From positions 124,540 through 188,539 of the forward strand of contig NZ_SDGY01000001.1 in the NCBI RefSeq assembly GCF_008107645.1: DNA of 64,000 bases, read 5' to 3'. The notes beneath the pieces are model-generated. The model did no database searches. It was given only the letters and a program-made list of their open reading frames with translations, and was not told the DNA's origin. Of this stretch, positions 1 to 64,000 are shown piece by piece. The position numbers and the translations under genes are program-made. Every line of letters starts with the position of its first letter. Positions within the stretch are counted from its first letter, which is position 1. Origin of the DNA: Leuconostoc litchii. Lineage in GTDB: Bacteria; Bacillota; Bacilli; Lactobacillales; Lactobacillaceae.

Positions 1-1
1 T

Positions 2-547
2 AGTATTCAAAATCACTATGCTTATGCAGTTGCCTTGAGTTTGAAAGAATCAGATAATCAAGTATCGCCTAATTTGAATTTATTAAAAGTTAGTCCAGGG
101 CAAAACAATGCTCGTAATGTAATTAGTGCTCAGATTCAAAATGATAAATCAATATTATTATCAAAAGTTAAGGTGAGTGCTAAAGTTTACGCGAAAGGTG
201 CTAAGACACCAGTGTATACATCTGTGACCACTGATATGCAAATTGCGCCAAATAGTAACTTTAAGTATCCTATTTCTTTAAACGGCACAGAAATGAAACC
301 AGGTAATTATACACTGAAAATGTCTGTTACTGGGACAGCTTATGTTACCCCAAAAACGTGGTATTTTACTAAGAATTTTAAAATAAAATCAGCAGAGGCA
401 AGTTCATTAAACAAATCTGATGTTGATATCAAGGCTAACACTAACAATAATAATTTGATATTTATTTTGGTAGGGTTGTTGTTATTATTAATCGTTACGA
501 TATTAATTATCATTATTATTCGACAAAATAAAAAACTGAAAAAGTAG
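2..547 (+). CDS. WxL-interacting (DUF916/DUF3324-type) cell-surface protein, 3' part
   Basis: Only the C-terminal part is in the window; the frame is open from base 2, so the start lies upstream. The visible part (about 181 residues) reads like the DUF3324 half of the DUF916-DUF3324 family: beta-rich, with the opening YAYAVAL segment and a PGNY turn. It ends in one long hydrophobic helix (about bases 454-525) and a lysine-rich cytoplasmic tail (RQNKKLKK). Family members are anchored outside the cell and usually sit beside WxL-domain proteins that bind peptidoglycan; no WxL gene is visible, so partners would lie upstream. A strong terminator follows. The family call rests on overall pattern rather than a signature motif. 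Confidence 0.7.
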   Translation, partial: SIQNHYAYAVALSLKESDNQVSPNLNLLKVSPGQNNARNVISAQIQNDKSILLSKVKVSAKVYAKGAKTPVYTSVTTDMQIAPNSNFKYPISLNGTEMKPGNYTLKMSVTGTAYVTPKTWYFTKNFKIKSAEASSLNKSDVDIKANTNNNNLIFILVGLLLLLIVTILIIIIIRQNKKLKK

Positions 548-585
548 TTTACTAACATTTTATTTTGTTCCTTTAAAAAATTTTC

Positions 586-627
586 AAGCAGTCAATTCCA
601 TTTGTGAAATTGACTGCTTATTTTTTT
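586..627 (+). terminator. Rho-independent terminator after the DUF3324 gene
   Basis: Perfect 12-bp inverted repeat (586-597 with 608-619) with a 10-base loop, followed by a run of seven T. It ends the upstream surface-protein transcript. Confidence 0.9.
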
Positions 628-692
628 GATATAATTTCATTAATACTTATGTAAATGATAACTTAAGGCACGAAGGAGGTACAATAATTGAC

Positions 693-1685
693 ATGATACA
701 AGTAGTAAATTTACGCACGCTAGCTTCAAAAGCACATACTCGTAATTTAAAACCCTATCTTAGTCAGTTAGGGTTAGTATCAATTCGTGAACGAGAAATA
801 CAAGGAATCAAGCGCTTAGTTAATCACTTCAATAATATACAGATAGAACTAGATAATTTTTATGTTGGCTATAGTATGCCCAAAGTCAGTAAGGAATTTG
901 ATTTACTTGTACTTGATGCACAACATCGTGTGATTAATATTGAACTCAAAAGTCAAGCTGATTACGATGAAGATAAAATAAAAAAGCAATTACTAAGCAA
1001 TAAATATTATTTATCTCATATTACACAATGGGTTAGATTGTTTACATATAATTCAGCATCAGATATTTTATATACATTGACAGAGAGAAATGAATTACAG
1101 ACAACAGATATTTCTTCAACGCAAGCATTTTTGAACGCTGACTTTTACAATATTATGTGTGATTTCAATAGTGTTAATGTTGGCGACTTAGATAATATTT
1201 TTCAAACACAATTATATTTGGTTTCGCCGTTTAAAGAAACGAGTGATTTTTTGAAAGGAAAATACTTATTAACCTATCAGCAACAAGAATTTCAAAAGCG
1301 CATGCTAAGCATTAAACGACCAGGTGTCTATGTGATAAAGCTATCGCCAAGTAATGGTAAAACTTTAATGATATATGATACCATTCAAAAACTAAGAAAA
1401 AGTAATCGTGTTTTACTGGTTTATGGCAACAAACTTAATGCTACTCAGATACGTTTTAAACGTGATTATGGTTGGCAAATTTTACCAATTCGACAGTTTG
1501 TGAAGAAAATAAAGGCGAATAAATTACAAATTGTTGATTATATTTTTATTGATGAAGCACAAAATTTATCTGTCAAAAATTTAAATATACTGCATAACTA
1601 TTTTGAAAAAATGTTAACAAGAGTTATTTTAGTCAGTGATTCAAAAAGTACTTTGAACTGTCATCGCTTTTTAACAATTAGGTAA
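693..1685 (+). CDS. PD-(D/E)xK nuclease-like plus truncated P-loop/helicase-like protein
   Basis: 330 residues, preceded by AAGGAGGT 12 bases before the ATG. Residues about 65-90 have a PD-(D/E)xK/NERD-like core: EFD (D70), then E84-L-K86. A second domain has a weak Walker A (SPSNGKT, residues 218-224, lacking the first Gly) and a clear Walker B (IFIDEAQ, 285-290), then a motif III-like segment (LVSDSKS) and stops. The layout resembles NERD or DUF2075 nuclease-helicase proteins, but the whole second RecA-like lobe with motifs IV-VI is absent. No continuation was recognised in the 105 bases downstream. It may be a remnant or a naturally short ATP-binding nuclease; cellular role unknown. Confidence 0.5.
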   Translation: MIQVVNLRTLASKAHTRNLKPYLSQLGLVSIREREIQGIKRLVNHFNNIQIELDNFYVGYSMPKVSKEFDLLVLDAQHRVINIELKSQADYDEDKIKKQLLSNKYYLSHITQWVRLFTYNSASDILYTLTERNELQTTDISSTQAFLNADFYNIMCDFNSVNVGDLDNIFQTQLYLVSPFKETSDFLKGKYLLTYQQQEFQKRMLSIKRPGVYVIKLSPSNGKTLMIYDTIQKLRKSNRVLLVYGNKLNATQIRFKRDYGWQILPIRQFVKKIKANKLQIVDYIFIDEAQNLSVKNLNILHNYFEKMLTRVILVSDSKSTLNCHRFLTIR

Positions 1686-1790
1686 CAGACTTCTAAGGAG
1701 TATTGAAAAATAGTAGTTATTATGTCAAAATTGGGTGTTAGTATAGCGTGTGTGTTAAGCGTTTATCTTCATGTCGTGGGAGAGTGATAC

Positions 1791-2297
1791 ATGAAAAAAA
1801 TATTAGGCATTATTGTTGCTGTCGTGTTAGTCATTGTCGGTATCGTGGTTCTTGGGCATCATATCAATGATTCGTCAAAGACATCTAAATCTACAACAAC
1901 TTCTAAAGTAGTAAAAAGTTCTTCTGAAAGCTCGAAAATAAGTTCGTCAAGTAAGTCGTCTTTGTCAAGTACATCATCTTCTAACGAAACGGCACAGACA
2001 ACTTCTGCGTCTTCAGAGATTTCATCATCTGAAACTACTTCATCATCTTCATCATCATCAACTAGTTCTTCTGAAAATGTGTCCAATGCAGTTGATAGTC
2101 CATCATATGATCCAAATAAAACGATTCAGGGTGAAGAAGTTACATCAAGTATGATTTCTGATACGCGAACAAAATTGATTGCTGCTGGATTACCAGCCGA
2201 TCAGTGGGCACCTAGTGACATCAAGAAGATTATTACTGAGGCTTCTCAGCAAAATATTTCTGTTGTCGATTATGCCAAGGCTAATTTTCATAATTAA
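1791..2297 (+). CDS. Membrane-anchored Ser/Thr-rich extracellular protein
   Basis: 168 residues. Residues 4-22 form a hydrophobic signal/anchor helix after MKK. Residues about 27-100 are a low-complexity Ser/Thr/Lys/Glu stretch that probably acts as a flexible wall-spanning linker. A compact C-terminal segment of about 60 residues follows (from QGEEVTSSM to the end), rich in predicted helix and carrying a PADQWAPSDIKKII stretch. No catalytic motif is recognised. The start has a good Shine-Dalgarno (GGGAGAG). It lies just before the GH25 muramidase and may be co-expressed with it (44-base gap, no terminator seen), suggesting a cell-envelope role. Function unknown. Confidence 0.65.
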   Translation: MKKILGIIVAVVLVIVGIVVLGHHINDSSKTSKSTTTSKVVKSSSESSKISSSSKSSLSSTSSSNETAQTTSASSEISSSETTSSSSSSSTSSSENVSNAVDSPSYDPNKTIQGEEVTSSMISDTRTKLIAAGLPADQWAPSDIKKIITEASQQNISVVDYAKANFHN

Positions 2298-2341
2298 AAA
2301 ATTTTCTGACTTGGTCAGAGTACATATTTGGGAGTATATTA

Positions 2342-3709
2342 ATGAACAAAATAACTTTGTGGACTGGAATGGTTGCATTGGGTGTTGTAGCAACAATGAT
2401 GAATACTAACAGTGTTCGTGCTGATGACGGCGTTCCTTCTATTACAGCGGGAACAGCGGGTGTGCCAAGAATGGATGTTGTGGATGTATCATCTAACAAT
2501 GGTATTATTACAGTTTCTGACTATAAAAAAATGCAAACTTATGGTGTTAAAGCTGTAATTGTTAAGTTATCAGAATCTGATTCATATAAAAATCCATATG
2601 CTGCTAAACAAATAGCAAACGCTAAAGAGGCTGGACTTCAAGTTGGTGCTTATCATTATTCATGGTATGCCACAAAAGCAGACGCACAAAACGAAGCTAA
2701 ATATTTTACAAATTATGCATCTTCACTAAATCTACCAAAGGATACATTAATGGTTGATGATTTGGAAGAATCCTACACTAAAAATAGTGGCGTGAGTGCT
2801 AATGCAGCAGCATTTAATGCGCAAGTTAAAGCTGCAGGATACAATAACACATCAACTTATACATATGCTTCATATGTCAATGAAACAAAATTAAATTTTT
2901 CATATATAGGCAATAATCGTGTTTGGATGGCGCAATATCCATACCAACCAAGTTCTAGTTCATTATGGAATTCTTCATATGGAATGTGGCAATGGAATAG
3001 TAACACGAATTTTCCCGGCGTAAAAGGGACATTCGATGTATCAATCGATTATCAAAACTTGATAGCTACTATTGCAAATGGTTATAATAATGGCATTTTC
3101 TATCAAAACAGCCAACCTGCTAGTGGCTACTATTATTCACCATCACTTTCGACAGCCAATGGTGGTTATAATTGGTTCGAAAATGGGCAACCGTACACTG
3201 GATTCCGTTATTACATGGGTACGTACTATTGGTTTATTAACGGTGTTCGTCAGAATGCTGGATGGCGCGAAGCATGGAACATGAAGTATTATACAGATGA
3301 GAACGGTCGTGCCTTGCAAGGTGTACAAACTATTGGAAATAATAAGTATTATTTTGGAGATAATGGCACGTATTACTTACGTACTAATGAGACATTGCAG
3401 CAAGGCAATGAAACATTTAAGTCTGATATTAACGGTGTTTTAAAGCCTTGGAAGGGTTATATTTACGATGGCAGTTCTGCTAACGGTGGTTATCGCTGGT
3501 ATGAAGATGGCCAACTTTACACAGGATTTCGTTACTATATGGGTACTTATTACTGGTTTGTTGACGGTGTTCGTCAAAATGAAGGTTGGCGACATGCATG
3601 GGGATATACATATTGGACTGATAGTACTGGGCGAGCTGTTCAAGGTCATCAGACGATCGCTGGTAAAGACTACTACTTTGGTAATGATGGCACATATTAT
3701 ATGCGCTAA
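2342..3709 (+). CDS. Secreted GH25 muramidase (lysozyme) with glucan-binding repeats
   Basis: 455 residues. Signal peptide about residues 1-27 (cut near SVRA/DD). Residues about 44-240 are a GH25 1,4-beta-N-acetylmuramidase domain: DVSSNNG near the start (D48) and the catalytic D-x-E in VDDLEES (D140, E142), with GAYHYSWY between. The C-terminal half carries two long GW/YG-type repeats (about 262-346 and 357-455) closely related to the repeats of the levansucrases downstream, so the enzyme probably docks on wall or exopolysaccharide glucan while cutting peptidoglycan. GGGAG lies 7 bases before the ATG. A small inverted repeat (TCTGAC-TTG-GTCAGA, 2305-2319) sits in the leader; its role is unknown. 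A short terminator follows. Confidence 0.88.
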   Translation: MNKITLWTGMVALGVVATMMNTNSVRADDGVPSITAGTAGVPRMDVVDVSSNNGIITVSDYKKMQTYGVKAVIVKLSESDSYKNPYAAKQIANAKEAGLQVGAYHYSWYATKADAQNEAKYFTNYASSLNLPKDTLMVDDLEESYTKNSGVSANAAAFNAQVKAAGYNNTSTYTYASYVNETKLNFSYIGNNRVWMAQYPYQPSSSSLWNSSYGMWQWNSNTNFPGVKGTFDVSIDYQNLIATIANGYNNGIFYQNSQPASGYYYSPSLSTANGGYNWFENGQPYTGFRYYMGTYYWFINGVRQNAGWREAWNMKYYTDENGRALQGVQTIGNNKYYFGDNGTYYLRTNETLQQGNETFKSDINGVLKPWKGYIYDGSSANGGYRWYEDGQLYTGFRYYMGTYYWFVDGVRQNEGWRHAWGYTYWTDSTGRAVQGHQTIAGKDYYFGNDGTYYMR

Positions 3710-3716
3710 TCGATAC

Positions 3717-3737
3717 GGGGGCGAAAGCCCTTTTTTA
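3717..3737 (+). terminator. Short terminator after the GH25 gene
   Basis: GGGC-GAAA-GCCC tetraloop hairpin (3719-3730), extendable by two G-U pairs, followed by six T. Confidence 0.75.
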
Positions 3738-3772
3738 TGTTAAAAATACAGAAATATTGAGAGAAAATACAT

Positions 3773-4804
3773 ATGAAACGTTATTACTATATGGATCTTT
3801 TGACCATACTAGCAACGATAGCAGTTGTTTTTCTGCATTCTTCGGAATATGCTTTTTCAAATCAAACTAATGATCCACATTGGTTTGTTGCAGTGATTAT
3901 TCAAGTTACTTTTATATGGGCAGTACCTATATTTTTTATGATGTCTGGTGCACATCTATTAGATTACCGCGAACGATATGATACACCAACTTTTTTCAAA
4001 AAAAGAATTTCAAAAGTTTTTATACCATTTATTTTTTGGTCGCTAATTTGGTATGTCGTTAATCCACTTATACAACATGAACCTATTAATTATCATATTG
4101 GGCAATTTATCAATGCGGTCATGCATGATTCTATACAGCCAATATTTTGGTTCTTCTATTTTATTATTGGATTTTATATTAGTGCACCGTTGCTATCGAA
4201 AATCATCAACAAAAATGATAAGTCCTTAGTATTATACTTACTAACAGTGAATATGGTTTTTGTGAATCTTTTGAGTTATTACTATGAAGTTCGGTTACAA
4301 GATGATAATATGTTTCTGCATGGCGTGCAGATTGGTGCTGCAGGTGGTATTGGATTTTTCGTTGTTGGGTGGTACTTAAAAAATACAATTCTACCTATAT
4401 GGGTGAGAAGAGTTTTATATGTTGCTGCTTTATTATCGATAGTTATCATGGTCAGTCTGACCATCTATCTTTCAGTTAAACGCGGAAAATTTGCTCGTGA
4501 AGTGTACGATATATGGGGATTATTTGGTTTCATGCTTTCCATCGGCGTATTTGAGTTTGTTAAGAGCCATTTATCAACATATAGACCAGGGTTAAAAGTA
4601 CAATTGTTGACTAAAAAAATAGCTAACACGTCATTGGGTGTTTATGTGGTGCACGAGTTTTTTATTTATTTTGCTGAAAGAAAACTGCATATTGGCGATG
4701 GTTCATTAAAGCATATGATTGTTTTGCCAGTCATCGTATGGGTAATATCAACTTTGGCTATCTTGATAATGCATCAAATTCCCTTAGTTAAGAAAATTGT
4801 ATAA
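3773..4804 (+). CDS. Membrane acyltransferase, acyltransferase-3 family
   Basis: 343 residues, strongly hydrophobic, with about ten predicted membrane helices. The N-terminus (RYYYMDLLTILATIAVVFLHSS) has the family's Asp in the first helix and the His at its end (LHSS), and the second helix carries FFMMSGAHLL, as in OafA/WecH/YiaH-type O-acyltransferases. These enzymes move acyl groups, often acetyl, across the membrane onto sugars. Its place between a muramidase and the levansucrases suggests decoration of peptidoglycan, teichoic acid or exopolysaccharide; the substrate cannot be read from sequence. It lies 36 bases after the GH25 terminator and has its own strong terminator. Confidence 0.8.
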   Translation: MKRYYYMDLLTILATIAVVFLHSSEYAFSNQTNDPHWFVAVIIQVTFIWAVPIFFMMSGAHLLDYRERYDTPTFFKKRISKVFIPFIFWSLIWYVVNPLIQHEPINYHIGQFINAVMHDSIQPIFWFFYFIIGFYISAPLLSKIINKNDKSLVLYLLTVNMVFVNLLSYYYEVRLQDDNMFLHGVQIGAAGGIGFFVVGWYLKNTILPIWVRRVLYVAALLSIVIMVSLTIYLSVKRGKFAREVYDIWGLFGFMLSIGVFEFVKSHLSTYRPGLKVQLLTKKIANTSLGVYVVHEFFIYFAERKLHIGDGSLKHMIVLPVIVWVISTLAILIMHQIPLVKKIV

Positions 4805-4811
4805 TTAAATG

Positions 4812-4843
4812 AAAAGAAGACATAATTAATGTCTTCTTTTTTT
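4812..4843 (+). terminator. Strong terminator after the acyltransferase gene
   Basis: Perfect 12-bp stem (4812-4823 with 4829-4840), 5-base loop, T-rich 3' arm and tail of seven T. Confidence 0.92.
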
Positions 4844-4854
4844 GCGTCTATGAT

Positions 4855-4907
4855 ATGCGTTTAACAAGTTAATGTAATGTTATTGCAATGATTAACGTTT
4901 ATACTTA
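4855..4907 (+). promoter_or_regulatory. Levansucrase 1 promoter with WalR/VicR-like direct repeat
   Basis: 53-bp block that recurs before the second levansucrase gene with 45 of 53 bases identical. It holds a direct repeat TGTAAT-N5-TGCAAT (4873-4889) close to the WalR/VicR consensus TGTWAH-N5-TGTWAH, 10 bp upstream of a -10 box TATACT (4900-4905). No good -35 is present, as expected for an activated promoter. AACGTTTAT (4894-4902) also fits a LytTR half-site, so another regulator is possible. The match is by eye; the regulator is inferred. Confidence 0.6.
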
Positions 4908-4950
4908 AAAAAGGTATATTTTAATTAGTATAATAAAGTGGAGAATTTAT

Positions 4951-7900
4951 ATGAGAAAAAAGTTATATAAGGCTGGGAAATTATGGGTAGCTGGGGTTGC
5001 AGCAACTGCCGCACTAATTGTGGCGCCTAATTTTGTTCATGCAGACACGAATAGTGTATCTGCAACGACATCTGGTACAACATCTACTAAAAACATTGTA
5101 GATAGCATAAGCACACAATCCGATGATAGTGTCGCATCTTCAAATAAAGCATCTGAAGCGACTACTTCCACTAATGATAAAAAAATAATATCAGCAACAG
5201 ATCAAAATAATGATACAAGTAGTAGTACAGTCCAAACTAATACCGCTAGTGTTCAAACAAAAGATACGACAGTTAGCAGTCAAAATACAGAATCTAATTC
5301 AACTGTAGATGATACGGCTGATAAAACTAATACTAGTTCTAGTCAACTTAATGAGAGTGATGCAAAGGCTAATACTTCTCAAGAATCAGACCGTAACACT
5401 GCAACAACAGTAGAAAAACTAGACGACAGCGTTTCAAAAGATTTAAATTCAAAAACTACAGTGGTTACAAAAAATGATGATGGTACATCAACCACGAACC
5501 TTACTTATGCTAACTTGAAAGATGTAGCGGATAACATAGCTAGTGTTAACCCCAATACATCAGTGCCATACTTTAATGCAGATGCCATTAAGAATTTACC
5601 AGCAATGTCAACAGCAGATGCGCAAAGCGGTCAAATTGAAGATCTTGATGTTTGGGATTCTTGGGCATTACAAGATGCTAAAACTGGTGCCGTAGCAAAT
5701 TATCATGGTTATAATATTGTCTTTGCGTTAGCCGGATATCCAAAAGAAGATAATGACCAACATATTTACATGCTCTACACAAATTACGGAGATACAGCAT
5801 TAAATAATTGGAAAAATGCCGGTCCAGTCTTTGGCTTTAATGCTAAGTGGGACGAGCAACAATGGTCAGGATCAGCTACTGTTAATGATGACGATAGTAT
5901 TCAGTTATTCTATACAAAGACAAATCAACCAAATACTGTGCAACGATTGTCGACAGCTAATTTATCAATGGTCTATACAGATACAGAAGTATCTGTGGCA
6001 AAAGTTAATGACGATCATGTACTTTTTGCTGGTGATGGTGAACACTATCAGACATTACAACAATGGTTAGATGCTGGTTACTATACTACTGGTGATAATT
6101 TTACAATGCGTGATCCGCATGTTATCGAAGTAGATGGTGAGCGTTATTTAGCGTTTGAGGCCAACACAGGCACAAATAATTACCAGAGCGATACAGCTGT
6201 CGATAATGATACTTATTATGGTGGAACAGAAGAGTTTAATGCACAAGCTAAAATTGATACATTACAAAATCCAGATAAGTTAAAACTGTCCAAAAAAGCT
6301 AATGGCGCAATCGGCTTAATTAGACTTGATAAGAATCAAAATAACCCTACAGTAGCTCAAGTATACTCTCCGCTTTTGGCAGCGAACGGTATTACTGACG
6401 AAATTGAACGTGCCAACATTGTGCCATTAAATGGTAAATACTACTTATTTACTGATACACGATTAAGTAAGAGTGTAGTGCCAACAGTTGATTTTAATAT
6501 CAATGTTGGTATGATGGGGTATGTTTCTGATAGTTTATTTGGACCATACGAACCTTTGAATGGCAGCGGTAGTGTTATTACAGGAACCCAACTTTTTACT
6601 TCTAGGACAGATACCTATTCTTATTACGCAGTTCCTGTTGAAGGATATGATGATTTATTGTTAATTACTTCATATATGAGTAACCGTAATGAAAAAGCTG
6701 GTACTGGTATGAATGCAACATTTGCCCCATCGTTTTTAGTTCAAATTGGTGCAGATGGCAAAACAACTAAGGTTTTGGACACTGTTCTTGCACAGGGAAC
6801 ATGGACTTATGATGGCAAAGGAACGGTTGCTGAACTTGTTGGGACTAAGAAAACATCAGAGCTATCTAATACAAAGATTGGTTGGGTTGACAACAAGTTT
6901 TATGTAGACAGCCAATTAGCGAATGGTTATGTTTATGATTATATCAATAATAGTTATTACCTATTTAAGGATGGCATTCGCTTAAGTGGTGTTCAATCTT
7001 ATGCTGGTTCTTACTATTATTTTGATCCAGTAACATATAAGAGAGTCAATAACGAAATTCATCAAGACAATACTGGTAAAAAATATTACTTTGGTAATGA
7101 TGGTCGTGTTAAACAAGGCCAATTTGCTGTTAATGGTGTAGCTTATAACTTTGGTAATGATAATTCATATTATGAACGTGGTTATGCTTCAGGATATTTG
7201 CAAGATGTAACAGACAATAATCAATGGTATTGGTTCGAGAGTGGACAAAAGTATACAGGATTCCGTTACTACATGGGCACATACTACTTCTTTGAAACAG
7301 GCGCACGCCAAGAGAACAAGTGGGAAACAGCCTGGGGTATGAAGTATTATGTTGGTAATGATGGTCGTGCCGTTCAAGGGATTCAAATCATTGATGGACA
7401 AGCGTATGACTTTGGAACTAATGGTACGTTCAACCTGAAGGGAACAGCGAGTGGGTATTTGTATTCACCATCACTATCAACTGCCAATGGTGGCTATAAT
7501 TGGTTTGAGAATGGTAAGCCATATACTGGGTTCCGTTATTATATGGGAACGTACTACTGGTTTGTAGACGGTATACGACAAAATGCAGGATGGCGCGAAG
7601 CATGGGGAATGAAGTATTATACAGATGCAAGTGGTCGAGCATTGCAAGGAATTCAAATTATCGATGGGCAAGCGTATGACTTTGGAACTAATGGTACGTA
7701 TAATTTGAAGAATGCAGCGAGTGGTTACTTGTATTCACCAGAGTACTCAAAAGCCAACGGTGGGTATAATTGGTTTGAAGATGGTAAGCCATACACCGGA
7801 TTCCGTTATTACATGGGTACATATTACTGGTTTGTAAATGGTGTGCGACAAAATGCGGGATGGCGTGAAGCGTGGGGAAAGAAGTATTACACAGACGGAA

Positions 7901-7983
7901 CAGGTCGAGCATTGCAAGGGATTCAAACAATCGAAGGTAAGCAATATAATTTTGGTAATGATGGCACATATTACTTACGTTAA
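4951..7983 (+). CDS. Secreted levansucrase (GH68) with glucan-binding repeats, copy 1
   Basis: 1010 residues. It polymerises the fructosyl unit of sucrose into levan outside the cell. KxYKxGKxW-type signal peptide (RKKLYKAGKLW), cleavage near VHA/DT (residue 31); a Ser/Thr/Asn-rich variable linker to about 150; GH68 catalytic domain about 195-620 with nucleophile D236 (VWDSW), stabiliser D388 (RDP) and acid/base E486 in DEIER; then five or so GW/YG-type repeats to the end. No LPXTG motif, so attachment would be non-covalent. The architecture matches the Leuconostoc tandem levansucrases LevC/LevL; which one this is cannot be decided. GGAGAA precedes the start. DNA near the linker end and across the repeats is almost identical to the next gene. 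Confidence 0.93.
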   Translation: MRKKLYKAGKLWVAGVAATAALIVAPNFVHADTNSVSATTSGTTSTKNIVDSISTQSDDSVASSNKASEATTSTNDKKIISATDQNNDTSSSTVQTNTASVQTKDTTVSSQNTESNSTVDDTADKTNTSSSQLNESDAKANTSQESDRNTATTVEKLDDSVSKDLNSKTTVVTKNDDGTSTTNLTYANLKDVADNIASVNPNTSVPYFNADAIKNLPAMSTADAQSGQIEDLDVWDSWALQDAKTGAVANYHGYNIVFALAGYPKEDNDQHIYMLYTNYGDTALNNWKNAGPVFGFNAKWDEQQWSGSATVNDDDSIQLFYTKTNQPNTVQRLSTANLSMVYTDTEVSVAKVNDDHVLFAGDGEHYQTLQQWLDAGYYTTGDNFTMRDPHVIEVDGERYLAFEANTGTNNYQSDTAVDNDTYYGGTEEFNAQAKIDTLQNPDKLKLSKKANGAIGLIRLDKNQNNPTVAQVYSPLLAANGITDEIERANIVPLNGKYYLFTDTRLSKSVVPTVDFNINVGMMGYVSDSLFGPYEPLNGSGSVITGTQLFTSRTDTYSYYAVPVEGYDDLLLITSYMSNRNEKAGTGMNATFAPSFLVQIGADGKTTKVLDTVLAQGTWTYDGKGTVAELVGTKKTSELSNTKIGWVDNKFYVDSQLANGYVYDYINNSYYLFKDGIRLSGVQSYAGSYYYFDPVTYKRVNNEIHQDNTGKKYYFGNDGRVKQGQFAVNGVAYNFGNDNSYYERGYASGYLQDVTDNNQWYWFESGQKYTGFRYYMGTYYFFETGARQENKWETAWGMKYYVGNDGRAVQGIQIIDGQAYDFGTNGTFNLKGTASGYLYSPSLSTANGGYNWFENGKPYTGFRYYMGTYYWFVDGIRQNAGWREAWGMKYYTDASGRALQGIQIIDGQAYDFGTNGTYNLKNAASGYLYSPEYSKANGGYNWFEDGKPYTGFRYYMGTYYWFVNGVRQNAGWREAWGKKYYTDGTGRALQGIQTIEGKQYNFGNDGTYYLR
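5402..5612 (+). repeat. Near-identical segment shared with levansucrase 2 (5' copy)
   Basis: 211 bp matching 8835-9045 with one mismatch seen (5586 C, 9019 T). It covers the end of the linker and the beginning of the GH68 region; the flanking coding sequence diverges on both sides. Confidence 0.9.
7223..7983 (+). repeat. Near-identical 3' repeat region shared with levansucrase 2
   Basis: 761 bp encoding the last GW/YG repeats, aligned without gaps to 10656-11416 with about a dozen mismatches seen, several clustered near 7272-7280. Internally it is made of tandem units with YTGFRYYMGTYYWF cores. Confidence 0.9.
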
Positions 7984-7986
7984 AAG

Positions 7987-8010
7987 AAAAGGCGAAAGCC
8001 TTTTTTATTT
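7987..8010 (+). terminator. Terminator after levansucrase 1
   Basis: AAAAGGC-GAAA-GCCTTTT hairpin (7987-8004) with a T-rich tail. Confidence 0.85.
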
Positions 8011-8308
8011 TGTCTCAGTGACGGTATACCCATTTTAAATAACAAGAAAAAGCTATATTCTAAGTTAAAACGCTGTTTTAACTGTGTAATAAACTATTTT
8101 TCTTAGATTTTTGATTAAATTTTTTTACACCTTTAATAGTTCAATAAATCACAATTGTTTCTTTTTTAATTATTTTATCTTTTAAAATGATATACAAAGT
8201 AATAATAAAAGTTGATTAAAGAACTTATAGTGATATAAATAATCCGATAGTTATACTAAATTATTAAACTATGTTTCGATTCTTGTTTGTTCAAAAAAAT
8301 ACTATGTT

Positions 8309-8361
8309 ATACGTTTAACAACGTTTTGTAATGATTTTGAAATGATTAACGTTTATACTTA
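8309..8361 (+). promoter_or_regulatory. Levansucrase 2 promoter with WalR/VicR-like direct repeat
   Basis: Counterpart of 4855-4907: TGTAAT-N5-TGAAAT (8327-8343) and -10 TATACT (8354-8359) with the same 10-bp spacing. Transcription would start near 8366. That excludes the longer reading frame starting at 8342, which runs through this promoter. Confidence 0.6.
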
Positions 8362-8407
8362 TTTTAATTGCAGGAGATGCAATAATTCTAAATTGGGAGT
8401 TCCTATG

Positions 8408-11400
8408 ATGAGAAAAAAGTTATACAAGGCGGGGAAGATTTGGGTAGCTGGTGCGGCAACCGTGGCGGCTATCTCTGTGGGCATTGGTTCTGTTAGCGCT
8501 GATACAGTTGATAATAAAACAACAAGTGATGTAGCGGTATCCAACAAAACAGCTGATGCGACTAACGGTGATAAAGTTGTTTCATCGGATGATGCTCAGA
8601 CTTCAACAGGAACAGCAGTAAATAAAGACAAGTCGATTGTTACTGCAGAAACAAAAACGGATGAAGTAAAGAACACAACTGATGTGAACAAGACAACAAC
8701 CGTTAATGACATTAACACTGAAGTAAATGAGAATAAGTCAGCTATCGATGTTACGAAAACAACGAATGACAATCCGCAAAAAGTTGATGAGAAGACTGAT
8801 GTAAATAATCCGACAAATGCTTCTAAAGCTTCAACAACAACAGTAGAAAAACTAGACGACAGCGTTTCAAAAGATTTAAATTCAAAAACTACAGTGGTTA
8901 CAAAAAATGATGATGGTACATCAACCACGAACCTTACTTATGCTAACTTGAAAGATGTAGCGGATAACATAGCTAGTGTTAACCCCAATACATCAGTGCC
9001 ATACTTTAATGCAGATGCTATTAAGAATTTACCAGCAATGTCAACGAAAGATGCACAAAGTGGTCAAACCGAAGATCTTGACGTCTGGGATTCTTGGGCA
9101 TTGCAAGATGCCAAAACAGGTGTTACTGCGAATTATCATGGCTATAATATTGTCTTTGCATTAGCTGGATATCCAAAAGAAGATAATGATCAACATGTTT
9201 ATATGCTCTATACAAAGTACGGAGATACAGCATTGAATGACTGGAAGAATGCTGGGCCAGTCTTTGGATATGATGCCAAGTGGGATAAGCAACAATGGTC
9301 AGGATCAGCTACTGTAAATACTGATGATACAATTCAACTATTTTATACAAAAACAGATCAACCAAATACTGTGCAACGATTGTCAACGGCTAATTTATCA
9401 ATGTCGTATTCAGATTCAGAAGTATCTGTGGCAAAAGTAACTAATGATCATGAACTTTTTGCAGGTGATGGAGAACATTATCAAACATTGCAACAGTGGA
9501 TAGACGCTGGTTACTATACAACCGGTGATAACTTTACGTTACGTGATCCACATGTTATCGAAGTAGATGGAGAACGTTATCTTGCTTTTGAATCTAATAC
9601 TGGTACACAAAACTATCAAAGTGACACAGCAGTAGATAACATGACCTATTACGGTGGAACAGATGACTTTAATCAAAAGGCAAGAGAGACAACTTTGAAT
9701 GATGCTGATAAGTTGAAGTTATCTAAAAAAGCTAATGGGGCTATTGGATTGGTAAAGCTTACAGGAGCAGAAAATAATCCAACTATTGATAAAGTATATT
9801 CACCACTATTAGCAGCTAATGGTATCACAGATGAAATAGAGCGTGCTAACATTGTGCCATTAAATGGCAAGTATTACTTGTTTACAGATACACGTCTTAT
9901 CAAAAGTGTGGTGCCAACAGTGGATGCTGATATTAATGTTGGTATGATGGGTTATGTTTCTGACAGTTTAACAGGACCATACACACCATTGAACGGTAGC
10001 GGTAGTGTTATTACAGGCACGCAGTTAGCTGAATCTCGAACAGATACATACTCTTATTATGCGGTTCCTGTTGAAGGGCATAATGATTTGTTCTTGATTA
10101 CGGCTTATATGAGTAACCGTAATGAAAAAGCTGGTGTAGGTCTTAATTCTACTGTTGCCCCATCATTCTTAGTTCAAATTGGCGCAGATGGTAAAACAAC
10201 TAAAGTTTTGGACACTGTTCTTGCACAGGGGACATGGATTTATAACGGTAAAGGTAGTGTTGCTGAATTAGTTGGCACAAAAGAAACGTCAAATATTACA
10301 GGCAAAAAGATTGGTTGGGTAGATAATAAGTTCTACATCAATAATAAATTAGCTAATGGTTATCAATATGATTACACTAATGATGCTAATTACTTGTTTA
10401 AAGATGGTATTCGTCAGAGTGGCGTTCAGTCTTATGATAATACGTATTATTGTTTTGATCCAGTAACATATAAGCGTGTAGAGAATGAAATTCGTAAAGC
10501 AACATGGGGATTAGAATATTACTTTGGTAATGATGGCCGTGTTAAGCAAGGTCAATTTGCTGTTAATGGTGTTGCGTATGATTTTGGTAATGACAAGACA
10601 TACTATAAACGTGGTTATGCATCAGGCTACTTACAGGACATAACTGATAATAGTGAATGGTATTGGTTCGAGAGTGGACAAAAGTATACAGGATTCCGTT
10701 ACTATAAAGACACGTACTACTTCTTTGAAACAGGCGCACGCCAAGAGAACAAGTGGGAAACAGCCTGGGGCATGAAGTATTATGTTGGTAATGATGGTCG
10801 TGCGGTTCAAGGGATTCAAATCATTGATGGACAAGCGTATGACTTTGGAACTAATGGTACGTTCAACCTGAAGGGAACAGCGAGTGGGTATTTGTATTCA
10901 CCATCACTATCAACTGCCAATGGTGGCTATAATTGGTTTGAGAATGGTAAGCCATATACTGGGTTCCGTTATTATATGGGAACGTACTACTGGTTTGTAG
11001 ACGGTATACGACAAAATGCAGGATGGCGCGAAGCATGGGGAATGAAGTATTATACAGATGCAAGTGGTCGAGCATTGCAAGGAATTCAAATTATCGATGG
11101 GCAAGCGTATGACTTTGGAACTAATGGTACGTATAATTTGAAGAATGCAGCGAGTGGTTACTTGTATTCACCAGAGTATTCAAAAGCCAACGGTGGGTAT
11201 AATTGGTTTGAAGATGGTAAGCCATACACCGGATTCCGTTATTACATGGGCACATATTACTGGTTTGTAAATGGTGTGCGACAAAATGCGGGATGGCGTG
11301 AAGCGTGGGGAAAGAAGTATTACACAGACGGAACAGGTCGAGCATTGCAAGGGATTCAAACAATCGAAGGTAAGCAATATAATTTTGGTAATGATGGTAC

Positions 11401-11416
11401 ATATTACTTACGTTAA
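8408..11416 (+). CDS. Secreted levansucrase (GH68) with glucan-binding repeats, copy 2
   Basis: 1002 residues from the second of two adjacent ATGs (8405, 8408); the latter is 8 bases after GGGAG and gives the same MRKKLYKAGK opening as copy 1. KxYKxGKxW signal peptide cut near VSA/DT, a Thr/Asn/Lys-rich linker unlike that of copy 1, GH68 domain with D228 (VWDSW), D380 (RDP) and E478 (DEIER), then GW/YG repeats. The catalytic domain differs from copy 1 at many positions, so the two may make different chain lengths or have different hydrolysis/transfer balance. One repeat differs (YYKDTYYFF instead of YYMGTYYFF). It has its own promoter and terminator, so the genes are regulated in parallel rather than as an operon. 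Confidence 0.93.
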   Translation: MRKKLYKAGKIWVAGAATVAAISVGIGSVSADTVDNKTTSDVAVSNKTADATNGDKVVSSDDAQTSTGTAVNKDKSIVTAETKTDEVKNTTDVNKTTTVNDINTEVNENKSAIDVTKTTNDNPQKVDEKTDVNNPTNASKASTTTVEKLDDSVSKDLNSKTTVVTKNDDGTSTTNLTYANLKDVADNIASVNPNTSVPYFNADAIKNLPAMSTKDAQSGQTEDLDVWDSWALQDAKTGVTANYHGYNIVFALAGYPKEDNDQHVYMLYTKYGDTALNDWKNAGPVFGYDAKWDKQQWSGSATVNTDDTIQLFYTKTDQPNTVQRLSTANLSMSYSDSEVSVAKVTNDHELFAGDGEHYQTLQQWIDAGYYTTGDNFTLRDPHVIEVDGERYLAFESNTGTQNYQSDTAVDNMTYYGGTDDFNQKARETTLNDADKLKLSKKANGAIGLVKLTGAENNPTIDKVYSPLLAANGITDEIERANIVPLNGKYYLFTDTRLIKSVVPTVDADINVGMMGYVSDSLTGPYTPLNGSGSVITGTQLAESRTDTYSYYAVPVEGHNDLFLITAYMSNRNEKAGVGLNSTVAPSFLVQIGADGKTTKVLDTVLAQGTWIYNGKGSVAELVGTKETSNITGKKIGWVDNKFYINNKLANGYQYDYTNDANYLFKDGIRQSGVQSYDNTYYCFDPVTYKRVENEIRKATWGLEYYFGNDGRVKQGQFAVNGVAYDFGNDKTYYKRGYASGYLQDITDNSEWYWFESGQKYTGFRYYKDTYYFFETGARQENKWETAWGMKYYVGNDGRAVQGIQIIDGQAYDFGTNGTFNLKGTASGYLYSPSLSTANGGYNWFENGKPYTGFRYYMGTYYWFVDGIRQNAGWREAWGMKYYTDASGRALQGIQIIDGQAYDFGTNGTYNLKNAASGYLYSPEYSKANGGYNWFEDGKPYTGFRYYMGTYYWFVNGVRQNAGWREAWGKKYYTDGTGRALQGIQTIEGKQYNFGNDGTYYLR
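8835..9045 (+). repeat. Near-identical segment shared with levansucrase 1 (5' copy)
   Basis: Matches 5402-5612 with one mismatch at a constant offset of 3433 bases. Confidence 0.9.
10656..11416 (+). repeat. Near-identical 3' repeat region shared with levansucrase 1
   Basis: Matches 7223-7983 at the same 3433-base offset; ends with the stop codon in both, after which similarity is lost. Confidence 0.9.
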
Positions 11417-11433
11417 AAGTCATTAATATCTAT

Positions 11434-11484
11434 AAAATAGCGATCCTACATGTGTGAACATGTAAACAGGGTTGCTATTTTTAT
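11434..11484 (+). terminator. Large terminator after levansucrase 2
   Basis: Stem AAAATAGC with GCTATTTT (11434-11441, 11474-11481), extended inward by CCT/AGG and wobble pairs, with an apical ACATGT-GTGA-ACATGT hairpin (11448-11463) and a T run. Confidence 0.85.
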
Positions 11485-11522
11485 TAATGTTACAATAGAA
11501 CGAATGAGGAGGGATATCAGCT

Positions 11523-13037
11523 ATGATACGGCACAAAATAAAACGAGTAACAGTGAGTATAGTGACCACTTTGTTTCTGTCTTTAATTATTGGTATGATG
11601 TACCTAAAGTACAATCAAACTCGTCTTGAAACTCAAAAAAAATTGCCTCAAAAATGGCATCTTAATGGATTTTCTAATGCGGGTTTATCAAACGATACAC
11701 AAACCATTTTAAAAAATAACGGCCAGTACGAACTTTTCTATTTAGTCGATAGTGGTAAAGGATTACAATCTACTAAACAAAGGACACGTTGGTCAAAATC
11801 AATATCATCTGACTTAGTAAATTTTCAATTAAAGGATGATGTTAATATCAAACCTGTTTCCAATCACGAATCTGTTGCCACCGGATCTATTGTCAAGGAT
11901 GTGGAAGATATAGCGGGTTATGGGAAAAATACTTTATTAGCTTATGCGACAAAATATATTGATGGTAATCAATGGACATACATGTGGTATTCAAATGACA
12001 GAGGAAAACGCTGGAAAATAGCCAATAAAGGGCAACCTGTGGCCAAGCCATATAAAATAGGTAAGGCTTTTCGTGACCCAAATGTGTTTTATGATTCTGA
12101 ACAACAACAATTTGTAATGACTATGGCAGAAGCCGATGACGATGATCATATGAAAATTGGCTTCTATACCTCAAAAAATGGTATTTCCTGGAAATATACA
12201 GATAGTTATTATTCACCTCGAAATTTAGGTACGCTAGAAGTGCCAGAAATTCATCAGGTTTACCAAAAGAATACTGGGAAAAAAGAGTGGGTATTATTTT
12301 TTGGTGCAAATGGTTTTGCAGATGATTATCAACAAAGCAGTGGTACTTATTATGTTGTAGGAAAGCTTGAAAATGGTCGTTTCCAATCCTCATCGTCACC
12401 TCAAAGAGTCGATTTTGGAACAGACTACTACGCCGCACATCATTATCAAGAAACAGCTAGTGAGCTGCTAGGTTTTGGCTGGATGGGCAACTGGGATTAC
12501 ATTAATGCGGTTAGTAATGATATAACATACAAAGGTAATTACTCAGCGTTTAGAAAGATATTTTTAGACTCAGAAAATCGATTAAAAACGTCAAAAGTCA
12601 TGACTGAAAATATTTTTGATACAAAGAAAAAAAGCACCATTATTAAGAAATATAATCAAAAGAAGATGGAAGTCAATAAGATTGCTTATAAAATCAATAC
12701 AACTATTCACGGAAACCAAACTGTAACTATTAGATCGAAAAATGATGATAGTAGTATTAAGTTTACATTTGATAACTTTGATAAAAAGCTAACTGTTCAT
12801 CGTAAAAGTAAATATGTTAAAAATGATAACTATAGTAAGGAGTATAATGTTAGTTTATGGGGAAAATGGTCGGAAAAAATAGATTTTTATGTGGATCAAT
12901 ATAGTGTCGAGGTCTATTGGCCAAGAACAGGTCAAATAGCTACATTTGCTAAATATAGTAAAAGCACTGGAGATGAACTTACTTTTGATAATCTAGATAC
13001 GCAAGATTCCCAAGCCAGTATACAAGAAATGAAGTAA
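11523..13037 (+). CDS. Membrane-anchored GH32-like fructan hydrolase or transferase
   Basis: 504 residues with an N-terminal membrane helix (about 9-28) and the rest outside. The five-bladed GH32 pattern is visible: an NDP-like segment reduced to NDTQT (N57-D58, spacing to LFYL as in the family), RWSKSISSDLVNF, ATGSIV, RDP (R184-D185), LEVPE (E239 as acid/base), GTDYYA and GWMGNWDY. The three catalytic carboxylates are therefore kept while the usual NDPNG is altered, so activity is likely but specificity may be changed. About 200 C-terminal residues form a beta-sandwich-like part. It lies right after the levansucrases and before the polysaccharide cluster, which suggests trimming of levan or another fructan at the cell surface. 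GAGGAGGG precedes the ATG. Confidence 0.75.
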   Translation: MIRHKIKRVTVSIVTTLFLSLIIGMMYLKYNQTRLETQKKLPQKWHLNGFSNAGLSNDTQTILKNNGQYELFYLVDSGKGLQSTKQRTRWSKSISSDLVNFQLKDDVNIKPVSNHESVATGSIVKDVEDIAGYGKNTLLAYATKYIDGNQWTYMWYSNDRGKRWKIANKGQPVAKPYKIGKAFRDPNVFYDSEQQQFVMTMAEADDDDHMKIGFYTSKNGISWKYTDSYYSPRNLGTLEVPEIHQVYQKNTGKKEWVLFFGANGFADDYQQSSGTYYVVGKLENGRFQSSSSPQRVDFGTDYYAAHHYQETASELLGFGWMGNWDYINAVSNDITYKGNYSAFRKIFLDSENRLKTSKVMTENIFDTKKKSTIIKKYNQKKMEVNKIAYKINTTIHGNQTVTIRSKNDDSSIKFTFDNFDKKLTVHRKSKYVKNDNYSKEYNVSLWGKWSEKIDFYVDQYSVEVYWPRTGQIATFAKYSKSTGDELTFDNLDTQDSQASIQEMK

Positions 13038-13054
13038 ACATCAGCACCGTAATT

Positions 13055-13063
13055 TGATATAAT
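13055..13063 (+). promoter_or_regulatory. Extended -10 promoter before the polysaccharide cluster
   Basis: TGATATAAT (TG-n-TATAAT) about 70 bases upstream of the flippase start, with no convincing -35. It probably drives the long cluster downstream. Confidence 0.5.
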
Positions 13064-13134
13064 GCTATGAAGAGACTATCATTAAGCTAATCGTTTATTG
13101 GTCGTACGACTTTAATTAAGGACAACTTAACAAC

Positions 13135-14580
13135 ATGCAAGTTGCAAAAAACTATTTATATACTGCAGCCTATCAGCTGCTTAACATTATCGCACCGTTA
13201 ATCACAATGCCATACCTAGCGCGTGTTCTTGGCCGCAACGGCGTTGGGGTAGCGAGTTGGACGAATTCATTTGCCACCTATTTTTTGCTTATTGCTAGTT
13301 TGGGGATTGTGACGTACGGTAGTCGCGAAATTGCTTATGTAAAAGACAATAAGCAAGCAAGACAACAAAAATTTTGGGAAATTCAAATTATACATACTAT
13401 TGCAGGGATGTTTTCTTTAGTTTTATATTTTTTATTTTTAAAATTTGGCGTACAGTGGAATAGCAATATTGAAAATAATCAAATTTATTTGTTGCTTCAA
13501 ACTTGGATTATTATTTCTGGAATCTTAGATATTTCTTGGTATTTCATGGGATTAGAAGATTTTAAAAAAACAGTGTTACGTAATGCTTTAGTTAAAATTG
13601 CGATGACAGTTTTAATATTTATTTTAGTTAAGACGCCCCATGATATTGGTAATTATATTTTGTTACTAGGGCTATCACAGGTTTTTGGCAACTTATCTAT
13701 GTGGTTCTATCTGTTTAAAAAGATGTCGTGGCCGGTCTGGTCACAATTAAATTTAAAAGAGCATGTAAATCCAATTTTTATGATGTTCTTGCCAACAATT
13801 GCTACACAAGTCTACTTACAGTTAAATAAGACAATGTTACCTTTTTTTACAAATTCAACAGATTCAGCAGGATTTTATGACAACGCTGATCGAATTATCA
13901 AAGTTTCATTAGCTTTGGTTACTTCTGTCGGAACCGTTATGTTACCAAGAATGTCTGCTCAATTTGCAAAAGGACAGTTTGGTAAGATGAAACAAAATAT
14001 TATTCAATCCATGGATTTTGTTTCAGCTTTATCCGTACCAATGGCATTTGGAATGGCAGCTGTTGCACCTACAGCAATGGTTTGGTTTTTAGGACAAGAA
14101 TTTGCGACAGTAGGACACGTGATTGTATTACTGTCACCGATAATTGTTTTTATTGGTTGGAGCACAGTGATAGGAACACAGTACTTAGTGCCAACTAAAC
14201 GACTTAATGAGTTTACATTATCAGTCACGATAGGTGCAGTAGCTAATGTTTTACTTAATTTTTGGTTGATTTACGTAGCTGGGGTCAATGGCGCTGCCAT
14301 AGCTACAACGCTATCCGAATTTCTAGTGATAGCTTTCCAATTATATATTACACGAAATGATATGAACAGTTGGCGTCATTTTTCTGGTATGTGGCGCTAT
14401 CTTATTGCAGGAATTGCTATGTACTGGTTGGTTACCGTAGTGAGTCAATGCGTTAATATTAGCGTTCAAAGTACAATATTAGAACTAGTATTAGGTGTTT
14501 TTGTTTATGTTATAATTCTCATAGTTCTACGGGCACCAATTTTGAAGAAAGTACCATTTCTGGATAAAATAGCGAAATAA
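13135..14580 (+). CDS. Polysaccharide flippase (Wzx-type)
   Basis: 481 residues, very hydrophobic with about 12-14 membrane helices. The N-terminus (NYLYTAAYQLLNIIAPLITMPYLARVLG) is typical of PST/Wzx flippases, which move undecaprenyl-diphosphate-linked repeat units to the outer face of the membrane. It is the first gene of the cluster and is followed by the priming transferase, Wzz and Wzy, completing a Wzx/Wzy assembly pathway. AAGGA lies about 12 bases before the ATG. An extended -10 box (TGTTATAAT, 14591-14599) just after the gene may give the next genes a second promoter. Confidence 0.85.
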   Translation: MQVAKNYLYTAAYQLLNIIAPLITMPYLARVLGRNGVGVASWTNSFATYFLLIASLGIVTYGSREIAYVKDNKQARQQKFWEIQIIHTIAGMFSLVLYFLFLKFGVQWNSNIENNQIYLLLQTWIIISGILDISWYFMGLEDFKKTVLRNALVKIAMTVLIFILVKTPHDIGNYILLLGLSQVFGNLSMWFYLFKKMSWPVWSQLNLKEHVNPIFMMFLPTIATQVYLQLNKTMLPFFTNSTDSAGFYDNADRIIKVSLALVTSVGTVMLPRMSAQFAKGQFGKMKQNIIQSMDFVSALSVPMAFGMAAVAPTAMVWFLGQEFATVGHVIVLLSPIIVFIGWSTVIGTQYLVPTKRLNEFTLSVTIGAVANVLLNFWLIYVAGVNGAAIATTLSEFLVIAFQLYITRNDMNSWRHFSGMWRYLIAGIAMYWLVTVVSQCVNISVQSTILELVLGVFVYVIILIVLRAPILKKVPFLDKIAK

Positions 14581-14644
14581 CAGTTTTTTCTGTTATAATG
14601 GAAAAGTTATATCATGCACATTTGTGCACGAATGAGGTGGAAAA

Positions 14645-15271
14645 TTGAAACGCAAACTAGGTTATTTAACCGCAAAAAGGGGTTTAGATATTAGCGTATC
14701 TTTGGCGGCGATGATTTTATTGTCACCAGTGTTTGCTATTATTGCCTTAATTATTATTAAAGATAAAAAAACAAGTAATGTCATTTATGCACAAGAGCGT
14801 GTTGGTCAGTACGGAAAACGTTTTAAAATATATAAATTTCAATCTATGGTTGATAATGCCGATAAAATATTAAAACAAGATGCTGAATTGTATTCTAAAT
14901 TTGTGGCTAGTGGTTATAAGCTACCAACGGCTGAGGATCCTAGAATTACAAAATTTGGCGCTTTTCTACGTAAAACATCTTTAGACGAATTACCACAATT
15001 TTGGAATACTTTAAATGGTACAATGAGTATTATCGGGCCACGTCCGGTTGTAGAAGATGAGTTGATAGAATATGGTAAAGATATTGATAAGTTTCTATCT
15101 GTAAAGCCTGGTGTATTTGGTTTATGGCAAGCAAGTGGACGAAGTAATATTGAATACCCTGAAAGAGCACAAATGGAATTAGATTACGTTGATCGTGCAA
15201 ATTTGCGCTTTGACTTTTATATTTTATTTAAAACAATAATTGCAATTTTTAAGCGTGATGGGGCATTTTAA
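14645..15271 (+). CDS. Priming sugar-phosphate transferase (undecaprenyl-phosphate)
   Basis: 208 residues from a TTG codon preceded by GAGGTGG. One N-terminal hydrophobic segment (about 15-36), then the bacterial sugar transferase core: QERVGQYGKRFKIYKFQSM, PRPVVEDEL and KPGVFGLWQASGR. Such PNPT enzymes place the first sugar-1-phosphate (often Gal, Glc or GalNAc) on undecaprenyl phosphate at the cytoplasmic face. It is the short monotopic form with one membrane helix. A TGCACA/TGTGCA inverted repeat lies in the leader between a possible promoter and the start; it might affect expression. Confidence 0.88.
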   Translation: MKRKLGYLTAKRGLDISVSLAAMILLSPVFAIIALIIIKDKKTSNVIYAQERVGQYGKRFKIYKFQSMVDNADKILKQDAELYSKFVASGYKLPTAEDPRITKFGAFLRKTSLDELPQFWNTLNGTMSIIGPRPVVEDELIEYGKDIDKFLSVKPGVFGLWQASGRSNIEYPERAQMELDYVDRANLRFDFYILFKTIIAIFKRDGAF

Positions 15272-15287
15272 TTTTGAGGAGAGAAAG

Positions 15288-15914
15288 ATGAGTTTTTCGT
15301 TAATAGATTTAGTAAAAAGACTATTAAAAAATAGTTGGTGGATTATCGTTCTAGGTGTTGTCATTGGCGCATCGCTTTACACTTATGCAAAACATTCTGT
15401 TTTAACAGCTTATACTGCTGAAAGATATGTTATTGTATCAAAAGATAATACTGATGCTAAAGATCCAAATTCAAGAGTACAAGCAGATCAGATGTTGATC
15501 AACACGTATAAAAAAATTGCTAATGATGCAGCCATTGTATCTACTGCAAAGACATTGTCTGCAGTACCAGTCACTAAAAAAGAAATTATTAACGCCATAA
15601 CAGTGTCACAACCAGATCAAACTCTAATGATGCGCTTTAGTGCCTCAGCGGCGACTGCTAAAAAATCGGTTGCGATTGCAAATGCATATGCCAAAGCTTT
15701 TACTACGGAGGGGAAAAAATTATACCCTGATATGGCTAATCCTGTACTGTTATCTTCAGCGAAAAAAGCTGATGTTTTATCAGGGACAATATATAGCCCT
15801 AAGAAACTAGCCATATTCGGATTTGCATTTGGCATCACATTAGGCGCTTTCATTATATTGCTTACGGGTATTTTTCAAAACTATAAGCGGTTGATGACTA
15901 AAACAACAAAGTGA
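15288..15914 (+). CDS. Wzz/YveK-like chain-length regulator
   Basis: 208 residues, starting at the ATG after GAGGAGAGAAAG rather than at an upstream start overlapping the previous gene. Two membrane helices near the ends (about 18-38 and 177-197) flank a mainly helical extracellular part of about 140 residues, as in Wzz/CpsC-type co-polymerases (PF02706). The SPKKLAIFGFAFGITLG segment before the second helix is the usual Pro-rich entry. In Gram-positives this protein normally partners a CpsD tyrosine kinase and a CpsB phosphatase; neither is encoded in this cluster. Confidence 0.85.
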   Translation: MSFSLIDLVKRLLKNSWWIIVLGVVIGASLYTYAKHSVLTAYTAERYVIVSKDNTDAKDPNSRVQADQMLINTYKKIANDAAIVSTAKTLSAVPVTKKEIINAITVSQPDQTLMMRFSASAATAKKSVAIANAYAKAFTTEGKKLYPDMANPVLLSSAKKADVLSGTIYSPKKLAIFGFAFGITLGAFIILLTGIFQNYKRLMTKTTK

Positions 15915-15923
15915 GGCAGTATT

Positions 15924-17300
15924 GTGACAGCTTTTTTGCTACCAATCACGTTTTTTTCTAAAACATATTCATATAGCTTTGCTGAAACAACAGTGATGCT
16001 CGCTTTTCCAATATTTGCACTTTTGCTATTGTTGCAATTATATCGTTACCCGTCACGTCTCATAAAAATTATTCCTAGCGCGCAATCTTTTTTGCTAGCG
16101 GGATTTTTTTTGGTTATGCAATTCCTAGCAATGTTTTTGAGTTATCAACATTCAGGAGATTCAATCCAAACTACTGGAATTATTCGTTCTGTTATCTTTT
16201 TATTTGGCTGGATGATGACTGTATATATGTCTTGGGCATTAATCACTGTTACAGTAACTAATTATCATGAAGAACGACTTTTCATTAAAAGTGGTCTTAT
16301 TGGGCTAATAGTGTATATGATAATTGTTTTAGTGCCGCAACTGCTAGTGACACTCAATAATTTTTCCATACGACCTTATGTTAACACTATTGCACATTTA
16401 TTTGAGAGACATTGGATGGGGCGAGATTTTTATGTGGGTGGTAGTTATGCCGTAACTAACTATCGACTAAATGGTTTTGAACCTGAAGCTGCGTTTCTAG
16501 CTAATCTCTTGGGGGTCGTTTATTTACCAATTATTTTAGGAATAGCAATTACAAAGCAGCAATTCTGGCATTTTAAAAAACATTTTGCTCTGGAAAAAAT
16601 AGTCACTTGGGGACTTATTGTTTCAATTTTAATGTTTTTAGTACTTGCTCGAACGACTACAGGCTTGATTACACTGGTAGTTGCTGCTGTTCTTTGGTTT
16701 TTATGGAGTAAACGAGACGATAAAATTATTTTAATTATATTTGGTATAATTGCAATTAGTGGTATTGCAATTGGCTACTTTTTTGTACAACCAATCCATG
16801 ATATATTTTATAATTTCTTATTTAACAAGCAGGGAACATCTAATAGACTTGGTGGTACGATTGCATTAGTATTAACATTTTTATCTCATCCTATTTTTGG
16901 TGTGGGTTATGGTTTCACAGGTTATTTCATCATGGATTATGTACCAAAATCTACGACGTATAATCCAGAATTTCAGCAAGTTTACAGACACATTGGATAT
17001 CCTATTCTAAGTGATGGTATTGGATGGTTTGCGACTTATGGATTAATTATCATGATACCAGCCTTGTGGATGTTAGCTCGTTTAATCATACGTTCACTAG
17101 TTCTACAACATGAGTTGAAGATACGTCAATCAGAAAACTGGCAGTGGTATTTAGGCATTCAAATTAGTTTTATTATTATGATTATTCTAGTCGCAGTATC
17201 ATCGTTATTTGTTATTCAAATATTCCTATGGCCATATTTACTGATGTTCTTCTTTTATAGACAAACACTAATTAATCAGGAAAAGGAGCTAACATTGTGA
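15924..17300 (+). CDS. O-antigen-polymerase-like (Wzy) membrane protein
   Basis: 458 residues from a GTG codon with GAGG upstream. About 11-12 membrane helices with a large extracellular loop (about 330-360, including GYGFTGYFIMDY and the downstream Tyr/Pro-rich part), typical of Wzy polymerases, which join lipid-linked repeat units en bloc. Wzy proteins share little sequence; the call rests on topology and position between Wzz and the glycosyltransferases. The stop codon overlaps the GTG of the next gene (GTGA). Confidence 0.75.
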   Translation: MTAFLLPITFFSKTYSYSFAETTVMLAFPIFALLLLLQLYRYPSRLIKIIPSAQSFLLAGFFLVMQFLAMFLSYQHSGDSIQTTGIIRSVIFLFGWMMTVYMSWALITVTVTNYHEERLFIKSGLIGLIVYMIIVLVPQLLVTLNNFSIRPYVNTIAHLFERHWMGRDFYVGGSYAVTNYRLNGFEPEAAFLANLLGVVYLPIILGIAITKQQFWHFKKHFALEKIVTWGLIVSILMFLVLARTTTGLITLVVAAVLWFLWSKRDDKIILIIFGIIAISGIAIGYFFVQPIHDIFYNFLFNKQGTSNRLGGTIALVLTFLSHPIFGVGYGFTGYFIMDYVPKSTTYNPEFQQVYRHIGYPILSDGIGWFATYGLIIMIPALWMLARLIIRSLVLQHELKIRQSENWQWYLGIQISFIIMIILVAVSSLFVIQIFLWPYLLMFFFYRQTLINQEKELTL

Positions 17301-18067
17301 CTATATTTATCGCAACACATAAACCTTATAAAATGCCTCAAAGTGATAACTATCAACCAATTTTCGTTGGTGCGGCACAACATGAGAGTATACCGATAGG
17401 ATACCAATCTGATGCATCTGGTAAAAACATATCTAAAAAAAATCCTAACTTTAATGAATTAACGGCATTATACTGGATAAAATATAATACGAATGACGCG
17501 ATTATTGGGTTATGTCACTATCGCCGGTACTTGGGAATCCAAAAAGGACACACATTATCAGACATACTTAACGAGAGGCAAATTACAGAACTTCTAAAGA
17601 CAGCTGATATTATTTTACCTAAAAAACGAAATTATTATATTGAAAACCAACGTGATCACTATTTACATGCACATGTAGCAGAACCCTATAATGTCATGAA
17701 ACAAGTTATTGCCACACAATATCCAGATTATTTACCTGCATTTGAAAAAATGGAACAATCAACTTCAGCCCATTTATTTAATATGTTTATTATGCCTAGA
17801 AAATATTTTGATGAATATACGAATTTTATATTTGACGTTCTAGGTAAAGTGGAGGAAAATATCGACATAAATCAACTTGAAGGCCAGGAAAAAAGAGTAT
17901 ATGGTTTCCTAAGTGAACGCCTGATGGATACTTGGGTTAATACAAAAAAACTTAGTGTGGCAGAGTGTCCTGTGATAGAATTAGAGCGGACAAACTGGTT
18001 AGATAAAGGGTATAATTTTCTAAAAAGAAAGTTTTTTCCAAATTCAAATAAAAAGGTACATTTCTAA
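17297..18067 (+). CDS. DUF4422 glycosyltransferase
   Basis: 256 residues, GTG start overlapping the previous stop, with AAGGAGCT upstream. The DUF4422 pattern is clear: IFIATHKPYKMP at the N-terminus, IPVGAA-like VGAAQHE, NPNFNELTALYWIKYN, and IGLCHYRRYLG (residues about 72-82). The family is found in many capsule and EPS clusters as cytosolic glycosyltransferases that extend the lipid-linked unit. The C-terminal segment is Lys-rich and may contact the membrane. The next start overlaps the end of this gene, so translation is coupled. Confidence 0.85.
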   Translation: MTIFIATHKPYKMPQSDNYQPIFVGAAQHESIPIGYQSDASGKNISKKNPNFNELTALYWIKYNTNDAIIGLCHYRRYLGIQKGHTLSDILNERQITELLKTADIILPKKRNYYIENQRDHYLHAHVAEPYNVMKQVIATQYPDYLPAFEKMEQSTSAHLFNMFIMPRKYFDEYTNFIFDVLGKVEENIDINQLEGQEKRVYGFLSERLMDTWVNTKKLSVAECPVIELERTNWLDKGYNFLKRKFFPNSNKKVHF

Positions 18068-19257
18068 TGACAAATAAATTCAATACAAAAAATTATGATT
18101 ACTTAATTGTTGGGGCAGGACCATTTGGCATGATTTTTGCTTACGAGGCTGCAAAGCGGGGTAAAAAGTCTCTTGTGGTTGAAAAACGTCCCTATATTGG
18201 TGGAAACACGCATACACATACAGAACATGGCATTACTGTCCATGATTTTGGTGCGCATATTTTCCATACGGATAATAAAGAGGTTTGGGACTATATTCGT
18301 AAATTTGCAGAATTTAATGGTTACCAAAACCAAGTTGTTGCTAACTATAAAGGCACACTTTATAATTTGCCATTTAATATGAATACTTTCTATCAGATGT
18401 GGGGTACTAAAACACCTGATGAAGCACATGCAAAAATTGAAGAGCAGAAGCAACTTGCATTAAAAGATCTTGGGGATCGCCAACCACGCAACTTAGAAGA
18501 ACAAGCAATTTCATTGATTGGAACAGATATTTATAACAAACTCATTAAAGGTTATACGGAAAAGCAATGGGGTCGGAAGGCTACTGAATTACCAGCTTTT
18601 ATTATTAAGCGATTGCCAGTTAGATTTATTTATGATAACAATTATTTCAATCATCGTTACCAAGGTATTCCTGTAGGCGGTTACACTCAAATTTTTGAAA
18701 ATATGGTGGAACGCTCTAATGGATTAGTTGACGTATTAACTGATACAGACTTTTTTGATCACAAAGAAACGTTATTATCGGAGTTCCCACGAGTTTTGTA
18801 TACTGGTATGATTGACCAATTCTTTGATTATAAATTTGGTGAACTGGAATATCGTTCATTACGTTTTGAACATGAAGTCATTGATTCAGATAATTATCAA
18901 GGTAATGCTGTCATTAATTATACAGATTCAGAGACGCCATATACTCGTGTTATGGAATGGAAACATCTTGACGGATTGTCTGATGATGGCAAAACAATTA
19001 TTACCAAAGAATACCCACAAGAATGGGACCGCTCTAAAGAAGCTTATTATCCAGTTAATAACGATAAAAATACACAAATTTATAAAGAATATGCTACAGA
19101 AGCTCGCAAAAGTCACCCCGAAATTATTTTTGGTGGTCGTCTAGGAAAGTACCGTTATTTTGATATGGATCAGGTCTTTAATGACGCCTTTAATACAGTA
19201 CGTCAAGAATTTGGTATTGATCAAAAATTTAATTTTGCACACGATGAAGTAAATTAA
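18067..19257 (+). CDS. glf: UDP-galactopyranose mutase
   Basis: 396 residues, full length. It converts UDP-galactopyranose to UDP-galactofuranose using reduced FAD. The N-terminal Rossmann motif is VGAGPFGMIFAYEAA with the dinucleotide Glu/Lys in VVEKRPYIGGN; HDFGAHIFHT, the GYTEKQWGR motif and the C-terminal GRLGKYRYFDMDQV segment are all family hallmarks. It implies galactofuranose in the polymer, which agrees with the GlfT-like transferase at 27.8 kb. Its ATG overlaps the TAA of the preceding transferase. A hairpin without a T tail follows the stop. Confidence 0.95.
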   Translation: MTNKFNTKNYDYLIVGAGPFGMIFAYEAAKRGKKSLVVEKRPYIGGNTHTHTEHGITVHDFGAHIFHTDNKEVWDYIRKFAEFNGYQNQVVANYKGTLYNLPFNMNTFYQMWGTKTPDEAHAKIEEQKQLALKDLGDRQPRNLEEQAISLIGTDIYNKLIKGYTEKQWGRKATELPAFIIKRLPVRFIYDNNYFNHRYQGIPVGGYTQIFENMVERSNGLVDVLTDTDFFDHKETLLSEFPRVLYTGMIDQFFDYKFGELEYRSLRFEHEVIDSDNYQGNAVINYTDSETPYTRVMEWKHLDGLSDDGKTIITKEYPQEWDRSKEAYYPVNNDKNTQIYKEYATEARKSHPEIIFGGRLGKYRYFDMDQVFNDAFNTVRQEFGIDQKFNFAHDEVN

Positions 19258-19260
19258 GTT

Positions 19261-19278
19261 TATGCCCGAAAGGGCGTA
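19261..19278 (+). other. Intercistronic hairpin after glf
   Basis: TATGCCC-GAAA-GGGCGTA stem-loop (one G-U pair) with no T run. It may protect the upstream mRNA end or tune expression between glf and the next gene; it is not an obvious terminator. Confidence 0.5.
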
Positions 19279-19302
19279 CATAAAATATGAGGGGAAATCA
19301 TA

Positions 19303-20256
19303 ATGGAAACTAAATTTCAGGATAATATAAAAAAAGATATATTATCATTAGTTGTGCCTGTTCATAATGAAGAAGAGACAATTGACATATTTTACAGTAC
19401 AATTGAGAGTCTTTCGTCTAAAGTTAATGCTGAGATACATTATCATTTTATTGATGATGGTTCAACGGACAGGACTTTGTCGATTTTACGTAAACTATCT
19501 GAAGATGACAAAAATGTGCACTATATTAGTTTTTCTCGCAACTTTGGAAAAGAAGCAGGGCTCTATGCTGGATTACAGCAAGCGGATGGGGATTATGTAG
19601 CAGTGATGGATGTTGATTTACAGGATCCACCTGAACTACTACCTGAAATGCTAAAAGAGGTTCAAGACGGGGAATATGATGCTGTTGGGACTCGTAGAGC
19701 AAATCGTAAAGGGGAAGCGAAGCTTCGTTCATGGTTTTCTGAACAATTTTATACATGGATGAATAAAATTAGCCAAACACAACTTGTTGATGGAGCGCGA
19801 GATTATCGTGTTATGACTCGACAGATGGTGGAGGCTATATTATCTTTGAGTGAAAATCAGCGATTTAGTAAAGGAATTTTTACTTGGGTCGGCTTTAAGA
19901 CAAAATATATTCCTTTTGAAAATCGAGAACGTGTTGCTGGACAAACATCTTGGTCATTTTGGGCTTTAATGAAGTATGCAATTGAAGGAATCGTTTCATT
20001 TTCAACTGTACCATTGACAGTTATAACTATACTTGGGTTGGCGTCATTCATTATGTCATTATTAAGTGCAGCATTTATTGTTATCAGAGCTTTGATTGAT
20101 AATAATAGTGTAGCTGGGTGGCCTTCAATGGTTACGATCATGTTATTTATTGGTGGCATACAGTTACTAAGCCTAGGAGTCATAGGTCGTTATATGGCTG
20201 CTGTATTTTTAGAAACCAAAAAGCGGCCAATTTACATTAAAAAAGAGGAAAGCTAG
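19303..20256 (+). CDS. GtrB-like polyprenyl-phosphate glycosyltransferase (GT2)
   Basis: 317 residues. An N-terminal GT2 domain (LVVPVHNEEET, FIDDGSTDRT, MDVDLQDPPE) is followed by two C-terminal membrane helices (about 232-256 and 272-296), the DPM1/GtrB layout. Such enzymes load one sugar onto undecaprenyl phosphate. In three-component systems the sugar is then flipped by GtrA and attached by a GT-C enzyme outside the cell; both partner types occur in this cluster. GAGGGG precedes the ATG. Confidence 0.85.
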   Translation: METKFQDNIKKDILSLVVPVHNEEETIDIFYSTIESLSSKVNAEIHYHFIDDGSTDRTLSILRKLSEDDKNVHYISFSRNFGKEAGLYAGLQQADGDYVAVMDVDLQDPPELLPEMLKEVQDGEYDAVGTRRANRKGEAKLRSWFSEQFYTWMNKISQTQLVDGARDYRVMTRQMVEAILSLSENQRFSKGIFTWVGFKTKYIPFENRERVAGQTSWSFWALMKYAIEGIVSFSTVPLTVITILGLASFIMSLLSAAFIVIRALIDNNSVAGWPSMVTIMLFIGGIQLLSLGVIGRYMAAVFLETKKRPIYIKKEES

Positions 20257-20265
20257 GATAAGAGT

Positions 20266-21207
20266 ATGGATAAATTAGCTGTGTTGATACCAGCATACAA
20301 CGAGAGTCAAACCATTGTTAAGGTAGTAAATGATGTATTAGAAGTAACGAAAAACATTTCTGGTTCTGTGGTATATGTTTATGATAATAATTCAAAAGAT
20401 AATACTGCTGAATTAGCTGCCGATGCTGGTGCAGTAGTTCGTCATGAATATGCACAAGGTAAGGGTGCTGTTATTAGAAGGATGTTTCGTGAAATAGACG
20501 CAGAAGTATATATTATGATTGATGCTGATGACACTTATCCAGTTCAAGCGATTCCGGATATGTATAAAAAAATTGTTGATAAAAAGGTAGATATGGTTGT
20601 TGGGGATCGATTATCTTCAACTTACTTTGAGGAAAATACGCGCCCTTTCCATAATGTAGGTAATACTCTAGTGCGTGGTCTTATTAATACATTATTTAAA
20701 ACGAGCATCAAAGATATTTTAACAGGATACCGAGCTTTTAGTTATCAGTTTGTTAAGACCTTTCCAGTGCTATCTAGAGGATTTGAAATTGAAACTGAAA
20801 TGTCTATTCATGCTACTGAGTTTAAAATGCTAGTTGAAAATCAGGTTATTGAATATCGTGATCGTCCAGAGGGGTCAGAGTCAAAGCTCGACACATATGG
20901 TGATGGATTTCGTGTATTAAAGACAGTTATTAATTTGTATCGCATATATCATCCTTTTGCTTTCTTTGGTATATCAGCGGCGTTTGTCTCAGTTATATCT
21001 TTGTTATTATTTATTTTCCGTGTTTTCGTTCCATACTACCAAACCGGTAGGGTGGATAATATGCCTACTTTGGTTGTCACTATGATTTTGTTTAGTGTCG
21101 CTGTAACCGCTTTTTTTGCCGGTGCAATTCTCAATGCTATTCAATCGAGTAATAAGCGTAATTTTGAATTGAATTTGATAGATGCCAATGAAAAGACTAA
21201 AAAATAA
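20266..21207 (+). CDS. DPM-like glycosyltransferase (GT2) with C-terminal membrane helices
   Basis: 313 residues. GT2 motifs LIPAYNESQTI, VYDNNSKDNT and MIDADDTYP, plus GDRLSSTY and LTGYRAFS; two membrane helices about 227-249 and 266-290. It resembles bacterial polyprenol-phosphate mannose/glucose synthases and is distinct from the previous gene (different acceptor-loop sequence), so the cluster may make two different lipid-monophosphate sugars. It follows the GtrB-like gene after nine bases. Confidence 0.82.
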   Translation: MDKLAVLIPAYNESQTIVKVVNDVLEVTKNISGSVVYVYDNNSKDNTAELAADAGAVVRHEYAQGKGAVIRRMFREIDAEVYIMIDADDTYPVQAIPDMYKKIVDKKVDMVVGDRLSSTYFEENTRPFHNVGNTLVRGLINTLFKTSIKDILTGYRAFSYQFVKTFPVLSRGFEIETEMSIHATEFKMLVENQVIEYRDRPEGSESKLDTYGDGFRVLKTVINLYRIYHPFAFFGISAAFVSVISLLLFIFRVFVPYYQTGRVDNMPTLVVTMILFSVAVTAFFAGAILNAIQSSNKRNFELNLIDANEKTKK

Positions 21208-21211
21208 TCTA

Positions 21212-23125
21212 ATGAATAAAAAAAGTATAGACTATATATTATATTTTTTAAGTTATATAGCAATTGCTATTTCCTACCCAACAGCAATTGAGCCTACTTT
21301 AGCTGGTAGAATTTATGCTCGTTTTTCTATATCTGCTTATGAAAGTTTGTTTGGTGTGTGTATTATTATTTTGATAATTATCTTTCATCGAAGAAGTAAT
21401 TTGAATTTATATAATAAAAATTACTGGCCTTATTGGACATTTGGTTTAGTTGTATCAATTTTCTATGTGTTAACTCTTTCGGTGTCTCGAGTTTCTTCTG
21501 AGCATATAACATATGTGCCTAGCTTGATTGGAAAAGTTAACTTGTTGATAACATTTTTAGCTGTATGTGGGTATACATTTATTTTTACCAATTTTAGCAT
21601 TTTGCTAGGACAGGTAATTGATAAATTAAAGGTGAGAAAATTTCAGGTTCGTTTTTGGTATGTATTTGTTGTTTTAATGCTGATATGGGGGATTCAAATC
21701 TTTCCGTTGTTTCCAGGAATGGTTTCTTGGGATGGTTATAGGCAATTTTTGGAATTTTTCCATACGCATATAAACGATTTGAATTTTACCTATTATCCAA
21801 CTAATCATCATCCGTGGGCGTCAACACTAATTTTTGGAAGTATATTTTCAATTGGTCAAAAAATTGGAGGCCCTAATGTTGGTCTATTTTTAATAGTCTT
21901 GATACAAATGATTGTTTCTTCAATCATTTATACTAAGGTCGTTCAATTTATTGGTCAAAATTGGGGTAAAAAAGCAGCATTTGTTACATTTCTATTCTAT
22001 GCTTCACCATTTGTCGCATTTTGGCAAGTAACTATTGAAAAAACACCATTATTTTTAGCGTTTACAATTTGGTTTGTTATGAATTATTCTAAGATTTTAA
22101 TGGATAATTTAAAATCCGATTCACCATTTTCTTTGTATGTTCAGCTGACAGTCTCAGGTATTTTCATGTCACTGTTTAGAAATGATGGCAGTTATGTTGT
22201 TATTTTGTCGTTATTGACATTATTAATTATTGAAATTAGTCGAAAGAAAATTATTCCTCGTCAATTAATTACATGCCTGCTTGTATTTTTAGCTGTTTAT
22301 CTTGGTTGGAATAAAGTAGCTCTTCCTGCAATGAATGTTGTTTCAGGGTCAACATCTGAAGTGATTAGTTTGCCAATGCGTCAGGTGTCGGCAGTAGTAC
22401 TTACAAATCCTGAATCATTCAGTAAGCAAGAATTGGCAACAATTAATAAAATAACGCCAATCAAAGAAATTCCAATGCATTTTGATATTAATAATGCAGA
22501 TAACCTAAAATCACTGTATCCTGTGGATTCATTTCTCAGAAGTGCTTATGAAATTGAACAACTTAAAGCTGGCAAAATTAAAAAAATAGCTACGCCGGCA
22601 ATCAAAAAAGAAACCAAGCAGTATTTGCTGATTTGGGTAAAACAATTTTTTAAACATCCAAAGACTTATGTTATCACATTTTTTGCAGCAAACAGTTCGT
22701 TCTTGAATCCTATTATTGATAAATATCCTGATTCAAGAGGTATTATGTATGGCAATGAGTATATGAAGACCAATACATTTTTACAGCCTAGTTGGTATAA
22801 TCAGGTACACTATTGGTTCTCAGACACTACGAGAAAATATATTAAGTGGCCCAACACAATTTTTGCACTACCACTATTTAGAACTGTATTTCAACCGGCA
22901 TTTAGTTTGTGGGCAGTACTATTTGCTTTCGCCTATTGTTTATATAAAAAAAGCTATTTGGCGCTCGTTTTTATCCCCATTGGATTACTTGCAGCAGTAC
23001 CGTTGTTATCTCCAGTAAACGGTATGGAAAGATATATGCTTCCTGCTATTTATACGTTACCGTTATTATTAGTAGTTATTGTTAATGTACGTAAGGGGAG
23101 CAAAAAAAATGAAAGACAAATATAA
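21212..23125 (+). CDS. Large membrane protein, DUF6020-like, probable GT-C glycosyltransferase
   Basis: About 637 residues from the ATG at 21212; in-frame ATGs at 21182 and 21188 overlap the previous gene and cannot be excluded, since none has a clear ribosome site. About 12-14 membrane helices with an extracellular loop after the fifth (FPGMVSWDGYRQF and TYYPTNHHPW), where GT-C enzymes carry an acidic residue and where DUF6020 proteins share the WDGYRQ and NHHP motifs. A large soluble C-terminal loop (about 380-530) is present. Likely role: transfer of a sugar from undecaprenyl phosphate to the growing polymer outside the cell. Substrate unknown. Confidence 0.7.
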   Translation: MNKKSIDYILYFLSYIAIAISYPTAIEPTLAGRIYARFSISAYESLFGVCIIILIIIFHRRSNLNLYNKNYWPYWTFGLVVSIFYVLTLSVSRVSSEHITYVPSLIGKVNLLITFLAVCGYTFIFTNFSILLGQVIDKLKVRKFQVRFWYVFVVLMLIWGIQIFPLFPGMVSWDGYRQFLEFFHTHINDLNFTYYPTNHHPWASTLIFGSIFSIGQKIGGPNVGLFLIVLIQMIVSSIIYTKVVQFIGQNWGKKAAFVTFLFYASPFVAFWQVTIEKTPLFLAFTIWFVMNYSKILMDNLKSDSPFSLYVQLTVSGIFMSLFRNDGSYVVILSLLTLLIIEISRKKIIPRQLITCLLVFLAVYLGWNKVALPAMNVVSGSTSEVISLPMRQVSAVVLTNPESFSKQELATINKITPIKEIPMHFDINNADNLKSLYPVDSFLRSAYEIEQLKAGKIKKIATPAIKKETKQYLLIWVKQFFKHPKTYVITFFAANSSFLNPIIDKYPDSRGIMYGNEYMKTNTFLQPSWYNQVHYWFSDTTRKYIKWPNTIFALPLFRTVFQPAFSLWAVLFAFAYCLYKKSYLALVFIPIGLLAAVPLLSPVNGMERYMLPAIYTLPLLLVVIVNVRKGSKKNERQI

Positions 23126-24857
23126 AGATTGGGTAGCAGTTGTTGGTATAGCAGTCACAACTGCTATTTTGTTTAATGCATTATTTTTTGTATCTATCAA
23201 ATTACCTTGGGATGCATATTATCATCTATCTCGTGTTGCTAATTTAAGACAAGGATGGAATGCATTTTTATATCCGCAAAATTTTACTACTTTAGGACAG
23301 TATGGATTATCAACAAATATTTTTTATCCAGCACTGACGTTGCAAGTAGTTCAAAATTTCATTTTTCACACTAGTTCCGTCCTCCAAGCCTTTAAAATTA
23401 GTATGATTTTAACGACATGTGTGTCAGGAGTATCAGTGTATATTATTTTACGACGCCAAAGTACTTTAAAGAGGAGAATTATATTTCTCTTCAGTGTTTT
23501 TTGGTTAAGTACAATCGGCGTTACAGCGCTAGCTTCTGGTAACTTGGCAGAATCTGTAGCGTATATTGGTATTCCGTGGCTAAGTTATGGATTATATTTG
23601 GTTACTGCAGATGCAAAAAATAATCTTCGAAAAATTGTTATAAATATTGCTGTGGGATTAAGTATCGCAGCATACTCACACATAATGACATTTTTTATTT
23701 TGTCCATCATTACTGCAGTTTATTTATTGATTTTATTTTTTAAAACAAAAAATAAAATTACAATTTTTAAAATAATCTTATTTGGTGGTTTAACAACATT
23801 CATTTCTACTGCAGCAGCTCTTATACCAATAATAGTAATTCAAGTGCTTAATGTTGTTAAAAAACCAGTAGTTAGTGCCGGAGGATTTGCTTACAACGTA
23901 AAAGATATTAGTCAACTTCTGTTAAACCCAAGTGATAGTCCAGACACTTGGTTACCACTTTTTATTGTAATTATTTGTATCATTACTAGTGTACGAAAGC
24001 CTAAGTTGGGTGTAGTGTTGGGTCTAATTACAATGCTAGTGGGCACTAATTTTGTTCCTTGGACCTATTATTTACAGCATAGTCCAATAACGTTTATACA
24101 GTTCGCGACAAGATTTATTAAACCAAGTATAGCGTTTGCCTTAATGTTTACTTTGTTAGATATAGAATCTATTCGAAAAAATATTAAGAACAGCAGTATA
24201 ACTTATCGGGCGTTAATGATGTATGTTCTATTGACATTCACTGTTATGACTGGTGTGATAAGAAATAATTGGTTTTCGAATGGTAACTCTCAATTATGGA
24301 CAATAAATCAGTTAAAAGAATATACAACGACCTATGACGATTCACATGATGGCTATGGGTATCCAGGAGATATGACGTTTGGCCATGGAATAAGTAACAA
24401 TCAACGATTTTGGTATTTAAAAAATTATACGGATTATATTCCAAAAGATGCCTTATCCAATCCAAATAGTGTAAGCACGTTTATTGGATCAGATAAGTTA
24501 GGGCTATTACTTACTAAACATCAAATTATAGATAGCAATGGTAAAATATACAATACGAATAGTTATAAAACTACGTTGAAGTCTATTACAATGTATAGTA
24601 GTCAAACAATTGCTAAGAACACAATCGTTGAATTACCTGTTGTAGGATATAAGGGGCTGCGAGTTGATGTAGCGATCAATAATAAGAAACAACACTATAC
24701 AATTAAAAATGGAAAAATATCGGTAAAATTGGTACATTCATTAAGAAATGAAGATAGAATTAAAATTAAACAATATATACCACTTTGGATATTATTGCTT
24801 AATGTCATATCTATAACTACGTTAATTGTGTTAATAATGTCAAATAAAAAAAACTGA
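23109..24857 (+). CDS. Polytopic membrane protein, GT-C/YfhO-like
   Basis: 582 residues from the ATG preceded by AAGGGGAG; it overlaps the end of the previous gene. About 12 membrane helices. The first outer loop has LPWDAYYHLSRVANL, like the D-x-x-H-loop of GT-C proteins and of the 6-pyruvoyl-tetrahydropterin-synthase-related membrane family. The C-terminal 150 residues form a soluble domain followed by one last helix and a short Lys/Asn tail. Together with the previous gene it supplies two candidate extracellular sugar transferases, matching the two lipid-phosphate sugar synthases upstream. Confidence 0.65.
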   Translation: MKDKYKDWVAVVGIAVTTAILFNALFFVSIKLPWDAYYHLSRVANLRQGWNAFLYPQNFTTLGQYGLSTNIFYPALTLQVVQNFIFHTSSVLQAFKISMILTTCVSGVSVYIILRRQSTLKRRIIFLFSVFWLSTIGVTALASGNLAESVAYIGIPWLSYGLYLVTADAKNNLRKIVINIAVGLSIAAYSHIMTFFILSIITAVYLLILFFKTKNKITIFKIILFGGLTTFISTAAALIPIIVIQVLNVVKKPVVSAGGFAYNVKDISQLLLNPSDSPDTWLPLFIVIICIITSVRKPKLGVVLGLITMLVGTNFVPWTYYLQHSPITFIQFATRFIKPSIAFALMFTLLDIESIRKNIKNSSITYRALMMYVLLTFTVMTGVIRNNWFSNGNSQLWTINQLKEYTTTYDDSHDGYGYPGDMTFGHGISNNQRFWYLKNYTDYIPKDALSNPNSVSTFIGSDKLGLLLTKHQIIDSNGKIYNTNSYKTTLKSITMYSSQTIAKNTIVELPVVGYKGLRVDVAINNKKQHYTIKNGKISVKLVHSLRNEDRIKIKQYIPLWILLLNVISITTLIVLIMSNKKN

Positions 24858-24903
24858 AGACACATCATTTAATTTAGTATCACAAAATGTTTTGATTTTA
24901 CGG

Positions 24904-24909
24904 TATAAT
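24904..24909 (+). promoter_or_regulatory. Possible internal promoter (-10) before the LtaS-family gene
   Basis: TATAAT after ACGG in the widest gap (about 100 bases) of the cluster; the -35 is weak. A CAAAATGTTTTG palindrome lies just upstream. Confidence 0.35.
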
Positions 24910-24960
24910 TGAATTTATATTGTGGGGAGGATAGTGCACAGCGCTGTTCTCTTTTTTAGA

Positions 24961-26880
24961 ATGGAAAATAGAATGAATATACAGTATAAAGTATTTAAAT
25001 TTTTACGGCTTAATTTTTTGTTTCTTTGGTTATCCATGATATCAGTTTATGTTATTCAAATCGGTGTCATGTTTACTGATCCAAGTTATGGTACAGGTGA
25101 TTGGGGACATAATGTTTGGACTAATGGTATCCAATTTATCGTGAATCAAACGACATCAGCCGGTATCAATGTATTAATTTTAATGATTATGATGTGGATT
25201 ATTACATTAATTAGTAATCGAATACCAGTAACAATTATTATGATGACAATTTTGACGGCTGTAGCTAGTGTTGCTGAATATCAATTAATAAATGTTAGAC
25301 AAGAAGCAATCACTGAAGCAAGTTTACAAGAAGTAACAGCTATTGGTAATTTGATAAGTATGTTAGACATTAAATTAATAGTTGCTTTTGTAATTATCTT
25401 GTTTATTACTGCTATGTTGTTATTTATCATTTATCGACGCAGCAAATGGATAGTTTTCAAATCTATTCGTTGGCGCGCGATTTTGATGATTTTATCGATG
25501 ATACTATTAATACCTTTTCTGCAAATTAATTCTGATCAAAATAAAGCAACTTTTACCAAACTGGGTGACGATCCAAAGGTATGGGATTCACTTTATGATG
25601 CTGTTTCTAATGGTGGTATAGTGGCATTATTGAATTCAAGAACAACGGATGCTATGGTGGAACCTAAAAACTATAGTCAGTCCACTATGAGCAAACTAGC
25701 CAAAAAATATAATAATACAGCCAATGAAATCAATAAAACTAGGAAGAATACAAATTTTAAAAAACAAACTGTTATTTATACGCTCAGTGAGTCGTTAACC
25801 AAGCCTAGTTATGTACCAGGGTTGACCATCAGTGATAATCCCTTGAAAAATTTAAATAATATTATGAACAGTACAAGTTCAGGACACATGATTTCTTCAG
25901 GATATGGGGGTGGAACCGCAGGAATCGAATATTCAACATTAACTGGATTCAATATTACATCTTATAAACCAACAATAACGATGCCGTATTCACAATTAAC
26001 AAGCAGTATCAATGAGCAGTCAACAGTTACTGGTCAGTTTGATAAAAAAATAGTAGTTCATCCTTATGTTGGATCCTTCTATAATCGGCGCGCTGTGTAT
26101 AAAAATATGGGAATAGATTATTTTTATACAACAGATAGTGATACACCTGTTGAATATACAGCTAGTGTTGATGATGGTAATCATGCTAGTGATACTTCAG
26201 CTTATAAGAATGTTTTGACTAAAATTAGTAAAGGAACAGATAGTCAATTTATTCAATTATTAACGATGCAAAATCATACACCATGGACTTTTTCTGGACG
26301 CGACTATAATGTAATTGAGCCAACAGATTCAACTGTTGATTTTGATACGATAGAATCTTATTTACAAGGGTTACATTATACAGATAATGCAACACAGAAG
26401 TTTATTAATCAATTAAATAAATTAAAACGTCCCGTTACACTTGTTTGGTACGGGGATCATTGGCCAGGTATTTTTAGCTTTGTCAATACTTCGACAAATG
26501 CATTATCTGCGCATTCCACACCTTATTTTATTTGGCAAAACGAAGCAGCTAAAAAAGCAAATGGCACAGTAGATGTGTCCGAAAAATATGCTGATCCATC
26601 AGATTTTACAGCAATGATGCTAAAAATGAATAATATGAAAGTTGATTCTTACTGGGCTTTGAAAACTAAATTACTTGAGACCGTTCCAGTAATTAATAAT
26701 TATAAACGTAATGATAATGGTAAATTGTCTTTTATAGATAAAAATGGAAAAATCATTGATGAGAAGACATTGACAACTGATCAACAGCAGTTAATAAAGG
26801 ATTTTAAATTAGTACAATATGACATCACAACAGGCAAGAACTACTTATTAAAGACAAAATTTTTTCAGAAGGTGAAATAA
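24961..26880 (+). CDS. LTA synthase-family phosphoglycerol transferase
   Basis: About 639 residues. Five N-terminal membrane helices (to about residue 190) and an extracellular sulfatase-fold domain. SSGYGGGTAGIEYSTLTGF contains the catalytic Thr (GGGT) of LtaS, and WYGDHWPG is the metal-binding GDH motif; TLSES holds the first metal-site Glu. LtaS polymerises glycerol phosphate from phosphatidylglycerol, but inside a polysaccharide cluster a GacH-like role (adding glycerol phosphate to the polymer) is as likely. The start is uncertain: a GGGGAGG lies at 24924-24930, only three bases before an in-frame GTG at 24934; ATGs at 24961 and 24973 lack a good site. Confidence 0.85.
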   Translation: MENRMNIQYKVFKFLRLNFLFLWLSMISVYVIQIGVMFTDPSYGTGDWGHNVWTNGIQFIVNQTTSAGINVLILMIMMWIITLISNRIPVTIIMMTILTAVASVAEYQLINVRQEAITEASLQEVTAIGNLISMLDIKLIVAFVIILFITAMLLFIIYRRSKWIVFKSIRWRAILMILSMILLIPFLQINSDQNKATFTKLGDDPKVWDSLYDAVSNGGIVALLNSRTTDAMVEPKNYSQSTMSKLAKKYNNTANEINKTRKNTNFKKQTVIYTLSESLTKPSYVPGLTISDNPLKNLNNIMNSTSSGHMISSGYGGGTAGIEYSTLTGFNITSYKPTITMPYSQLTSSINEQSTVTGQFDKKIVVHPYVGSFYNRRAVYKNMGIDYFYTTDSDTPVEYTASVDDGNHASDTSAYKNVLTKISKGTDSQFIQLLTMQNHTPWTFSGRDYNVIEPTDSTVDFDTIESYLQGLHYTDNATQKFINQLNKLKRPVTLVWYGDHWPGIFSFVNTSTNALSAHSTPYFIWQNEAAKKANGTVDVSEKYADPSDFTAMMLKMNNMKVDSYWALKTKLLETVPVINNYKRNDNGKLSFIDKNGKIIDEKTLTTDQQQLIKDFKLVQYDITTGKNYLLKTKFFQKVK

Positions 26881-26881
26881 A

Positions 26882-27754
26882 ATGATAAAAAAATATTTAA
26901 GTGCCTTCTTAATGGTCTTAGTCTCCTTAGTTGGTGTGATATATTTAACAAAAGTACACGGGGATTTATCTGCTTATCATGGCTTGGGTAAATTAGTGAG
27001 TTATTTTTCCTGGTCACTACTGTTGGTGGGAGTATCTAAATTAATGATACTAGAAAATAAAAAACCTGTTGATATTTTTAACTATTATTTATTGATATCG
27101 ACGATTTTAGCAATTATTGGTTTTTTAATTACTTTACAAATCATATCTATTCAAAAACCATTTCAATTTGCACAGGGTAATTGGTGGGACGCTATATCCG
27201 CTGGTGCATTGGGAAATGAAGGTAATTTGAATACACCAATAGGTGAAATTTGGACAAATTATCCTATCGGTTGGTTTCTGATGATGGCACCTATTGCTTT
27301 ATATTTTGCTAGTATTATACAAAATAAAATATTGAACAAGTTTGTTTTATTCGGTACTGCAGTGATTTTGATGATTTTACCCCAATATATTGGGGTGATT
27401 ATTGATTTACCTTTCAGCCTAAATGCAGCTTTTATTGGTACCGGAGTACTGTTATTAGATCGTATAGTTATTATTAATTCATCTAAAATGCGCATCATTT
27501 GGATTTTATTAGGTGGTCTAATAATTGTTATTGCTGCTAAATTAAGTGGTGTGTATTTTAGTTATGGTCGAGCAGATAATATTTTTGTCTCTAGTTTGGG
27601 TTTGATTGCTGCAATAAAACTCATTGAATTCTTATTAGATTTTCTTCCAATTCCTGTAAAATGGAATATGTCTAAAAAAATTTTTTTCTACACGACAATT
27701 GCTTTTTTGGTTATACTAACATTAGTCGTGAATTTAACAACATTTTTGAATTAA
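26882..27754 (+). CDS. Integral membrane protein of unknown function
   Basis: 290 residues with about eight membrane helices and only short loops. No conserved catalytic motif is recognised; the outer loop after the third helix (GNWWDAISAGALGNEGNLNTP) is the most polar part and could be functional. It starts two bases after the LtaS-family stop with AAGGTG inside that gene, so the two are probably translated together; a role in exporting or modifying the same polymer is inferred from position only. Acyltransferase-3 proteins have a similar size and helix count, but their His motif is not seen. Confidence 0.6.
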   Translation: MIKKYLSAFLMVLVSLVGVIYLTKVHGDLSAYHGLGKLVSYFSWSLLLVGVSKLMILENKKPVDIFNYYLLISTILAIIGFLITLQIISIQKPFQFAQGNWWDAISAGALGNEGNLNTPIGEIWTNYPIGWFLMMAPIALYFASIIQNKILNKFVLFGTAVILMILPQYIGVIIDLPFSLNAAFIGTGVLLLDRIVIINSSKMRIIWILLGGLIIVIAAKLSGVYFSYGRADNIFVSSLGLIAAIKLIEFLLDFLPIPVKWNMSKKIFFYTTIAFLVILTLVVNLTTFLN

Positions 27755-27764
27755 GGAAAATAAT

Positions 27765-28667
27765 ATGTCTCAAAATGTCAGTGCAGTAATTGTTACATTT
27801 AATCGTCTTACACTTTTAAAAGAAGTTATTGAAAGTTTGCAATCTCAAGATACAAAACTTTCGCACATTATTGTTGTCGATAATAATAGTAAAGCCGATA
27901 CGCAAGAATATTTAACGTCACTTGGGGACCAAATTGATTATGTACGTCTTCCAGAAAATATTGGTGGAGCCGGTGGTTTTAATAAGGGCGTACGCTATTT
28001 CATGGAACATACAACAGATGATTTTGTTTGGTTAATGGATGATGATACAATTGTTCATTCAGATACGCTAACAGAATTATTGAAGTTTGCTGATAAAAAA
28101 CAGCAATTTGGCTTTTTATCTAGCGATGTACGTTGGATCGATGGTCATCGTGCTTTGATGAATCAACCAGCACCGATGAATCGCTTGAAAGTCATACCAG
28201 AAAATCAAGTAGAACCTATTCAACTTCAAAATGCAACTTTTGTTTCTTTGCTAATAAAACGTGAAGTTGTTAAAAAAATCGGGCTACCTATTACAGAATT
28301 CTTTATCTGGGGGGATGACATTGAATATACAGAGCGTGCTGGCCGTGTGACACCGGGTTATTTTGTTCCCAGTGCAAAAGTAACTCACAAAATGGCTGAG
28401 AACGTTGGCAGTAGCTTATTAAATGACAATGCTAATAGAACACCACGTTACTTTTATTCATACCGCAATAAGCGTTATTATGCCAAAAAGCGAGACTTTT
28501 ATCGTCGCAATCGTGCTATGTTACGTATGTGGGCAGAATATTTTCAAATTAAATTTTCTAATACTGAACGCAAACAAGAAAAACTTGATATCTTTAAAAA
28601 AGGTTTTCATGCAGGAAAAACCTTTGATCCTAAAATTGAATTTGCTAATGATTTAAAAGAAAAATAA
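27765..28667 (+). CDS. GlfT-like galactofuranosyltransferase (GT2)
   Basis: 300 residues, cytosolic GT2 enzyme. VIVTFNRLTLLKEVIESL at the N-terminus, VDNNSKADT, NIGGAGGFNKGV, the metal-binding WLMDDD, and the acceptor-side FFIWGDDIEYTERA (about 181-194) form the pattern of GlfT1/GlfT2 and related galactofuranosyltransferases. With glf in the same cluster, transfer of galactofuranose from the UDP donor is the best call. The C-terminal 70 residues are very basic (YRNKRYYAKKRD), suitable for membrane contact. AAGGAAA precedes the ATG. Confidence 0.82.
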   Translation: MSQNVSAVIVTFNRLTLLKEVIESLQSQDTKLSHIIVVDNNSKADTQEYLTSLGDQIDYVRLPENIGGAGGFNKGVRYFMEHTTDDFVWLMDDDTIVHSDTLTELLKFADKKQQFGFLSSDVRWIDGHRALMNQPAPMNRLKVIPENQVEPIQLQNATFVSLLIKREVVKKIGLPITEFFIWGDDIEYTERAGRVTPGYFVPSAKVTHKMAENVGSSLLNDNANRTPRYFYSYRNKRYYAKKRDFYRRNRAMLRMWAEYFQIKFSNTERKQEKLDIFKKGFHAGKTFDPKIEFANDLKEK

Positions 28668-28700
28668 AATAGTTTCTATGTGCTACTTTAGGAGACATTC

Positions 28701-29120
28701 ATGGACAGAATAAAAATATTGTTAAAGCAGTATCAGGATGCCATTTTGTACACTATATTTGGTGGATTGACAATGATGGTCAACATTATTACATTTTGGT
28801 TAGCCTTTCAAATATTGCATATTAACTCCTCAGCATCATATTTATTTGCTTGGTTTTGGTCTATTGTTTTTGCTTATCTGACAAATAGGACTTGGGTATT
28901 TCATTCAACAGCATATGATTTCATGTCGATAGTTCATGAAATATTTCAGTTTTTGTTAGCTAGAGCTGCAACTGCGCTTCTAGGTTTTGTTATTTTTTAT
29001 TTTGGTGTAAACCTATTAAAGCAAGATGCACAAATTTGGAATATGATACAAAATGTTTTTGTTATTATATCTAATTTTGTATTAAGTAAGTGGATTGTAT
29101 TTAAAAAGAAGGCGCGATAG
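28701..29120 (+). CDS. GtrA-family lipid-linked sugar flippase
   Basis: 139 residues with four membrane helices, standard for GtrA. The opening (LLKQYQDAILYTIFGGLTM) and the AWFWSIVFAYLTNRTWVF motif between helices 2 and 3 are typical. GtrA proteins are thought to move undecaprenyl-phosphate sugars across the membrane for a GtrB/GT-C pair; the partners are the genes at 19303, 20266, 21212 and 23109. AGGAG precedes the ATG. The stop codon lies inside the loop of the bidirectional terminator that ends the cluster. Confidence 0.87.
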   Translation: MDRIKILLKQYQDAILYTIFGGLTMMVNIITFWLAFQILHINSSASYLFAWFWSIVFAYLTNRTWVFHSTAYDFMSIVHEIFQFLLARAATALLGFVIFYFGVNLLKQDAQIWNMIQNVFVIISNFVLSKWIVFKKKAR

Positions 29121-29131
29121 CCTTCTTTTTA
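29103..29131. terminator. Bidirectional terminator between the polysaccharide cluster and flavodoxin
   Basis: Perfect 11-bp inverted repeat (29103-29113 with 29120-29130), loop GCGATA; A-run and T-run on opposite arms make it work for both converging genes. Confidence 0.92.
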
Positions 29132-29581
29132 ATTTGTTTTTTTTGCGGTAGTAATTAAATCTTTTGCAAATTTTTCTAATAGAGGAACATCGGTTACCTT
29201 AGGATTGAGGTTAATTTTAACGCTTTCAGCACCTTTAACAGCATTAGTGAACTCAAATTGCTTTTCGAACTTGGGCACTGCAAGACAATAGTCGTCTAGA
29301 TAGTAAGTATCACCTGATCCGGCAACACCGTAAACAACGTTTTCCAAATTTGCATCAGCTAAATCTTCAAAGAAATCAAGGCCTTCATCTGGTAGGGATC
29401 CTTGGTCATATGTGTATGGCACAACCACTGCAATATCAACCTGCTCTAGCTCATCTACTTCTGTTTGACTGATTTCTGACTTTTTTACTTCAACACCATC
29501 ATTTTCTAGTGCTTCAATAATAATGTCTGCCACATCTTCATTGTTTCCTGTGATTGTAGCATATACAACTTGTGCTTTCAT
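29129..29581 (-). CDS. Flavodoxin
   Basis: 150 residues, the usual short-chain flavodoxin length. An FMN phosphate loop ATITGNNE at residues 8-15 near the N-terminus, an acidic surface (many Asp/Glu), the VVPYTYDQGSLPDE segment for the first ring contact and GVAGSGDTYYLDDYC for the second. It is a small electron carrier in the cytoplasm; partners are not encoded nearby. GAGGAA precedes the ATG. It stands alone on the minus strand, converging on the polysaccharide cluster. Confidence 0.92.
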   Translation of the reverse strand: MKAQVVYATITGNNEDVADIIIEALENDGVEVKKSEISQTEVDELEQVDIAVVVPYTYDQGSLPDEGLDFFEDLADANLENVVYGVAGSGDTYYLDDYCLAVPKFEKQFEFTNAVKGAESVKINLNPKVTDVPLLEKFAKDLITTAKKTN

Positions 29582-29772
29582 TCAAAAATTCCTCTTTTTA
29601 AACTTTATTCGTCAGAAATAATTATAGCATTTTATGAAACAAAATGAATTGTGACGGTTTGTTGACAAAATAAGAAAAAAGCTTTACAGCAAGGGCATAA
29701 GGCCTTAGTATAAGTAGGTGACTGAAATTCAAACCATAACATGCAAATTTTCAACCCCTTAGGAGATTAAAA

Positions 29773-30492
29773 ATGATACATCAATTGTTGGCGGAATTCA
29801 TGGGTACAGCCCTCATGATTATTTTCGGCGTTGGCGTTCACGCTGACGAAGTTTTGAACCGAACCAAATATCACGGTTCGGGGCATCTCTTTTCTATCAC
29901 AACATGGGGGTTCGGCATCGCGATTGTTTTATTTATTTTTGGGGATGTTTACATTAATCCGGCAATGGCGATGGTGCAACTTGTGTTAGGTAATATTCAA
30001 TTTGATTATTTTCTAATTGTTAGTCTAGTTGAAGTTTTGGGCGGAGTTTTCGGTTCAATGATTGTGTATGTGATGTATCAAGATCAATTTAAATTATCTG
30101 AAAAAGACATTGATCCAGTAATTGTACGTAATATTTTTTCAACGGCACCTGCAATCCGTAATTTACCTCGAAATTTTTTTGTTGAAATGTTTGCAACTTT
30201 CGTATTTTTAACAGGCATCTTAGCAATATCAGAGCGTGCTGGTGATATTCCAGGGATGGTACCATTAGCTGTTGCTTTTCTAGTTTGGGCAGTTGGTATG
30301 GGCTTAGGTGGCACAACTGGTTTTGCGATGAATTTGGCTCGAGATATGGGTCCAAGGATTGCATATACAATTATTCCTTGGAAAAAAAAGGCTTCTAGTG
30401 ATTTTCAATATGGATTATTAGTGCCGGGTATAGCACCATTTGTGGGTGCGATTTTAGCTGCGCTTTTTGCAAAATTCTATTTAGGACTGTGA
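29773..30492 (+). CDS. Aquaglyceroporin (MIP family), second NPA changed to NLA
   Basis: 239 residues with six membrane helices plus two half-helices. The first signature is INPAMA (N62-P63-A64); the second is MNLARDMGPR (N187-L188-A189-R190), with Leu instead of Pro. The GlpF-type aromatic/arginine Arg and the following Asp of glycerol facilitators are kept (ARD), so it belongs to the glycerol/lactic-acid facilitator branch rather than to strict water channels. AGGAG precedes the ATG. A small terminator follows at 30541. Likely cargo glycerol, lactate or dihydroxyacetone; not decided by sequence. Confidence 0.88.
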   Translation: MIHQLLAEFMGTALMIIFGVGVHADEVLNRTKYHGSGHLFSITTWGFGIAIVLFIFGDVYINPAMAMVQLVLGNIQFDYFLIVSLVEVLGGVFGSMIVYVMYQDQFKLSEKDIDPVIVRNIFSTAPAIRNLPRNFFVEMFATFVFLTGILAISERAGDIPGMVPLAVAFLVWAVGMGLGGTTGFAMNLARDMGPRIAYTIIPWKKKASSDFQYGLLVPGIAPFVGAILAALFAKFYLGL

Positions 30493-30540
30493 ACGCTTAC
30501 AATCCAAACGTTCGTTTAGTATCATAAAATACTGTTTTTT

Positions 30541-30564
30541 GTTCGTGAATAACGAACTTTTTTT
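30541..30564 (+). terminator. Terminator after the aquaglyceroporin gene
   Basis: GTTCGT-GAATA-ACGAAC followed by seven T. A second small palindrome AAACG-TT-CGTTT lies about 40 bases earlier. Confidence 0.75.
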
Positions 30565-30667
30565 ATTTTTGTGAGAAAAAACTAATTTAATTACGAACGC
30601 AATAACTATTATAACTGGTAAAATAATTGAGTAGAGAAAAATTAAATAACTTGATTTGGAGACAAAT

Positions 30668-31432
30668 ATGCATACACATGACGAGATGCAAAATTTACTG
30701 CTCAATGCCGCCCAAAAGAAAAGTTCGTATACTGTAAAAAGTAAGATCGTTCTTGGCATACTTGGTGGATTAGCTATATCTCTTGGGTTTTTAGCAGCTA
30801 TTCGAGCTATGGCACCCTTAGCAGCTTTGCATTCACCACTAACTTCTATAGTTGGTGCAACTTTATTTCCGGTTGGGTTAATCATGATTGTCTTTACTGG
30901 ACAAGAACTAGCTACGGGAAATATGTTTGTTCTAGGATACAGCACTTTTAATCGTAAACTGACTTGGGTTAGATATTTGTCTGAAATAACAGTCATCACG
31001 CTTTTGAATGGTTTAGGTGCAGTGTTGTTAGCTTACGTCTTCGGACATTATTTAGGCCTAACGCGTACAGATATATTTGGTAAACAGGTTACTACGATGG
31101 CATTAGCCAAAGTGACGCCAAATATGCTTATGATCTTTATTTCAGCCATTGGGGCAAACTGGCTGGTATCCATGGGTGTATATTTAGGTATGGCAGCTAA
31201 AGACACTGTAGGTAAAATGATAGGTATGTGGTTTCCTGTCATGATATTTGTGTTAATCGGCTTTAATCATGTCATTGCTAATTTTTTCTTGTTACCAGCT
31301 GCGTATTTTAATGGTACGATTACATTAGTACAAATGTTACACAATCTTGTACCTGCTTTTTTTGGTAACACGGTTGGTGGTTTATTACTCGCTGCATCAG
31401 TTTATTTTACAAAGGACAATAATAATGCTTGA
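30668..31432 (+). CDS. Formate/nitrite transporter (FNT) family channel
   Basis: 254 residues, six membrane helices, full length for FNT channels, which form pentamers and conduct formate, nitrite or similar monoacids. FNT features include GLAISLGFLAAI, FTGQELATGNMF in the helix-2 region and GANWLVSMGVYLG in the fifth. The ATG at 30668 is chosen because GGAG lies six bases upstream; an in-frame TTG at 30656 overlaps that site. The end overlaps purB by eight bases. Formate is a one-carbon source for purine synthesis, which could explain the pairing. Confidence 0.85.
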   Translation: MHTHDEMQNLLLNAAQKKSSYTVKSKIVLGILGGLAISLGFLAAIRAMAPLAALHSPLTSIVGATLFPVGLIMIVFTGQELATGNMFVLGYSTFNRKLTWVRYLSEITVITLLNGLGAVLLAYVFGHYLGLTRTDIFGKQVTTMALAKVTPNMLMIFISAIGANWLVSMGVYLGMAAKDTVGKMIGMWFPVMIFVLIGFNHVIANFFLLPAAYFNGTITLVQMLHNLVPAFFGNTVGGLLLAASVYFTKDNNNA

Positions 31433-32723
31433 ACGTTATTCACGAAAAGAACTTCGCGACATATGGTCGTTAAAAAATCAATATCAAACATGGCTTGATG
31501 TTGAAATTGCTGTTGATGCTGGTTGGGTTGCCGAAGGTCACATTCCAGCAGAAGATTTGGAACAAATTCGTGCCAAAGCAAAGTTTGATGTTGAACGTAT
31601 TGCTGAAATTGAATTATCAACACGACATGATGTTGTGGCATTTACACGTAATGTATCTGAATCTTTGGGTGAGGAACGTAAATGGATTCATTATGGGTTA
31701 ACATCAACAGATGTTGTTGACACTGCACAAGCGTTACGTCTGCGTCAAGCCAACGAGATTATTAAGCAAGATTTACAAGACTGGCGTGAAGCAATTAAAA
31801 AGTTGGCTTTGCAGTACAAAGATACAGTGATGATGGGGCGTACACACGGTGTGCACGCAGAACCAACAACATTTGGTTTGAAAATGGCTCGTTTTTATGC
31901 ATCAGCAACAAGGGCTATTGAGCGTTTTGACCGTGTTGCCAACGAAGTAGAGACTGGTAAGTTATCAGGTGCTGTTGGTACATTTGCCAATGTACCACCT
32001 CATGTTGAAGAAATTGCTATGAAAGAACTTGGCTTAACGCCACAACCAATTGGTTCGCAAGTTTTGCCACGTGATTTACATGCTGATTATATACAGACAA
32101 TTGCATTAATCGGGACACAAATGGAAGAATTAGCTACTGAAGTTCGTTCACTACAACGCTCTGAAATACATGAAGTTGAAGAAGGATTTGCTAAAGGTCA
32201 GAAGGGTTCCTCTGCGATGCCGCATAAGCGTAATCCAATTGGTGATGAGAACATTACTGGATTAGCACGCGTCTTACGTGGGTATGCAGTAACAGCATTA
32301 GAAAACGTTACTCTGTGGCATGAGCGTGATATTTCACATTCTTCCGCTGAACGTATTATATTGGCAGATGCGACGGCATTGATTGATTATATGTTAAATC
32401 GCCATACGGGAATTTTAAACAATTTAGGTGTCTTTCCTGAAACGATGAGAAAAAATATGGATCGTACATATGGTTTAATATATTCTCAACGCCTACTGTT
32501 AAGTTTAATTGATGCTGGATTATCTCGTGAACAGGCTTATGATACAGTACAACCATTGACGGCTCGTTCTTGGGATGAGCAATTAATGTTCCGTGACTTA
32601 GTGGATGCTGATTCAACGATTCAGGCAAGGTTAACGAAAGAGCAAGTTGATGCAGCATTTGACTATCACTATCATTTGCGCCACGTGGATGAAATTTTCA
32701 AGAGAGTAGGCTTATTAGCATGA
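31425..32723 (+). CDS. purB: Adenylosuccinate lyase
   Basis: 432 residues, full length. It splits SAICAR to AICAR and adenylosuccinate to AMP in purine synthesis. The fumarase/aspartase-superfamily signature SSAMPHKRNP is present (about residues 262-271), as are GRTHGVHAEP (catalytic His) and STDVVDTAQAL. The start is the ATG at 31425, which gives the usual MLERYSR opening and lies inside the end of the FNT gene. The stop overlaps the ATG of hpt (ATGA), so the two are translationally coupled. Confidence 0.96.
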   Translation: MLERYSRKELRDIWSLKNQYQTWLDVEIAVDAGWVAEGHIPAEDLEQIRAKAKFDVERIAEIELSTRHDVVAFTRNVSESLGEERKWIHYGLTSTDVVDTAQALRLRQANEIIKQDLQDWREAIKKLALQYKDTVMMGRTHGVHAEPTTFGLKMARFYASATRAIERFDRVANEVETGKLSGAVGTFANVPPHVEEIAMKELGLTPQPIGSQVLPRDLHADYIQTIALIGTQMEELATEVRSLQRSEIHEVEEGFAKGQKGSSAMPHKRNPIGDENITGLARVLRGYAVTALENVTLWHERDISHSSAERIILADATALIDYMLNRHTGILNNLGVFPETMRKNMDRTYGLIYSQRLLLSLIDAGLSREQAYDTVQPLTARSWDEQLMFRDLVDADSTIQARLTKEQVDAAFDYHYHLRHVDEIFKRVGLLA

Positions 32724-33283
32724 AACCTTTGATTACACACCCTGCGATTAAAGGAGTGTTGGCTACTGAAACAGATATTCAGGCACAAGTACAACGTGTA
32801 GCTAATGAATTAACTACAAAATTTGAAAAAAATAAAGAGCGTCCAATTTTTATTGCGGTGTTAAAAGGTGGCGTCATTTTCGCTACTGATTTATTACGTA
32901 AAATGCCTTTAGATGTAGACTTTGACTTTGTTGATGTTAAAAGTTATTCTGGTGCTGAATCAACTGGACAAGTTAAAGTTGTTCATGATGTCAGTATGGA
33001 CTTAACTAATCGCGATGTTGTTATTGTTGATGAAATTATTGACTCAGGCAGAACGATGCAGTGGTTAACCAACTATTTTGAGCTTAAAGGAGCTGATTCT
33101 GTGACTACGGTAGCGTTGGCAGATAAGAAGGCTGCAAGAGTAGTGGATTTTGAAGTTGATTATTTTGGTCTTGAAGTACCTGATGAATTCTTAGTTGGTT
33201 ATGGTATGGACTATAATAACTTCTTTAGAAATTTACCGGTTATCGCTATTGTTGATTTTGACAAAGTTGATTTAATAAAATAA
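32720..33283 (+). CDS. hpt: Hypoxanthine phosphoribosyltransferase
   Basis: 187 residues. It makes IMP or GMP from hypoxanthine/guanine and PRPP. The PRPP-binding loop VVIVDEIIDSGRTM (about 98-111) is intact, with AVLKGGVIF before it and LVGYGMDYNN after. In contrast to many Lactobacillales, where hpt lies next to tilS and ftsH, here it follows purB directly by a four-base overlap, joining salvage and de novo purine steps. The operon ends at a terminator shared with fni. Confidence 0.93.
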   Translation: MKPLITHPAIKGVLATETDIQAQVQRVANELTTKFEKNKERPIFIAVLKGGVIFATDLLRKMPLDVDFDFVDVKSYSGAESTGQVKVVHDVSMDLTNRDVVIVDEIIDSGRTMQWLTNYFELKGADSVTTVALADKKAARVVDFEVDYFGLEVPDEFLVGYGMDYNNFFRNLPVIAIVDFDKVDLIK

Positions 33284-33291
33284 ACAAATTA

Positions 33292-33318
33292 AAAAAGCGT
33301 CTCATTGAGATGCTTTTT
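33292..33318. terminator. Bidirectional terminator between hpt and fni
   Basis: 12-bp stem with one G-U pair (33292-33303 with 33307-33318), ATT loop; A-run and T-run arms serve both converging operons. Confidence 0.9.
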
Positions 33319-34354
33319 GTTGTGCTATAAAATTTTGTAACTCGGAACTATATAATACTGGCTTTTTTTGAAGCGCCATAATATTTTTTGCACCAAGTAA
33401 TGTCATTAATCGTGGTAACGCTTGTTGCCAAGCATAAATTTCTTCAAGAAGTGGTGTTTGCCCTTTCTCTAGTAGAGTGGTGAGCATGTATCCGGCACTT
33501 GATGTTAAAGAGGCACCTAACATTAGGCTGGTGATAATATGATTTACGTTTTCAATGCCACCAGTGGCAATAAGAGGCAAATCATTTTTGGCTATTTTTG
33601 CTTCAATAAGACTTTCAACAGTAGAAAAACCATAGTTATCTAGGTTAACAGATTCGTTGAGATGGTTACGTCTTCGTTCAATAATAGAGAAATTTGTACC
33701 ATTAGCACCACCTACATTGATAGCAGCAGGATTAAGTGCTGAGATCTTTTTGAAAGTATCTTGGCTCATACCAAAGCCAACCTCCTTGATGATAACAGGT
33801 ACTGGCGTTTTAGCAATAATTTCGGCAAGATTATCCAACCAATAAAATGACCGATCACCTTCAGCCATTACAAGTTCTTGTGCAGCGTTGACATGCAATT
33901 CGATAGCATTGGCATCAATCATTTGAATTGCTTCACGGACGTTTGCAAGGGGATGATCAGCCCCTAAATTAGCCAATAAAAAACCCGTAGGATTATTTTT
34001 TCTGACAATTTCAAACGAATGGCGAATATCAGGTTCTTTTAGGGCGATAGATTGTGATCCAACAGCCATCGCAATTTCAGATTTTGCCGCAATTTGAGAT
34101 AATTGAGTATTAATTTTGGCAGTTAAGTTTGAACCGCCAGTCATAGCTTCAATGTAAAATGGCCATTTAAAAGTATGACCCATCAATGAAGTTGATACGT
34201 CAACGTCTGATACACTCATTTCTGGAAAAGTATTAGGTAACCAACGAACATCGTCATAGGTAGCACCAATTTTTGGTAATGAACGATTACGCCAAAGTTT
34301 GGCACTAATTGATAAGTGCTCATCTTTACGATGAGATTGAGCAGATTCAGTCAT
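33302..34354 (-). CDS. fni: Type 2 isopentenyl-diphosphate delta-isomerase
   Basis: 350 residues, the usual size. FMN- and NAD(P)H-dependent isomerase that interconverts IPP and DMAPP. Recognisable parts: RKDEHLSIS near the N-terminus, EAMTGGSN, AVGSQSIAL, LLANLGAD, ELHVNAAQE, IIKEVGFGM, INVGGANGTNFS and ATGGIEN. The start at 34354 has GAGG upstream and follows directly after the mvaK2 stop. Last gene of the mevalonate operon. Confidence 0.95.
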   Translation of the reverse strand: MTESAQSHRKDEHLSISAKLWRNRSLPKIGATYDDVRWLPNTFPEMSVSDVDVSTSLMGHTFKWPFYIEAMTGGSNLTAKINTQLSQIAAKSEIAMAVGSQSIALKEPDIRHSFEIVRKNNPTGFLLANLGADHPLANVREAIQMIDANAIELHVNAAQELVMAEGDRSFYWLDNLAEIIAKTPVPVIIKEVGFGMSQDTFKKISALNPAAINVGGANGTNFSIIERRRNHLNESVNLDNYGFSTVESLIEAKIAKNDLPLIATGGIENVNHIITSLMLGASLTSSAGYMLTTLLEKGQTPLLEEIYAWQQALPRLMTLLGAKNIMALQKKPVLYSSELQNFIAQQKASQ

Positions 34355-34355
34355 G

Positions 34356-35375
34356 TTAACCTCGATTCTGTGGAGCAATTTTAATGTACCGTGCATCAAT
34401 ACCAGCAGCTTGCCATTGTTCTGGTAATTTAGTAGGTGCATTCACAACTGCAAAGCCATTGTCGCCAAATCCAGCACCACTAATTTTTCCAGCTGTCGTA
34501 CCAAGTGATTGTAGTAGTTTAGACAATTTTGGTGTAACATATTTTTTTGGTAACGTGTTGCTTAATAGTATTTGATTTGATTTTAAATTATTGGAGAAAT
34601 TATTGTAGTCACTATTAATGACAGAATGAATAATGTTTTTGGTAATTTCATCACTTTGGTGGAAAAAGTCAGTAGTTAAACTTCCTGATAAAAGCGCTTT
34701 ATGTGTATCAGCACTTTCGTGCGTTGCGCCGAGCAGTATGTTCCAGCTTGCGGGCCATAAAAGAGGTGTGATTTTTAAATTTTGCCAAGTAATTTCAACT
34801 AGTTCTGGTTGTATCCAGTTTTTGTCTGACAAAATATAGGTTGATAAATCTGGACTGTTATAGGCAATAACACCACCATAAGTAATTGCGGCAACATCTC
34901 CCAATGAACCATTCTTTTGAATATGAAGATGAGCAAGGGCTGCAAGTTTAAATTGTTTTAAAATAGGTAAATCGATTTCAAAATGTTTATTGAGGGCAGA
35001 TATGATACCAACAACAACGGCCGCAGAGGATCCAAGCCCTAGCTTTCCAGTGCTATGATTCATATCACTTTCAATAGAGATATGAATTTCATGTAGATTA
35101 TCATTTAATTTTTTCATATCAAGGTATTGAGTGAAGATCTTGATCGCAGCACAAACAAACCGCCATTCGTGGTTCAACTCAGAGAATGATTGACCAATAT
35201 TGAATTTTAAGTCATCAGAAATGGTATCAGAGGTAATTGTAGAAGAGTTTGTAGCAGATGTTATTTCAATTTGTAAGCCAGTAGTAATTGCAACAATTAA
35301 TGCAGTATTGCCGGGATGAGTAATAGCATATTCACCAGCTAAAAAAAGTTTACCAGGGATAGATATTTTAGTCAT
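34356..35375 (-). CDS. mvaK2: Phosphomevalonate kinase
   Basis: 339 residues, GHMP kinase fold. It phosphorylates phosphomevalonate to diphosphomevalonate. The N-terminus IPGKLFLAGEYA is typical of PMK, the ATP loop is GLGSSAAVVVGI (Pro-rich GHMP motif II region) and the C-terminal GAGFGDNG is motif III. The ATG at 35375 overlaps the end of mvaD by eight bases; an earlier start would extend into it further. Sits third in the operon. Confidence 0.95.
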   Translation of the reverse strand: MTKISIPGKLFLAGEYAITHPGNTALIVAITTGLQIEITSATNSSTITSDTISDDLKFNIGQSFSELNHEWRFVCAAIKIFTQYLDMKKLNDNLHEIHISIESDMNHSTGKLGLGSSAAVVVGIISALNKHFEIDLPILKQFKLAALAHLHIQKNGSLGDVAAITYGGVIAYNSPDLSTYILSDKNWIQPELVEITWQNLKITPLLWPASWNILLGATHESADTHKALLSGSLTTDFFHQSDEITKNIIHSVINSDYNNFSNNLKSNQILLSNTLPKKYVTPKLSKLLQSLGTTAGKISGAGFGDNGFAVVNAPTKLPEQWQAAGIDARYIKIAPQNRG

Positions 35376-36309
35376 AAGAAATTCCAGGGCCGCTTTGTGC
35401 GACTTCAACAGCTAGCGTTGGCATAGCATTTTTCAATATATTAACAATGGTTGATGCCTCGTCTTTAGTTGTAATGATTTTAACATTTGGACCAGCATCT
35501 ATCGTTGCGTAGGCTAAAATACCTTGATGACGCATATCTTGTATTAACGATAAAATCATTTGTGTTTGATCAGTAAAGTAAGTGAAAGGCTGACGAGATG
35601 CTGTTAAATTTAAGGCATGCATACCTAATGCATTGTCCTCAGCAATAGAGCCAACTTTATCAATATCTGCATGTTGAATAGCTGATTGCATATCAATAAG
35701 TTGATTAGCAGACTTCACTAACCAATCATCATAGTTTGGTGAAGTCAACGCACGTTGCATGCCTTCAGTAGAAGAAATCTTTTTTTCTGCATGACTAACC
35801 TCAGCGACTACTAGAGCAATTGGCATATCGGATGCATTGAGGCTTTCTGCAAAAGACGATTCATCGTCAATACCTTTATGCCAAACTGCAAAATTTCCAA
35901 AAAATGAACGACTAGCCGAACCAGAACCTCGGCGAGCTAAACGAGATAATTCTTCATTAGATAAATTCATACCAAGCTCATGCACAACAACACCTGTTAA
36001 TGCAGCAAATGCAGACGCAGAAGAGGCAAGGCCAGCGCTTGTAGGAACATGATTCTCAGAAATTACTTTCAATGGTGAAAAGTCACCTAGTTGTTTACGA
36101 AGCATATTCAAGAAGTGATGAATTCTTGTGGCATCAGCGGGTTGATTATTTAAAACAAAGCTATCTATCTCCGCAGATGAAACAGATGTTGTTGTATAGT
36201 ATTTGTCCAATGTTAATGACAACGAACTAGTGGTAGGCAAGTTTAATTCAATATTTTTTTTGCCCCAGTATTTGATTAGAGCGATATTTGTATGTGCAGT
36301 AGCTTTCAT
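35368..36309 (-). CDS. mvaD: Diphosphomevalonate decarboxylase
   Basis: 313 residues. It converts diphosphomevalonate to isopentenyl diphosphate with ATP. NIALIKYWGKK at the N-terminus and TSAGLASSASAFAAL (ATP loop) are diagnostic, and the catalytic Asp lies in TIDAGPNVK. The start is taken at the ATG that overlaps the mvaK1 stop as ATGA; an in-frame ATG five codons earlier is also possible. Second gene of the operon. Confidence 0.95.
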   Translation of the reverse strand: MKATAHTNIALIKYWGKKNIELNLPTTSSLSLTLDKYYTTTSVSSAEIDSFVLNNQPADATRIHHFLNMLRKQLGDFSPLKVISENHVPTSAGLASSASAFAALTGVVVHELGMNLSNEELSRLARRGSGSASRSFFGNFAVWHKGIDDESSFAESLNASDMPIALVVAEVSHAEKKISSTEGMQRALTSPNYDDWLVKSANQLIDMQSAIQHADIDKVGSIAEDNALGMHALNLTASRQPFTYFTDQTQMILSLIQDMRHQGILAYATIDAGPNVKIITTKDEASTIVNILKNAMPTLAVEVAQSGPGISYD

Positions 36310-37238
36310 AGTGGTTGAATCCATGTGTTCTGTGCGCCAGCTTTATTAAGTGCATTGGCAATTGTAATAGCGTCATTATTATTTCTAGCTAGGGCAAACA
36401 TTGCGCCACCAATGCCAGCACCAGTAAGTTTAGCACCCAAAGCCCCTGCGTGAGTTGCGGCGTTAACTAATTTATCTAATTTCGGATGAGAAATACCTAA
36501 CGACTGTAATTCGTGGTGTGCAGCTGTGAACATCATTCCTAGATGCTCGGGATTATTTTCAGAAATATCAATGCGAATTTTTTCTGCTATTGCTCCTAAA
36601 TGTTGGAGCGTAGACCATGCTCTTTTTTGATCATTCATCAAAAATTCTTTGACAATACTTATAGCGTGGACAGTTTGACCATGAATACCAGTGTCAGCTA
36701 AAACTAAGGTGCCTGACAAGTTCATGTCAAATTTTTCCATCGTTTTATTTTTGATAAACCAAATGGGGCTACTAGAATTAACTGTTGTGGCATCTAAACC
36801 AGATGGTGAACCGTGTGAAATAACTTCTTCGATATTTGTGAAGTAATTTAGTTCGGTGTTATGCAATTCAGCATCAAAATAATCAAAAAATGCTCTTGTA
36901 ATAGCAGTTGCTAAAGCAGCTGATGCGCCAAAACCGCGTTCTTGAGGAACATTTGAATCAATGCTCAAGATGAAAGGCACGTTAGTCATTTGAAACTTAT
37001 TAATTAAACGTAACAATAACTGACGTATACCTTCAACGTTGGCACCGAGTTCGCTCAAGTCGCCATGAAATTCAGCGCCATCAATGGTTTGACCTCGAAA
37101 AGCTGGTCGCAATGTGGCAGTAACTGTCATATTGGGTAGAGGAATTGCAATTGCAGGTTCCCCATAAACAACGGCGTGTTCGCCTATTAATATTGCTTTT
37201 GCGTGGGATTGACCCACACCATTCATTTGACTTAACAT
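36306..37238 (-). CDS. mvaK1: Mevalonate kinase
   Basis: 310 residues, GHMP kinase. First committed kinase of the mevalonate route to isoprenoids, including undecaprenyl phosphate needed for wall and polysaccharide synthesis. AKAILIGEHAVVYGEPAIA is the substrate/ATP region, GFGASAALATAI the ATP loop, and AKLTGAGIGGAM motif III. The ATG at 37238 has GGAG seven bases upstream. It heads the operon mvaK1-mvaD-mvaK2-fni, the usual Gram-positive coccus order, with overlapping stop/start codons throughout. Confidence 0.95.
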   Translation of the reverse strand: MLSQMNGVGQSHAKAILIGEHAVVYGEPAIAIPLPNMTVTATLRPAFRGQTIDGAEFHGDLSELGANVEGIRQLLLRLINKFQMTNVPFILSIDSNVPQERGFGASAALATAITRAFFDYFDAELHNTELNYFTNIEEVISHGSPSGLDATTVNSSSPIWFIKNKTMEKFDMNLSGTLVLADTGIHGQTVHAISIVKEFLMNDQKRAWSTLQHLGAIAEKIRIDISENNPEHLGMMFTAAHHELQSLGISHPKLDKLVNAATHAGALGAKLTGAGIGGAMFALARNNNDAITIANALNKAGAQNTWIQPL

Positions 37239-37301
37239 AAATTTCTCCAGATGTACTTTACTATTGTACCTCACGGGAGTATTTAGTGTAAAATATAAAA
37301 G

Positions 37302-37354
37302 AGTATTACGTTGTTTAGTGCGCCTGGTTAACACGTAGTAAACAGCGTAATACT
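37302..37354. other. Long imperfect inverted repeat between mvaK1 and the dinG-like gene
   Basis: AGTATTACG (37302-37310) pairs with CGTAATACT (37346-37354); inside it GTTTA pairs with TAAAC (37313-37317, 37339-37343) and GTG with CAC. It lies between divergent genes and has no T tail, so an operator or a leader RNA structure is more likely than a terminator. Confidence 0.55.
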
Positions 37355-37397
37355 TGTATAAAAAGTGCTAGTATGCACATTTGGAAAGGTACTTTAT

Positions 37398-39794
37398 ATG
37401 AACGCCAATGATACATTTGCGGTCGTTGACCTCGAGACCACAGGGCATAGTGTAAAAAAAGGTGGACGAATTATTCAGATAGGCATGACGTTTATTAAAA
37501 AGCGTCAAATTGTTGATCATTTTGAATCATTTGTTAACCCGGGTCAACCAATTGATCGTCAGATTCAGCAATTGACACATATTTCACAAAAAGATGTGCG
37601 AGATGCGCCTTATTTTGAAGAAATTGCGCCAGTACTGCAAAATCTACTGAAAGATACAGTTTTGATTGCGCATAATGTTAATTTTGATTACCCTTACTTA
37701 AATGAAGAATTTGAGAGAACAGGTTTTTCTCCATTAAAAATTAATGCTATTGATACAGTCCAATTGGCACAAATATTATTACCAACAGCACCAGGATATC
37801 GTTTGTTGGACTTAACAACGCATTTGAACATTACATTGGACAATGCACATCGGGCTAATGCTGATGCTAATGCGACCGCATTACTTTTTTTAAAATTATG
37901 GAAAAAACTAGAAACACTTCCTGAACCAACATTAAAGCAACTTCAACAAAAAGAATGGCCATTGTTGAGACAAACACAGCAGTTTTTAAAAATTGTTCGT
38001 TCCAAAAATAAACAGAATTTTAACTATTATAATCAAATTGCTTTATTGCCAAAGTATTTAGAAAGGGTAAGTGAGCAGTCAAGTGACTTGTCTAAGAAAT
38101 CTTTTCCTAAAACGAATGAAGCAAAAGAAAAATTATTTGGCCATTGGTTGTCTACAAATGAAGCACAAAATGATTTGATAAATCGAGTTTATAAGTTTTT
38201 AAACAAGCGCACAGATGGGTTATTAACGACCTTGACTGGACCAAGAGTTGGGAAAACCTTAGCTTACCTAGTTCCCGTTGTTTTGAGTCAAAAAAAAGCT
38301 GTATTACTCACTAACGATGATAGTTTACAATCACAACAAATAAATATTATTTCAAAACTATCAGCATTGTTTAATGTGCCTGTACAAAGTGCAATTTTAT
38401 ACGAGCCTACTGATTACGTTGATATTGAAAAATTTTCTCAGTTGCTATTAGAAGAAGGAACACCACAGGAACAATTTTTTAAGGCTCGTTTATTAGTTTG
38501 GCTCACAGAAACAACGACTGGTCTACTTCAAGAAATTATTGTGGGGGTTCAGAATGACAAGTTATTGCAGTCAATTTGTGGTCATAATGAGTCTTATTTT
38601 TTTCAAAAAGCATATCAGCAAGCCAATGAATCACAAATTATTGTGATGAATTTTAATACATATTTTGTTCAGAGTAAACAATTGCGAGCAGATTTAGCAA
38701 TTGACAAATGGCCAATTGTTGTGATGGAAACACCAACACAGTTTGTGGACGATTTACATGATTATTTTTGTACGTCATTAAATGTAACGCAATATCAAAA
38801 TGTTTTAAAAGGACTGAATCACCAAGAAATACCAGGTTTAACACATAAGCAACGCTTGTTTGTTAGACAAAGTGTTAGTGAATCATTAAGGTTACTGAAG
38901 CAAATCGTACAATCAGACAAAGTGCAGACTATTTTAAAGCGTATTGAACGACTATTGTTAATTACCATACGCTTAAATGAGTTGTTTGAAATGAATGGAA
39001 CCAGTGTACCTTATGAATTTCAAAATGCAGCAGTACAGTTATTAAAAATACAGCGACTAAAGTTAAGAGATGAAATTGTAATAAACAATACATGGCTTGA
39101 AGAAAATGGTCAATCACAACACAAAATATTGTTTAATGTACAAGAAAAGGTCATTTATCAGGAAGAATTTGTGGCCAACGTTAACAAATTATTAGTTGTT
39201 AGCGAATTTTTGCCAGTAGAAATAACCGATTTTTTACGTGATGTACCTAGTTCATTTACAGTAGAACGAGCGTTTATTCATAATGACTTGCAACCAATTC
39301 GGGTTGTTCAACTACAACGTTCATCACCTGTCGCTCATTTGCAATCTATTACTCAGTTTAACGCTGGTGAAATACTATTGATTGTTCCTAATGAAGAGCG
39401 GGTGAATCATTGGTATCAAAAAATTAAATTCGCTGTGACAACAAATTATAATGTTGTTGCTGAAGGTATAACAGGTTCCTTAAAAAAGATTCAACGGCAA
39501 AGTCAAATGAAACGAAACAATATTGTGATTGTCACGCCTAATATTTTTTCAACTATGTGGTTACGTGAACAAGAATTACCAGCAATTGTTATGGTACCAG
39601 AACGGGAAGTTTGGCAACCGGTTTCAAGATTAGGTTATGTATTAACTCAAATGCAGCGGCATCAACAAGGTGTTTTGATTTCTCAATTGAACGCGATGCA
39701 ACGGAATCGCTTTAAAGAACAAATTATTTTAGAAAAAATAAACCTTAAATTAGGGTTGGCAGAGCAATATGATGTATTGTTACGTAACCTGTAA
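37398..39794 (+). CDS. dinG: DinG-like protein: intact DEDD exonuclease, eroded helicase
   Basis: 798 residues, shorter than typical Firmicute DinG (about 900-930). Residues 1-170 are a complete DnaQ-type 3'-5' exonuclease: VDLETTG (D11, E13), HNVNFD (D97) and H151 with D156. The XPD-like helicase part is degraded: Walker A reads TGPRVGKT (280-287), the DEAH box position reads METP (443-446), and no QxxGRxxR motif VI is found near the C-terminus. The gene order dinG-tseB-aspB-asnS-dnaD identifies it as the DinG orthologue. Likely a single-strand exonuclease without helicase activity. The ATG at 37398 has AAAGG upstream. Confidence 0.85.
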   Translation: MNANDTFAVVDLETTGHSVKKGGRIIQIGMTFIKKRQIVDHFESFVNPGQPIDRQIQQLTHISQKDVRDAPYFEEIAPVLQNLLKDTVLIAHNVNFDYPYLNEEFERTGFSPLKINAIDTVQLAQILLPTAPGYRLLDLTTHLNITLDNAHRANADANATALLFLKLWKKLETLPEPTLKQLQQKEWPLLRQTQQFLKIVRSKNKQNFNYYNQIALLPKYLERVSEQSSDLSKKSFPKTNEAKEKLFGHWLSTNEAQNDLINRVYKFLNKRTDGLLTTLTGPRVGKTLAYLVPVVLSQKKAVLLTNDDSLQSQQINIISKLSALFNVPVQSAILYEPTDYVDIEKFSQLLLEEGTPQEQFFKARLLVWLTETTTGLLQEIIVGVQNDKLLQSICGHNESYFFQKAYQQANESQIIVMNFNTYFVQSKQLRADLAIDKWPIVVMETPTQFVDDLHDYFCTSLNVTQYQNVLKGLNHQEIPGLTHKQRLFVRQSVSESLRLLKQIVQSDKVQTILKRIERLLLITIRLNELFEMNGTSVPYEFQNAAVQLLKIQRLKLRDEIVINNTWLEENGQSQHKILFNVQEKVIYQEEFVANVNKLLVVSEFLPVEITDFLRDVPSSFTVERAFIHNDLQPIRVVQLQRSSPVAHLQSITQFNAGEILLIVPNEERVNHWYQKIKFAVTTNYNVVAEGITGSLKKIQRQSQMKRNNIVIVTPNIFSTMWLREQELPAIVMVPEREVWQPVSRLGYVLTQMQRHQQGVLISQLNAMQRNRFKEQIILEKINLKLGLAEQYDVLLRNL

Positions 39795-39866
39795 TTTATC
39801 ACTCAAAGTAGGTGGTTTTTTTGATATAATATTTTGTGAATGTGCAAATACGGAGGTGTTGGATAA

Positions 39867-40394
39867 ATGATACAATTTAAAGATGATATTCGAATTCGTC
39901 AACGCCATCGTCAAACACGTGTTCATTGGGCGCATGTCTGGTTTGTTGTTATTGGCATTTTAATTGTTTTAGCCGCATTTATTCTTGGGTATTTTTATAT
40001 TTCACTAGCTCCTATGCGCCAAGCTGAAAATCGTGTTCAAAAATTAGTGCGTGATAAAACAAGTATTGCCACTGTAACACAAGTGTCAGTGGACTATCGT
40101 AAAACGACAACTTATGCAGTGTTAGGACAGACAGCATCTGGTACAGAAAAAGTTGCTATTGTTCGGCATAACAAAGTAAAAACATACAATCGATCAGAGG
40201 GTATGTCGGACAGTCAACTAAAAAAAATAATAACTAAGAAGTATAAACCTAAAAAACTCTATTCAGCTAATATCAGTGAATACCAAGGAGTATTAGTTTG
40301 GGAAATAAGCTACAAAGGGGCAGATAGCAAGTTGAATTATCTCACCTTAGATTTTAAAACAGGAAAGGCATATCGTGCTATTTCGGGCATGTAG
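39867..40394 (+). CDS. tseB: TseB/YpmB-like cell-wall elongation regulator (DUF5590)
   Basis: 175 residues with one membrane helix (about 26-48) and an extracellular part made of two PepSY-like segments (DUF5590). In Bacillus, YpmB/TseB interacts with PBP2A and affects cell elongation; the same is inferred here from fold and synteny, as it lies between dinG and aspB as in Bacillus. The opening is basic (RIRQRHRQTR). GGAGGTG precedes the ATG. Confidence 0.8.
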   Translation: MIQFKDDIRIRQRHRQTRVHWAHVWFVVIGILIVLAAFILGYFYISLAPMRQAENRVQKLVRDKTSIATVTQVSVDYRKTTTYAVLGQTASGTEKVAIVRHNKVKTYNRSEGMSDSQLKKIITKKYKPKKLYSANISEYQGVLVWEISYKGADSKLNYLTLDFKTGKAYRAISGM

Positions 40395-40407
40395 AAAGGA
40401 ATATAAA

Positions 40408-41601
40408 GTGATAACTCTTTCAAATCGTGTGAACGCTATAACTGCTTCACCAACGTTGGCAATGAATGCACTCGCTAAGCAGATGCAAGCAGCGGGTATT
40501 GATGTGATTAATCTTGGTGTGGGCGAGCCTGATTTCCAAACACCAGATAATATTTCTAGAGCAGCTATTGCGGCAGTTAAAGCACAAAAAACTAGTTTTT
40601 ACACACCAGCCAGTGGTCTCCTTGCCTTAAAAGAGGCCATTGTTGAACGTGTGGCTCGACAATATAATGCAAATATTATGACGGAAAACGTTTCTGTCAC
40701 TACAGGCGCAAAATTGTCATTGTATGTTTTAATGCAAGTTTTGCTTAATCCAGGGGATGTAGTTGTGACTGCTGCACCGGAATGGGTTAGCTATGTTGAA
40801 CAAATTAAATTAGCTGGTGGTCGTTTAATTGAAGTTCATTCTGATAATCCGGCAATGAAATTGACGATTTCAGAATTGAAAAAAATTAAAGATGATGTTA
40901 AATTAATCATTGTCAATTCTCCCACTAATCCCACTGGGCAAGTCTACACAAAGTCAGAGATTGAAGACATTTTAAACTGGGCTAATGAACATGATACATT
41001 TGTCATTTTAGATGAAATCTACGGTCAACTAGTTTACAATGGAGCGCAATTTACTTCTGGATTGCAATTACAAGAGCCAGAAAATAGTCACATGATTATT
41101 GTCGACGGTGTATCGAAATCTTATTCGATGACTGGTTGGCGCATTGGCTGGACGATTGCAAGTTCCGCTATCATTTCCGCTATGAACAAATTACTTGGTC
41201 ACATGACTTCAAATCCGACTGTGGCAGCTCAATATGCAGCGATTGAAGCTTTAAGTGGGGAGCAAGATACAGTTGAATATATGCGTAAGGCCTTTGAGCA
41301 ACGTTTAAACACTACGTTTGAGGCTTTGAACGATATTGATGGTTTGCAAGTTGATGTCAAACCACAAGGTGCGTTTTATCTGTTCCCTAAAATTGATGAA
41401 AATACTATAAAACGTGTAGGTGTAAAAAATACGGTTGAATTATCAACTAAAATTTTAGAAGAGGCTCATGTTGCCTTGCCAGCGGGAGAGGGTTTTGGCA
41501 TGCCTAATTACTTGAGATTAAGCTATGCTAAAGACCAAGCGACATTAGATGAAGCAATCAAGCGCTTAAAAATGTTTTTTAAAAAATATATGAAAGATTA
41601 A
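40408..41601 (+). CDS. aspB: Aspartate aminotransferase (class I)
   Basis: 397 residues from a GTG with GAAAGGA upstream. PLP enzyme converting oxaloacetate and glutamate to aspartate. [12 protein letters not shown], the PTNPTG motif, ILDEIYG and the PLP-lysine motif [13 protein letters not shown] are all seen. It supplies aspartate just upstream of asnS, the usual pair in Firmicutes. Confidence 0.93.
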
Positions 41602-41608
41602 TATAGTG

Positions 41609-42916
41609 ATGAGTGAAGAATTTCCAAAAATTAAAATTATTGATGCAAAAAATTACGTTGGGCATACGGTTACAATTGGTGCTTGGCTACGACAAAAAAG
41701 AGGTAGTGGGAAACTAGCCTTTTTACAGTTAAGAGATGGTACTGCATTTTTCCAAGGCGTTGTGGCTAAAGCTGACGTAGCTGAAAATATTTTTGAACTC
41801 GCTAAAGGATTGAAACAAGAAACTAGTATTTATGTTACTGGTGAAATTCATGAGGATAGTCGTTCTTCATTTGGTTATGAAATGGCGGTTTCTGATATTC
41901 AAATTATCGGCGAAAGTCATGATTATCCAATTACGCCAAAAGAACATGGTACAGACTTTTTGTTTGATGAACGACATCTGTATTTGCGTCATTTAAAGCC
42001 TTTTGCCACGTTGAAGATTCGAAATACTTTAATCGCAGCAACCTATGAATTCTTTAATGATGAAGGGTTTACAAAGTTAGATGCACCTGTTTTAACAGGA
42101 TCTGCTCCGGAAGGGACAACAGAACTGTTTGAGACAGATTATTTTGGCGAACCTGCCTTTTTATCACAAACTGGGCAGTTATATGCTGAGGCTGGTGCAA
42201 TGGCATTTGGAAAGGTATTTACTTTTGGTCCAACATTCCGTGCTGAAAAGTCAAAAACAAGGCGTCATTTAACAGAATTTTGGATGATTGAGCCAGAGAT
42301 GGCTTTTATGAATCAAGAAGAAAGCTTGAAAATTCAAGAGCGTTATATTGCTTTCTTAATTTCAAAAGTACTTGAAAAAAATGAACAAGAGCTTGATATC
42401 TTGAATCGAGATAAAGAATTGTTACAGTCATACACGCAGCTACCTTATCCACGCGTAAGTTATGATGATGCTATTAAGTTATTGCAAGAGAATGAATTTG
42501 ACGTTGAATGGGGTGTGGATTTTGGTTCACCTGAAGAAACATTCCTAGCCAATCATTTTGCTAAACCAGTGTTTATTGTAAACTTCCCTAAGGCAATTAA
42601 GCCATTTTACATGAAGCGACATGAAACACGTGATGATGTTGTTGTGTCAGCTGATTTATTAGCTCCTGAAGGTTATGGTGAAATCATTGGTGGATCAGAA
42701 CGTGACACGGATTACGATTATTTGAAAAAATTAATTGAAGAGCAAGGACTGAGCATGGATGAATATTCATGGTATCTTGATTTAAGAAAATATGGTTCAG
42801 TGCCACATTCAGGATTCGGACTTGGTTTGGAACGTATGGTTACATTTGTCACAGGGGAAGAGCATATTCGTGAAGCAATTCCATTCCCTCGTATGACCAA
42901 TCGCTTGCGACCTTGA
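41609..42916 (+). CDS. asnS: Asparaginyl-tRNA synthetase
   Basis: 435 residues. Class II synthetase with an N-terminal OB-fold ([22 protein letters not shown]) and the catalytic core: motif 2 [18 protein letters not shown] and motif 3 [10 protein letters not shown]. The [12 protein letters not shown] loop is typical of AsnRS rather than AspRS. The ATG at 41609 follows a weak ribosome site; a GTG lies one codon earlier. A terminator-like hairpin follows before dnaD. Confidence 0.96.
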
Positions 42917-42973
42917 CAATGGTTTTTATATCATATGCTTTTGGTCTGAGTATGATACACTATTTATAGAAGA

Positions 42974-43002
42974 AAAAACGTCCAACTTGATTGGACGTTT
43001 TT
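42974..43002 (+). terminator. Terminator-like hairpin between asnS and dnaD
   Basis: Perfect 12-bp stem (42974-42985 with 42991-43002) with CTTGA loop and five T inside the 3' arm. It ends only 14 bases before the dnaD start, leaving no room for a promoter between them, so dnaD depends on read-through or on a promoter upstream of the hairpin. Confidence 0.8.
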
Positions 43003-43016
43003 ATAACTGAGGCAAT

Positions 43017-43652
43017 ATGATGTTAGAAAAAAGATTACAACAATATATTCAAGCAGGAAATACCACTGTGAATAATGATTTGTTACTGCATTATCAAGAT
43101 ATTGGTTTTGATAATGATGATTTAGCATTGTATATGCAAGTGCAAAGAATTCAAGGGCGAGGAGATCAAGCGACACCAGCTGCAATTGCTCAAGTGATGC
43201 ATACGACCGAAAAGATTGTTATTACACGCCTTCAAAGCTTAATTCGCCGTGATTTAATGCAAGTGCATGGTGGTAGTATCCAGACAGAAACATATGATTT
43301 CACGCCGCTGTTTGAAAAACTATTGGGTGGTCAAGTTGTTGAACGTTCGGACATTATAGCCGATGGTAAGAGTGCTCGTCGCGAGATTATGCAAACTTTG
43401 GAGGCTGAGTTTGGCCGGCCATTATCACCAATGGAAATACAAACAGTAGGACATTGGTTTGATCAAGATCATTTTGAACCGGTTATGATGTTACTGGCAA
43501 TTCAAGAAGCTGTTGCTAATAATGCACGCAGTTTACGTTATATAGAAACCATACTTGCTAATTGGCAGCGTGAACATGTTACAACACCGCAGGAAGCTCA
43601 AGTGGCTAAACAACGGAGACGTGGTGTGACCTATAATAATGTCATTGATTAA
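43017..43652 (+). CDS. dnaD: DnaD-family replication initiation protein
   Basis: 211 residues. An N-terminal winged-helix domain (about 1-95, with TPAAIAQVMHTTEKIVITRLQ) and the C-terminal DnaD domain (about 125-195: FGRPLSPMEIQTVGHW and EAVANNARSLRYIETILANW, the YxxxILxxW signature). DnaD helps load the replicative helicase. It follows asnS as in Bacillus. GAGG lies before the start; a second in-frame ATG follows immediately. Confidence 0.93.
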   Translation: MMLEKRLQQYIQAGNTTVNNDLLLHYQDIGFDNDDLALYMQVQRIQGRGDQATPAAIAQVMHTTEKIVITRLQSLIRRDLMQVHGGSIQTETYDFTPLFEKLLGGQVVERSDIIADGKSARREIMQTLEAEFGRPLSPMEIQTVGHWFDQDHFEPVMMLLAIQEAVANNARSLRYIETILANWQREHVTTPQEAQVAKQRRRGVTYNNVID

Positions 43653-43928
43653 TTAGTTAAATATAATATCATATCGTTCGTTAAGATGAAAGCCAAAAAT
43701 CGGACTAGTATCTTCTCTGAAAAGTATAGTATTTGCGGACGACTCACGTAACCGAGCAAATAACTGTGACAGAGACAAGGCTTTGTTACTATTATTTGCA
43801 ACTAATAAAATATCAACATGATTGTCTGCGTATTTTATTGCTACAACAGGTTGAGTGTTGTTTTCAATAAATAATTTTGTATCTAGTGACATATACTGTG
43901 TTAAGTCTTCTAAATCTGTTAATCTCAT
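43653..43928 (-). CDS. Small protein of unknown function
   Basis: 91 residues on the minus strand, filling the space between dnaD and rlmL; its stop abuts the dnaD stop. Composition looks like a real folded protein (alternating beta-like VVAIKYADNHVDILLV, then a helix SLSQLFARLRESS and IFGFHLNERYDIIFN). No Cys, no membrane helix, no recognised domain. There is no convincing ribosome site; on its strand a TATAAT ends about eight bases before the ATG, so initiation may be weak or leaderless. Function unknown. Confidence 0.5.
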   Translation of the reverse strand: MRLTDLEDLTQYMSLDTKLFIENNTQPVVAIKYADNHVDILLVANNSNKALSLSQLFARLRESSANTILFREDTSPIFGFHLNERYDIIFN

Positions 43929-43950
43929 ATACTAATTATAAAGGAAAATC

Positions 43951-45084
43951 ATGGAAAAAACATATCATTTAATGGCAACAGCAGCAGCCGGACTAGAATC
44001 ACTTGTCGGCAAAGAACTAGAACGTTTGGGCTATGAGCACCAAGTAGAGAATTATCGTGTTCGCTTTAATGGTACACAAAAAGATATTTTGAATGCCAAT
44101 GTTTGGCTCCGTACAGCTGACCGAATCAAAATTATTGTTGGTGAATTTGAGGCAACTACATTTGACCAATTATTTGAAGGTGTAAAAGCGTTGCCATGGG
44201 AAGAATATCTGAACTACGACTCGGAGTTCCCTGTTGCTGGTCGTTCAAAGAAATCGGAGTTATTCAGTGTCCCTGATGTGCAAGCTATTACTAAAAAAGC
44301 TATTGTAAACAGATTACAAGATGCTTACCATATTAGAACACGTTTACCAGAAAATGGCTACTTTGCCCAACTTGAAGTGATGATTGACAAGAATCATGTT
44401 ATCGTCACTTTAGACACAACGGGTGAATCACTGTTTAAGCGAGGCTACCGAGTGAATAAGGGTGGTGCTCCACTAAAGGAAAATTTTGCAGCAGCATTGG
44501 TCTTACTTACTAATTGGCATCCAGACAGACCATTTGTGGATCCAACAACTGGTTCTGGCACAATTGCTATTGAAGCAGCGTTAATCGGTCGTAACATTGC
44601 GCCTGGTTTAATTCGCGACTTTGATATTGAAAATATGGACTGGTTTGATAAAAAATTGTCAGATGAGGTTCGTGATGCCGCTGAGGAAAAAGCTGACTAC
44701 GATCGTACACTAGATATTGAAGCTTTTGATATTGACGAGAATATGATTGAAATTGCTAAAGAGAACGCAAAACATGCTGGATTGAGTCAAGATATTACTT
44801 TTAAACAATTGGCAGCCAAAGATTGGATTACCGATAAAATTAATGGTGTTTTGGTTACGAATCCGCCTTACGGGGAACGTCTAGGTGAATTGGACGCTGC
44901 TCGTGAGTTATATGAACAGATGGGTGATGTCTATCGTAAGTTACCAAGTTGGAGTAAATACATCTTAACAAGTGATTTAGAGTTTGAGAATTCGTATGGT
45001 GAAAAGGCTACTAAACGACGTAAATTATACAATGGTGCACTACGCGTTGATTACTTCCAATATTGGGGAAAGCGTGTTAGATAA
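43951..45084 (+). CDS. rlmL: THUMP-domain 23S rRNA guanine-N2 methyltransferase (RlmL/YpsC-like)
   Basis: 377 residues. An N-terminal ferredoxin-like/THUMP region (about 1-160) binds RNA; a SAM-dependent methyltransferase follows with FVDPTTGSGTIAIEAAL (SAM site) and TNPPYGERLGEL, the NPPY motif of N2-guanine methyltransferases. By family it modifies 23S rRNA (G2445 in E. coli numbering). AAAGGAAAA precedes the ATG; a strong terminator follows. Confidence 0.92.
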   Translation: MEKTYHLMATAAAGLESLVGKELERLGYEHQVENYRVRFNGTQKDILNANVWLRTADRIKIIVGEFEATTFDQLFEGVKALPWEEYLNYDSEFPVAGRSKKSELFSVPDVQAITKKAIVNRLQDAYHIRTRLPENGYFAQLEVMIDKNHVIVTLDTTGESLFKRGYRVNKGGAPLKENFAAALVLLTNWHPDRPFVDPTTGSGTIAIEAALIGRNIAPGLIRDFDIENMDWFDKKLSDEVRDAAEEKADYDRTLDIEAFDIDENMIEIAKENAKHAGLSQDITFKQLAAKDWITDKINGVLVTNPPYGERLGELDAARELYEQMGDVYRKLPSWSKYILTSDLEFENSYGEKATKRRKLYNGALRVDYFQYWGKRVR

Positions 45085-45118
45085 AAAGTAAGGGTGTGAA
45101 ACAACCCTTACTTTTTTT
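45083..45118 (+). terminator. Strong terminator after rlmL
   Basis: Perfect 13-bp stem (45083-45095 with 45104-45116), 8-base loop, seven T. Confidence 0.93.
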
Positions 45119-45233
45119 GATTAGTTTAATTTGTGCGAGGTGACTAATATTTATTTTTTTCTTTGTATATTATTCTCATGAAAAAATCATTTACCATTGT
45201 TAGAATAAAATAATAATGAAATGAGGGTTCAAC

Positions 45234-46436
45234 ATGATTAAATCTAAATTAGAACAAATTGGTATTTTTAATGATAATTTGAACAAGGTAAAACCTAGTC
45301 CAATTCATTCTTTTGATGAGCAAATTAGTAACGTTCCAAATATTTTGAAATTAACGATTGGCGAACCTGACTTTTCAGTCTCACAGCATATTAAAGATGT
45401 GGCTCTAAAATCAATTAATGCTGATGACTCACACTACTCAGTGTCAGCAGGAAAGATGACACTTCGTCAAGCAGCTAGCTATTTTTTAAATGATCGGTAT
45501 GACTTAAATTATGATGCTGAAGAGGAAATTATTACGACAATTGGTGCCACAGAAGGTCTCTATGCGCTGTTAGCGTCAATACTAAATGTGGATGATAAAG
45601 TGTTAATTCCAACACCTGCATACCCCGTTTACGCTGAAATGGCGCGTATCAATGGTGGACAACCAGTATTTATTGATGTTTCAGAGGATGATTTCATTTT
45701 AACACCTGACCGTTTACGTAAGGTTATTGCCACAGAACAAAAAATTAAGGCCATTATTATCACAAATCCTTCTAACCCAACAGGAGTGACTTATTCTGAA
45801 GCACAACTTAAAGGTTTGGCTGAAGTTCTACGAGAAACTAATATACTTGTCATTGCTGACGAAATTTACTCTGAGTTGAATTATGATGCGAACCATGTTT
45901 CGATGGCTGCTATCTTGCCAGAACAAACTATCCTTATCAATGGCGTTTCAAAATCTCATGCCATGACTGGCTATCGCATTGGTTTACTAGCTGGTCCAGC
46001 AGGACTTATTAAAAAAATTAATATGGTGCATGGATTTGTGATCATGACGCCATCAAATCCAGCTATGGCTGCTGCTACGGAAGCGCTAGCAGGTGTGCAA
46101 AGTAAAAATGATACTTTAGTTATGAAAGCAGCGTACCAAGAACGTAGGGATTACTTAGTTGAAAAAATGACACAATTAGGGTTTGAAATGGCGACACCAG
46201 GAGGTGCATTTTATATTTTTGCTAAAATTCCAGATGATCTAAATCAAAATGATGTTGCTTTCGCTTATGATTTAGTAGATAAACAGCAATTAGCAGTGGT
46301 ACCAGGATCTGGATTTGGCCCGGGAGGTGAAAGTTATATTAGAATTAGTTATGCAGCTTCTATCGAAATGTTAAAAATAGCGATGGATAGATTGAAAAAT
46401 TATTGTGAAGATAAGAGAATGTCTGAGATTTTGTGA
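45234..46436 (+). CDS. PLP-dependent class I/II aminotransferase (PatA/AspC-like)
   Basis: 400 residues. LTIGEPDFSVS, YSVSAGKMTLRQA, ITNPSNPTGVTY, VIADEIYSEL and SKSHAMTGYRIG (PLP lysine) mark the fold-type I enzymes close to Bacillus PatA and Lactobacillus aromatic/aspartate aminotransferases. It differs clearly from aspB upstream, so the window has two related transaminases with probably different substrates; N-acetyl-diaminopimelate or aromatic amino acids are candidates. GAGGG precedes the ATG. Confidence 0.88.
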   Translation: MIKSKLEQIGIFNDNLNKVKPSPIHSFDEQISNVPNILKLTIGEPDFSVSQHIKDVALKSINADDSHYSVSAGKMTLRQAASYFLNDRYDLNYDAEEEIITTIGATEGLYALLASILNVDDKVLIPTPAYPVYAEMARINGGQPVFIDVSEDDFILTPDRLRKVIATEQKIKAIIITNPSNPTGVTYSEAQLKGLAEVLRETNILVIADEIYSELNYDANHVSMAAILPEQTILINGVSKSHAMTGYRIGLLAGPAGLIKKINMVHGFVIMTPSNPAMAAATEALAGVQSKNDTLVMKAAYQERRDYLVEKMTQLGFEMATPGGAFYIFAKIPDDLNQNDVAFAYDLVDKQQLAVVPGSGFGPGGESYIRISYAASIEMLKIAMDRLKNYCEDKRMSEIL

Positions 46437-46494
46437 CTATTATATGGTAATATTTATTATAAAATAAATTATTTTTACTGATAAGGATTTGGAC

Positions 46495-47022
46495 ATGCCA
46501 TTAGTTTATATGCGCCGAGCACGTGTTGAAGATGCTTCAGCTATTGTTGAAATTATTGATAATGCTCGTAAATATTTAAAGTTACAAGGAATGTCACAGT
46601 GGCAAGCAGGTTATCCTAACCAAGATACGATTATCGAGGACTTGTCGTTAGAACGTGGCTATTTACTCTTAGTAGATGGACAACCTGCAGGATATTCTGC
46701 TATTCTCACCGGTGAAGATCCAGTATATACATTAATTACGGATGGTCAGTGGCTGAATAGTCGAACAGACTATGCAAGTATTCATCGATTTGCTATTCTT
46801 GATCGGTATAGAGGGCAAAAATTAGCCCAACGTTTTATGACTGGAATTTTAACGACTTTTTATGAGCAAGGTTATAGAGATTTTCGGATAGATACACATC
46901 CAGAAAATATGCCCATGCAGGCAGTGATCATCGGAAATGGTTTCGAAAAGCGTGGTGTGGTACACATTAACGAGGGTGATGAAACTAACGGTATTCGGTG
47001 GGCATATCAAGTTGTTTTGTAA
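46495..47022 (+). CDS. GNAT-family N-acetyltransferase
   Basis: 175 residues. GNAT fold: RRARVEDASAIVEIIDNAR at the N-terminus, IHRFAILDRYRGQKLAQRFM (acetyl-CoA pyrophosphate loop, R-Y-R-G-Q-K-L) and a C-terminal PENMPMQAVIIGNGF segment. Substrate unknown. The ATG at 46495 is preferred over an in-frame TTG two codons earlier because AAGGATT is then at normal distance. A bidirectional terminator separates it from the RNase HI-like gene. Confidence 0.85.
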   Translation: MPLVYMRRARVEDASAIVEIIDNARKYLKLQGMSQWQAGYPNQDTIIEDLSLERGYLLLVDGQPAGYSAILTGEDPVYTLITDGQWLNSRTDYASIHRFAILDRYRGQKLAQRFMTGILTTFYEQGYRDFRIDTHPENMPMQAVIIGNGFEKRGVVHINEGDETNGIRWAYQVVL

Positions 47023-47039
47023 GATAAAAGTAGTAAATT

Positions 47040-47072
47040 AAAAAGCGCAGACGTTAATGGTTTGCGCTTTTT
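47040..47072. terminator. Bidirectional terminator after the GNAT gene
   Basis: 10-bp stem AAAAAGCGCA with TGCGCTTTTT (47040-47049, 47063-47072), 13-base loop; serves both converging genes. The last codons of the minus-strand gene lie in it. Confidence 0.85.
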
Positions 47073-47437
47073 AGTGCTTGTAACGCCAAGTTATGCGCAC
47101 CACGATTTTTTTTCTCAGGGATCCAATTAATGAGGGATAAAGGGTAAAGATCCAATTGTAATTTAATTTTATCAACTAAACACTGATAATGTTTAGCATA
47201 AGATTTTTGAAGTGCATCCGTTACAATACTGGAATCGCTATAAATTTGTAAATTATTTTTATCAGGCACTTGTTGTAAGGCCCAAATAATGGCTAAAAAT
47301 TCAGCTTCTTGATTATCGGATGTATTTACTAAAGTTGTTTTTAATTGCGTTTGTACCTTATCAATAATCATAAGACAACCAGCCGCAGAACGGCCTGTTA
47401 CTGTATCGCGCGCAGCATCAACATATAATGTAATCAT
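47054..47437 (-). CDS. RNase HI-like protein with an altered active site
   Basis: 127 residues, RVT_3/RNase HI-like fold. D7 (YVDAA), E46 (EAEFLAI) and D68 (YSDSS) align with the first three catalytic acids, but the last position, normally ADxLA in the family, reads AHNLA with His115. Such changes occur in the YpdQ/YpeP-like proteins that are often inactive as RNase H. It could still bind RNA-DNA hybrids. Faces the terminator it shares with the GNAT gene. Confidence 0.75.
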   Translation of the reverse strand: MITLYVDAARDTVTGRSAAGCLMIIDKVQTQLKTTLVNTSDNQEAEFLAIIWALQQVPDKNNLQIYSDSSIVTDALQKSYAKHYQCLVDKIKLQLDLYPLSLINWIPEKKNRGAHNLALQALKSANH

Positions 47438-47523
47438 TGGGTCTTTTCCTCTTACACAAACTAATGGTATATCGTGAGTATAACAAATTATTTGGAAATA
47501 ATGTATATTGATTGTATGTGCAC

Positions 47524-47563
47524 GGATAGCAATAGTTGAGACAATTGCTATCCTTATTTTTTT
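47524..47563 (+). terminator. Terminator with no upstream gene on its strand
   Basis: Perfect 10-bp stem (47524-47533 with 47544-47553), 10-base loop, then TTATTTTTTT. The preceding 450 bases hold only a minus-strand gene. It may end read-through, or a short RNA started nearby. Confidence 0.7.
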
Positions 47564-47626
47564 ATATTACTTTAATTCAAATCTGGTAAAATGGTAATTG
47601 AAGACGTTAACAGAAAAGGGCAACAT

Positions 47627-48016
47627 ATGACACCAAGACGCGGTTTTTTTCAACCATTAGATTCAGCTGGTCAAATCGGCTGGTTGTGGTGGGGTATATT
47701 TTTTATGGCAAGTATTATTGTTTGGGGTGAGATGAGTTTTAAAATAACCATTTTACCAATGTTATTTGTTGCAATAATGATTTTATTAGGACTAGTATTA
47801 ATAGTCCGAAGGCGTGTTTATATGGCTGGCCCTAATCTTTTTTTAGGGCGAGTGTTGCTATCAGAATATGAAAAAATAGCACTACGAGATATTCAAAACT
47901 GGAAATTAAACGGACGCGTTTTATCTTTTGCTCGTGCTGATAGAGAACGAAAATATTTTTTGAGCAAAAATGTTGTGGAGCAAATTAAGGAATATATGAA
48001 CAATAATGACAAATAA
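47627..48016 (+). CDS. EbsA-like small membrane protein
   Basis: 129 residues with two membrane helices (about 20-38 and 42-60) followed by a soluble, basic C-terminal part (FLGRVLLSEYEKIALRDIQNWKL), a PH-like layout as in the Lactobacillales EbsA family. EbsA-family genes often sit beside RNase H-like and RluD-type genes, as here; the family has no firm function. The ATG at 47627 has AAAGGG upstream; the end overlaps the next gene by eleven bases. Confidence 0.55.
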   Translation: MTPRRGFFQPLDSAGQIGWLWWGIFFMASIIVWGEMSFKITILPMLFVAIMILLGLVLIVRRRVYMAGPNLFLGRVLLSEYEKIALRDIQNWKLNGRVLSFARADRERKYFLSKNVVEQIKEYMNNNDK

Positions 48017-48932
48017 AATATCAATTCACATAATAGAACAAATCGGGCGCGTCGACGCGGTATTGTCGAAAGAAAACTTAAATTATTCCCGTACAGCATT
48101 ATCAAATTGGCTGGATGACGGTCATATTTTAGTAAATAACAATCAAGTTAAACGTTCTTATAAAGTGACTGCAGGGGATGTTATTACGATAGTGCCGCCT
48201 GAAGTTGAAACAACAACAATTGCGGCAGAAAATATCCCTCTCGATATTGTTTATGAAGATAACGACCTTATTATTGTCAATAAGGCACAAGGAATGGTTG
48301 TGCATCCGGCTGCTGGGCATAGTTCGGGGACTTTGGTAAATGCCCTGTTGTATCATTCACCTTTATCAACAATTAATGGAGAATATCGTCCTGGTATCGT
48401 TCATCGTATTGACCGCGACACCAGTGGTTTATTGATGATAGCCAAAAATGATCAAGCACATGCTTCGTTGTCAGCTCAGTTAAAAGCACATAAAAATGAA
48501 AGAATATACTATGCATTAGTGAGAGGTGAATTTTCTGAAAATTCAGGTACGATTGACGCGCCAATAGGACGTCATAAAGTTGACCGAAAAAAGCAAGCTG
48601 TAATTGAAGGTGGTCGATTAGCTGTCACGCATTTTAGTGTTACAAAACGTTACGTAGGTTATACATTGCTTCAGGTCAAATTAGAAACAGGGCGAACACA
48701 TCAAATACGTGTTCATATGGCATATATTGGGCACCCAGTTATTGGAGATCCGGTGTATGGTTCTGTGCAAACGTTAAATGGTTTAAAACTGAATGGACAA
48801 TTATTACATGCTAGTACTTTAACATTAGAACAACCAACAACGGGGAAAACTTTATCATTTGATAGTCCATTACCAGAATACTTTGAAATCGCTTTGTCAA
48901 CATTAACACCTGTTGTTGAGGAGGAAAATTAA
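48006..48932 (+). CDS. RluA/RluD-family 23S rRNA pseudouridine synthase
   Basis: 308 residues. N-terminal S4 RNA-binding domain (about 12-75: [18 protein letters not shown]) and a pseudouridine synthase domain with [12 protein letters not shown] holding the catalytic Asp, then [12 protein letters not shown]. YlyB/RluD-like by overall pattern. Its ATG lies inside the end of the EbsA-like gene, with AAGGAAT upstream. In Firmicutes this gene commonly precedes pyrR, as seen here. Confidence 0.92.
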
Positions 48933-48933
48933 T

Positions 48934-49461
48934 ATGACGAATAAAGAAGTGTTAGATACCGCATCATTGCAACGAGCATTAACTCGAATTACTTATGAAA
49001 TTATTGAACGTAATAAGGGTGGTCGTAATTTAGTTTTAGTTGGTATTAAAACTCGTGGAGAGTATCTTGCTCATCGTATTGCGGACCGGTTGGAACAATT
49101 AGAAGGCGTGCAAATACCTGTGATGGCGATAGACATTACTAATTTTCGTGATGATCAACCAGACCATCACGAAAATTTGGGTTTGAACGAAGCTGAGAAA
49201 TTAAATATTTCTGAACAGAACATTGTATTGATTGATGACGTTTTATTTACAGGTCGCACTATTAGAGCTGCATTAGATGCTTTAATTCACATTGGACGAC
49301 CAAAAACAATATCGCTAGCTGTTTTAGTTGATCGTGGGCACCGAGAATTACCTATTCGTGCCGATTTTGTAGGTAAAAACATCCCAACCGCACAAAATGA
49401 AAAAATTAAAGTGTTTGTGCAAGAAATTGATGGAAAAGATTCAGTTGAGATTTTGCACTGA
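48934..49461 (+). CDS. pyrR: PyrR, pyrimidine operon attenuator and uracil phosphoribosyltransferase
   Basis: 175 residues. PRPP motif [17 protein letters not shown] (about 95-111), IKTRGEYLA and DITNFRDDQ are characteristic. PyrR binds UMP and pyr leader RNAs and triggers termination. GAGGAGG precedes the ATG, which is two bases after the pseudouridine synthase stop. No PyrR-type antiterminator structure is evident in the 71 bases before the CarA-like gene, so its targets may be elsewhere. Confidence 0.92.
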
Positions 49462-49532
49462 TTTTTGGCAATAAGAAACAGATAGTTTCGAATATGATCA
49501 AGTGGTATTGTATGTTTGGAGAATTATAGTTT

Positions 49533-50612
49533 ATGATTAGACATTTAATCCTAGAAGATGGTACAACTTTTGAAGGTCTTGGCTTCGGAGCACCAGCAAC
49601 CACATTTGGGGAAATTATTTTTCATACAGCCATGACGGGCTATCAAGAAATCATTACAGATCCAATCTATGACGGTCAGATGATTGTCTTTTCAATGCCA
49701 GTTGTCGGTGCCGCAGGTATTCATGCTGAAGCTTATGAATCTGTTAAACCCATGATACGTGGAATGATTGTGCATGATTTAGCTGAAGTTTCTGTGAATA
49801 GACAGAGACGTATGAATTTAGATCGCTTTTTGAAGCAACATAATATTCCTGGATTATATCAAGTTGATACGAGAAAATTGATTAGACATTTACGTGAAAC
49901 AGGGCCTCAAAAAGCAACTATTGTTGATTATGCCGACGATCATGCTGTTGATCAGTTAGTGGCCACGGTTTTAACAAATAAACAAGTTCAAAATACAGCA
50001 ACCTCTAAACCATATGCAAATCCTGGACGTGGGCGGCATATTGTTGTGATTGATTTTGGATTAAAACATGGTATTCTTCGTATGTTAGGCGACTATGACG
50101 CAAATGTTTCAGTTTTACCATATACAACCAGCGTTGATGAGGTATTAACACTTGACCCAGATGGTGTTATCTTATCAACTGGTCCTGGAGATCCCCGTTC
50201 TTTACCAGAAAGTGTCCTCACGCTAATTAGGGTACTTCAAACAAAAACACCTTTACTTGGTATTGGTCTGGGACATGAGCTTTTTGCGTTAGCAAATGAT
50301 GCAACACTTGTGCCACTTCCATCAGAACATCATGGTATGAATCATCCGATCCAAGAGATTATTTCTAAGCAAATTTTTTATGCGATGCAAGGGCAGGGGT
50401 ACGCGGTTGATGAAACTTTACTAGATCGTAAGAAATTATTTGTGACCTATCGAGACTTAGTAGATGGTGCTGTTCAAGGGTTGCGGCATCGAGATTATCC
50501 GGCCTTCAGTGTTCAATTCTTTCCAGATGCTGCACCAGGCCCCTATGAAGCAACAGCAGTATTTGCTGATTTTTTTGAAACGGTAGAAGATTATGTCGAA
50601 CATCACAGTTAA
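49533..50612 (+). CDS. carA: CarA-like protein lacking the glutaminase triad
   Basis: 359 residues, full CarA length: N-terminal domain (EDGTTFEGLGFGA, FHTAMTGYQEI, VDTRKLIRHLR) and a class I amidotransferase-like domain (LSTGPGDPRSL). The catalytic Cys (GICLGHQ in the family) is Gly245 (GIGLGHE), codon 50265-50267; the catalytic His (QYHPEA) is Phe330 (QFFPDA) and the Glu is Asp332; the GHRG loop reads EHHG. Glutamine hydrolysis by the known mechanism should be impossible. The ORF is intact and overlaps the CarB-like gene, arguing for a retained, non-glutaminase role such as a structural or regulatory partner. TTGGAGAA precedes the ATG. Confidence 0.85.
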   Translation: MIRHLILEDGTTFEGLGFGAPATTFGEIIFHTAMTGYQEIITDPIYDGQMIVFSMPVVGAAGIHAEAYESVKPMIRGMIVHDLAEVSVNRQRRMNLDRFLKQHNIPGLYQVDTRKLIRHLRETGPQKATIVDYADDHAVDQLVATVLTNKQVQNTATSKPYANPGRGRHIVVIDFGLKHGILRMLGDYDANVSVLPYTTSVDEVLTLDPDGVILSTGPGDPRSLPESVLTLIRVLQTKTPLLGIGLGHELFALANDATLVPLPSEHHGMNHPIQEIISKQIFYAMQGQGYAVDETLLDRKKLFVTYRDLVDGAVQGLRHRDYPAFSVQFFPDAAPGPYEATAVFADFFETVEDYVEHHS

Positions 50613-53100
50613 AAATATATTATTTATTGGTGCGGGATCAAATGATTTTGGTTTAGAGGCAGAGCATGATGCAGCTATTTATCAGGTTATGCCGGAATTA
50701 AAAGGCCATGGGATTAATGTATTTCTAATTGATGAAAACCCTTATGCGCTATCTCTTGAGAGTTTAGCTGCTGAAGCCATCTGGCAACCCCTAACTGTTG
50801 AAAATATTAAACATGTAATCAAGAATAATCATATTGATACAGTGCTACCTTTATTCGGCGGTACACGTGCTGTAAGATTATGGGCTACTACTGTTCAGCA
50901 ATGGGAGCATGGGGATGGACCAGTACCTAGAACCTTGGGTTTAAGTATTGATATGCTTTTACGTGTTAATAATCTTCCTAATTTGACAAGATATATGGCT
51001 GATGCAGGATTGCCAGTTCTTACGAGTCATGTGGTTAAAGCACAAGATGATGCTAATGAACTCTTAAGAGAGCTACAAATACCGTTGATGATTCGCTCTT
51101 TACATCCGAAAACGACGAACACACGTCAAATGGTGGAACGTCTTGATGAATTTGAAGAAGCTATTGATTATGCTAAGAAACAGTCTATGACTCAAGAAAT
51201 TATCATTTCCAAGGCAATCAACGGTTTAAAAGAAGTTAGTATGGAAATATTACGTGATTTTCGTGGTAACAAAATGAAAATTGGCGCCAGTGAAGATATG
51301 GATCCAATTGGCATCCATACAGCGGATTCTTTAAGTGTTGCACCCACACTAACTATTCAAGATCAAGTGCTGGAAAAAATGAGAACATATGCCTTTCAAG
51401 TTGCTGATTTATTAGGTTTACAAGGTATAATGCATGTGCAGTTTGCTTTTGATGATTCTACGGGTGCTATTTATATTATTAAGGTTTCACCATATGTTGA
51501 CCAAATGGCAAGTCGGATGGCGTTGGTCACAGGATATCCAGTTATGTTAGTTGCTATTAATTTGGCAATGGGTATTGCTTTGGAAGATATCGTTTTGCCA
51601 CATGATTTTGGCGAAAAAACTGCGATGATGGAACCAATGATGGATCATGTAGCAGTTAAACTACCTATTTTTCCGTTTGGAGAATTAGAAGAATCTGATG
51701 TATCGGTTAATCGTCAGCTGAATAGTATCCAAAAATCAGTTGGATCAACAATTGGCTTTGGACGAACATTTATTGAAGCTCTTGAAAAAGCAATACGCTC
51801 AGCACATTTCAATAATGCCACTTTTTCACCAACAAATATGGCACATATCAGTGATGATGCATTAATACAACAGCTGATTCATCCAGAAGACAATCGTGTT
51901 TTACTATTGATTGAAGCCATTAAACGTGGATATGAAATTGATGAACTAGCTGAATTAACTAATATTGATGAATTTTATTTTTACCAGTTAGGACATCTGT
52001 TACAGTTAGAATTAAAAGTAGAAAATGATGCTGATAGCATTGAATCATTAAGATTAGGTAAGCAATTTGGTCTGTCTGATGGTTTGATTGCGTTATTCTG
52101 GAATACAAATTTCACAAATATTAGATCTTTATCAAAAGAACATCAGATTGAAGCAACTTATAAAGCTTTGGAACCTTCTGCTGGGGAATTCCCTGAAAAT
52201 GCACGTCAATATTATTCAACATTTGAAGAAGAAAATGAATCTGTCCAAGTGAGTGATAATACAGTAATGGTAATTGGCAGTGGCGCATTTAGATTAGGAG
52301 ACGCTGCATCCGGGGGCTATGCAACAACCATTGTGTTGTCTGAATTGAGACGGCTTCAGTATCATACGATTATTATGAATAATAATGCTAATGACGCTAC
52401 ATTAATGCAAAATTTAGCTGACAAACAGTATCTAGAGCCACTTGAAATTTCTGACGTTATGAAAGTAGTTGAGTTGGAAAATCCAGTTGCTATTATTGTT
52501 CCTGGTAATCGACGTAAGCTAATTACAGCTTTGCGAGAGCTTGATCAAAATGTGCTCATTTTGCCAAAAGAGAAGCATATGCCTAGCGGACCAGTAGATG
52601 ATCGAACTGAATTTGCTTTAAATATTTTCTCAGATGGGCAGCAAATTTATCCTGTTAATATGACACAGCACGTTGCTGGAGAGTTGCGAATTATTTCTCA
52701 AATTATTGAACTGCCAAAGCAACTTGCACAAACTCATTTAGAAAATCCTGGGGTGTACCAGGTCATTTGGTATGAAAATGGACATGACTGGGTTGATCAT
52801 GTTGAAATATCTGATATTAGCTATGATACCTGGTTAAGACCTATGCCATTTGGTCAAGTAGCTTTTATTAGTAAAGTTATGCAAGTTCAATGGGTGAGAA
52901 TAACTGTCCGTGCATTATTGGGGCGTTTAACAGAACAAGATCAAAAGTTGTTAGAAAATGTTAATAAATTAACATTGCAAACAGATGTGAGTTTAGTAGC
53001 TGCTGATGTTAATTATGACTTACATCTACAGCCAATAGAGCCCATTGATGGTACACGTTTTGAATTAGGAGTTAACATTCAATATTATGACCAAAAATAA
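50593..53100 (+). CDS. carB: CarB-like protein: truncated, ATP-grasp residues lost
   Basis: 835 residues; normal CarB has about 1060-1075. Order: pre-ATP-grasp domain (ILFIGAGSNDFG, FGGTRAVRLW), ATP-grasp-like (about 120-400), oligomerisation domain (about 420-540), second pre-ATP-grasp (VMVIGSGAFRLG, about 560-660), then about 170 diverged residues instead of the carbamate-phosphorylating and MGS domains. The first ATP-grasp has lost its Gly-rich loop, and the metal/ATP residues of the IEVNPR motif read IKVSPY (K297, S299, Y301); Q283 and the HTADS His remain. It is therefore probably a pseudoenzyme. Its start overlaps the CarA-like gene by 20 bases. Confidence 0.85.
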   Translation: MSNITVKNILFIGAGSNDFGLEAEHDAAIYQVMPELKGHGINVFLIDENPYALSLESLAAEAIWQPLTVENIKHVIKNNHIDTVLPLFGGTRAVRLWATTVQQWEHGDGPVPRTLGLSIDMLLRVNNLPNLTRYMADAGLPVLTSHVVKAQDDANELLRELQIPLMIRSLHPKTTNTRQMVERLDEFEEAIDYAKKQSMTQEIIISKAINGLKEVSMEILRDFRGNKMKIGASEDMDPIGIHTADSLSVAPTLTIQDQVLEKMRTYAFQVADLLGLQGIMHVQFAFDDSTGAIYIIKVSPYVDQMASRMALVTGYPVMLVAINLAMGIALEDIVLPHDFGEKTAMMEPMMDHVAVKLPIFPFGELEESDVSVNRQLNSIQKSVGSTIGFGRTFIEALEKAIRSAHFNNATFSPTNMAHISDDALIQQLIHPEDNRVLLLIEAIKRGYEIDELAELTNIDEFYFYQLGHLLQLELKVENDADSIESLRLGKQFGLSDGLIALFWNTNFTNIRSLSKEHQIEATYKALEPSAGEFPENARQYYSTFEEENESVQVSDNTVMVIGSGAFRLGDAASGGYATTIVLSELRRLQYHTIIMNNNANDATLMQNLADKQYLEPLEISDVMKVVELENPVAIIVPGNRRKLITALRELDQNVLILPKEKHMPSGPVDDRTEFALNIFSDGQQIYPVNMTQHVAGELRIISQIIELPKQLAQTHLENPGVYQVIWYENGHDWVDHVEISDISYDTWLRPMPFGQVAFISKVMQVQWVRITVRALLGRLTEQDQKLLENVNKLTLQTDVSLVAADVNYDLHLQPIEPIDGTRFELGVNIQYYDQK

Positions 53101-53389
53101 ATATGAAACGAATCTATTTAATGGAGTAGTTGTTGAGCAAAATGCCTCAGGAGAGTATGTGCCCAAAAAAGGGTCTACCGTTCATTCTTGGCGAACAGGA
53201 AAGCATACTAAAGGACATTACAAACACTTTGGTCAAGTTTTTTTGACAGAAAATAATCAAAGTGTAGCTGTGATTTCAAAAGAAAATTTGGCTTTTAATG
53301 AGCGGCACAATTATGCACCGTTGCAGCGCTGGACTGATGCGGTAGCAGCAATTAAAGAATTGAATGTATATAAAAAAGATGAGTTGTGA
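53087..53389 (+). CDS. 100-residue protein co-translated with the CarB-like gene
   Basis: Starts 14 bases inside the end of the CarB-like gene, so translation is coupled. 100 residues, hydrophilic and rather basic in the first half (YVPKKGSTVHSWRTGKHTKG), with several aromatic residues, no Cys, no membrane helix and no motif I recognise. A strong terminator covers its last codons. Position suggests it binds or serves the CarA-like/CarB-like pair; function unknown. Confidence 0.65.
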   Translation: MTKNKYETNLFNGVVVEQNASGEYVPKKGSTVHSWRTGKHTKGHYKHFGQVFLTENNQSVAVISKENLAFNERHNYAPLQRWTDAVAAIKELNVYKKDEL

Positions 53390-53411
53390 GACCCATCTTT
53401 TTTATATACAT
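53364..53411. terminator. Long bidirectional terminator after the CarA/CarB-like operon
   Basis: Perfect 18-bp inverted repeat (53364-53381 with 53394-53411) with a 12-base loop; A- and T-rich arms serve this operon and the converging MFS gene. Confidence 0.92.
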
Positions 53412-54619
53412 TATTTATTTAACATTTTGGTATTAAACATAAATAACATTGCGTTTAATATAATCAGAATAGCACTAAAAATAAAAATACCACGGTAATC
53501 GAACACACTAGCTACCAATGCACCAAACATAGGGCCCATGACACTGCCTATAGATTGAAAACTTTGGTTGTAGCTAAAAATTCTACTAGTCATATTGGCT
53601 GGTGAGTTTTTAGATAATAGCGTTTGTACAGCCGGTAGCATAGTAGCATCACTAATACCAATGATGAATCTGAAAAACATTAACATAAACACACTGGTTA
53701 CAAATGCAGTAGGAATCAAAGCAGCAGTTGCAATAGCAAATCCAATTTTGATCATTCTATGGGTACCAACTCGGTCACCAATTTTACCAAATTGTGGTGC
53801 AGCAATAACAGTAGCAATACCAGGCATTGCTGCAACGATACCTGCAATGAATATCGTATTTGCACTATTATTGGTTAGTTCTCGAACAAACAAACTGATA
53901 ATAGGATTAATTGATGTATTAACAGCTTGTACTAACATTGTCGTAATAAATAAACCAAAAATTAGTTGTTTATTAGGAACAGACTGCCATAATTTACTTG
54001 TCGATACTTCAGTTGAGTGATTAGTAACTGGTCTAGGTTCTTCTTTAACGAAAAATAACGTTAATAAAAATACCAAGAATAAAATAACACCCGTAATATG
54101 AAAAGACATACGATATGAAACTATTGAAGCTAAAGTACCACCAAACAGTGGTCCGAGAAGGTTACCGGCGGTCATGCCGGTAACTAATATTCCCAAGGCA
54201 TGGCCTGCATGTTCTTTAGGTGTTTGTGTGGCTACTAAGGCATTGGAATTAGAAATGTATCCACCCATAGCACCTTGCAATGCTCGTAGTACAAATAGTT
54301 GCCAAACATTTGTGACAAAACCCATCAAAAATAGGATAATGGACATACCTAATGCAGCTCGTAGCATCATTAGTTTACGGCCTTTTTTATCAGCTAATTT
54401 CCCCCAAAGTGGGGAAACAATGGCCATTACTAAAAATGAAGCAGCAAAAACAATGCCGGAGTAAAATGTCAGCTGCTGTTTACTGAAATTGCCCAAAGTA
54501 TCGATGTATAAAGAAAGGAAAGGCATGACCTCGCTTAAGGCTATGCCAGTCATAAAAACACCGAACCAAAGGACTGTTACGTTACGTTTCCAAAGTGCTT
54601 TTTCTGAACTGTTTGACAT
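53411..54619 (-). CDS. MFS multidrug-type exporter
   Basis: 402 residues, 12 membrane helices. The motif A loop between helices 2 and 3 reads GKLADKKGRKLMM, LRALQGAMGGYISNS is in helix 4, and ILVTGMTAGNLLGPLFGG is motif C, the antiporter/exporter signature. Closest in pattern to PmrA/NorA-type drug exporters of lactic acid bacteria. Substrate unknown. The ATG has no ribosome site of its own, but a 13-codon ORF with AAGGAG ends six bases before it in the same frame, so translation may depend on that leader. Confidence 0.88.
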   Translation of the reverse strand: MSNSSEKALWKRNVTVLWFGVFMTGIALSEVMPFLSLYIDTLGNFSKQQLTFYSGIVFAASFLVMAIVSPLWGKLADKKGRKLMMLRAALGMSIILFLMGFVTNVWQLFVLRALQGAMGGYISNSNALVATQTPKEHAGHALGILVTGMTAGNLLGPLFGGTLASIVSYRMSFHITGVILFLVFLLTLFFVKEEPRPVTNHSTEVSTSKLWQSVPNKQLIFGLFITTMLVQAVNTSINPIISLFVRELTNNSANTIFIAGIVAAMPGIATVIAAPQFGKIGDRVGTHRMIKIGFAIATAALIPTAFVTSVFMLMFFRFIIGISDATMLPAVQTLLSKNSPANMTSRIFSYNQSFQSIGSVMGPMFGALVASVFDYRGIFIFSAILIILNAMLFMFNTKMLNK

Positions 54620-54625
54620 AAAATT

Positions 54626-54667
54626 TTAAATGTGTCTGAAATTTCTTACTCGATGACATCGACACAT
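54626..54667 (-). CDS. Short leader ORF upstream of the MFS exporter
   Basis: ATG at 54667 preceded by AAGGAG (54671-54676, spacer three bases), encoding MCRCHRVRNFRHI, then TAA. It is in frame with the exporter, whose ATG follows two codons after this stop. Arg/His/Cys-rich leader peptides before efflux or resistance genes can sense translation inhibitors; that role is inferred. Confidence 0.4.
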   Translation of the reverse strand: MCRCHRVRNFRHI

Positions 54668-54754
54668 TATCTCCTTAATTTTAAAAATAATTGGGTTAAG
54701 TTTATTATTATATTTTAGCGCTTATTTTTTTAGATGTACAAATTTAAACGTGCC

Positions 54755-54783
54755 TTGTGAAAAAATTAAATTTTGCTTATAAT
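54755..54783 (+). promoter_or_regulatory. Promoter P1 upstream of rel
   Basis: TTGTGA (54755-54760), 17-base spacer, TATAAT (54778-54783). Transcription would begin near 54790 and run into the hairpin at 54814. Confidence 0.7.
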
Positions 54784-54813
54784 AAAAGTACGCACCTTAG
54801 AGCGTTAAAAAAG

Positions 54814-54848
54814 TACAGAAACCGATTTTTAATTGTTCTGTATTTTTT
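54814..54848 (+). terminator. Leader terminator/attenuator upstream of rel
   Basis: TACAGAA (54814-54820) with TTCTGTA (54836-54842), extended inside by CGATT/AATTG pairs, followed by six T. It would end P1 transcripts after about 60 bases, giving either attenuation of rel or a short RNA. Confidence 0.6.
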
Positions 54849-54927
54849 GGAATCCACGAAGGGAATTGTGTGAAGAACTTTAAAGTTCAGTGAATATAAT
54901 GAATTTAGGTCAATATCGCTCAGTTCA

Positions 54928-54956
54928 TTGAAAGCATAAAGCAGTTCACATATTAT
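54928..54956 (+). promoter_or_regulatory. Promoter P2 immediately before rel
   Basis: TTGAAA (54928-54933), 17-base spacer, TATTAT (54951-54956). The expected transcription start falls about three or four bases before the rel ATG at 54966, which has no ribosome site. Confidence 0.6.
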
Positions 54957-54965
54957 ACGCTAAAC

Positions 54966-57203
54966 ATGGCAAAAACAAAGCATTATACAGGACCCGAAGT
55001 TCTAGAAATGGTTGGACAATATATGTCCGATTCTGACGCAGAGAATGTAAAAAAAGCCTATGAGTGGGCGTCAGAATTACACAAAGAGCAGAAACGTAAA
55101 TCAGGGGAACCATATATTATTCACCCCATTCAAGTTGCCGGTATTTTAGCAGAATTAAAGATGGATACAGCGACTGTTATTTCTGGATACCTTCATGATG
55201 TCGTGGAAGACACAATTGCTACATTACAAGACGTACAAGATCGATTTGGAGAAACAATTGCCCAAATCATTGATGGCGTCACAAAAATTAGTAAAATACA
55301 GTATCAAAGTTCACAAGAACAACTTGCGGAAAATCATCGTAAGTTGCTTTTAGCGATGTCAAAAGATATTCGCGTAATCATTGTAAAATTAGCCGATCGA
55401 TTACATAATATGCGTACGCTCGGCGCATTACGCGAGGACAAACAAAAACGTATTGCTAAAGAAACATTAGAAATTTATGCACCTTTAGCTGATCGTCTAG
55501 GTATCAGTACAATTAAGTGGGAACTCGAAGATTTATCATTAAGTTATATTGATCCAGAACAATACTATCATATTGCTTCGTTAATGAATATGAAACGAGA
55601 AGAAAGAATTAGTTACGTTCAGGAAGCTGTTGATCAAATTGAAGGTGCGATAAAAGATTTACAGCTAAACAATGTTGACGTGTACGGTCGTCCTAAGCAT
55701 ATTTACTCTATTTATCGTAAAATGGTGGATAAACACAAAGCTTTTGAAGAGATTTATGACTTATTAGCTGTACGTGTTTTAACTGCCTCAATTCCAGATA
55801 CGTATGCTGTTTTAGGCGCTATTCATTCGAAATGGACACCAATTCCAGGCCGGTTTAAAGACTATATTGCTTTACCAAAAGCAAATGGCTATCAGAGTTT
55901 ACATACAACTGTTATGGGACCAGATGGTCGACCATTGGAAGTACAAATTCGTACACATCACATGCACGAAGTAGCAGAGTTTGGTGTGGCTGCCCATTGG
56001 GCCTATAAAAAAAATAAGGGTTCTAATAAAGAAGCCAGTGTTGCGGACAATAATCAACAAGCGTTGAATGTAATTCAGGGGATATTGGAATTACAAGAAA
56101 ATGCTAAAAGCGCTGAAGATTTTATGGATGGTGTCACTGGTGAGTTGTTTTCAGATCGTGTTTATGCCTTTACGCCACGTGGGGATGTATTTGAACTCGC
56201 TAAAGGTGCTGGTCCGTTAGATATGGCTTTTTCAATTCATACCAAAATTGGTATAAAAACTACTGGAGCCAAGGTAAATGGTAGAATTGTACCGTTAGAT
56301 TATAAAATCAAAACGGGGGACATTATTGAAATCATTACCTCAACTAATGCTAAGCCTAGTCGTGACTGGTTAGAAATTGTTTCAACGCGTCGTGCACGCA
56401 ATAAAATTAAACAATATTTCAAACAATTAGATAGAGAAGATAACATTACAGCTGCACGAGAGTTGTTATCTCAAAATTTGAAAGAGAATAATTTCAATCC
56501 TGCTGATATTTTGACACCCGAAAATATTCAAGAAACAGCTGATAAAATGCATTATCATACACCGGATGACATGTTAGCGGCAATTGGTTTTGGCGATATT
56601 GCAGTACCCGGTGTTGCTAATAAATTGACTGAAAAAATACGTGAGGCAAAACAAGAAGCTGCCACAGCAGAATTACAGCGAGAAATGTTAGAAGAAGGTC
56701 ATGAGATTACTCGTGATGAAACGGCCTTCACAAAACGTCAAAAATCTACGGCAGATGATATTGTTATTGCTGGTGTTGATAATTTACTTGTACGACTTGG
56801 TCGTTGTTGCACACCGGTTCCAGGTGATGAGGTTAAGGGTTACATTACTAAAGGTCGTGGTATTTCTGTTCATCGACTAGGATGTCCTAATATTCGGGCT
56901 GCTCAGGTACAAGGACAACGTCTCGTTGATGTGCAATGGGAAGATGAAGCTGGCCTAAAGCCTAATTATGATGCCGATTTAACGGTTCATGGTGAAAATC
57001 GTGGTGGATTGTTAAACGATGTATTGCGAAGCGTAAATGGTCGCACACGCTATGTTAATTCGGTGAACGGTCATGTTACTAAAAATGGTATGGCGCAAGT
57101 TTCTTTGTCAATTGGTGTGAAAAATACAGAACAATTATCAGCTATTATGGATTCTCTAAATAATTTGCCTGCGGTATATGACGTTGAACGAGCTTTTCAT
57201 TAA
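54966..57203 (+). CDS. rel: Bifunctional (p)ppGpp synthetase/hydrolase Rel
   Basis: 745 residues, full-length long RSH protein. HD hydrolase domain (SGEPYIIHPIQVAGIL, YLHDVVEDT, KLADRLHNMRTL) intact, so hydrolysis is expected; synthetase domain (GRPKHIYSIYRKM, FKDYIALPKANGYQSLHTTV); TGS domain (RVYAFTPRGDVFELAKGA, about residue 397 on); helical and zinc-finger parts (GRCCTPVPGDEVKGYIT), and a C-terminal ACT domain. It controls the stringent response. The ATG at 54966 gives the normal N-terminus, but there is no Shine-Dalgarno and a promoter ends ten bases before it, pointing to a nearly leaderless mRNA. Followed by dtd, the usual partner. Confidence 0.96.
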   Translation: MAKTKHYTGPEVLEMVGQYMSDSDAENVKKAYEWASELHKEQKRKSGEPYIIHPIQVAGILAELKMDTATVISGYLHDVVEDTIATLQDVQDRFGETIAQIIDGVTKISKIQYQSSQEQLAENHRKLLLAMSKDIRVIIVKLADRLHNMRTLGALREDKQKRIAKETLEIYAPLADRLGISTIKWELEDLSLSYIDPEQYYHIASLMNMKREERISYVQEAVDQIEGAIKDLQLNNVDVYGRPKHIYSIYRKMVDKHKAFEEIYDLLAVRVLTASIPDTYAVLGAIHSKWTPIPGRFKDYIALPKANGYQSLHTTVMGPDGRPLEVQIRTHHMHEVAEFGVAAHWAYKKNKGSNKEASVADNNQQALNVIQGILELQENAKSAEDFMDGVTGELFSDRVYAFTPRGDVFELAKGAGPLDMAFSIHTKIGIKTTGAKVNGRIVPLDYKIKTGDIIEIITSTNAKPSRDWLEIVSTRRARNKIKQYFKQLDREDNITAARELLSQNLKENNFNPADILTPENIQETADKMHYHTPDDMLAAIGFGDIAVPGVANKLTEKIREAKQEAATAELQREMLEEGHEITRDETAFTKRQKSTADDIVIAGVDNLLVRLGRCCTPVPGDEVKGYITKGRGISVHRLGCPNIRAAQVQGQRLVDVQWEDEAGLKPNYDADLTVHGENRGGLLNDVLRSVNGRTRYVNSVNGHVTKNGMAQVSLSIGVKNTEQLSAIMDSLNNLPAVYDVERAFH

Positions 57204-57312
57204 GAAACCGTCAAATCATGTACTAATATAGTTTAAATCATAGATATTTTTTACGAAAAATGTAGAGTTTTTGATATAAAATGCTAATAATAACTTAAAA
57301 GCAGGAGAATTT

Positions 57313-57762
57313 ATGAAGGTTGTACTACAACGAGTAAGTGAAGCTAGTGTTGCTATTGAAAATCATGTGAGTGGTGTAATTAAAAAAGGATTTCTACTGT
57401 TCGTCGGTATTTCTGATGACGATGATCAATCAGATATAGATTATTTAGTTAAAAAAATTAGTCACTTACGAATATTTGAAGATGAAACCGGACGCATGAA
57501 TCGTAGCATTCAAGATGTTAAGGGCTCAATTTTATCTATTTCGCAGTTTACATTATTTGCTAATACTAAAAAAGGAAATCGACCAAGTTTCACAAGTGCT
57601 GGAGCACCCGGTTATGCAAGTCAAATGTATGATTGTTTCAATGAATCATTACGGCAAAGTGATTTGATAGTTGAGACAGGTGAATTTGGTGCTGATATGC
57701 AAGTTAGTTTGGTTAATGATGGTCCCGTAACGATTTTATTTGACACAAAAAGCGCTCAGTGA
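57313..57762 (+). CDS. dtd: D-aminoacyl-tRNA deacylase
   Basis: 149 residues, typical size. It removes D-amino acids wrongly loaded on tRNA (D-Tyr and others). [11 protein letters not shown] at the N-terminus, [19 protein letters not shown] (the SQFTL motif) and the cross-subunit NDGPVTILF Gly-Pro motif in the NxGPxT form are present. AGGAGAA precedes the ATG. The end runs into a bidirectional terminator shared with plsY. Confidence 0.95.
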
Positions 57763-57772
57763 GCGCTTTTCT
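57747..57772. terminator. Bidirectional terminator between dtd and plsY
   Basis: AAAAGCGCTC-AGT-GAGCGCTTTT hairpin (57748-57770), T-rich on both strands, overlapping the ends of both genes. Confidence 0.87.
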
Positions 57773-58370
57773 TGTGGTTGTAATACCAACCAAATGGAAT
57801 AGTACTTTCGGTACCATTTTTAATTCGAGAAATATTTGATCGATGTCGATAAAAGACGAAAATGGTTAAACTAATAGCTACTATTGTCAAAATTAAGTCG
57901 TGATAATATAGTGAAATGATGATTGCGCATGAGAATGAAACCATTGAACTTAATGAAACCATTGAACTAATTGCAAGCATAGCGATGAAAATCATAACAA
58001 TAATTAAGAAAAATACAGGGTTGTAGGCTAGTAAAACACCAGCTGATGTTGCCACGGCTTTGCCACCTTTAAAACCAATCCAAACAGAGAAAGTATGTCC
58101 AAAAATGGCACCAATACCAACTAACATTGGATTAATGTTACTATGAAATAATAGTGGTAATAACCCAGCGGCAGTCCCTTTAAGCAAATCAAGCACTAAT
58201 ACGGTGACACCGGCCTTTACGCCCAATACACGGAATGAATTAGTTGTGCCAATATTACCAGATCCTTCATCACGAATATCCTTGTTGTAAAAAATTTTTC
58301 CTACCCAAAATCCAGGTACTAGTGATCCAATCAGGTAAGAAAGCATAAACATCAGTATAGTAGTAAACAT
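57756..58370 (-). CDS. plsY: Acyl-phosphate:glycerol-3-phosphate acyltransferase
   Basis: 204 residues, five or so membrane helices. Makes lysophosphatidic acid from acyl phosphate. [15 protein letters not shown] (motif 1), [19 protein letters not shown] (motifs 2 and 3, with the catalytic His) and the loop [17 protein letters not shown] near the N-terminus are diagnostic. It is divergent from parE, the common arrangement in Lactobacillales. Confidence 0.95.
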
Positions 58371-58454
58371 AAAATGTCCCCTTTAATATAAAAGCAAGTA
58401 CCAGTTTAACATATATTTAAGTAGTATAGGCCATAACTTATCAAAAATAAAATA

Positions 58455-58483
58455 TTGACACTTGTCAGAAACGATATTTTAAT
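58455..58483 (+). promoter_or_regulatory. Promoter upstream of parE
   Basis: TTGACA (58455-58460), 17 bases, TTTAAT (58478-58483). A TGACA-CT-TGTCA palindrome overlaps the -35, and the leader contains a CACGAAC/GTTCGTG hairpin (58512-58529 region). Confidence 0.55.
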
Positions 58484-58547
58484 CTATGATAAAATAGATT
58501 GACATTAGCGCACGAACACTGGTTCGTGTATCGAAGGATAGATTAGT

Positions 58548-60611
58548 ATGCCAGAAAAAAATCATTATGATTCAGATTCAATAAAAATTTTAGAAGGACT
58601 TGAGGCTGTTCGGAAACGACCAGGAATGTATATTGGTTCCACTGATGGCCGCGGATTGCATCATTTAGTTTACGAAATTGTCGACAATGCTGTTGACGAA
58701 GCACTTGGTGGTTATGGCGATGAAATTCGCGTAACAATACACGATAATAATGCTATTACAGTACAGGATTTTGGACGAGGTATGCCAATTGGCATGCATG
58801 AGTCTGGTAAACCTACACCAGAAGTTATCTTAACCGTTTTGCATGCCGGTGGTAAGTTTGGTCAAGGTGGATATGCTACTTCTGGTGGGCTACACGGTGT
58901 GGGATCTTCGGTCGTTAACGCCTTGTCTGAGAGTTTAACGGTCACCATTGTGCGTGATGGGCACAAATGGCAAGAAGACTTTACAAATGGTGGTCATCCA
59001 GTTGGCACTTTACGTGATTTAGGTAAAACTAAGGAGCCAACAGGAACGACTGTTACTTTCAAACCTGATGCCACAATTTTTAGTGCCACAGTTTATAAGT
59101 TTGATATTCTAGCTGAACGTCTACGTGAATCGTCATTTTTGATGAGCGGTGTTAAGTTTACATTGACGGATGAGCGCGTTGATCCAATTCGTGTTGAAGA
59201 ATATCATTATGAAAAAGGCCTTGAAGCTTTTGTGGGCTTTTTGAATGAAGATAAAGAGACTATAGGACCCGTTATGACTTTTGAAGGTCAGCAGGAAGGG
59301 ATTGTTGTTGATGTAGCTGCGCAATATAATGATGGCTACTCAGAAACACTCTTATCATTTGTTAACAATGTTCGAACACAGGATGGTGGTACCCATGAAG
59401 TAGGTTTCAGAACGGCATGGACAAAAGCATTTAACGAGTATGCACGTAAAGTCAACTTACTGAAAGATAAAGATAAAAACTTAGAAGGTACTGATGTCCG
59501 TGAAGGATTATCAGCTGTTATTTCTTTGCGTGTTCCAGAACAATTCCTACAGTTTGAAGGACAAACAAAAGATAAATTAGGTACCCCAGAAGCACGCGGC
59601 ATAGTTGATTCAGTAGTTAATGAAACGCTTGGACGTTTTCTAATGGAAAACGGAGACTTTGGGCAGAATCTGATTCGAAAAGCATTACGAGCGCGTGAAG
59701 CGCGTGAAGCAGCCCGGCGTGCAAGAGATGAAAGTCGCACAGGAAAAGCTAAGGGTGCTAAAGATCGATTGTTATCAGGGAAATTAGCACCAGCACAATC
59801 TAAAAATGCCGAGAAAAACGAATTATTTCTTGTCGAGGGTGATTCAGCTGGTGGATCTGCCAAACAAGGCCGTGATCGTAAATTTCAGGCTATTTTACCA
59901 TTACGTGGAAAAGTATTAAACACTGAAAAAGCTAAACTTGTTGACATTTTAAAAAATGAAGAAATATCAACGCTGATTTATGCTATTGGCGGTGGTGTTG
60001 GTAGTGATTTTAAAGTAGAAGATGCTGCATTTAATAAAGTCATTATTATGACTGATGCCGATGATGACGGTGCACATATTCAAACACTGCTATTGACATT
60101 TTTCTATAAGTACATGCGTCCACTTATTGAAGCAGGTCGTGTGTACATTGCTTTGCCACCTTTGTACAGAGTAAAGTATACTTCCAAAAAAATTAATGAT
60201 CGATTTGCTTGGACAAATGATGAATTGGAAACAATCACTAGTCAAAACGATGCTAGGTATGAACTAACACGTTTCAAAGGATTAGGTGAAATGAATGCAC
60301 CACTACTATGGGAGACAACCATGGATCCTGAATCAAGAACATTAATTCGTGTGAAAATTGATGATGCGATTTTGGCTGAAAAACGTGTAACGACATTAAT
60401 GGGGGACAAAGTTGATCCACGTCGCGAATGGATTGAAGCTAATGTGCACTTTACATTGGATGAAGCGGGATCTATTTTAGATACAGTTGATGGCGATGAT
60501 ACTAAAGCTAGTGATGTGTTTGAAAAAGTTCGTAATCACGAAACTAATAATCGAAGTACTGTGCAGACAAATAAACCACTCATTAAAACATGGCAAAATG
60601 GTGATAATTAA
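58548..60611 (+). CDS. parE: DNA topoisomerase IV subunit B
   Basis: 687 residues. Type IIA ATPase subunit: KRPGMYIGSTDGRGLHHLV and VDNAVDEALGG (ATP site), GGLHGVGSSVVNALS, the TOPRIM motif EGDSAGGSAKQGRDRKFQA and DADDDGAHI. Decatenates daughter chromosomes with ParC. Distinguished from GyrB by length, by the RDRKFQAILPLRGKVLN form and by direct pairing with parC. GAAGGAT precedes the ATG. Confidence 0.95.
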   Translation: MPEKNHYDSDSIKILEGLEAVRKRPGMYIGSTDGRGLHHLVYEIVDNAVDEALGGYGDEIRVTIHDNNAITVQDFGRGMPIGMHESGKPTPEVILTVLHAGGKFGQGGYATSGGLHGVGSSVVNALSESLTVTIVRDGHKWQEDFTNGGHPVGTLRDLGKTKEPTGTTVTFKPDATIFSATVYKFDILAERLRESSFLMSGVKFTLTDERVDPIRVEEYHYEKGLEAFVGFLNEDKETIGPVMTFEGQQEGIVVDVAAQYNDGYSETLLSFVNNVRTQDGGTHEVGFRTAWTKAFNEYARKVNLLKDKDKNLEGTDVREGLSAVISLRVPEQFLQFEGQTKDKLGTPEARGIVDSVVNETLGRFLMENGDFGQNLIRKALRAREAREAARRARDESRTGKAKGAKDRLLSGKLAPAQSKNAEKNELFLVEGDSAGGSAKQGRDRKFQAILPLRGKVLNTEKAKLVDILKNEEISTLIYAIGGGVGSDFKVEDAAFNKVIIMTDADDDGAHIQTLLLTFFYKYMRPLIEAGRVYIALPPLYRVKYTSKKINDRFAWTNDELETITSQNDARYELTRFKGLGEMNAPLLWETTMDPESRTLIRVKIDDAILAEKRVTTLMGDKVDPRREWIEANVHFTLDEAGSILDTVDGDDTKASDVFEKVRNHETNNRSTVQTNKPLIKTWQNGDN

Positions 60612-60687
60612 TTTTTAATGCAAGCCTGTTTTAATATTTCAGATATATAATTAATAGATGTTTTTAACCAAGGAGAACCGCAACTAG

Positions 60688-63126
60688 ATGGCAGATCGTA
60701 TAACCGAACTCTCACTTGAAGCAGTGATGGGGGAGCGCTTTGGGCGCTATTCAAAATATATAATTCAAGAGCGTGCTTTGCCGGATATTCGTGATGGATT
60801 GAAACCGGTGCAACGACGTATTTTGTTTGCGATGGACCAAGATGGCAATACTTATGATCATCCATATCGTAAATCAGCCAAGTCTGTTGGTAACGTGATG
60901 GGTAATTTTCATCCGCACGGAGATTCATCAATTTATGAAGCTATGGTGCGTTTGTCGCAAGATTGGAAAGTTCGCGAACCATTGATTGACATGAATGGAA
61001 ATAATGGCTCAATAGATAATGATCCAGCTGCAGCAATGCGTTATACAGAAGCTAGACTATCTAGAATTGCTAGCGAAATGATGGCAGATTTGGGTCAAGA
61101 AACTGTCGATATGGTTTTAAATTTCGATGATACAACGTATGAACCAACTGTTTTACCTTCTCGTATTCCCAGTTTATTTATTAACGGTGCAACTGGTATA
61201 TCAGCTGGTTACGCAACCGAAATTCCTCCTCATAATTTGAAAGAAATTAATTCAGCTCTAATTTATTTGCTAGATCATCCGACGGCTACATTATCTCAAT
61301 TGATGCGCTATGTTAAAGGCCCTGATTTTCCTACAGGAGGTATTATTCAAGGGTTAGATGGTATTAAAAAAGCTTATAAAACAGGACGAGGTAAGATAGC
61401 TGTTCGTGCTAAAACAACTATTTCTGATCTTCGTGCTGGCAAGAAAAAAATTGAAATTACTGAGTTGCCTTACGAAGTTGTCAAGTCAAATCTGGTATCA
61501 AAGATTGATGGTATTAGGCTAAACAAAGAAGTTCCAGGTATTTCAGAAGTTAGAGATGAATCTGATCGTGAAGGTATGTCAATTGTCATTGAACTAGCAA
61601 AAGAGGCTAATGCTGACGGCATTTTAACATACTTATTCAAGAAAACTGATTTGCAAATATCATATAACTTCAATATGGTTGCCATTCATGACCAACGTCC
61701 AGTTCATGTTGGACTAAAAGCTGGACTAGAAGCCTTTCTTTCATTTAGAAAAGAAGTCGTGCTAAAACGCTCAGCGTATGAACTGTCTAAAGCACAAGCG
61801 CGACAACATATTGTTGAAGGTTTAATTCGAATGCTTTCAATATTGGATGAAGTAGTTGCTACAATTCGGGCATCTAAGAATCGTAAAGATGCCACACAAA
61901 ATCTGATTGATCGTTTCGAATTCACACAAGCACAAGCTGAAGCAATTGTCACTTTGCAATTGTATCGTTTAACTAATACAGATGTAACACAGTTAGAAGA
62001 AGAATTTGCCCAATTGAATAATAAAATTAATCGATTAAACTTGATTATCAATGAAGAATCAGCATTAAAAGACGTTATTCGTGAAGAAATTACAGCAATT
62101 ACTAAAACTTATGTATCACCACGTCGAAGTGTGATTGAATCTGAAGTTGAAAACCTAGTGATTGATACAGCGGTAATGATTGCTGAAGAAGACGTCCAAG
62201 TCTTGGTTTCACGGAATGGTTATTATAAGCGTTCCTCCTTGCGTTCATTCAAAGCATCTGACAAGGAAAATGGTTTGGCAGAAGATGACTTGGTTATTTT
62301 TCAAGGAACATTAAATACAACGAATCATCTATTTATGTTTACTAACAAGGGAAACGTAATTTATCGACCAGTTCATGAATTGCCAGATACAAAATGGAAA
62401 GATACTGGCGAACATTTTTCACAGCAACTTTCAAATTGGGACAAGGATGAGGTTGTTATTAAGGCTATTGCAATTGAAAATTTGGAACAAGGCGGAGCCT
62501 TTACCATTGTTACTAATGATGGCTTTATTAAACAAACCACGTTATCTGATATTGTTCCTAAAGCCTATAAGAAAAAATCGTCAATAGCAATTAAGCTTAA
62601 GAAAGAAATGAGCTATGTAGTTAACGTCGCTTACTTCCAAAAAGTCGTCAAACAAGATGTTCTACTATTATCGCATAATGGTATTGGACTACGTTATGCT
62701 GTGACAGAAATACCAGAGATCGGTGCTCGTACTTCCGGCGTAAAAGCGATGGATCTTCGTGATAATGATACAATTAAAGCCGCTTTGTTTATTACGGATA
62801 ACAACCAAAATGTAGCGATTGCTGCTGAAAACGGGGCCTTTAAGCATATGCCAGTGTCGTTGGTTACTCGCTCAAAACGTGGCAATAAGGGTGTTTTGAT
62901 TTTTACTCAGAAAAAAACAGTAGCTTATAAAGTTGCCACAGCAACAATATTTGGTGATGATGTGAAAGCGTTGTCAATTTTGACAACAAGATATCAGATA
63001 CAAGAACTGCAAGTGAGCGATTATCACGGCTCACAGCGCGTAGGCAATGGTCAATATGTTGTTGATATTGAAAAGAATGGATCCCCTTGGATTATCGAAC
63101 CATTAACTTTTTCTGCCACAAAGTGA
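60688..63126 (+). CDS. parC: DNA topoisomerase IV subunit A
   Basis: 812 residues. N-terminal breakage-reunion domain with FHPHGDSSIYEAM (quinolone region, S80 and E84, the usual susceptible residues) and catalytic Y119 in AAMRYTEARL; coiled-coil arm about 340-470; C-terminal beta-propeller with GyrA-box-like repeats weakened as in ParC. It follows parE by 76 bases with AAGGAG upstream and probably shares its promoter. Confidence 0.95.
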   Translation: MADRITELSLEAVMGERFGRYSKYIIQERALPDIRDGLKPVQRRILFAMDQDGNTYDHPYRKSAKSVGNVMGNFHPHGDSSIYEAMVRLSQDWKVREPLIDMNGNNGSIDNDPAAAMRYTEARLSRIASEMMADLGQETVDMVLNFDDTTYEPTVLPSRIPSLFINGATGISAGYATEIPPHNLKEINSALIYLLDHPTATLSQLMRYVKGPDFPTGGIIQGLDGIKKAYKTGRGKIAVRAKTTISDLRAGKKKIEITELPYEVVKSNLVSKIDGIRLNKEVPGISEVRDESDREGMSIVIELAKEANADGILTYLFKKTDLQISYNFNMVAIHDQRPVHVGLKAGLEAFLSFRKEVVLKRSAYELSKAQARQHIVEGLIRMLSILDEVVATIRASKNRKDATQNLIDRFEFTQAQAEAIVTLQLYRLTNTDVTQLEEEFAQLNNKINRLNLIINEESALKDVIREEITAITKTYVSPRRSVIESEVENLVIDTAVMIAEEDVQVLVSRNGYYKRSSLRSFKASDKENGLAEDDLVIFQGTLNTTNHLFMFTNKGNVIYRPVHELPDTKWKDTGEHFSQQLSNWDKDEVVIKAIAIENLEQGGAFTIVTNDGFIKQTTLSDIVPKAYKKKSSIAIKLKKEMSYVVNVAYFQKVVKQDVLLLSHNGIGLRYAVTEIPEIGARTSGVKAMDLRDNDTIKAALFITDNNQNVAIAAENGAFKHMPVSLVTRSKRGNKGVLIFTQKKTVAYKVATATIFGDDVKALSILTTRYQIQELQVSDYHGSQRVGNGQYVVDIEKNGSPWIIEPLTFSATK

Positions 63127-63173
63127 TTAATTTTTGCTAAAATAAGAATATAAAATGCTAGGAGATAAAACTA

Positions 63174-64000
63174 ATGGCTAAAACTTTAGTTTTTGGGCAC
63201 AAGAACCCAGATACAGATACAATCGCATCAGCAATTGCTGCAAGTTATTTTTTGAACCGACAAGGTCAGGATACAGAAGCAGTTGCTCAGGGAAAGCCAA
63301 ATGCTGAAACGCAATTCGCGTTGGACTATTTTAAGATTGCACCACTTCGTGTTATTACATCAGCTGATACAGATACTGTTGTTTTAGTGGATCATAATGA
63401 GGCTGCGCAATCAGTTGATAATTTAGCTGATGTTACTGTAGAAAACATTTATGATCACCATAAGTTTGCCTTTACAAACTCAACACCACTGTATATTACA
63501 GCTAAGCCATGGGGTTCCGTTGCAACGATTTTGTATTACGAATTCAAGCAAGCAAACGTTGATATTCCTACTGAAATTGCTGGTTTATTAGCTTCTGCAA
63601 TTATCTCGGATACTTTATTACTTAAGAGTCCAACGACAACGGAATATGACCAACCAGCACTAGAGGCATTGGCGGAAATTGCTGGCTTAGAGGATTATGC
63701 TAGTTATGGTTTGTCTTTGCTAAAGGCTGGAACTGATTTATCATCACGTACCGATAAGGAATTAATCGATGGTGATGCAAAGTCATTTGATATGGGTGGA
63801 CATCAGTTCCGTATTGGTCAAGTGAATACAGTTGATATTGATGAAGTATTATCTCGTCAATCTGGTATTGAAGCAGCGATAGCAGAAGAAGGGTATGAAG
63901 ACTTCTTGTTTGTTATCACTGATATTTTAAATTCAACTTCTAAAGGGGTTTATATCGGTGATGCAGCACAAGCTATTGAAGCAGCATTTAATCAAACGAT
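63174..64000 (+). CDS. ppaC: Manganese-dependent inorganic pyrophosphatase, 5' part
   Basis: The gene runs off the window; about 275 of some 310 residues are seen. DHH-family family II pyrophosphatase: FGHKNPDTDTIASAIA holds the metal ligands His and two Asp, VLVDHNE the next Asp, and YDHHKFAF the DHH motif. It hydrolyses pyrophosphate in the cytoplasm and uses Mn2+. AGGAGAT lies before the ATG. It follows parC by 47 bases. Confidence 0.95.
   Translation, partial: MAKTLVFGHKNPDTDTIASAIAASYFLNRQGQDTEAVAQGKPNAETQFALDYFKIAPLRVITSADTDTVVLVDHNEAAQSVDNLADVTVENIYDHHKFAFTNSTPLYITAKPWGSVATILYYEFKQANVDIPTEIAGLLASAIISDTLLLKSPTTTEYDQPALEALAEIAGLEDYASYGLSLLKAGTDLSSRTDKELIDGDAKSFDMGGHQFRIGQVNTVDIDEVLSRQSGIEAAIAEEGYEDFLFVITDILNSTSKGVYIGDAAQAIEAAFNQT

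Follow-up and report, generated by a model that had tools for sequence, protein, structure and literature searches.

A carbamoyl-phosphate synthase-like gene pair with replaced catalytic residues is conserved beside pyrR in Lactobacillaceae and may take part in PyrR-based control

We analysed a 64,000-nucleotide stretch of the Leuconostoc litchii genome (the window) and found, next to pyrR, a two-gene relative of carbamoyl-phosphate synthase (CPS) in which catalytic residues of both subunits have been replaced and which is maintained under purifying selection in Leuconostoc. The conservation of shared replacements beside pyrR is better explained by a so far unstudied regulatory complex than by an enzyme in decay. 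Judged from sequence, the chance that the pair is a non-catalytic partner of PyrR-based control is roughly one in two. According to this proposal, an ancient CarA/CarB copy would have lost its capacity for both ATP chemistry and glutamine hydrolysis at an early stage of Lactobacillaceae evolution, a single loss being the simplest assumption, and would then have been retained with identical new residues. The two products, presumably inactive, would most likely still form a CarA–CarB type complex, as suggested by their fold and the overlap of their genes, and would assist PyrR in controlling pyrimidine genes, either as a non-catalytic partner or as a ligand-sensing module, both the binding of a ligand and an effect on PyrR being putative.

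The pair belongs to a packed run of plus-strand genes, opened by an ebsA-like small-protein gene (47591–48016; Pfam EbsA PF17255, 35.3 bits). This is overlapped by 11 bases by an ORF (48006–48932) that we take to be an rluD-like pseudouridine synthase gene. Next come pyrR (48934–49461, in an ORF from 48913; NCBIfam PyrR NF003548, 262 bits against a cut-off of 218) and, as the original prediction had described, two full overlapping ORFs: the carA-like gene for the glutaminase subunit (49533–50612, 359 aa; Pfam CPSase_sm_chain and GATase) and, with a 20-base overlap, the shortened carB-like gene for the large subunit (50593–53100, 835 aa; Pfam CPSase_L_D1, D2 and D3, but no MGS). A DUF7671 protein gene (53087–53389, 100 aa; Pfam PF24710, 124.9 bits) overlaps the carB-like gene by 14 bases, and the run is likely closed by a terminator, a 20-pair hairpin at 53364–53411 that was scored on the minus strand by consensus match only and has no strand assigned. 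A canonical carAB, whose presence alongside the pair had been named as a point to check, was found in the same genome, inside the pyr operon.

In alignment with Escherichia coli CarA, the nucleophile C269 corresponds to Gly245 (codon 50265–50267), the catalytic H353 to Phe330 (codon 50520–50522), S47 to I45 and Q273 to E249; S47 and Q273 presumably have a glutamine-binding role. For a residue census, odd-length and cut frames were left out beforehand and identical rows were merged, giving 98 distinct CarA-like proteins from 114 rows and 99 distinct CarB-like proteins from 112 rows (97 and 98, respectively, if N-terminal differences, mostly due to start choice, are disregarded). The C269G replacement was present in 98/98 CarA-like proteins, H353 was lost in 98/98 (never His), and Q273E and S47I were found in 95/98 and 90/98; C269, H353 and Q273 were kept in all 21 distinct canonical CarA proteins. 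Asp308 and Gln315 were invariant in the CarA-like set (98/98), at positions occupied by Glu in at least 90% of canonical CarA. Both the Gly for Cys and the Phe for His had been predicted correctly. A third proposed catalytic loss, D332, was rejected, since Asp is likewise present in 18 of the 21 distinct canonical CarA proteins (12 of the 21 being from Leuconostoc). The CarA-like protein of the window passes curated profile cut-offs (NF009475, 408.8 bits versus 221; TIGR01368, 360 versus 307.35), and a profile alone would thus label it an active enzyme, whereas the Cys nucleophile and catalytic His of an active glutamine-hydrolysing small subunit are absent. Metabolic models can therefore count a false CPS, chiefly where the dead pair is the only CPS-like pair.

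Compared with E. coli CarB, the Gly-rich loop residues G175/G176 of the large subunit are replaced by T174/T175, and IKVSPY (51478–51495) stands in place of IEVNPR, with K297, S299 and Y301 for E299, N301 and R303, both as originally noted. Among the 99 distinct CarB-like proteins, the metal-ligand E299 was changed to Lys or Arg in 99/99 and R303 to Tyr or Phe in 93/99; the first-site Asn was usually replaced and the Gly-rich loop was gone in most, while E215 and H243 were kept in 97/99 and 96/99. Canonical CarB kept E299 and R303 in 13/13 distinct proteins. The losses are thus common to relatives, and the recurrence of the main changes in 98 distinct CarA-like and 99 distinct CarB-like proteins indicates that the substitutions in the window are not due to chance.

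The predicted structure of the CarB-like protein (pLDDT 87.0, pTM 0.88) matches residues 1–929 of E. coli CarB (VIA Z 41.9, rmsd 2.8, 790 residues). Over this span it is approximately 94 residues shorter, and some 80 of the missing residues map to the second ATP-grasp domain (E. coli positions 667–768), where the alignment is rough. The allosteric MGS domain, the UMP-binding part of CPS, had no Pfam match in the window protein but was present in the canonical copy. The claim that the protein ends before the second ATP-grasp and allosteric domains therefore holds for the latter, whereas the former is present in shortened form. TIGR01369 scored 422.1 bits, under its cut-off of 1027, and its match reaches residue 641 only; the two intact ATP-grasp sites of an active large subunit are absent. 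Mean identity was 0.408 for the CarB-like protein versus 0.637 for the CarA-like protein, and the best-conserved part of the former was residues 400–650, a segment containing the oligomerisation domain (0.503, versus 0.423 and 0.243).

The pair resembles bacterial CPS (CarA/CarB, PyrAa/PyrAb) in its two subunits, gene order, fold and oligomerisation domain, and its place in the CPS fold family is supported by both the structural match and common descent in the CarA tree. It differs in having neither nucleophile nor catalytic His, in the reversal of the first-site metal-ligand Glu to Lys/Arg, in its shortened second ATP-grasp domain and in the absence of the MGS domain. Vertebrate CPS1 also has a glutaminase-like domain without the nucleophile and is still an active ammonia-dependent synthase. 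The likeness lies in the retention of a dead glutaminase part; in the bacterial pair, however, the synthase half is dismantled too, and an entire enzyme complex, not a single subunit, has apparently been turned into a non-catalytic device. The rebuilt pockets, such as the Gly-Leu-Gly-His-Glu turn or the Lys of the first ATP-grasp site, could instead perform other chemistry. Such a new enzyme would accord with replacements that are fixed, not random (Asp308 and Gln315), and with the retention of E215 and H243, but it is quite unlikely given the loss of the nucleophile, of the first-site Glu and usually Asn, and in most cases of the Gly-rich loop, together with the shortened second ATP-grasp domain.

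In an 83-row tree, 52 CarA-like rows formed one side of a branch with 100/100 support; the nearest rows were a CarA from a different Lactobacillales family and the CarA encoded beside the L. plantarum PyrR that lies outside the locus of the pair. The dN/dS of the CarA-like gene was 0.005–0.010, compared with 0.022–0.063 for canonical carA in the same five unsaturated Leuconostoc pairs, indicating stronger purifying selection than on the active enzyme in 5/5 measurable pairs. For the CarB-like gene it was 0.012–0.038, versus 0.018–0.038 for the canonical gene (seven pairs). These pairs share genomes and were drawn from 11 of the 19 Leuconostoc genomes, those with both loci fetched; the CarA-like gene of one genome (G008) was left out by the length filter, and pairs with the L. 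litchii genome were set aside as near or beyond synonymous saturation. These results support the predicted retention of a pseudoenzyme pair, with catalytic residues lost from genes that are under purifying selection.

Of the 201 Lactobacillaceae genomes in the sample, 109 carry the CarB-like gene, and these represent 21 of 40 genera, with food bacteria among them; carriers include Leuconostoc, Weissella and L. plantarum. In Leuconostoc the pair was present in 19/19 genomes, intact in 18 and broken in one. Broken copies occur in G004/L120, an L. inhae draft assembly in 890 contigs, in L168, where the copy is divided among four frames, and in G177, a 350-contig assembly whose copy has one TAG, as might be expected of a decaying relic or of annotation or assembly artefacts. 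This explanation is very improbable: a second L. inhae assembly (L106) carries an intact carB-like gene, the gene is widespread, and the selection result disfavours a relic across the family. At that level, decay and faulty assembly were thus rejected on the low dN/dS and shared substitutions. With three candidates scored per genome and matches listed from the best downwards, a search of 246 genomes of the order gave 16 full-length matches among the matches listed, all in Lactobacillaceae, and a search of 299 genomes of the phylum gave one among those listed, in the L. litchii genome only. The other matches listed end at about positions 623–650, nearly all in frames of more than 1,050 codons.

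As anticipated, gene neighbourhood favours a connection with pyrimidine regulation. Immediately before the carA-like gene lies pyrR in 72 of 80 named loci and rluD in 8, the latter in Paucilactobacillus and Limosilactobacillus; in the two of these eight genomes that were searched, PyrR is encoded elsewhere. The PyrR of the operon is the only close PyrR, with one close match in each of the 19 Leuconostoc genomes, and in L. litchii a PyrR RNA target (RF00515, 60.2 bits versus a cut-off of 54) precedes pyrB of the canonical pyr operon. A search for such a site at the locus of the pair itself found none. In the 201-genome sample all 109 carriers have PyrR, and none of the 10 PyrR-less genomes carries the pair; PyrR occurs without the pair in 82 genomes (191 less 109), indicating that PyrR works without it.

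A structural or moonlighting role apart from pyrimidines, for example with RluD and the ribosome or at the cell envelope, would make the PyrR linkage an inherited one. An RluD relative lies upstream in 79 of the 80 named loci, including the eight without adjoining pyrR, and the exception (L120) is at a contig end. We regard this role as doubtful, because RluD is absent before pyrR in L090 (genome G045), PyrR is kept in every carrier, and rluD precedes pyrR in other Firmicutes too.

Several observations run counter to a partnership with PyrR. Linkage and joint presence may mean no more than that a single stretch of chromosome was inherited vertically. The MGS domain is missing and the CarB-like protein is far less conserved than its partner; in addition, the locus has no PyrR RNA site of its own, and pyrR is not adjoining in eight loci.

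Most carriers also have canonical CarB, and either subunit could join mixed complexes with canonical CarA or CarB, tuning or blocking the active enzyme. The retained CPS fold and the high conservation of the oligomerisation-domain region are in line with this possibility, which we consider unlikely overall and improbable as a sole function, since 20 of the 109 carriers, including six of the seven in genus g16, lack canonical CarB (taken from single-match rows, with the best four candidates per genome scored). About 16 carriers lack both canonical CarB and PyrB. In favour of the tie to PyrR, 14 of these still have a site for it at E 0.01, and transporter or salvage genes follow the seven PyrR sites inspected in genomes that lack canonical CarB.

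L. plantarum has two PyrR proteins, one near canonical CarA and one at the locus of the pair. Its pyr operon is regulated by PyrR1 and PyrR2, and PyrR2 is reported as an inorganic-carbon regulator (PMC3582564). By elimination, the PyrR at the locus of the pair is PyrR2. The reported deletion of PyrR2 might have affected the pair as well, through polarity. A more specific form of the PyrR-partner reading holds that the pair, derived from a bicarbonate-using enzyme, senses CO2/bicarbonate (or carbamate or a phosphorylated metabolite) and signals to the co-encoded PyrR, thus being the missing sensor for this inorganic-carbon control. We consider this form unlikely. The pair is a concrete candidate for inorganic-carbon reading in the pyrimidine control of lactic acid bacteria. 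We take R303 to be the counterpart of the bicarbonate-binding Arg of biotin carboxylase, and its replacement by Tyr disfavours the simplest bicarbonate sensor.

The dead pair goes unmentioned in the portions examined of the literature on L. plantarum PyrR1/PyrR2 regulation, and a literature search whose coverage left out most subscription papers yielded none recognisable as dealing with it. The L. plantarum gene ccl, possibly carB-like and perhaps the gene described here, is reportedly non-essential, arginine-repressed and conserved in Firmicutes.

The suggestion that the pair is a scaffold for the downstream small protein is not supported as a general role, as the DUF7671 gene is present at only 28 of the 80 named loci (Leuconostoc, Convivina, Fructobacillus and two further relatives). 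No PDB match with E < 0.9 was obtained for DUF7671; its best VIA row was PriA (Z 6.3, 80 residues, 4.3 A), a resemblance that may reflect no more than a common arrangement.

The carbamoyl-phosphate synthase (CPS)-like genes carA* (49533-50612) and carB* (50593-53100) lie on the + strand within a tightly packed run (47591-53389) of the EbsA-like gene, rluD, pyrR, carA*, carB* and the DUF7671 gene, in this order. Three joints of the run overlap by 11, 20 and 14 bases, the pyrR-carA* gap is 71 bases, and a 20-pair hairpin follows the last gene. Elsewhere in the same genome (1.87 Mb in 13 contigs) is a canonical run, pyrB-pyrC-carA-carB-pyrF-pyrE, with a CarB of 1059 aa; CarA and CarB were named via Pfam, PyrB via TIGR00670 and the others by eye.

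Alignment with the E. coli subunits bore out the original prediction that key catalytic residues are lost in both proteins: CarA* of the window lacks the nucleophile, the catalytic His and two more glutamine-site residues (S47 and Q273, which we take to be glutamine-binding positions), and CarB* lacks both the Gly-rich loop and the metal ligands of its first site. These losses proved common to relatives when we compared 98 distinct CarA* and 99 distinct CarB* with 21 distinct canonical CarA and 13 distinct canonical CarB (E. coli numbering). C269 was Gly in all 98 CarA*, Q273 was Glu in 95, and H353 was replaced by Phe (89), Ser (7), Leu (1) or Asn (1), the Ser proteins coming from loci L064, L068, L087, L088, L090, L094 and L095 of genera g23, g26, g28, g32 and g36. 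Among the 99 CarB*, E299 was Lys (89) or Arg (10) and R303 was mostly Tyr (87) or Phe (6), while E215 (97) and H243 (96) were retained. All canonical CarA kept C269, Q273 and H353, and all canonical CarB kept E299, N301 and R303, in control sets weighted towards Leuconostoc (12/21 and 11/13, respectively). Wear of the first site was uneven between lineages, since some CarB* still had N301 (9/99), R306 (59/99), Q285 (77/99), G175 (21/99) or G176 (12/99), the last two in the Gly-rich loop.

CarB* was modelled with AlphaFold from 48 sequences (pLDDT 87.0, pTM 0.88), and the model superposed on residues 1-929 of E. coli CarB (Z 41.9, rmsd 2.8, 790 aligned). The earlier claim that CarB* ends before the second ATP-grasp domain was therefore too strong; its other part, the absence of the allosteric domain, held, as Pfam gave no MGS match in CarB* and one in the canonical CarB of the same genome. 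Across this span CarB* is approximately 94 residues shorter than E. coli CarB. By a sequence alignment that is rough in this region, approximately 80 of these are missing from the second ATP-grasp, between E. coli residues 667 and 768.

The pair was found in 109 of 201 Lactobacillaceae genomes and 21 of 40 genera (hand count), a carrier being a genome whose best CarB match scored better than 1e-110 and lay in a frame no longer than 901 codons; within the 21 carrier genera, only G186, a 76% complete genome, had no qualifying row. Apart from a few bins, the best 80 of 251 loci came from Leuconostoc, Convivina, Fructobacillus, Weissella, Periweissella, Furfurilactobacillus, Secundilactobacillus, Lactiplantibacillus, Paucilactobacillus and Limosilactobacillus. 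Among these 80, carA* was immediately 3' of the PyrR gene in 72 and directly preceded by RluD in the other eight (Paucilactobacillus, Limosilactobacillus); RluD was upstream of carA* in 79, the remaining locus being at a contig end, and carA* and carB* overlapped or lay at most 10 bases apart in 77. At L090, outside the 80, PyrR had no RluD before it. Outside Lactobacillaceae, nothing comparable appeared among the matches listed from 246 genomes of the order and 299 of the phylum. The pair was broken in L120 (a L. inhae draft) and L168 (Secundilactobacillus similis), perhaps through assembly errors; carB* was intact in L106, another L. inhae assembly.

In a midpoint-rooted CarA tree of 83 rows, the 52 CarA* rows formed one side of a long-stemmed branch (100/100), most simply indicating one origin of the pair. 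The nearest rows were L179, a CarA from another Lactobacillales family, and Lactobacillaceae CarA including L208, located close to the other L. plantarum PyrR; the identity of the direct sister is uncertain. The predicted selection on the pair was supported by dN/dS in unsaturated Leuconostoc pairs, which share genomes and represent three clusters of close species: CarA* had 0.005-0.010 in five pairs, where canonical CarA had 0.022-0.063, and CarB* had 0.012-0.038 in seven, where canonical CarB had 0.018-0.038. Across 14 representatives of 67 loci, mean identity was 0.684 for PyrR, 0.637 for CarA*, 0.632 for RluD and 0.408 for CarB*, placing CarA* at the level of RluD and slightly below PyrR, with CarB* looser. 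We conclude that there is strong evidence for a selected, doubly dead enzyme pair.

Each of the 19 genomes of the genus had one close PyrR match (85-100% identity), the remaining matches being at 19-26%. A predicted PyrR binding site (RF00515, 60.2 bits; L074:7581-7698, G000:C1:343580-343697) precedes pyrB in the canonical operon of the window's genome, which has no pyrR of its own, and the regulator therefore presumably acts in trans from the window. PyrR was present in 109/109 carriers, and the 10 PyrR-less genomes among the 201 were all non-carriers. A site was predicted at E 0.01 in 99 of the 109 carriers (hand count), some below the family's cut-off; genus g2 accounted for seven of the other 10. 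From linkage and co-occurrence we infer that the pair works with PyrR; vertical descent alone could give both.

Only L. plantarum EGD-AQ4, of six genomes searched, had two close PyrR, one in the dead-pair locus and the other on a contig stretch that also holds a canonical CarA. In PMC7911632, the L. plantarum genes pyrR1, pyrR2 and a carB are listed as lp_2704, lp_1782 and lp_2700, respectively, which by elimination makes the PyrR of the dead-pair locus PyrR2. The reported PyrR2 phenotype, regulation of pyr genes by inorganic carbon, and descent from a bicarbonate-using enzyme raise the idea of a bicarbonate sensor. We regard this idea as improbable, and the absence of R303 counts against it.

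With at most four candidates scored per genome, 20 of the 109 carriers had a single CarB match and thus no canonical CarB (G031, G033, G041, G045, G051, G061, G068, G070, G076, G092, G100, G101, G109, G149, G170, G172, G189, G194, G205 and G208). PyrB was present in four (G045, G109, G189 and G208), 10 were listed without it, five were missing from the matched rows, and the weak match of G031 (3.9e-41) was taken as the one under the cut-off. A PyrR site was predicted at E 0.01 in 18 of the 20. In seven genomes lacking both CarB and PyrB we inspected one site each, identifying five of the 3' gene products by Pfam and the others by likeness. G041 and G031 had uracil/xanthine-type permease genes after the site, G033, G070, G194 and G100 a nucleoside deoxyribosyltransferase-like gene and a cytosine-type permease, and G051 an MFS gene. 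The pair is therefore retained in genomes in which PyrR, judged by these seven sites, appears to control uptake and salvage instead of synthesis. Separately, L173 (Limosilactobacillus avistercoris) had CarA* as its sole CarA match at E 1e-30, and may therefore be annotated with a CPS it does not have.

The DUF7671 gene (53087-53389) followed carB* at 28 of the best 80 of 251 loci. Structure comparison of its confident model (pLDDT 89.2) gave no clear relative in the PDB, and its dN/dS of 0.070-0.188 in unsaturated Leuconostoc pairs indicates looser constraint than in the neighbouring genes.
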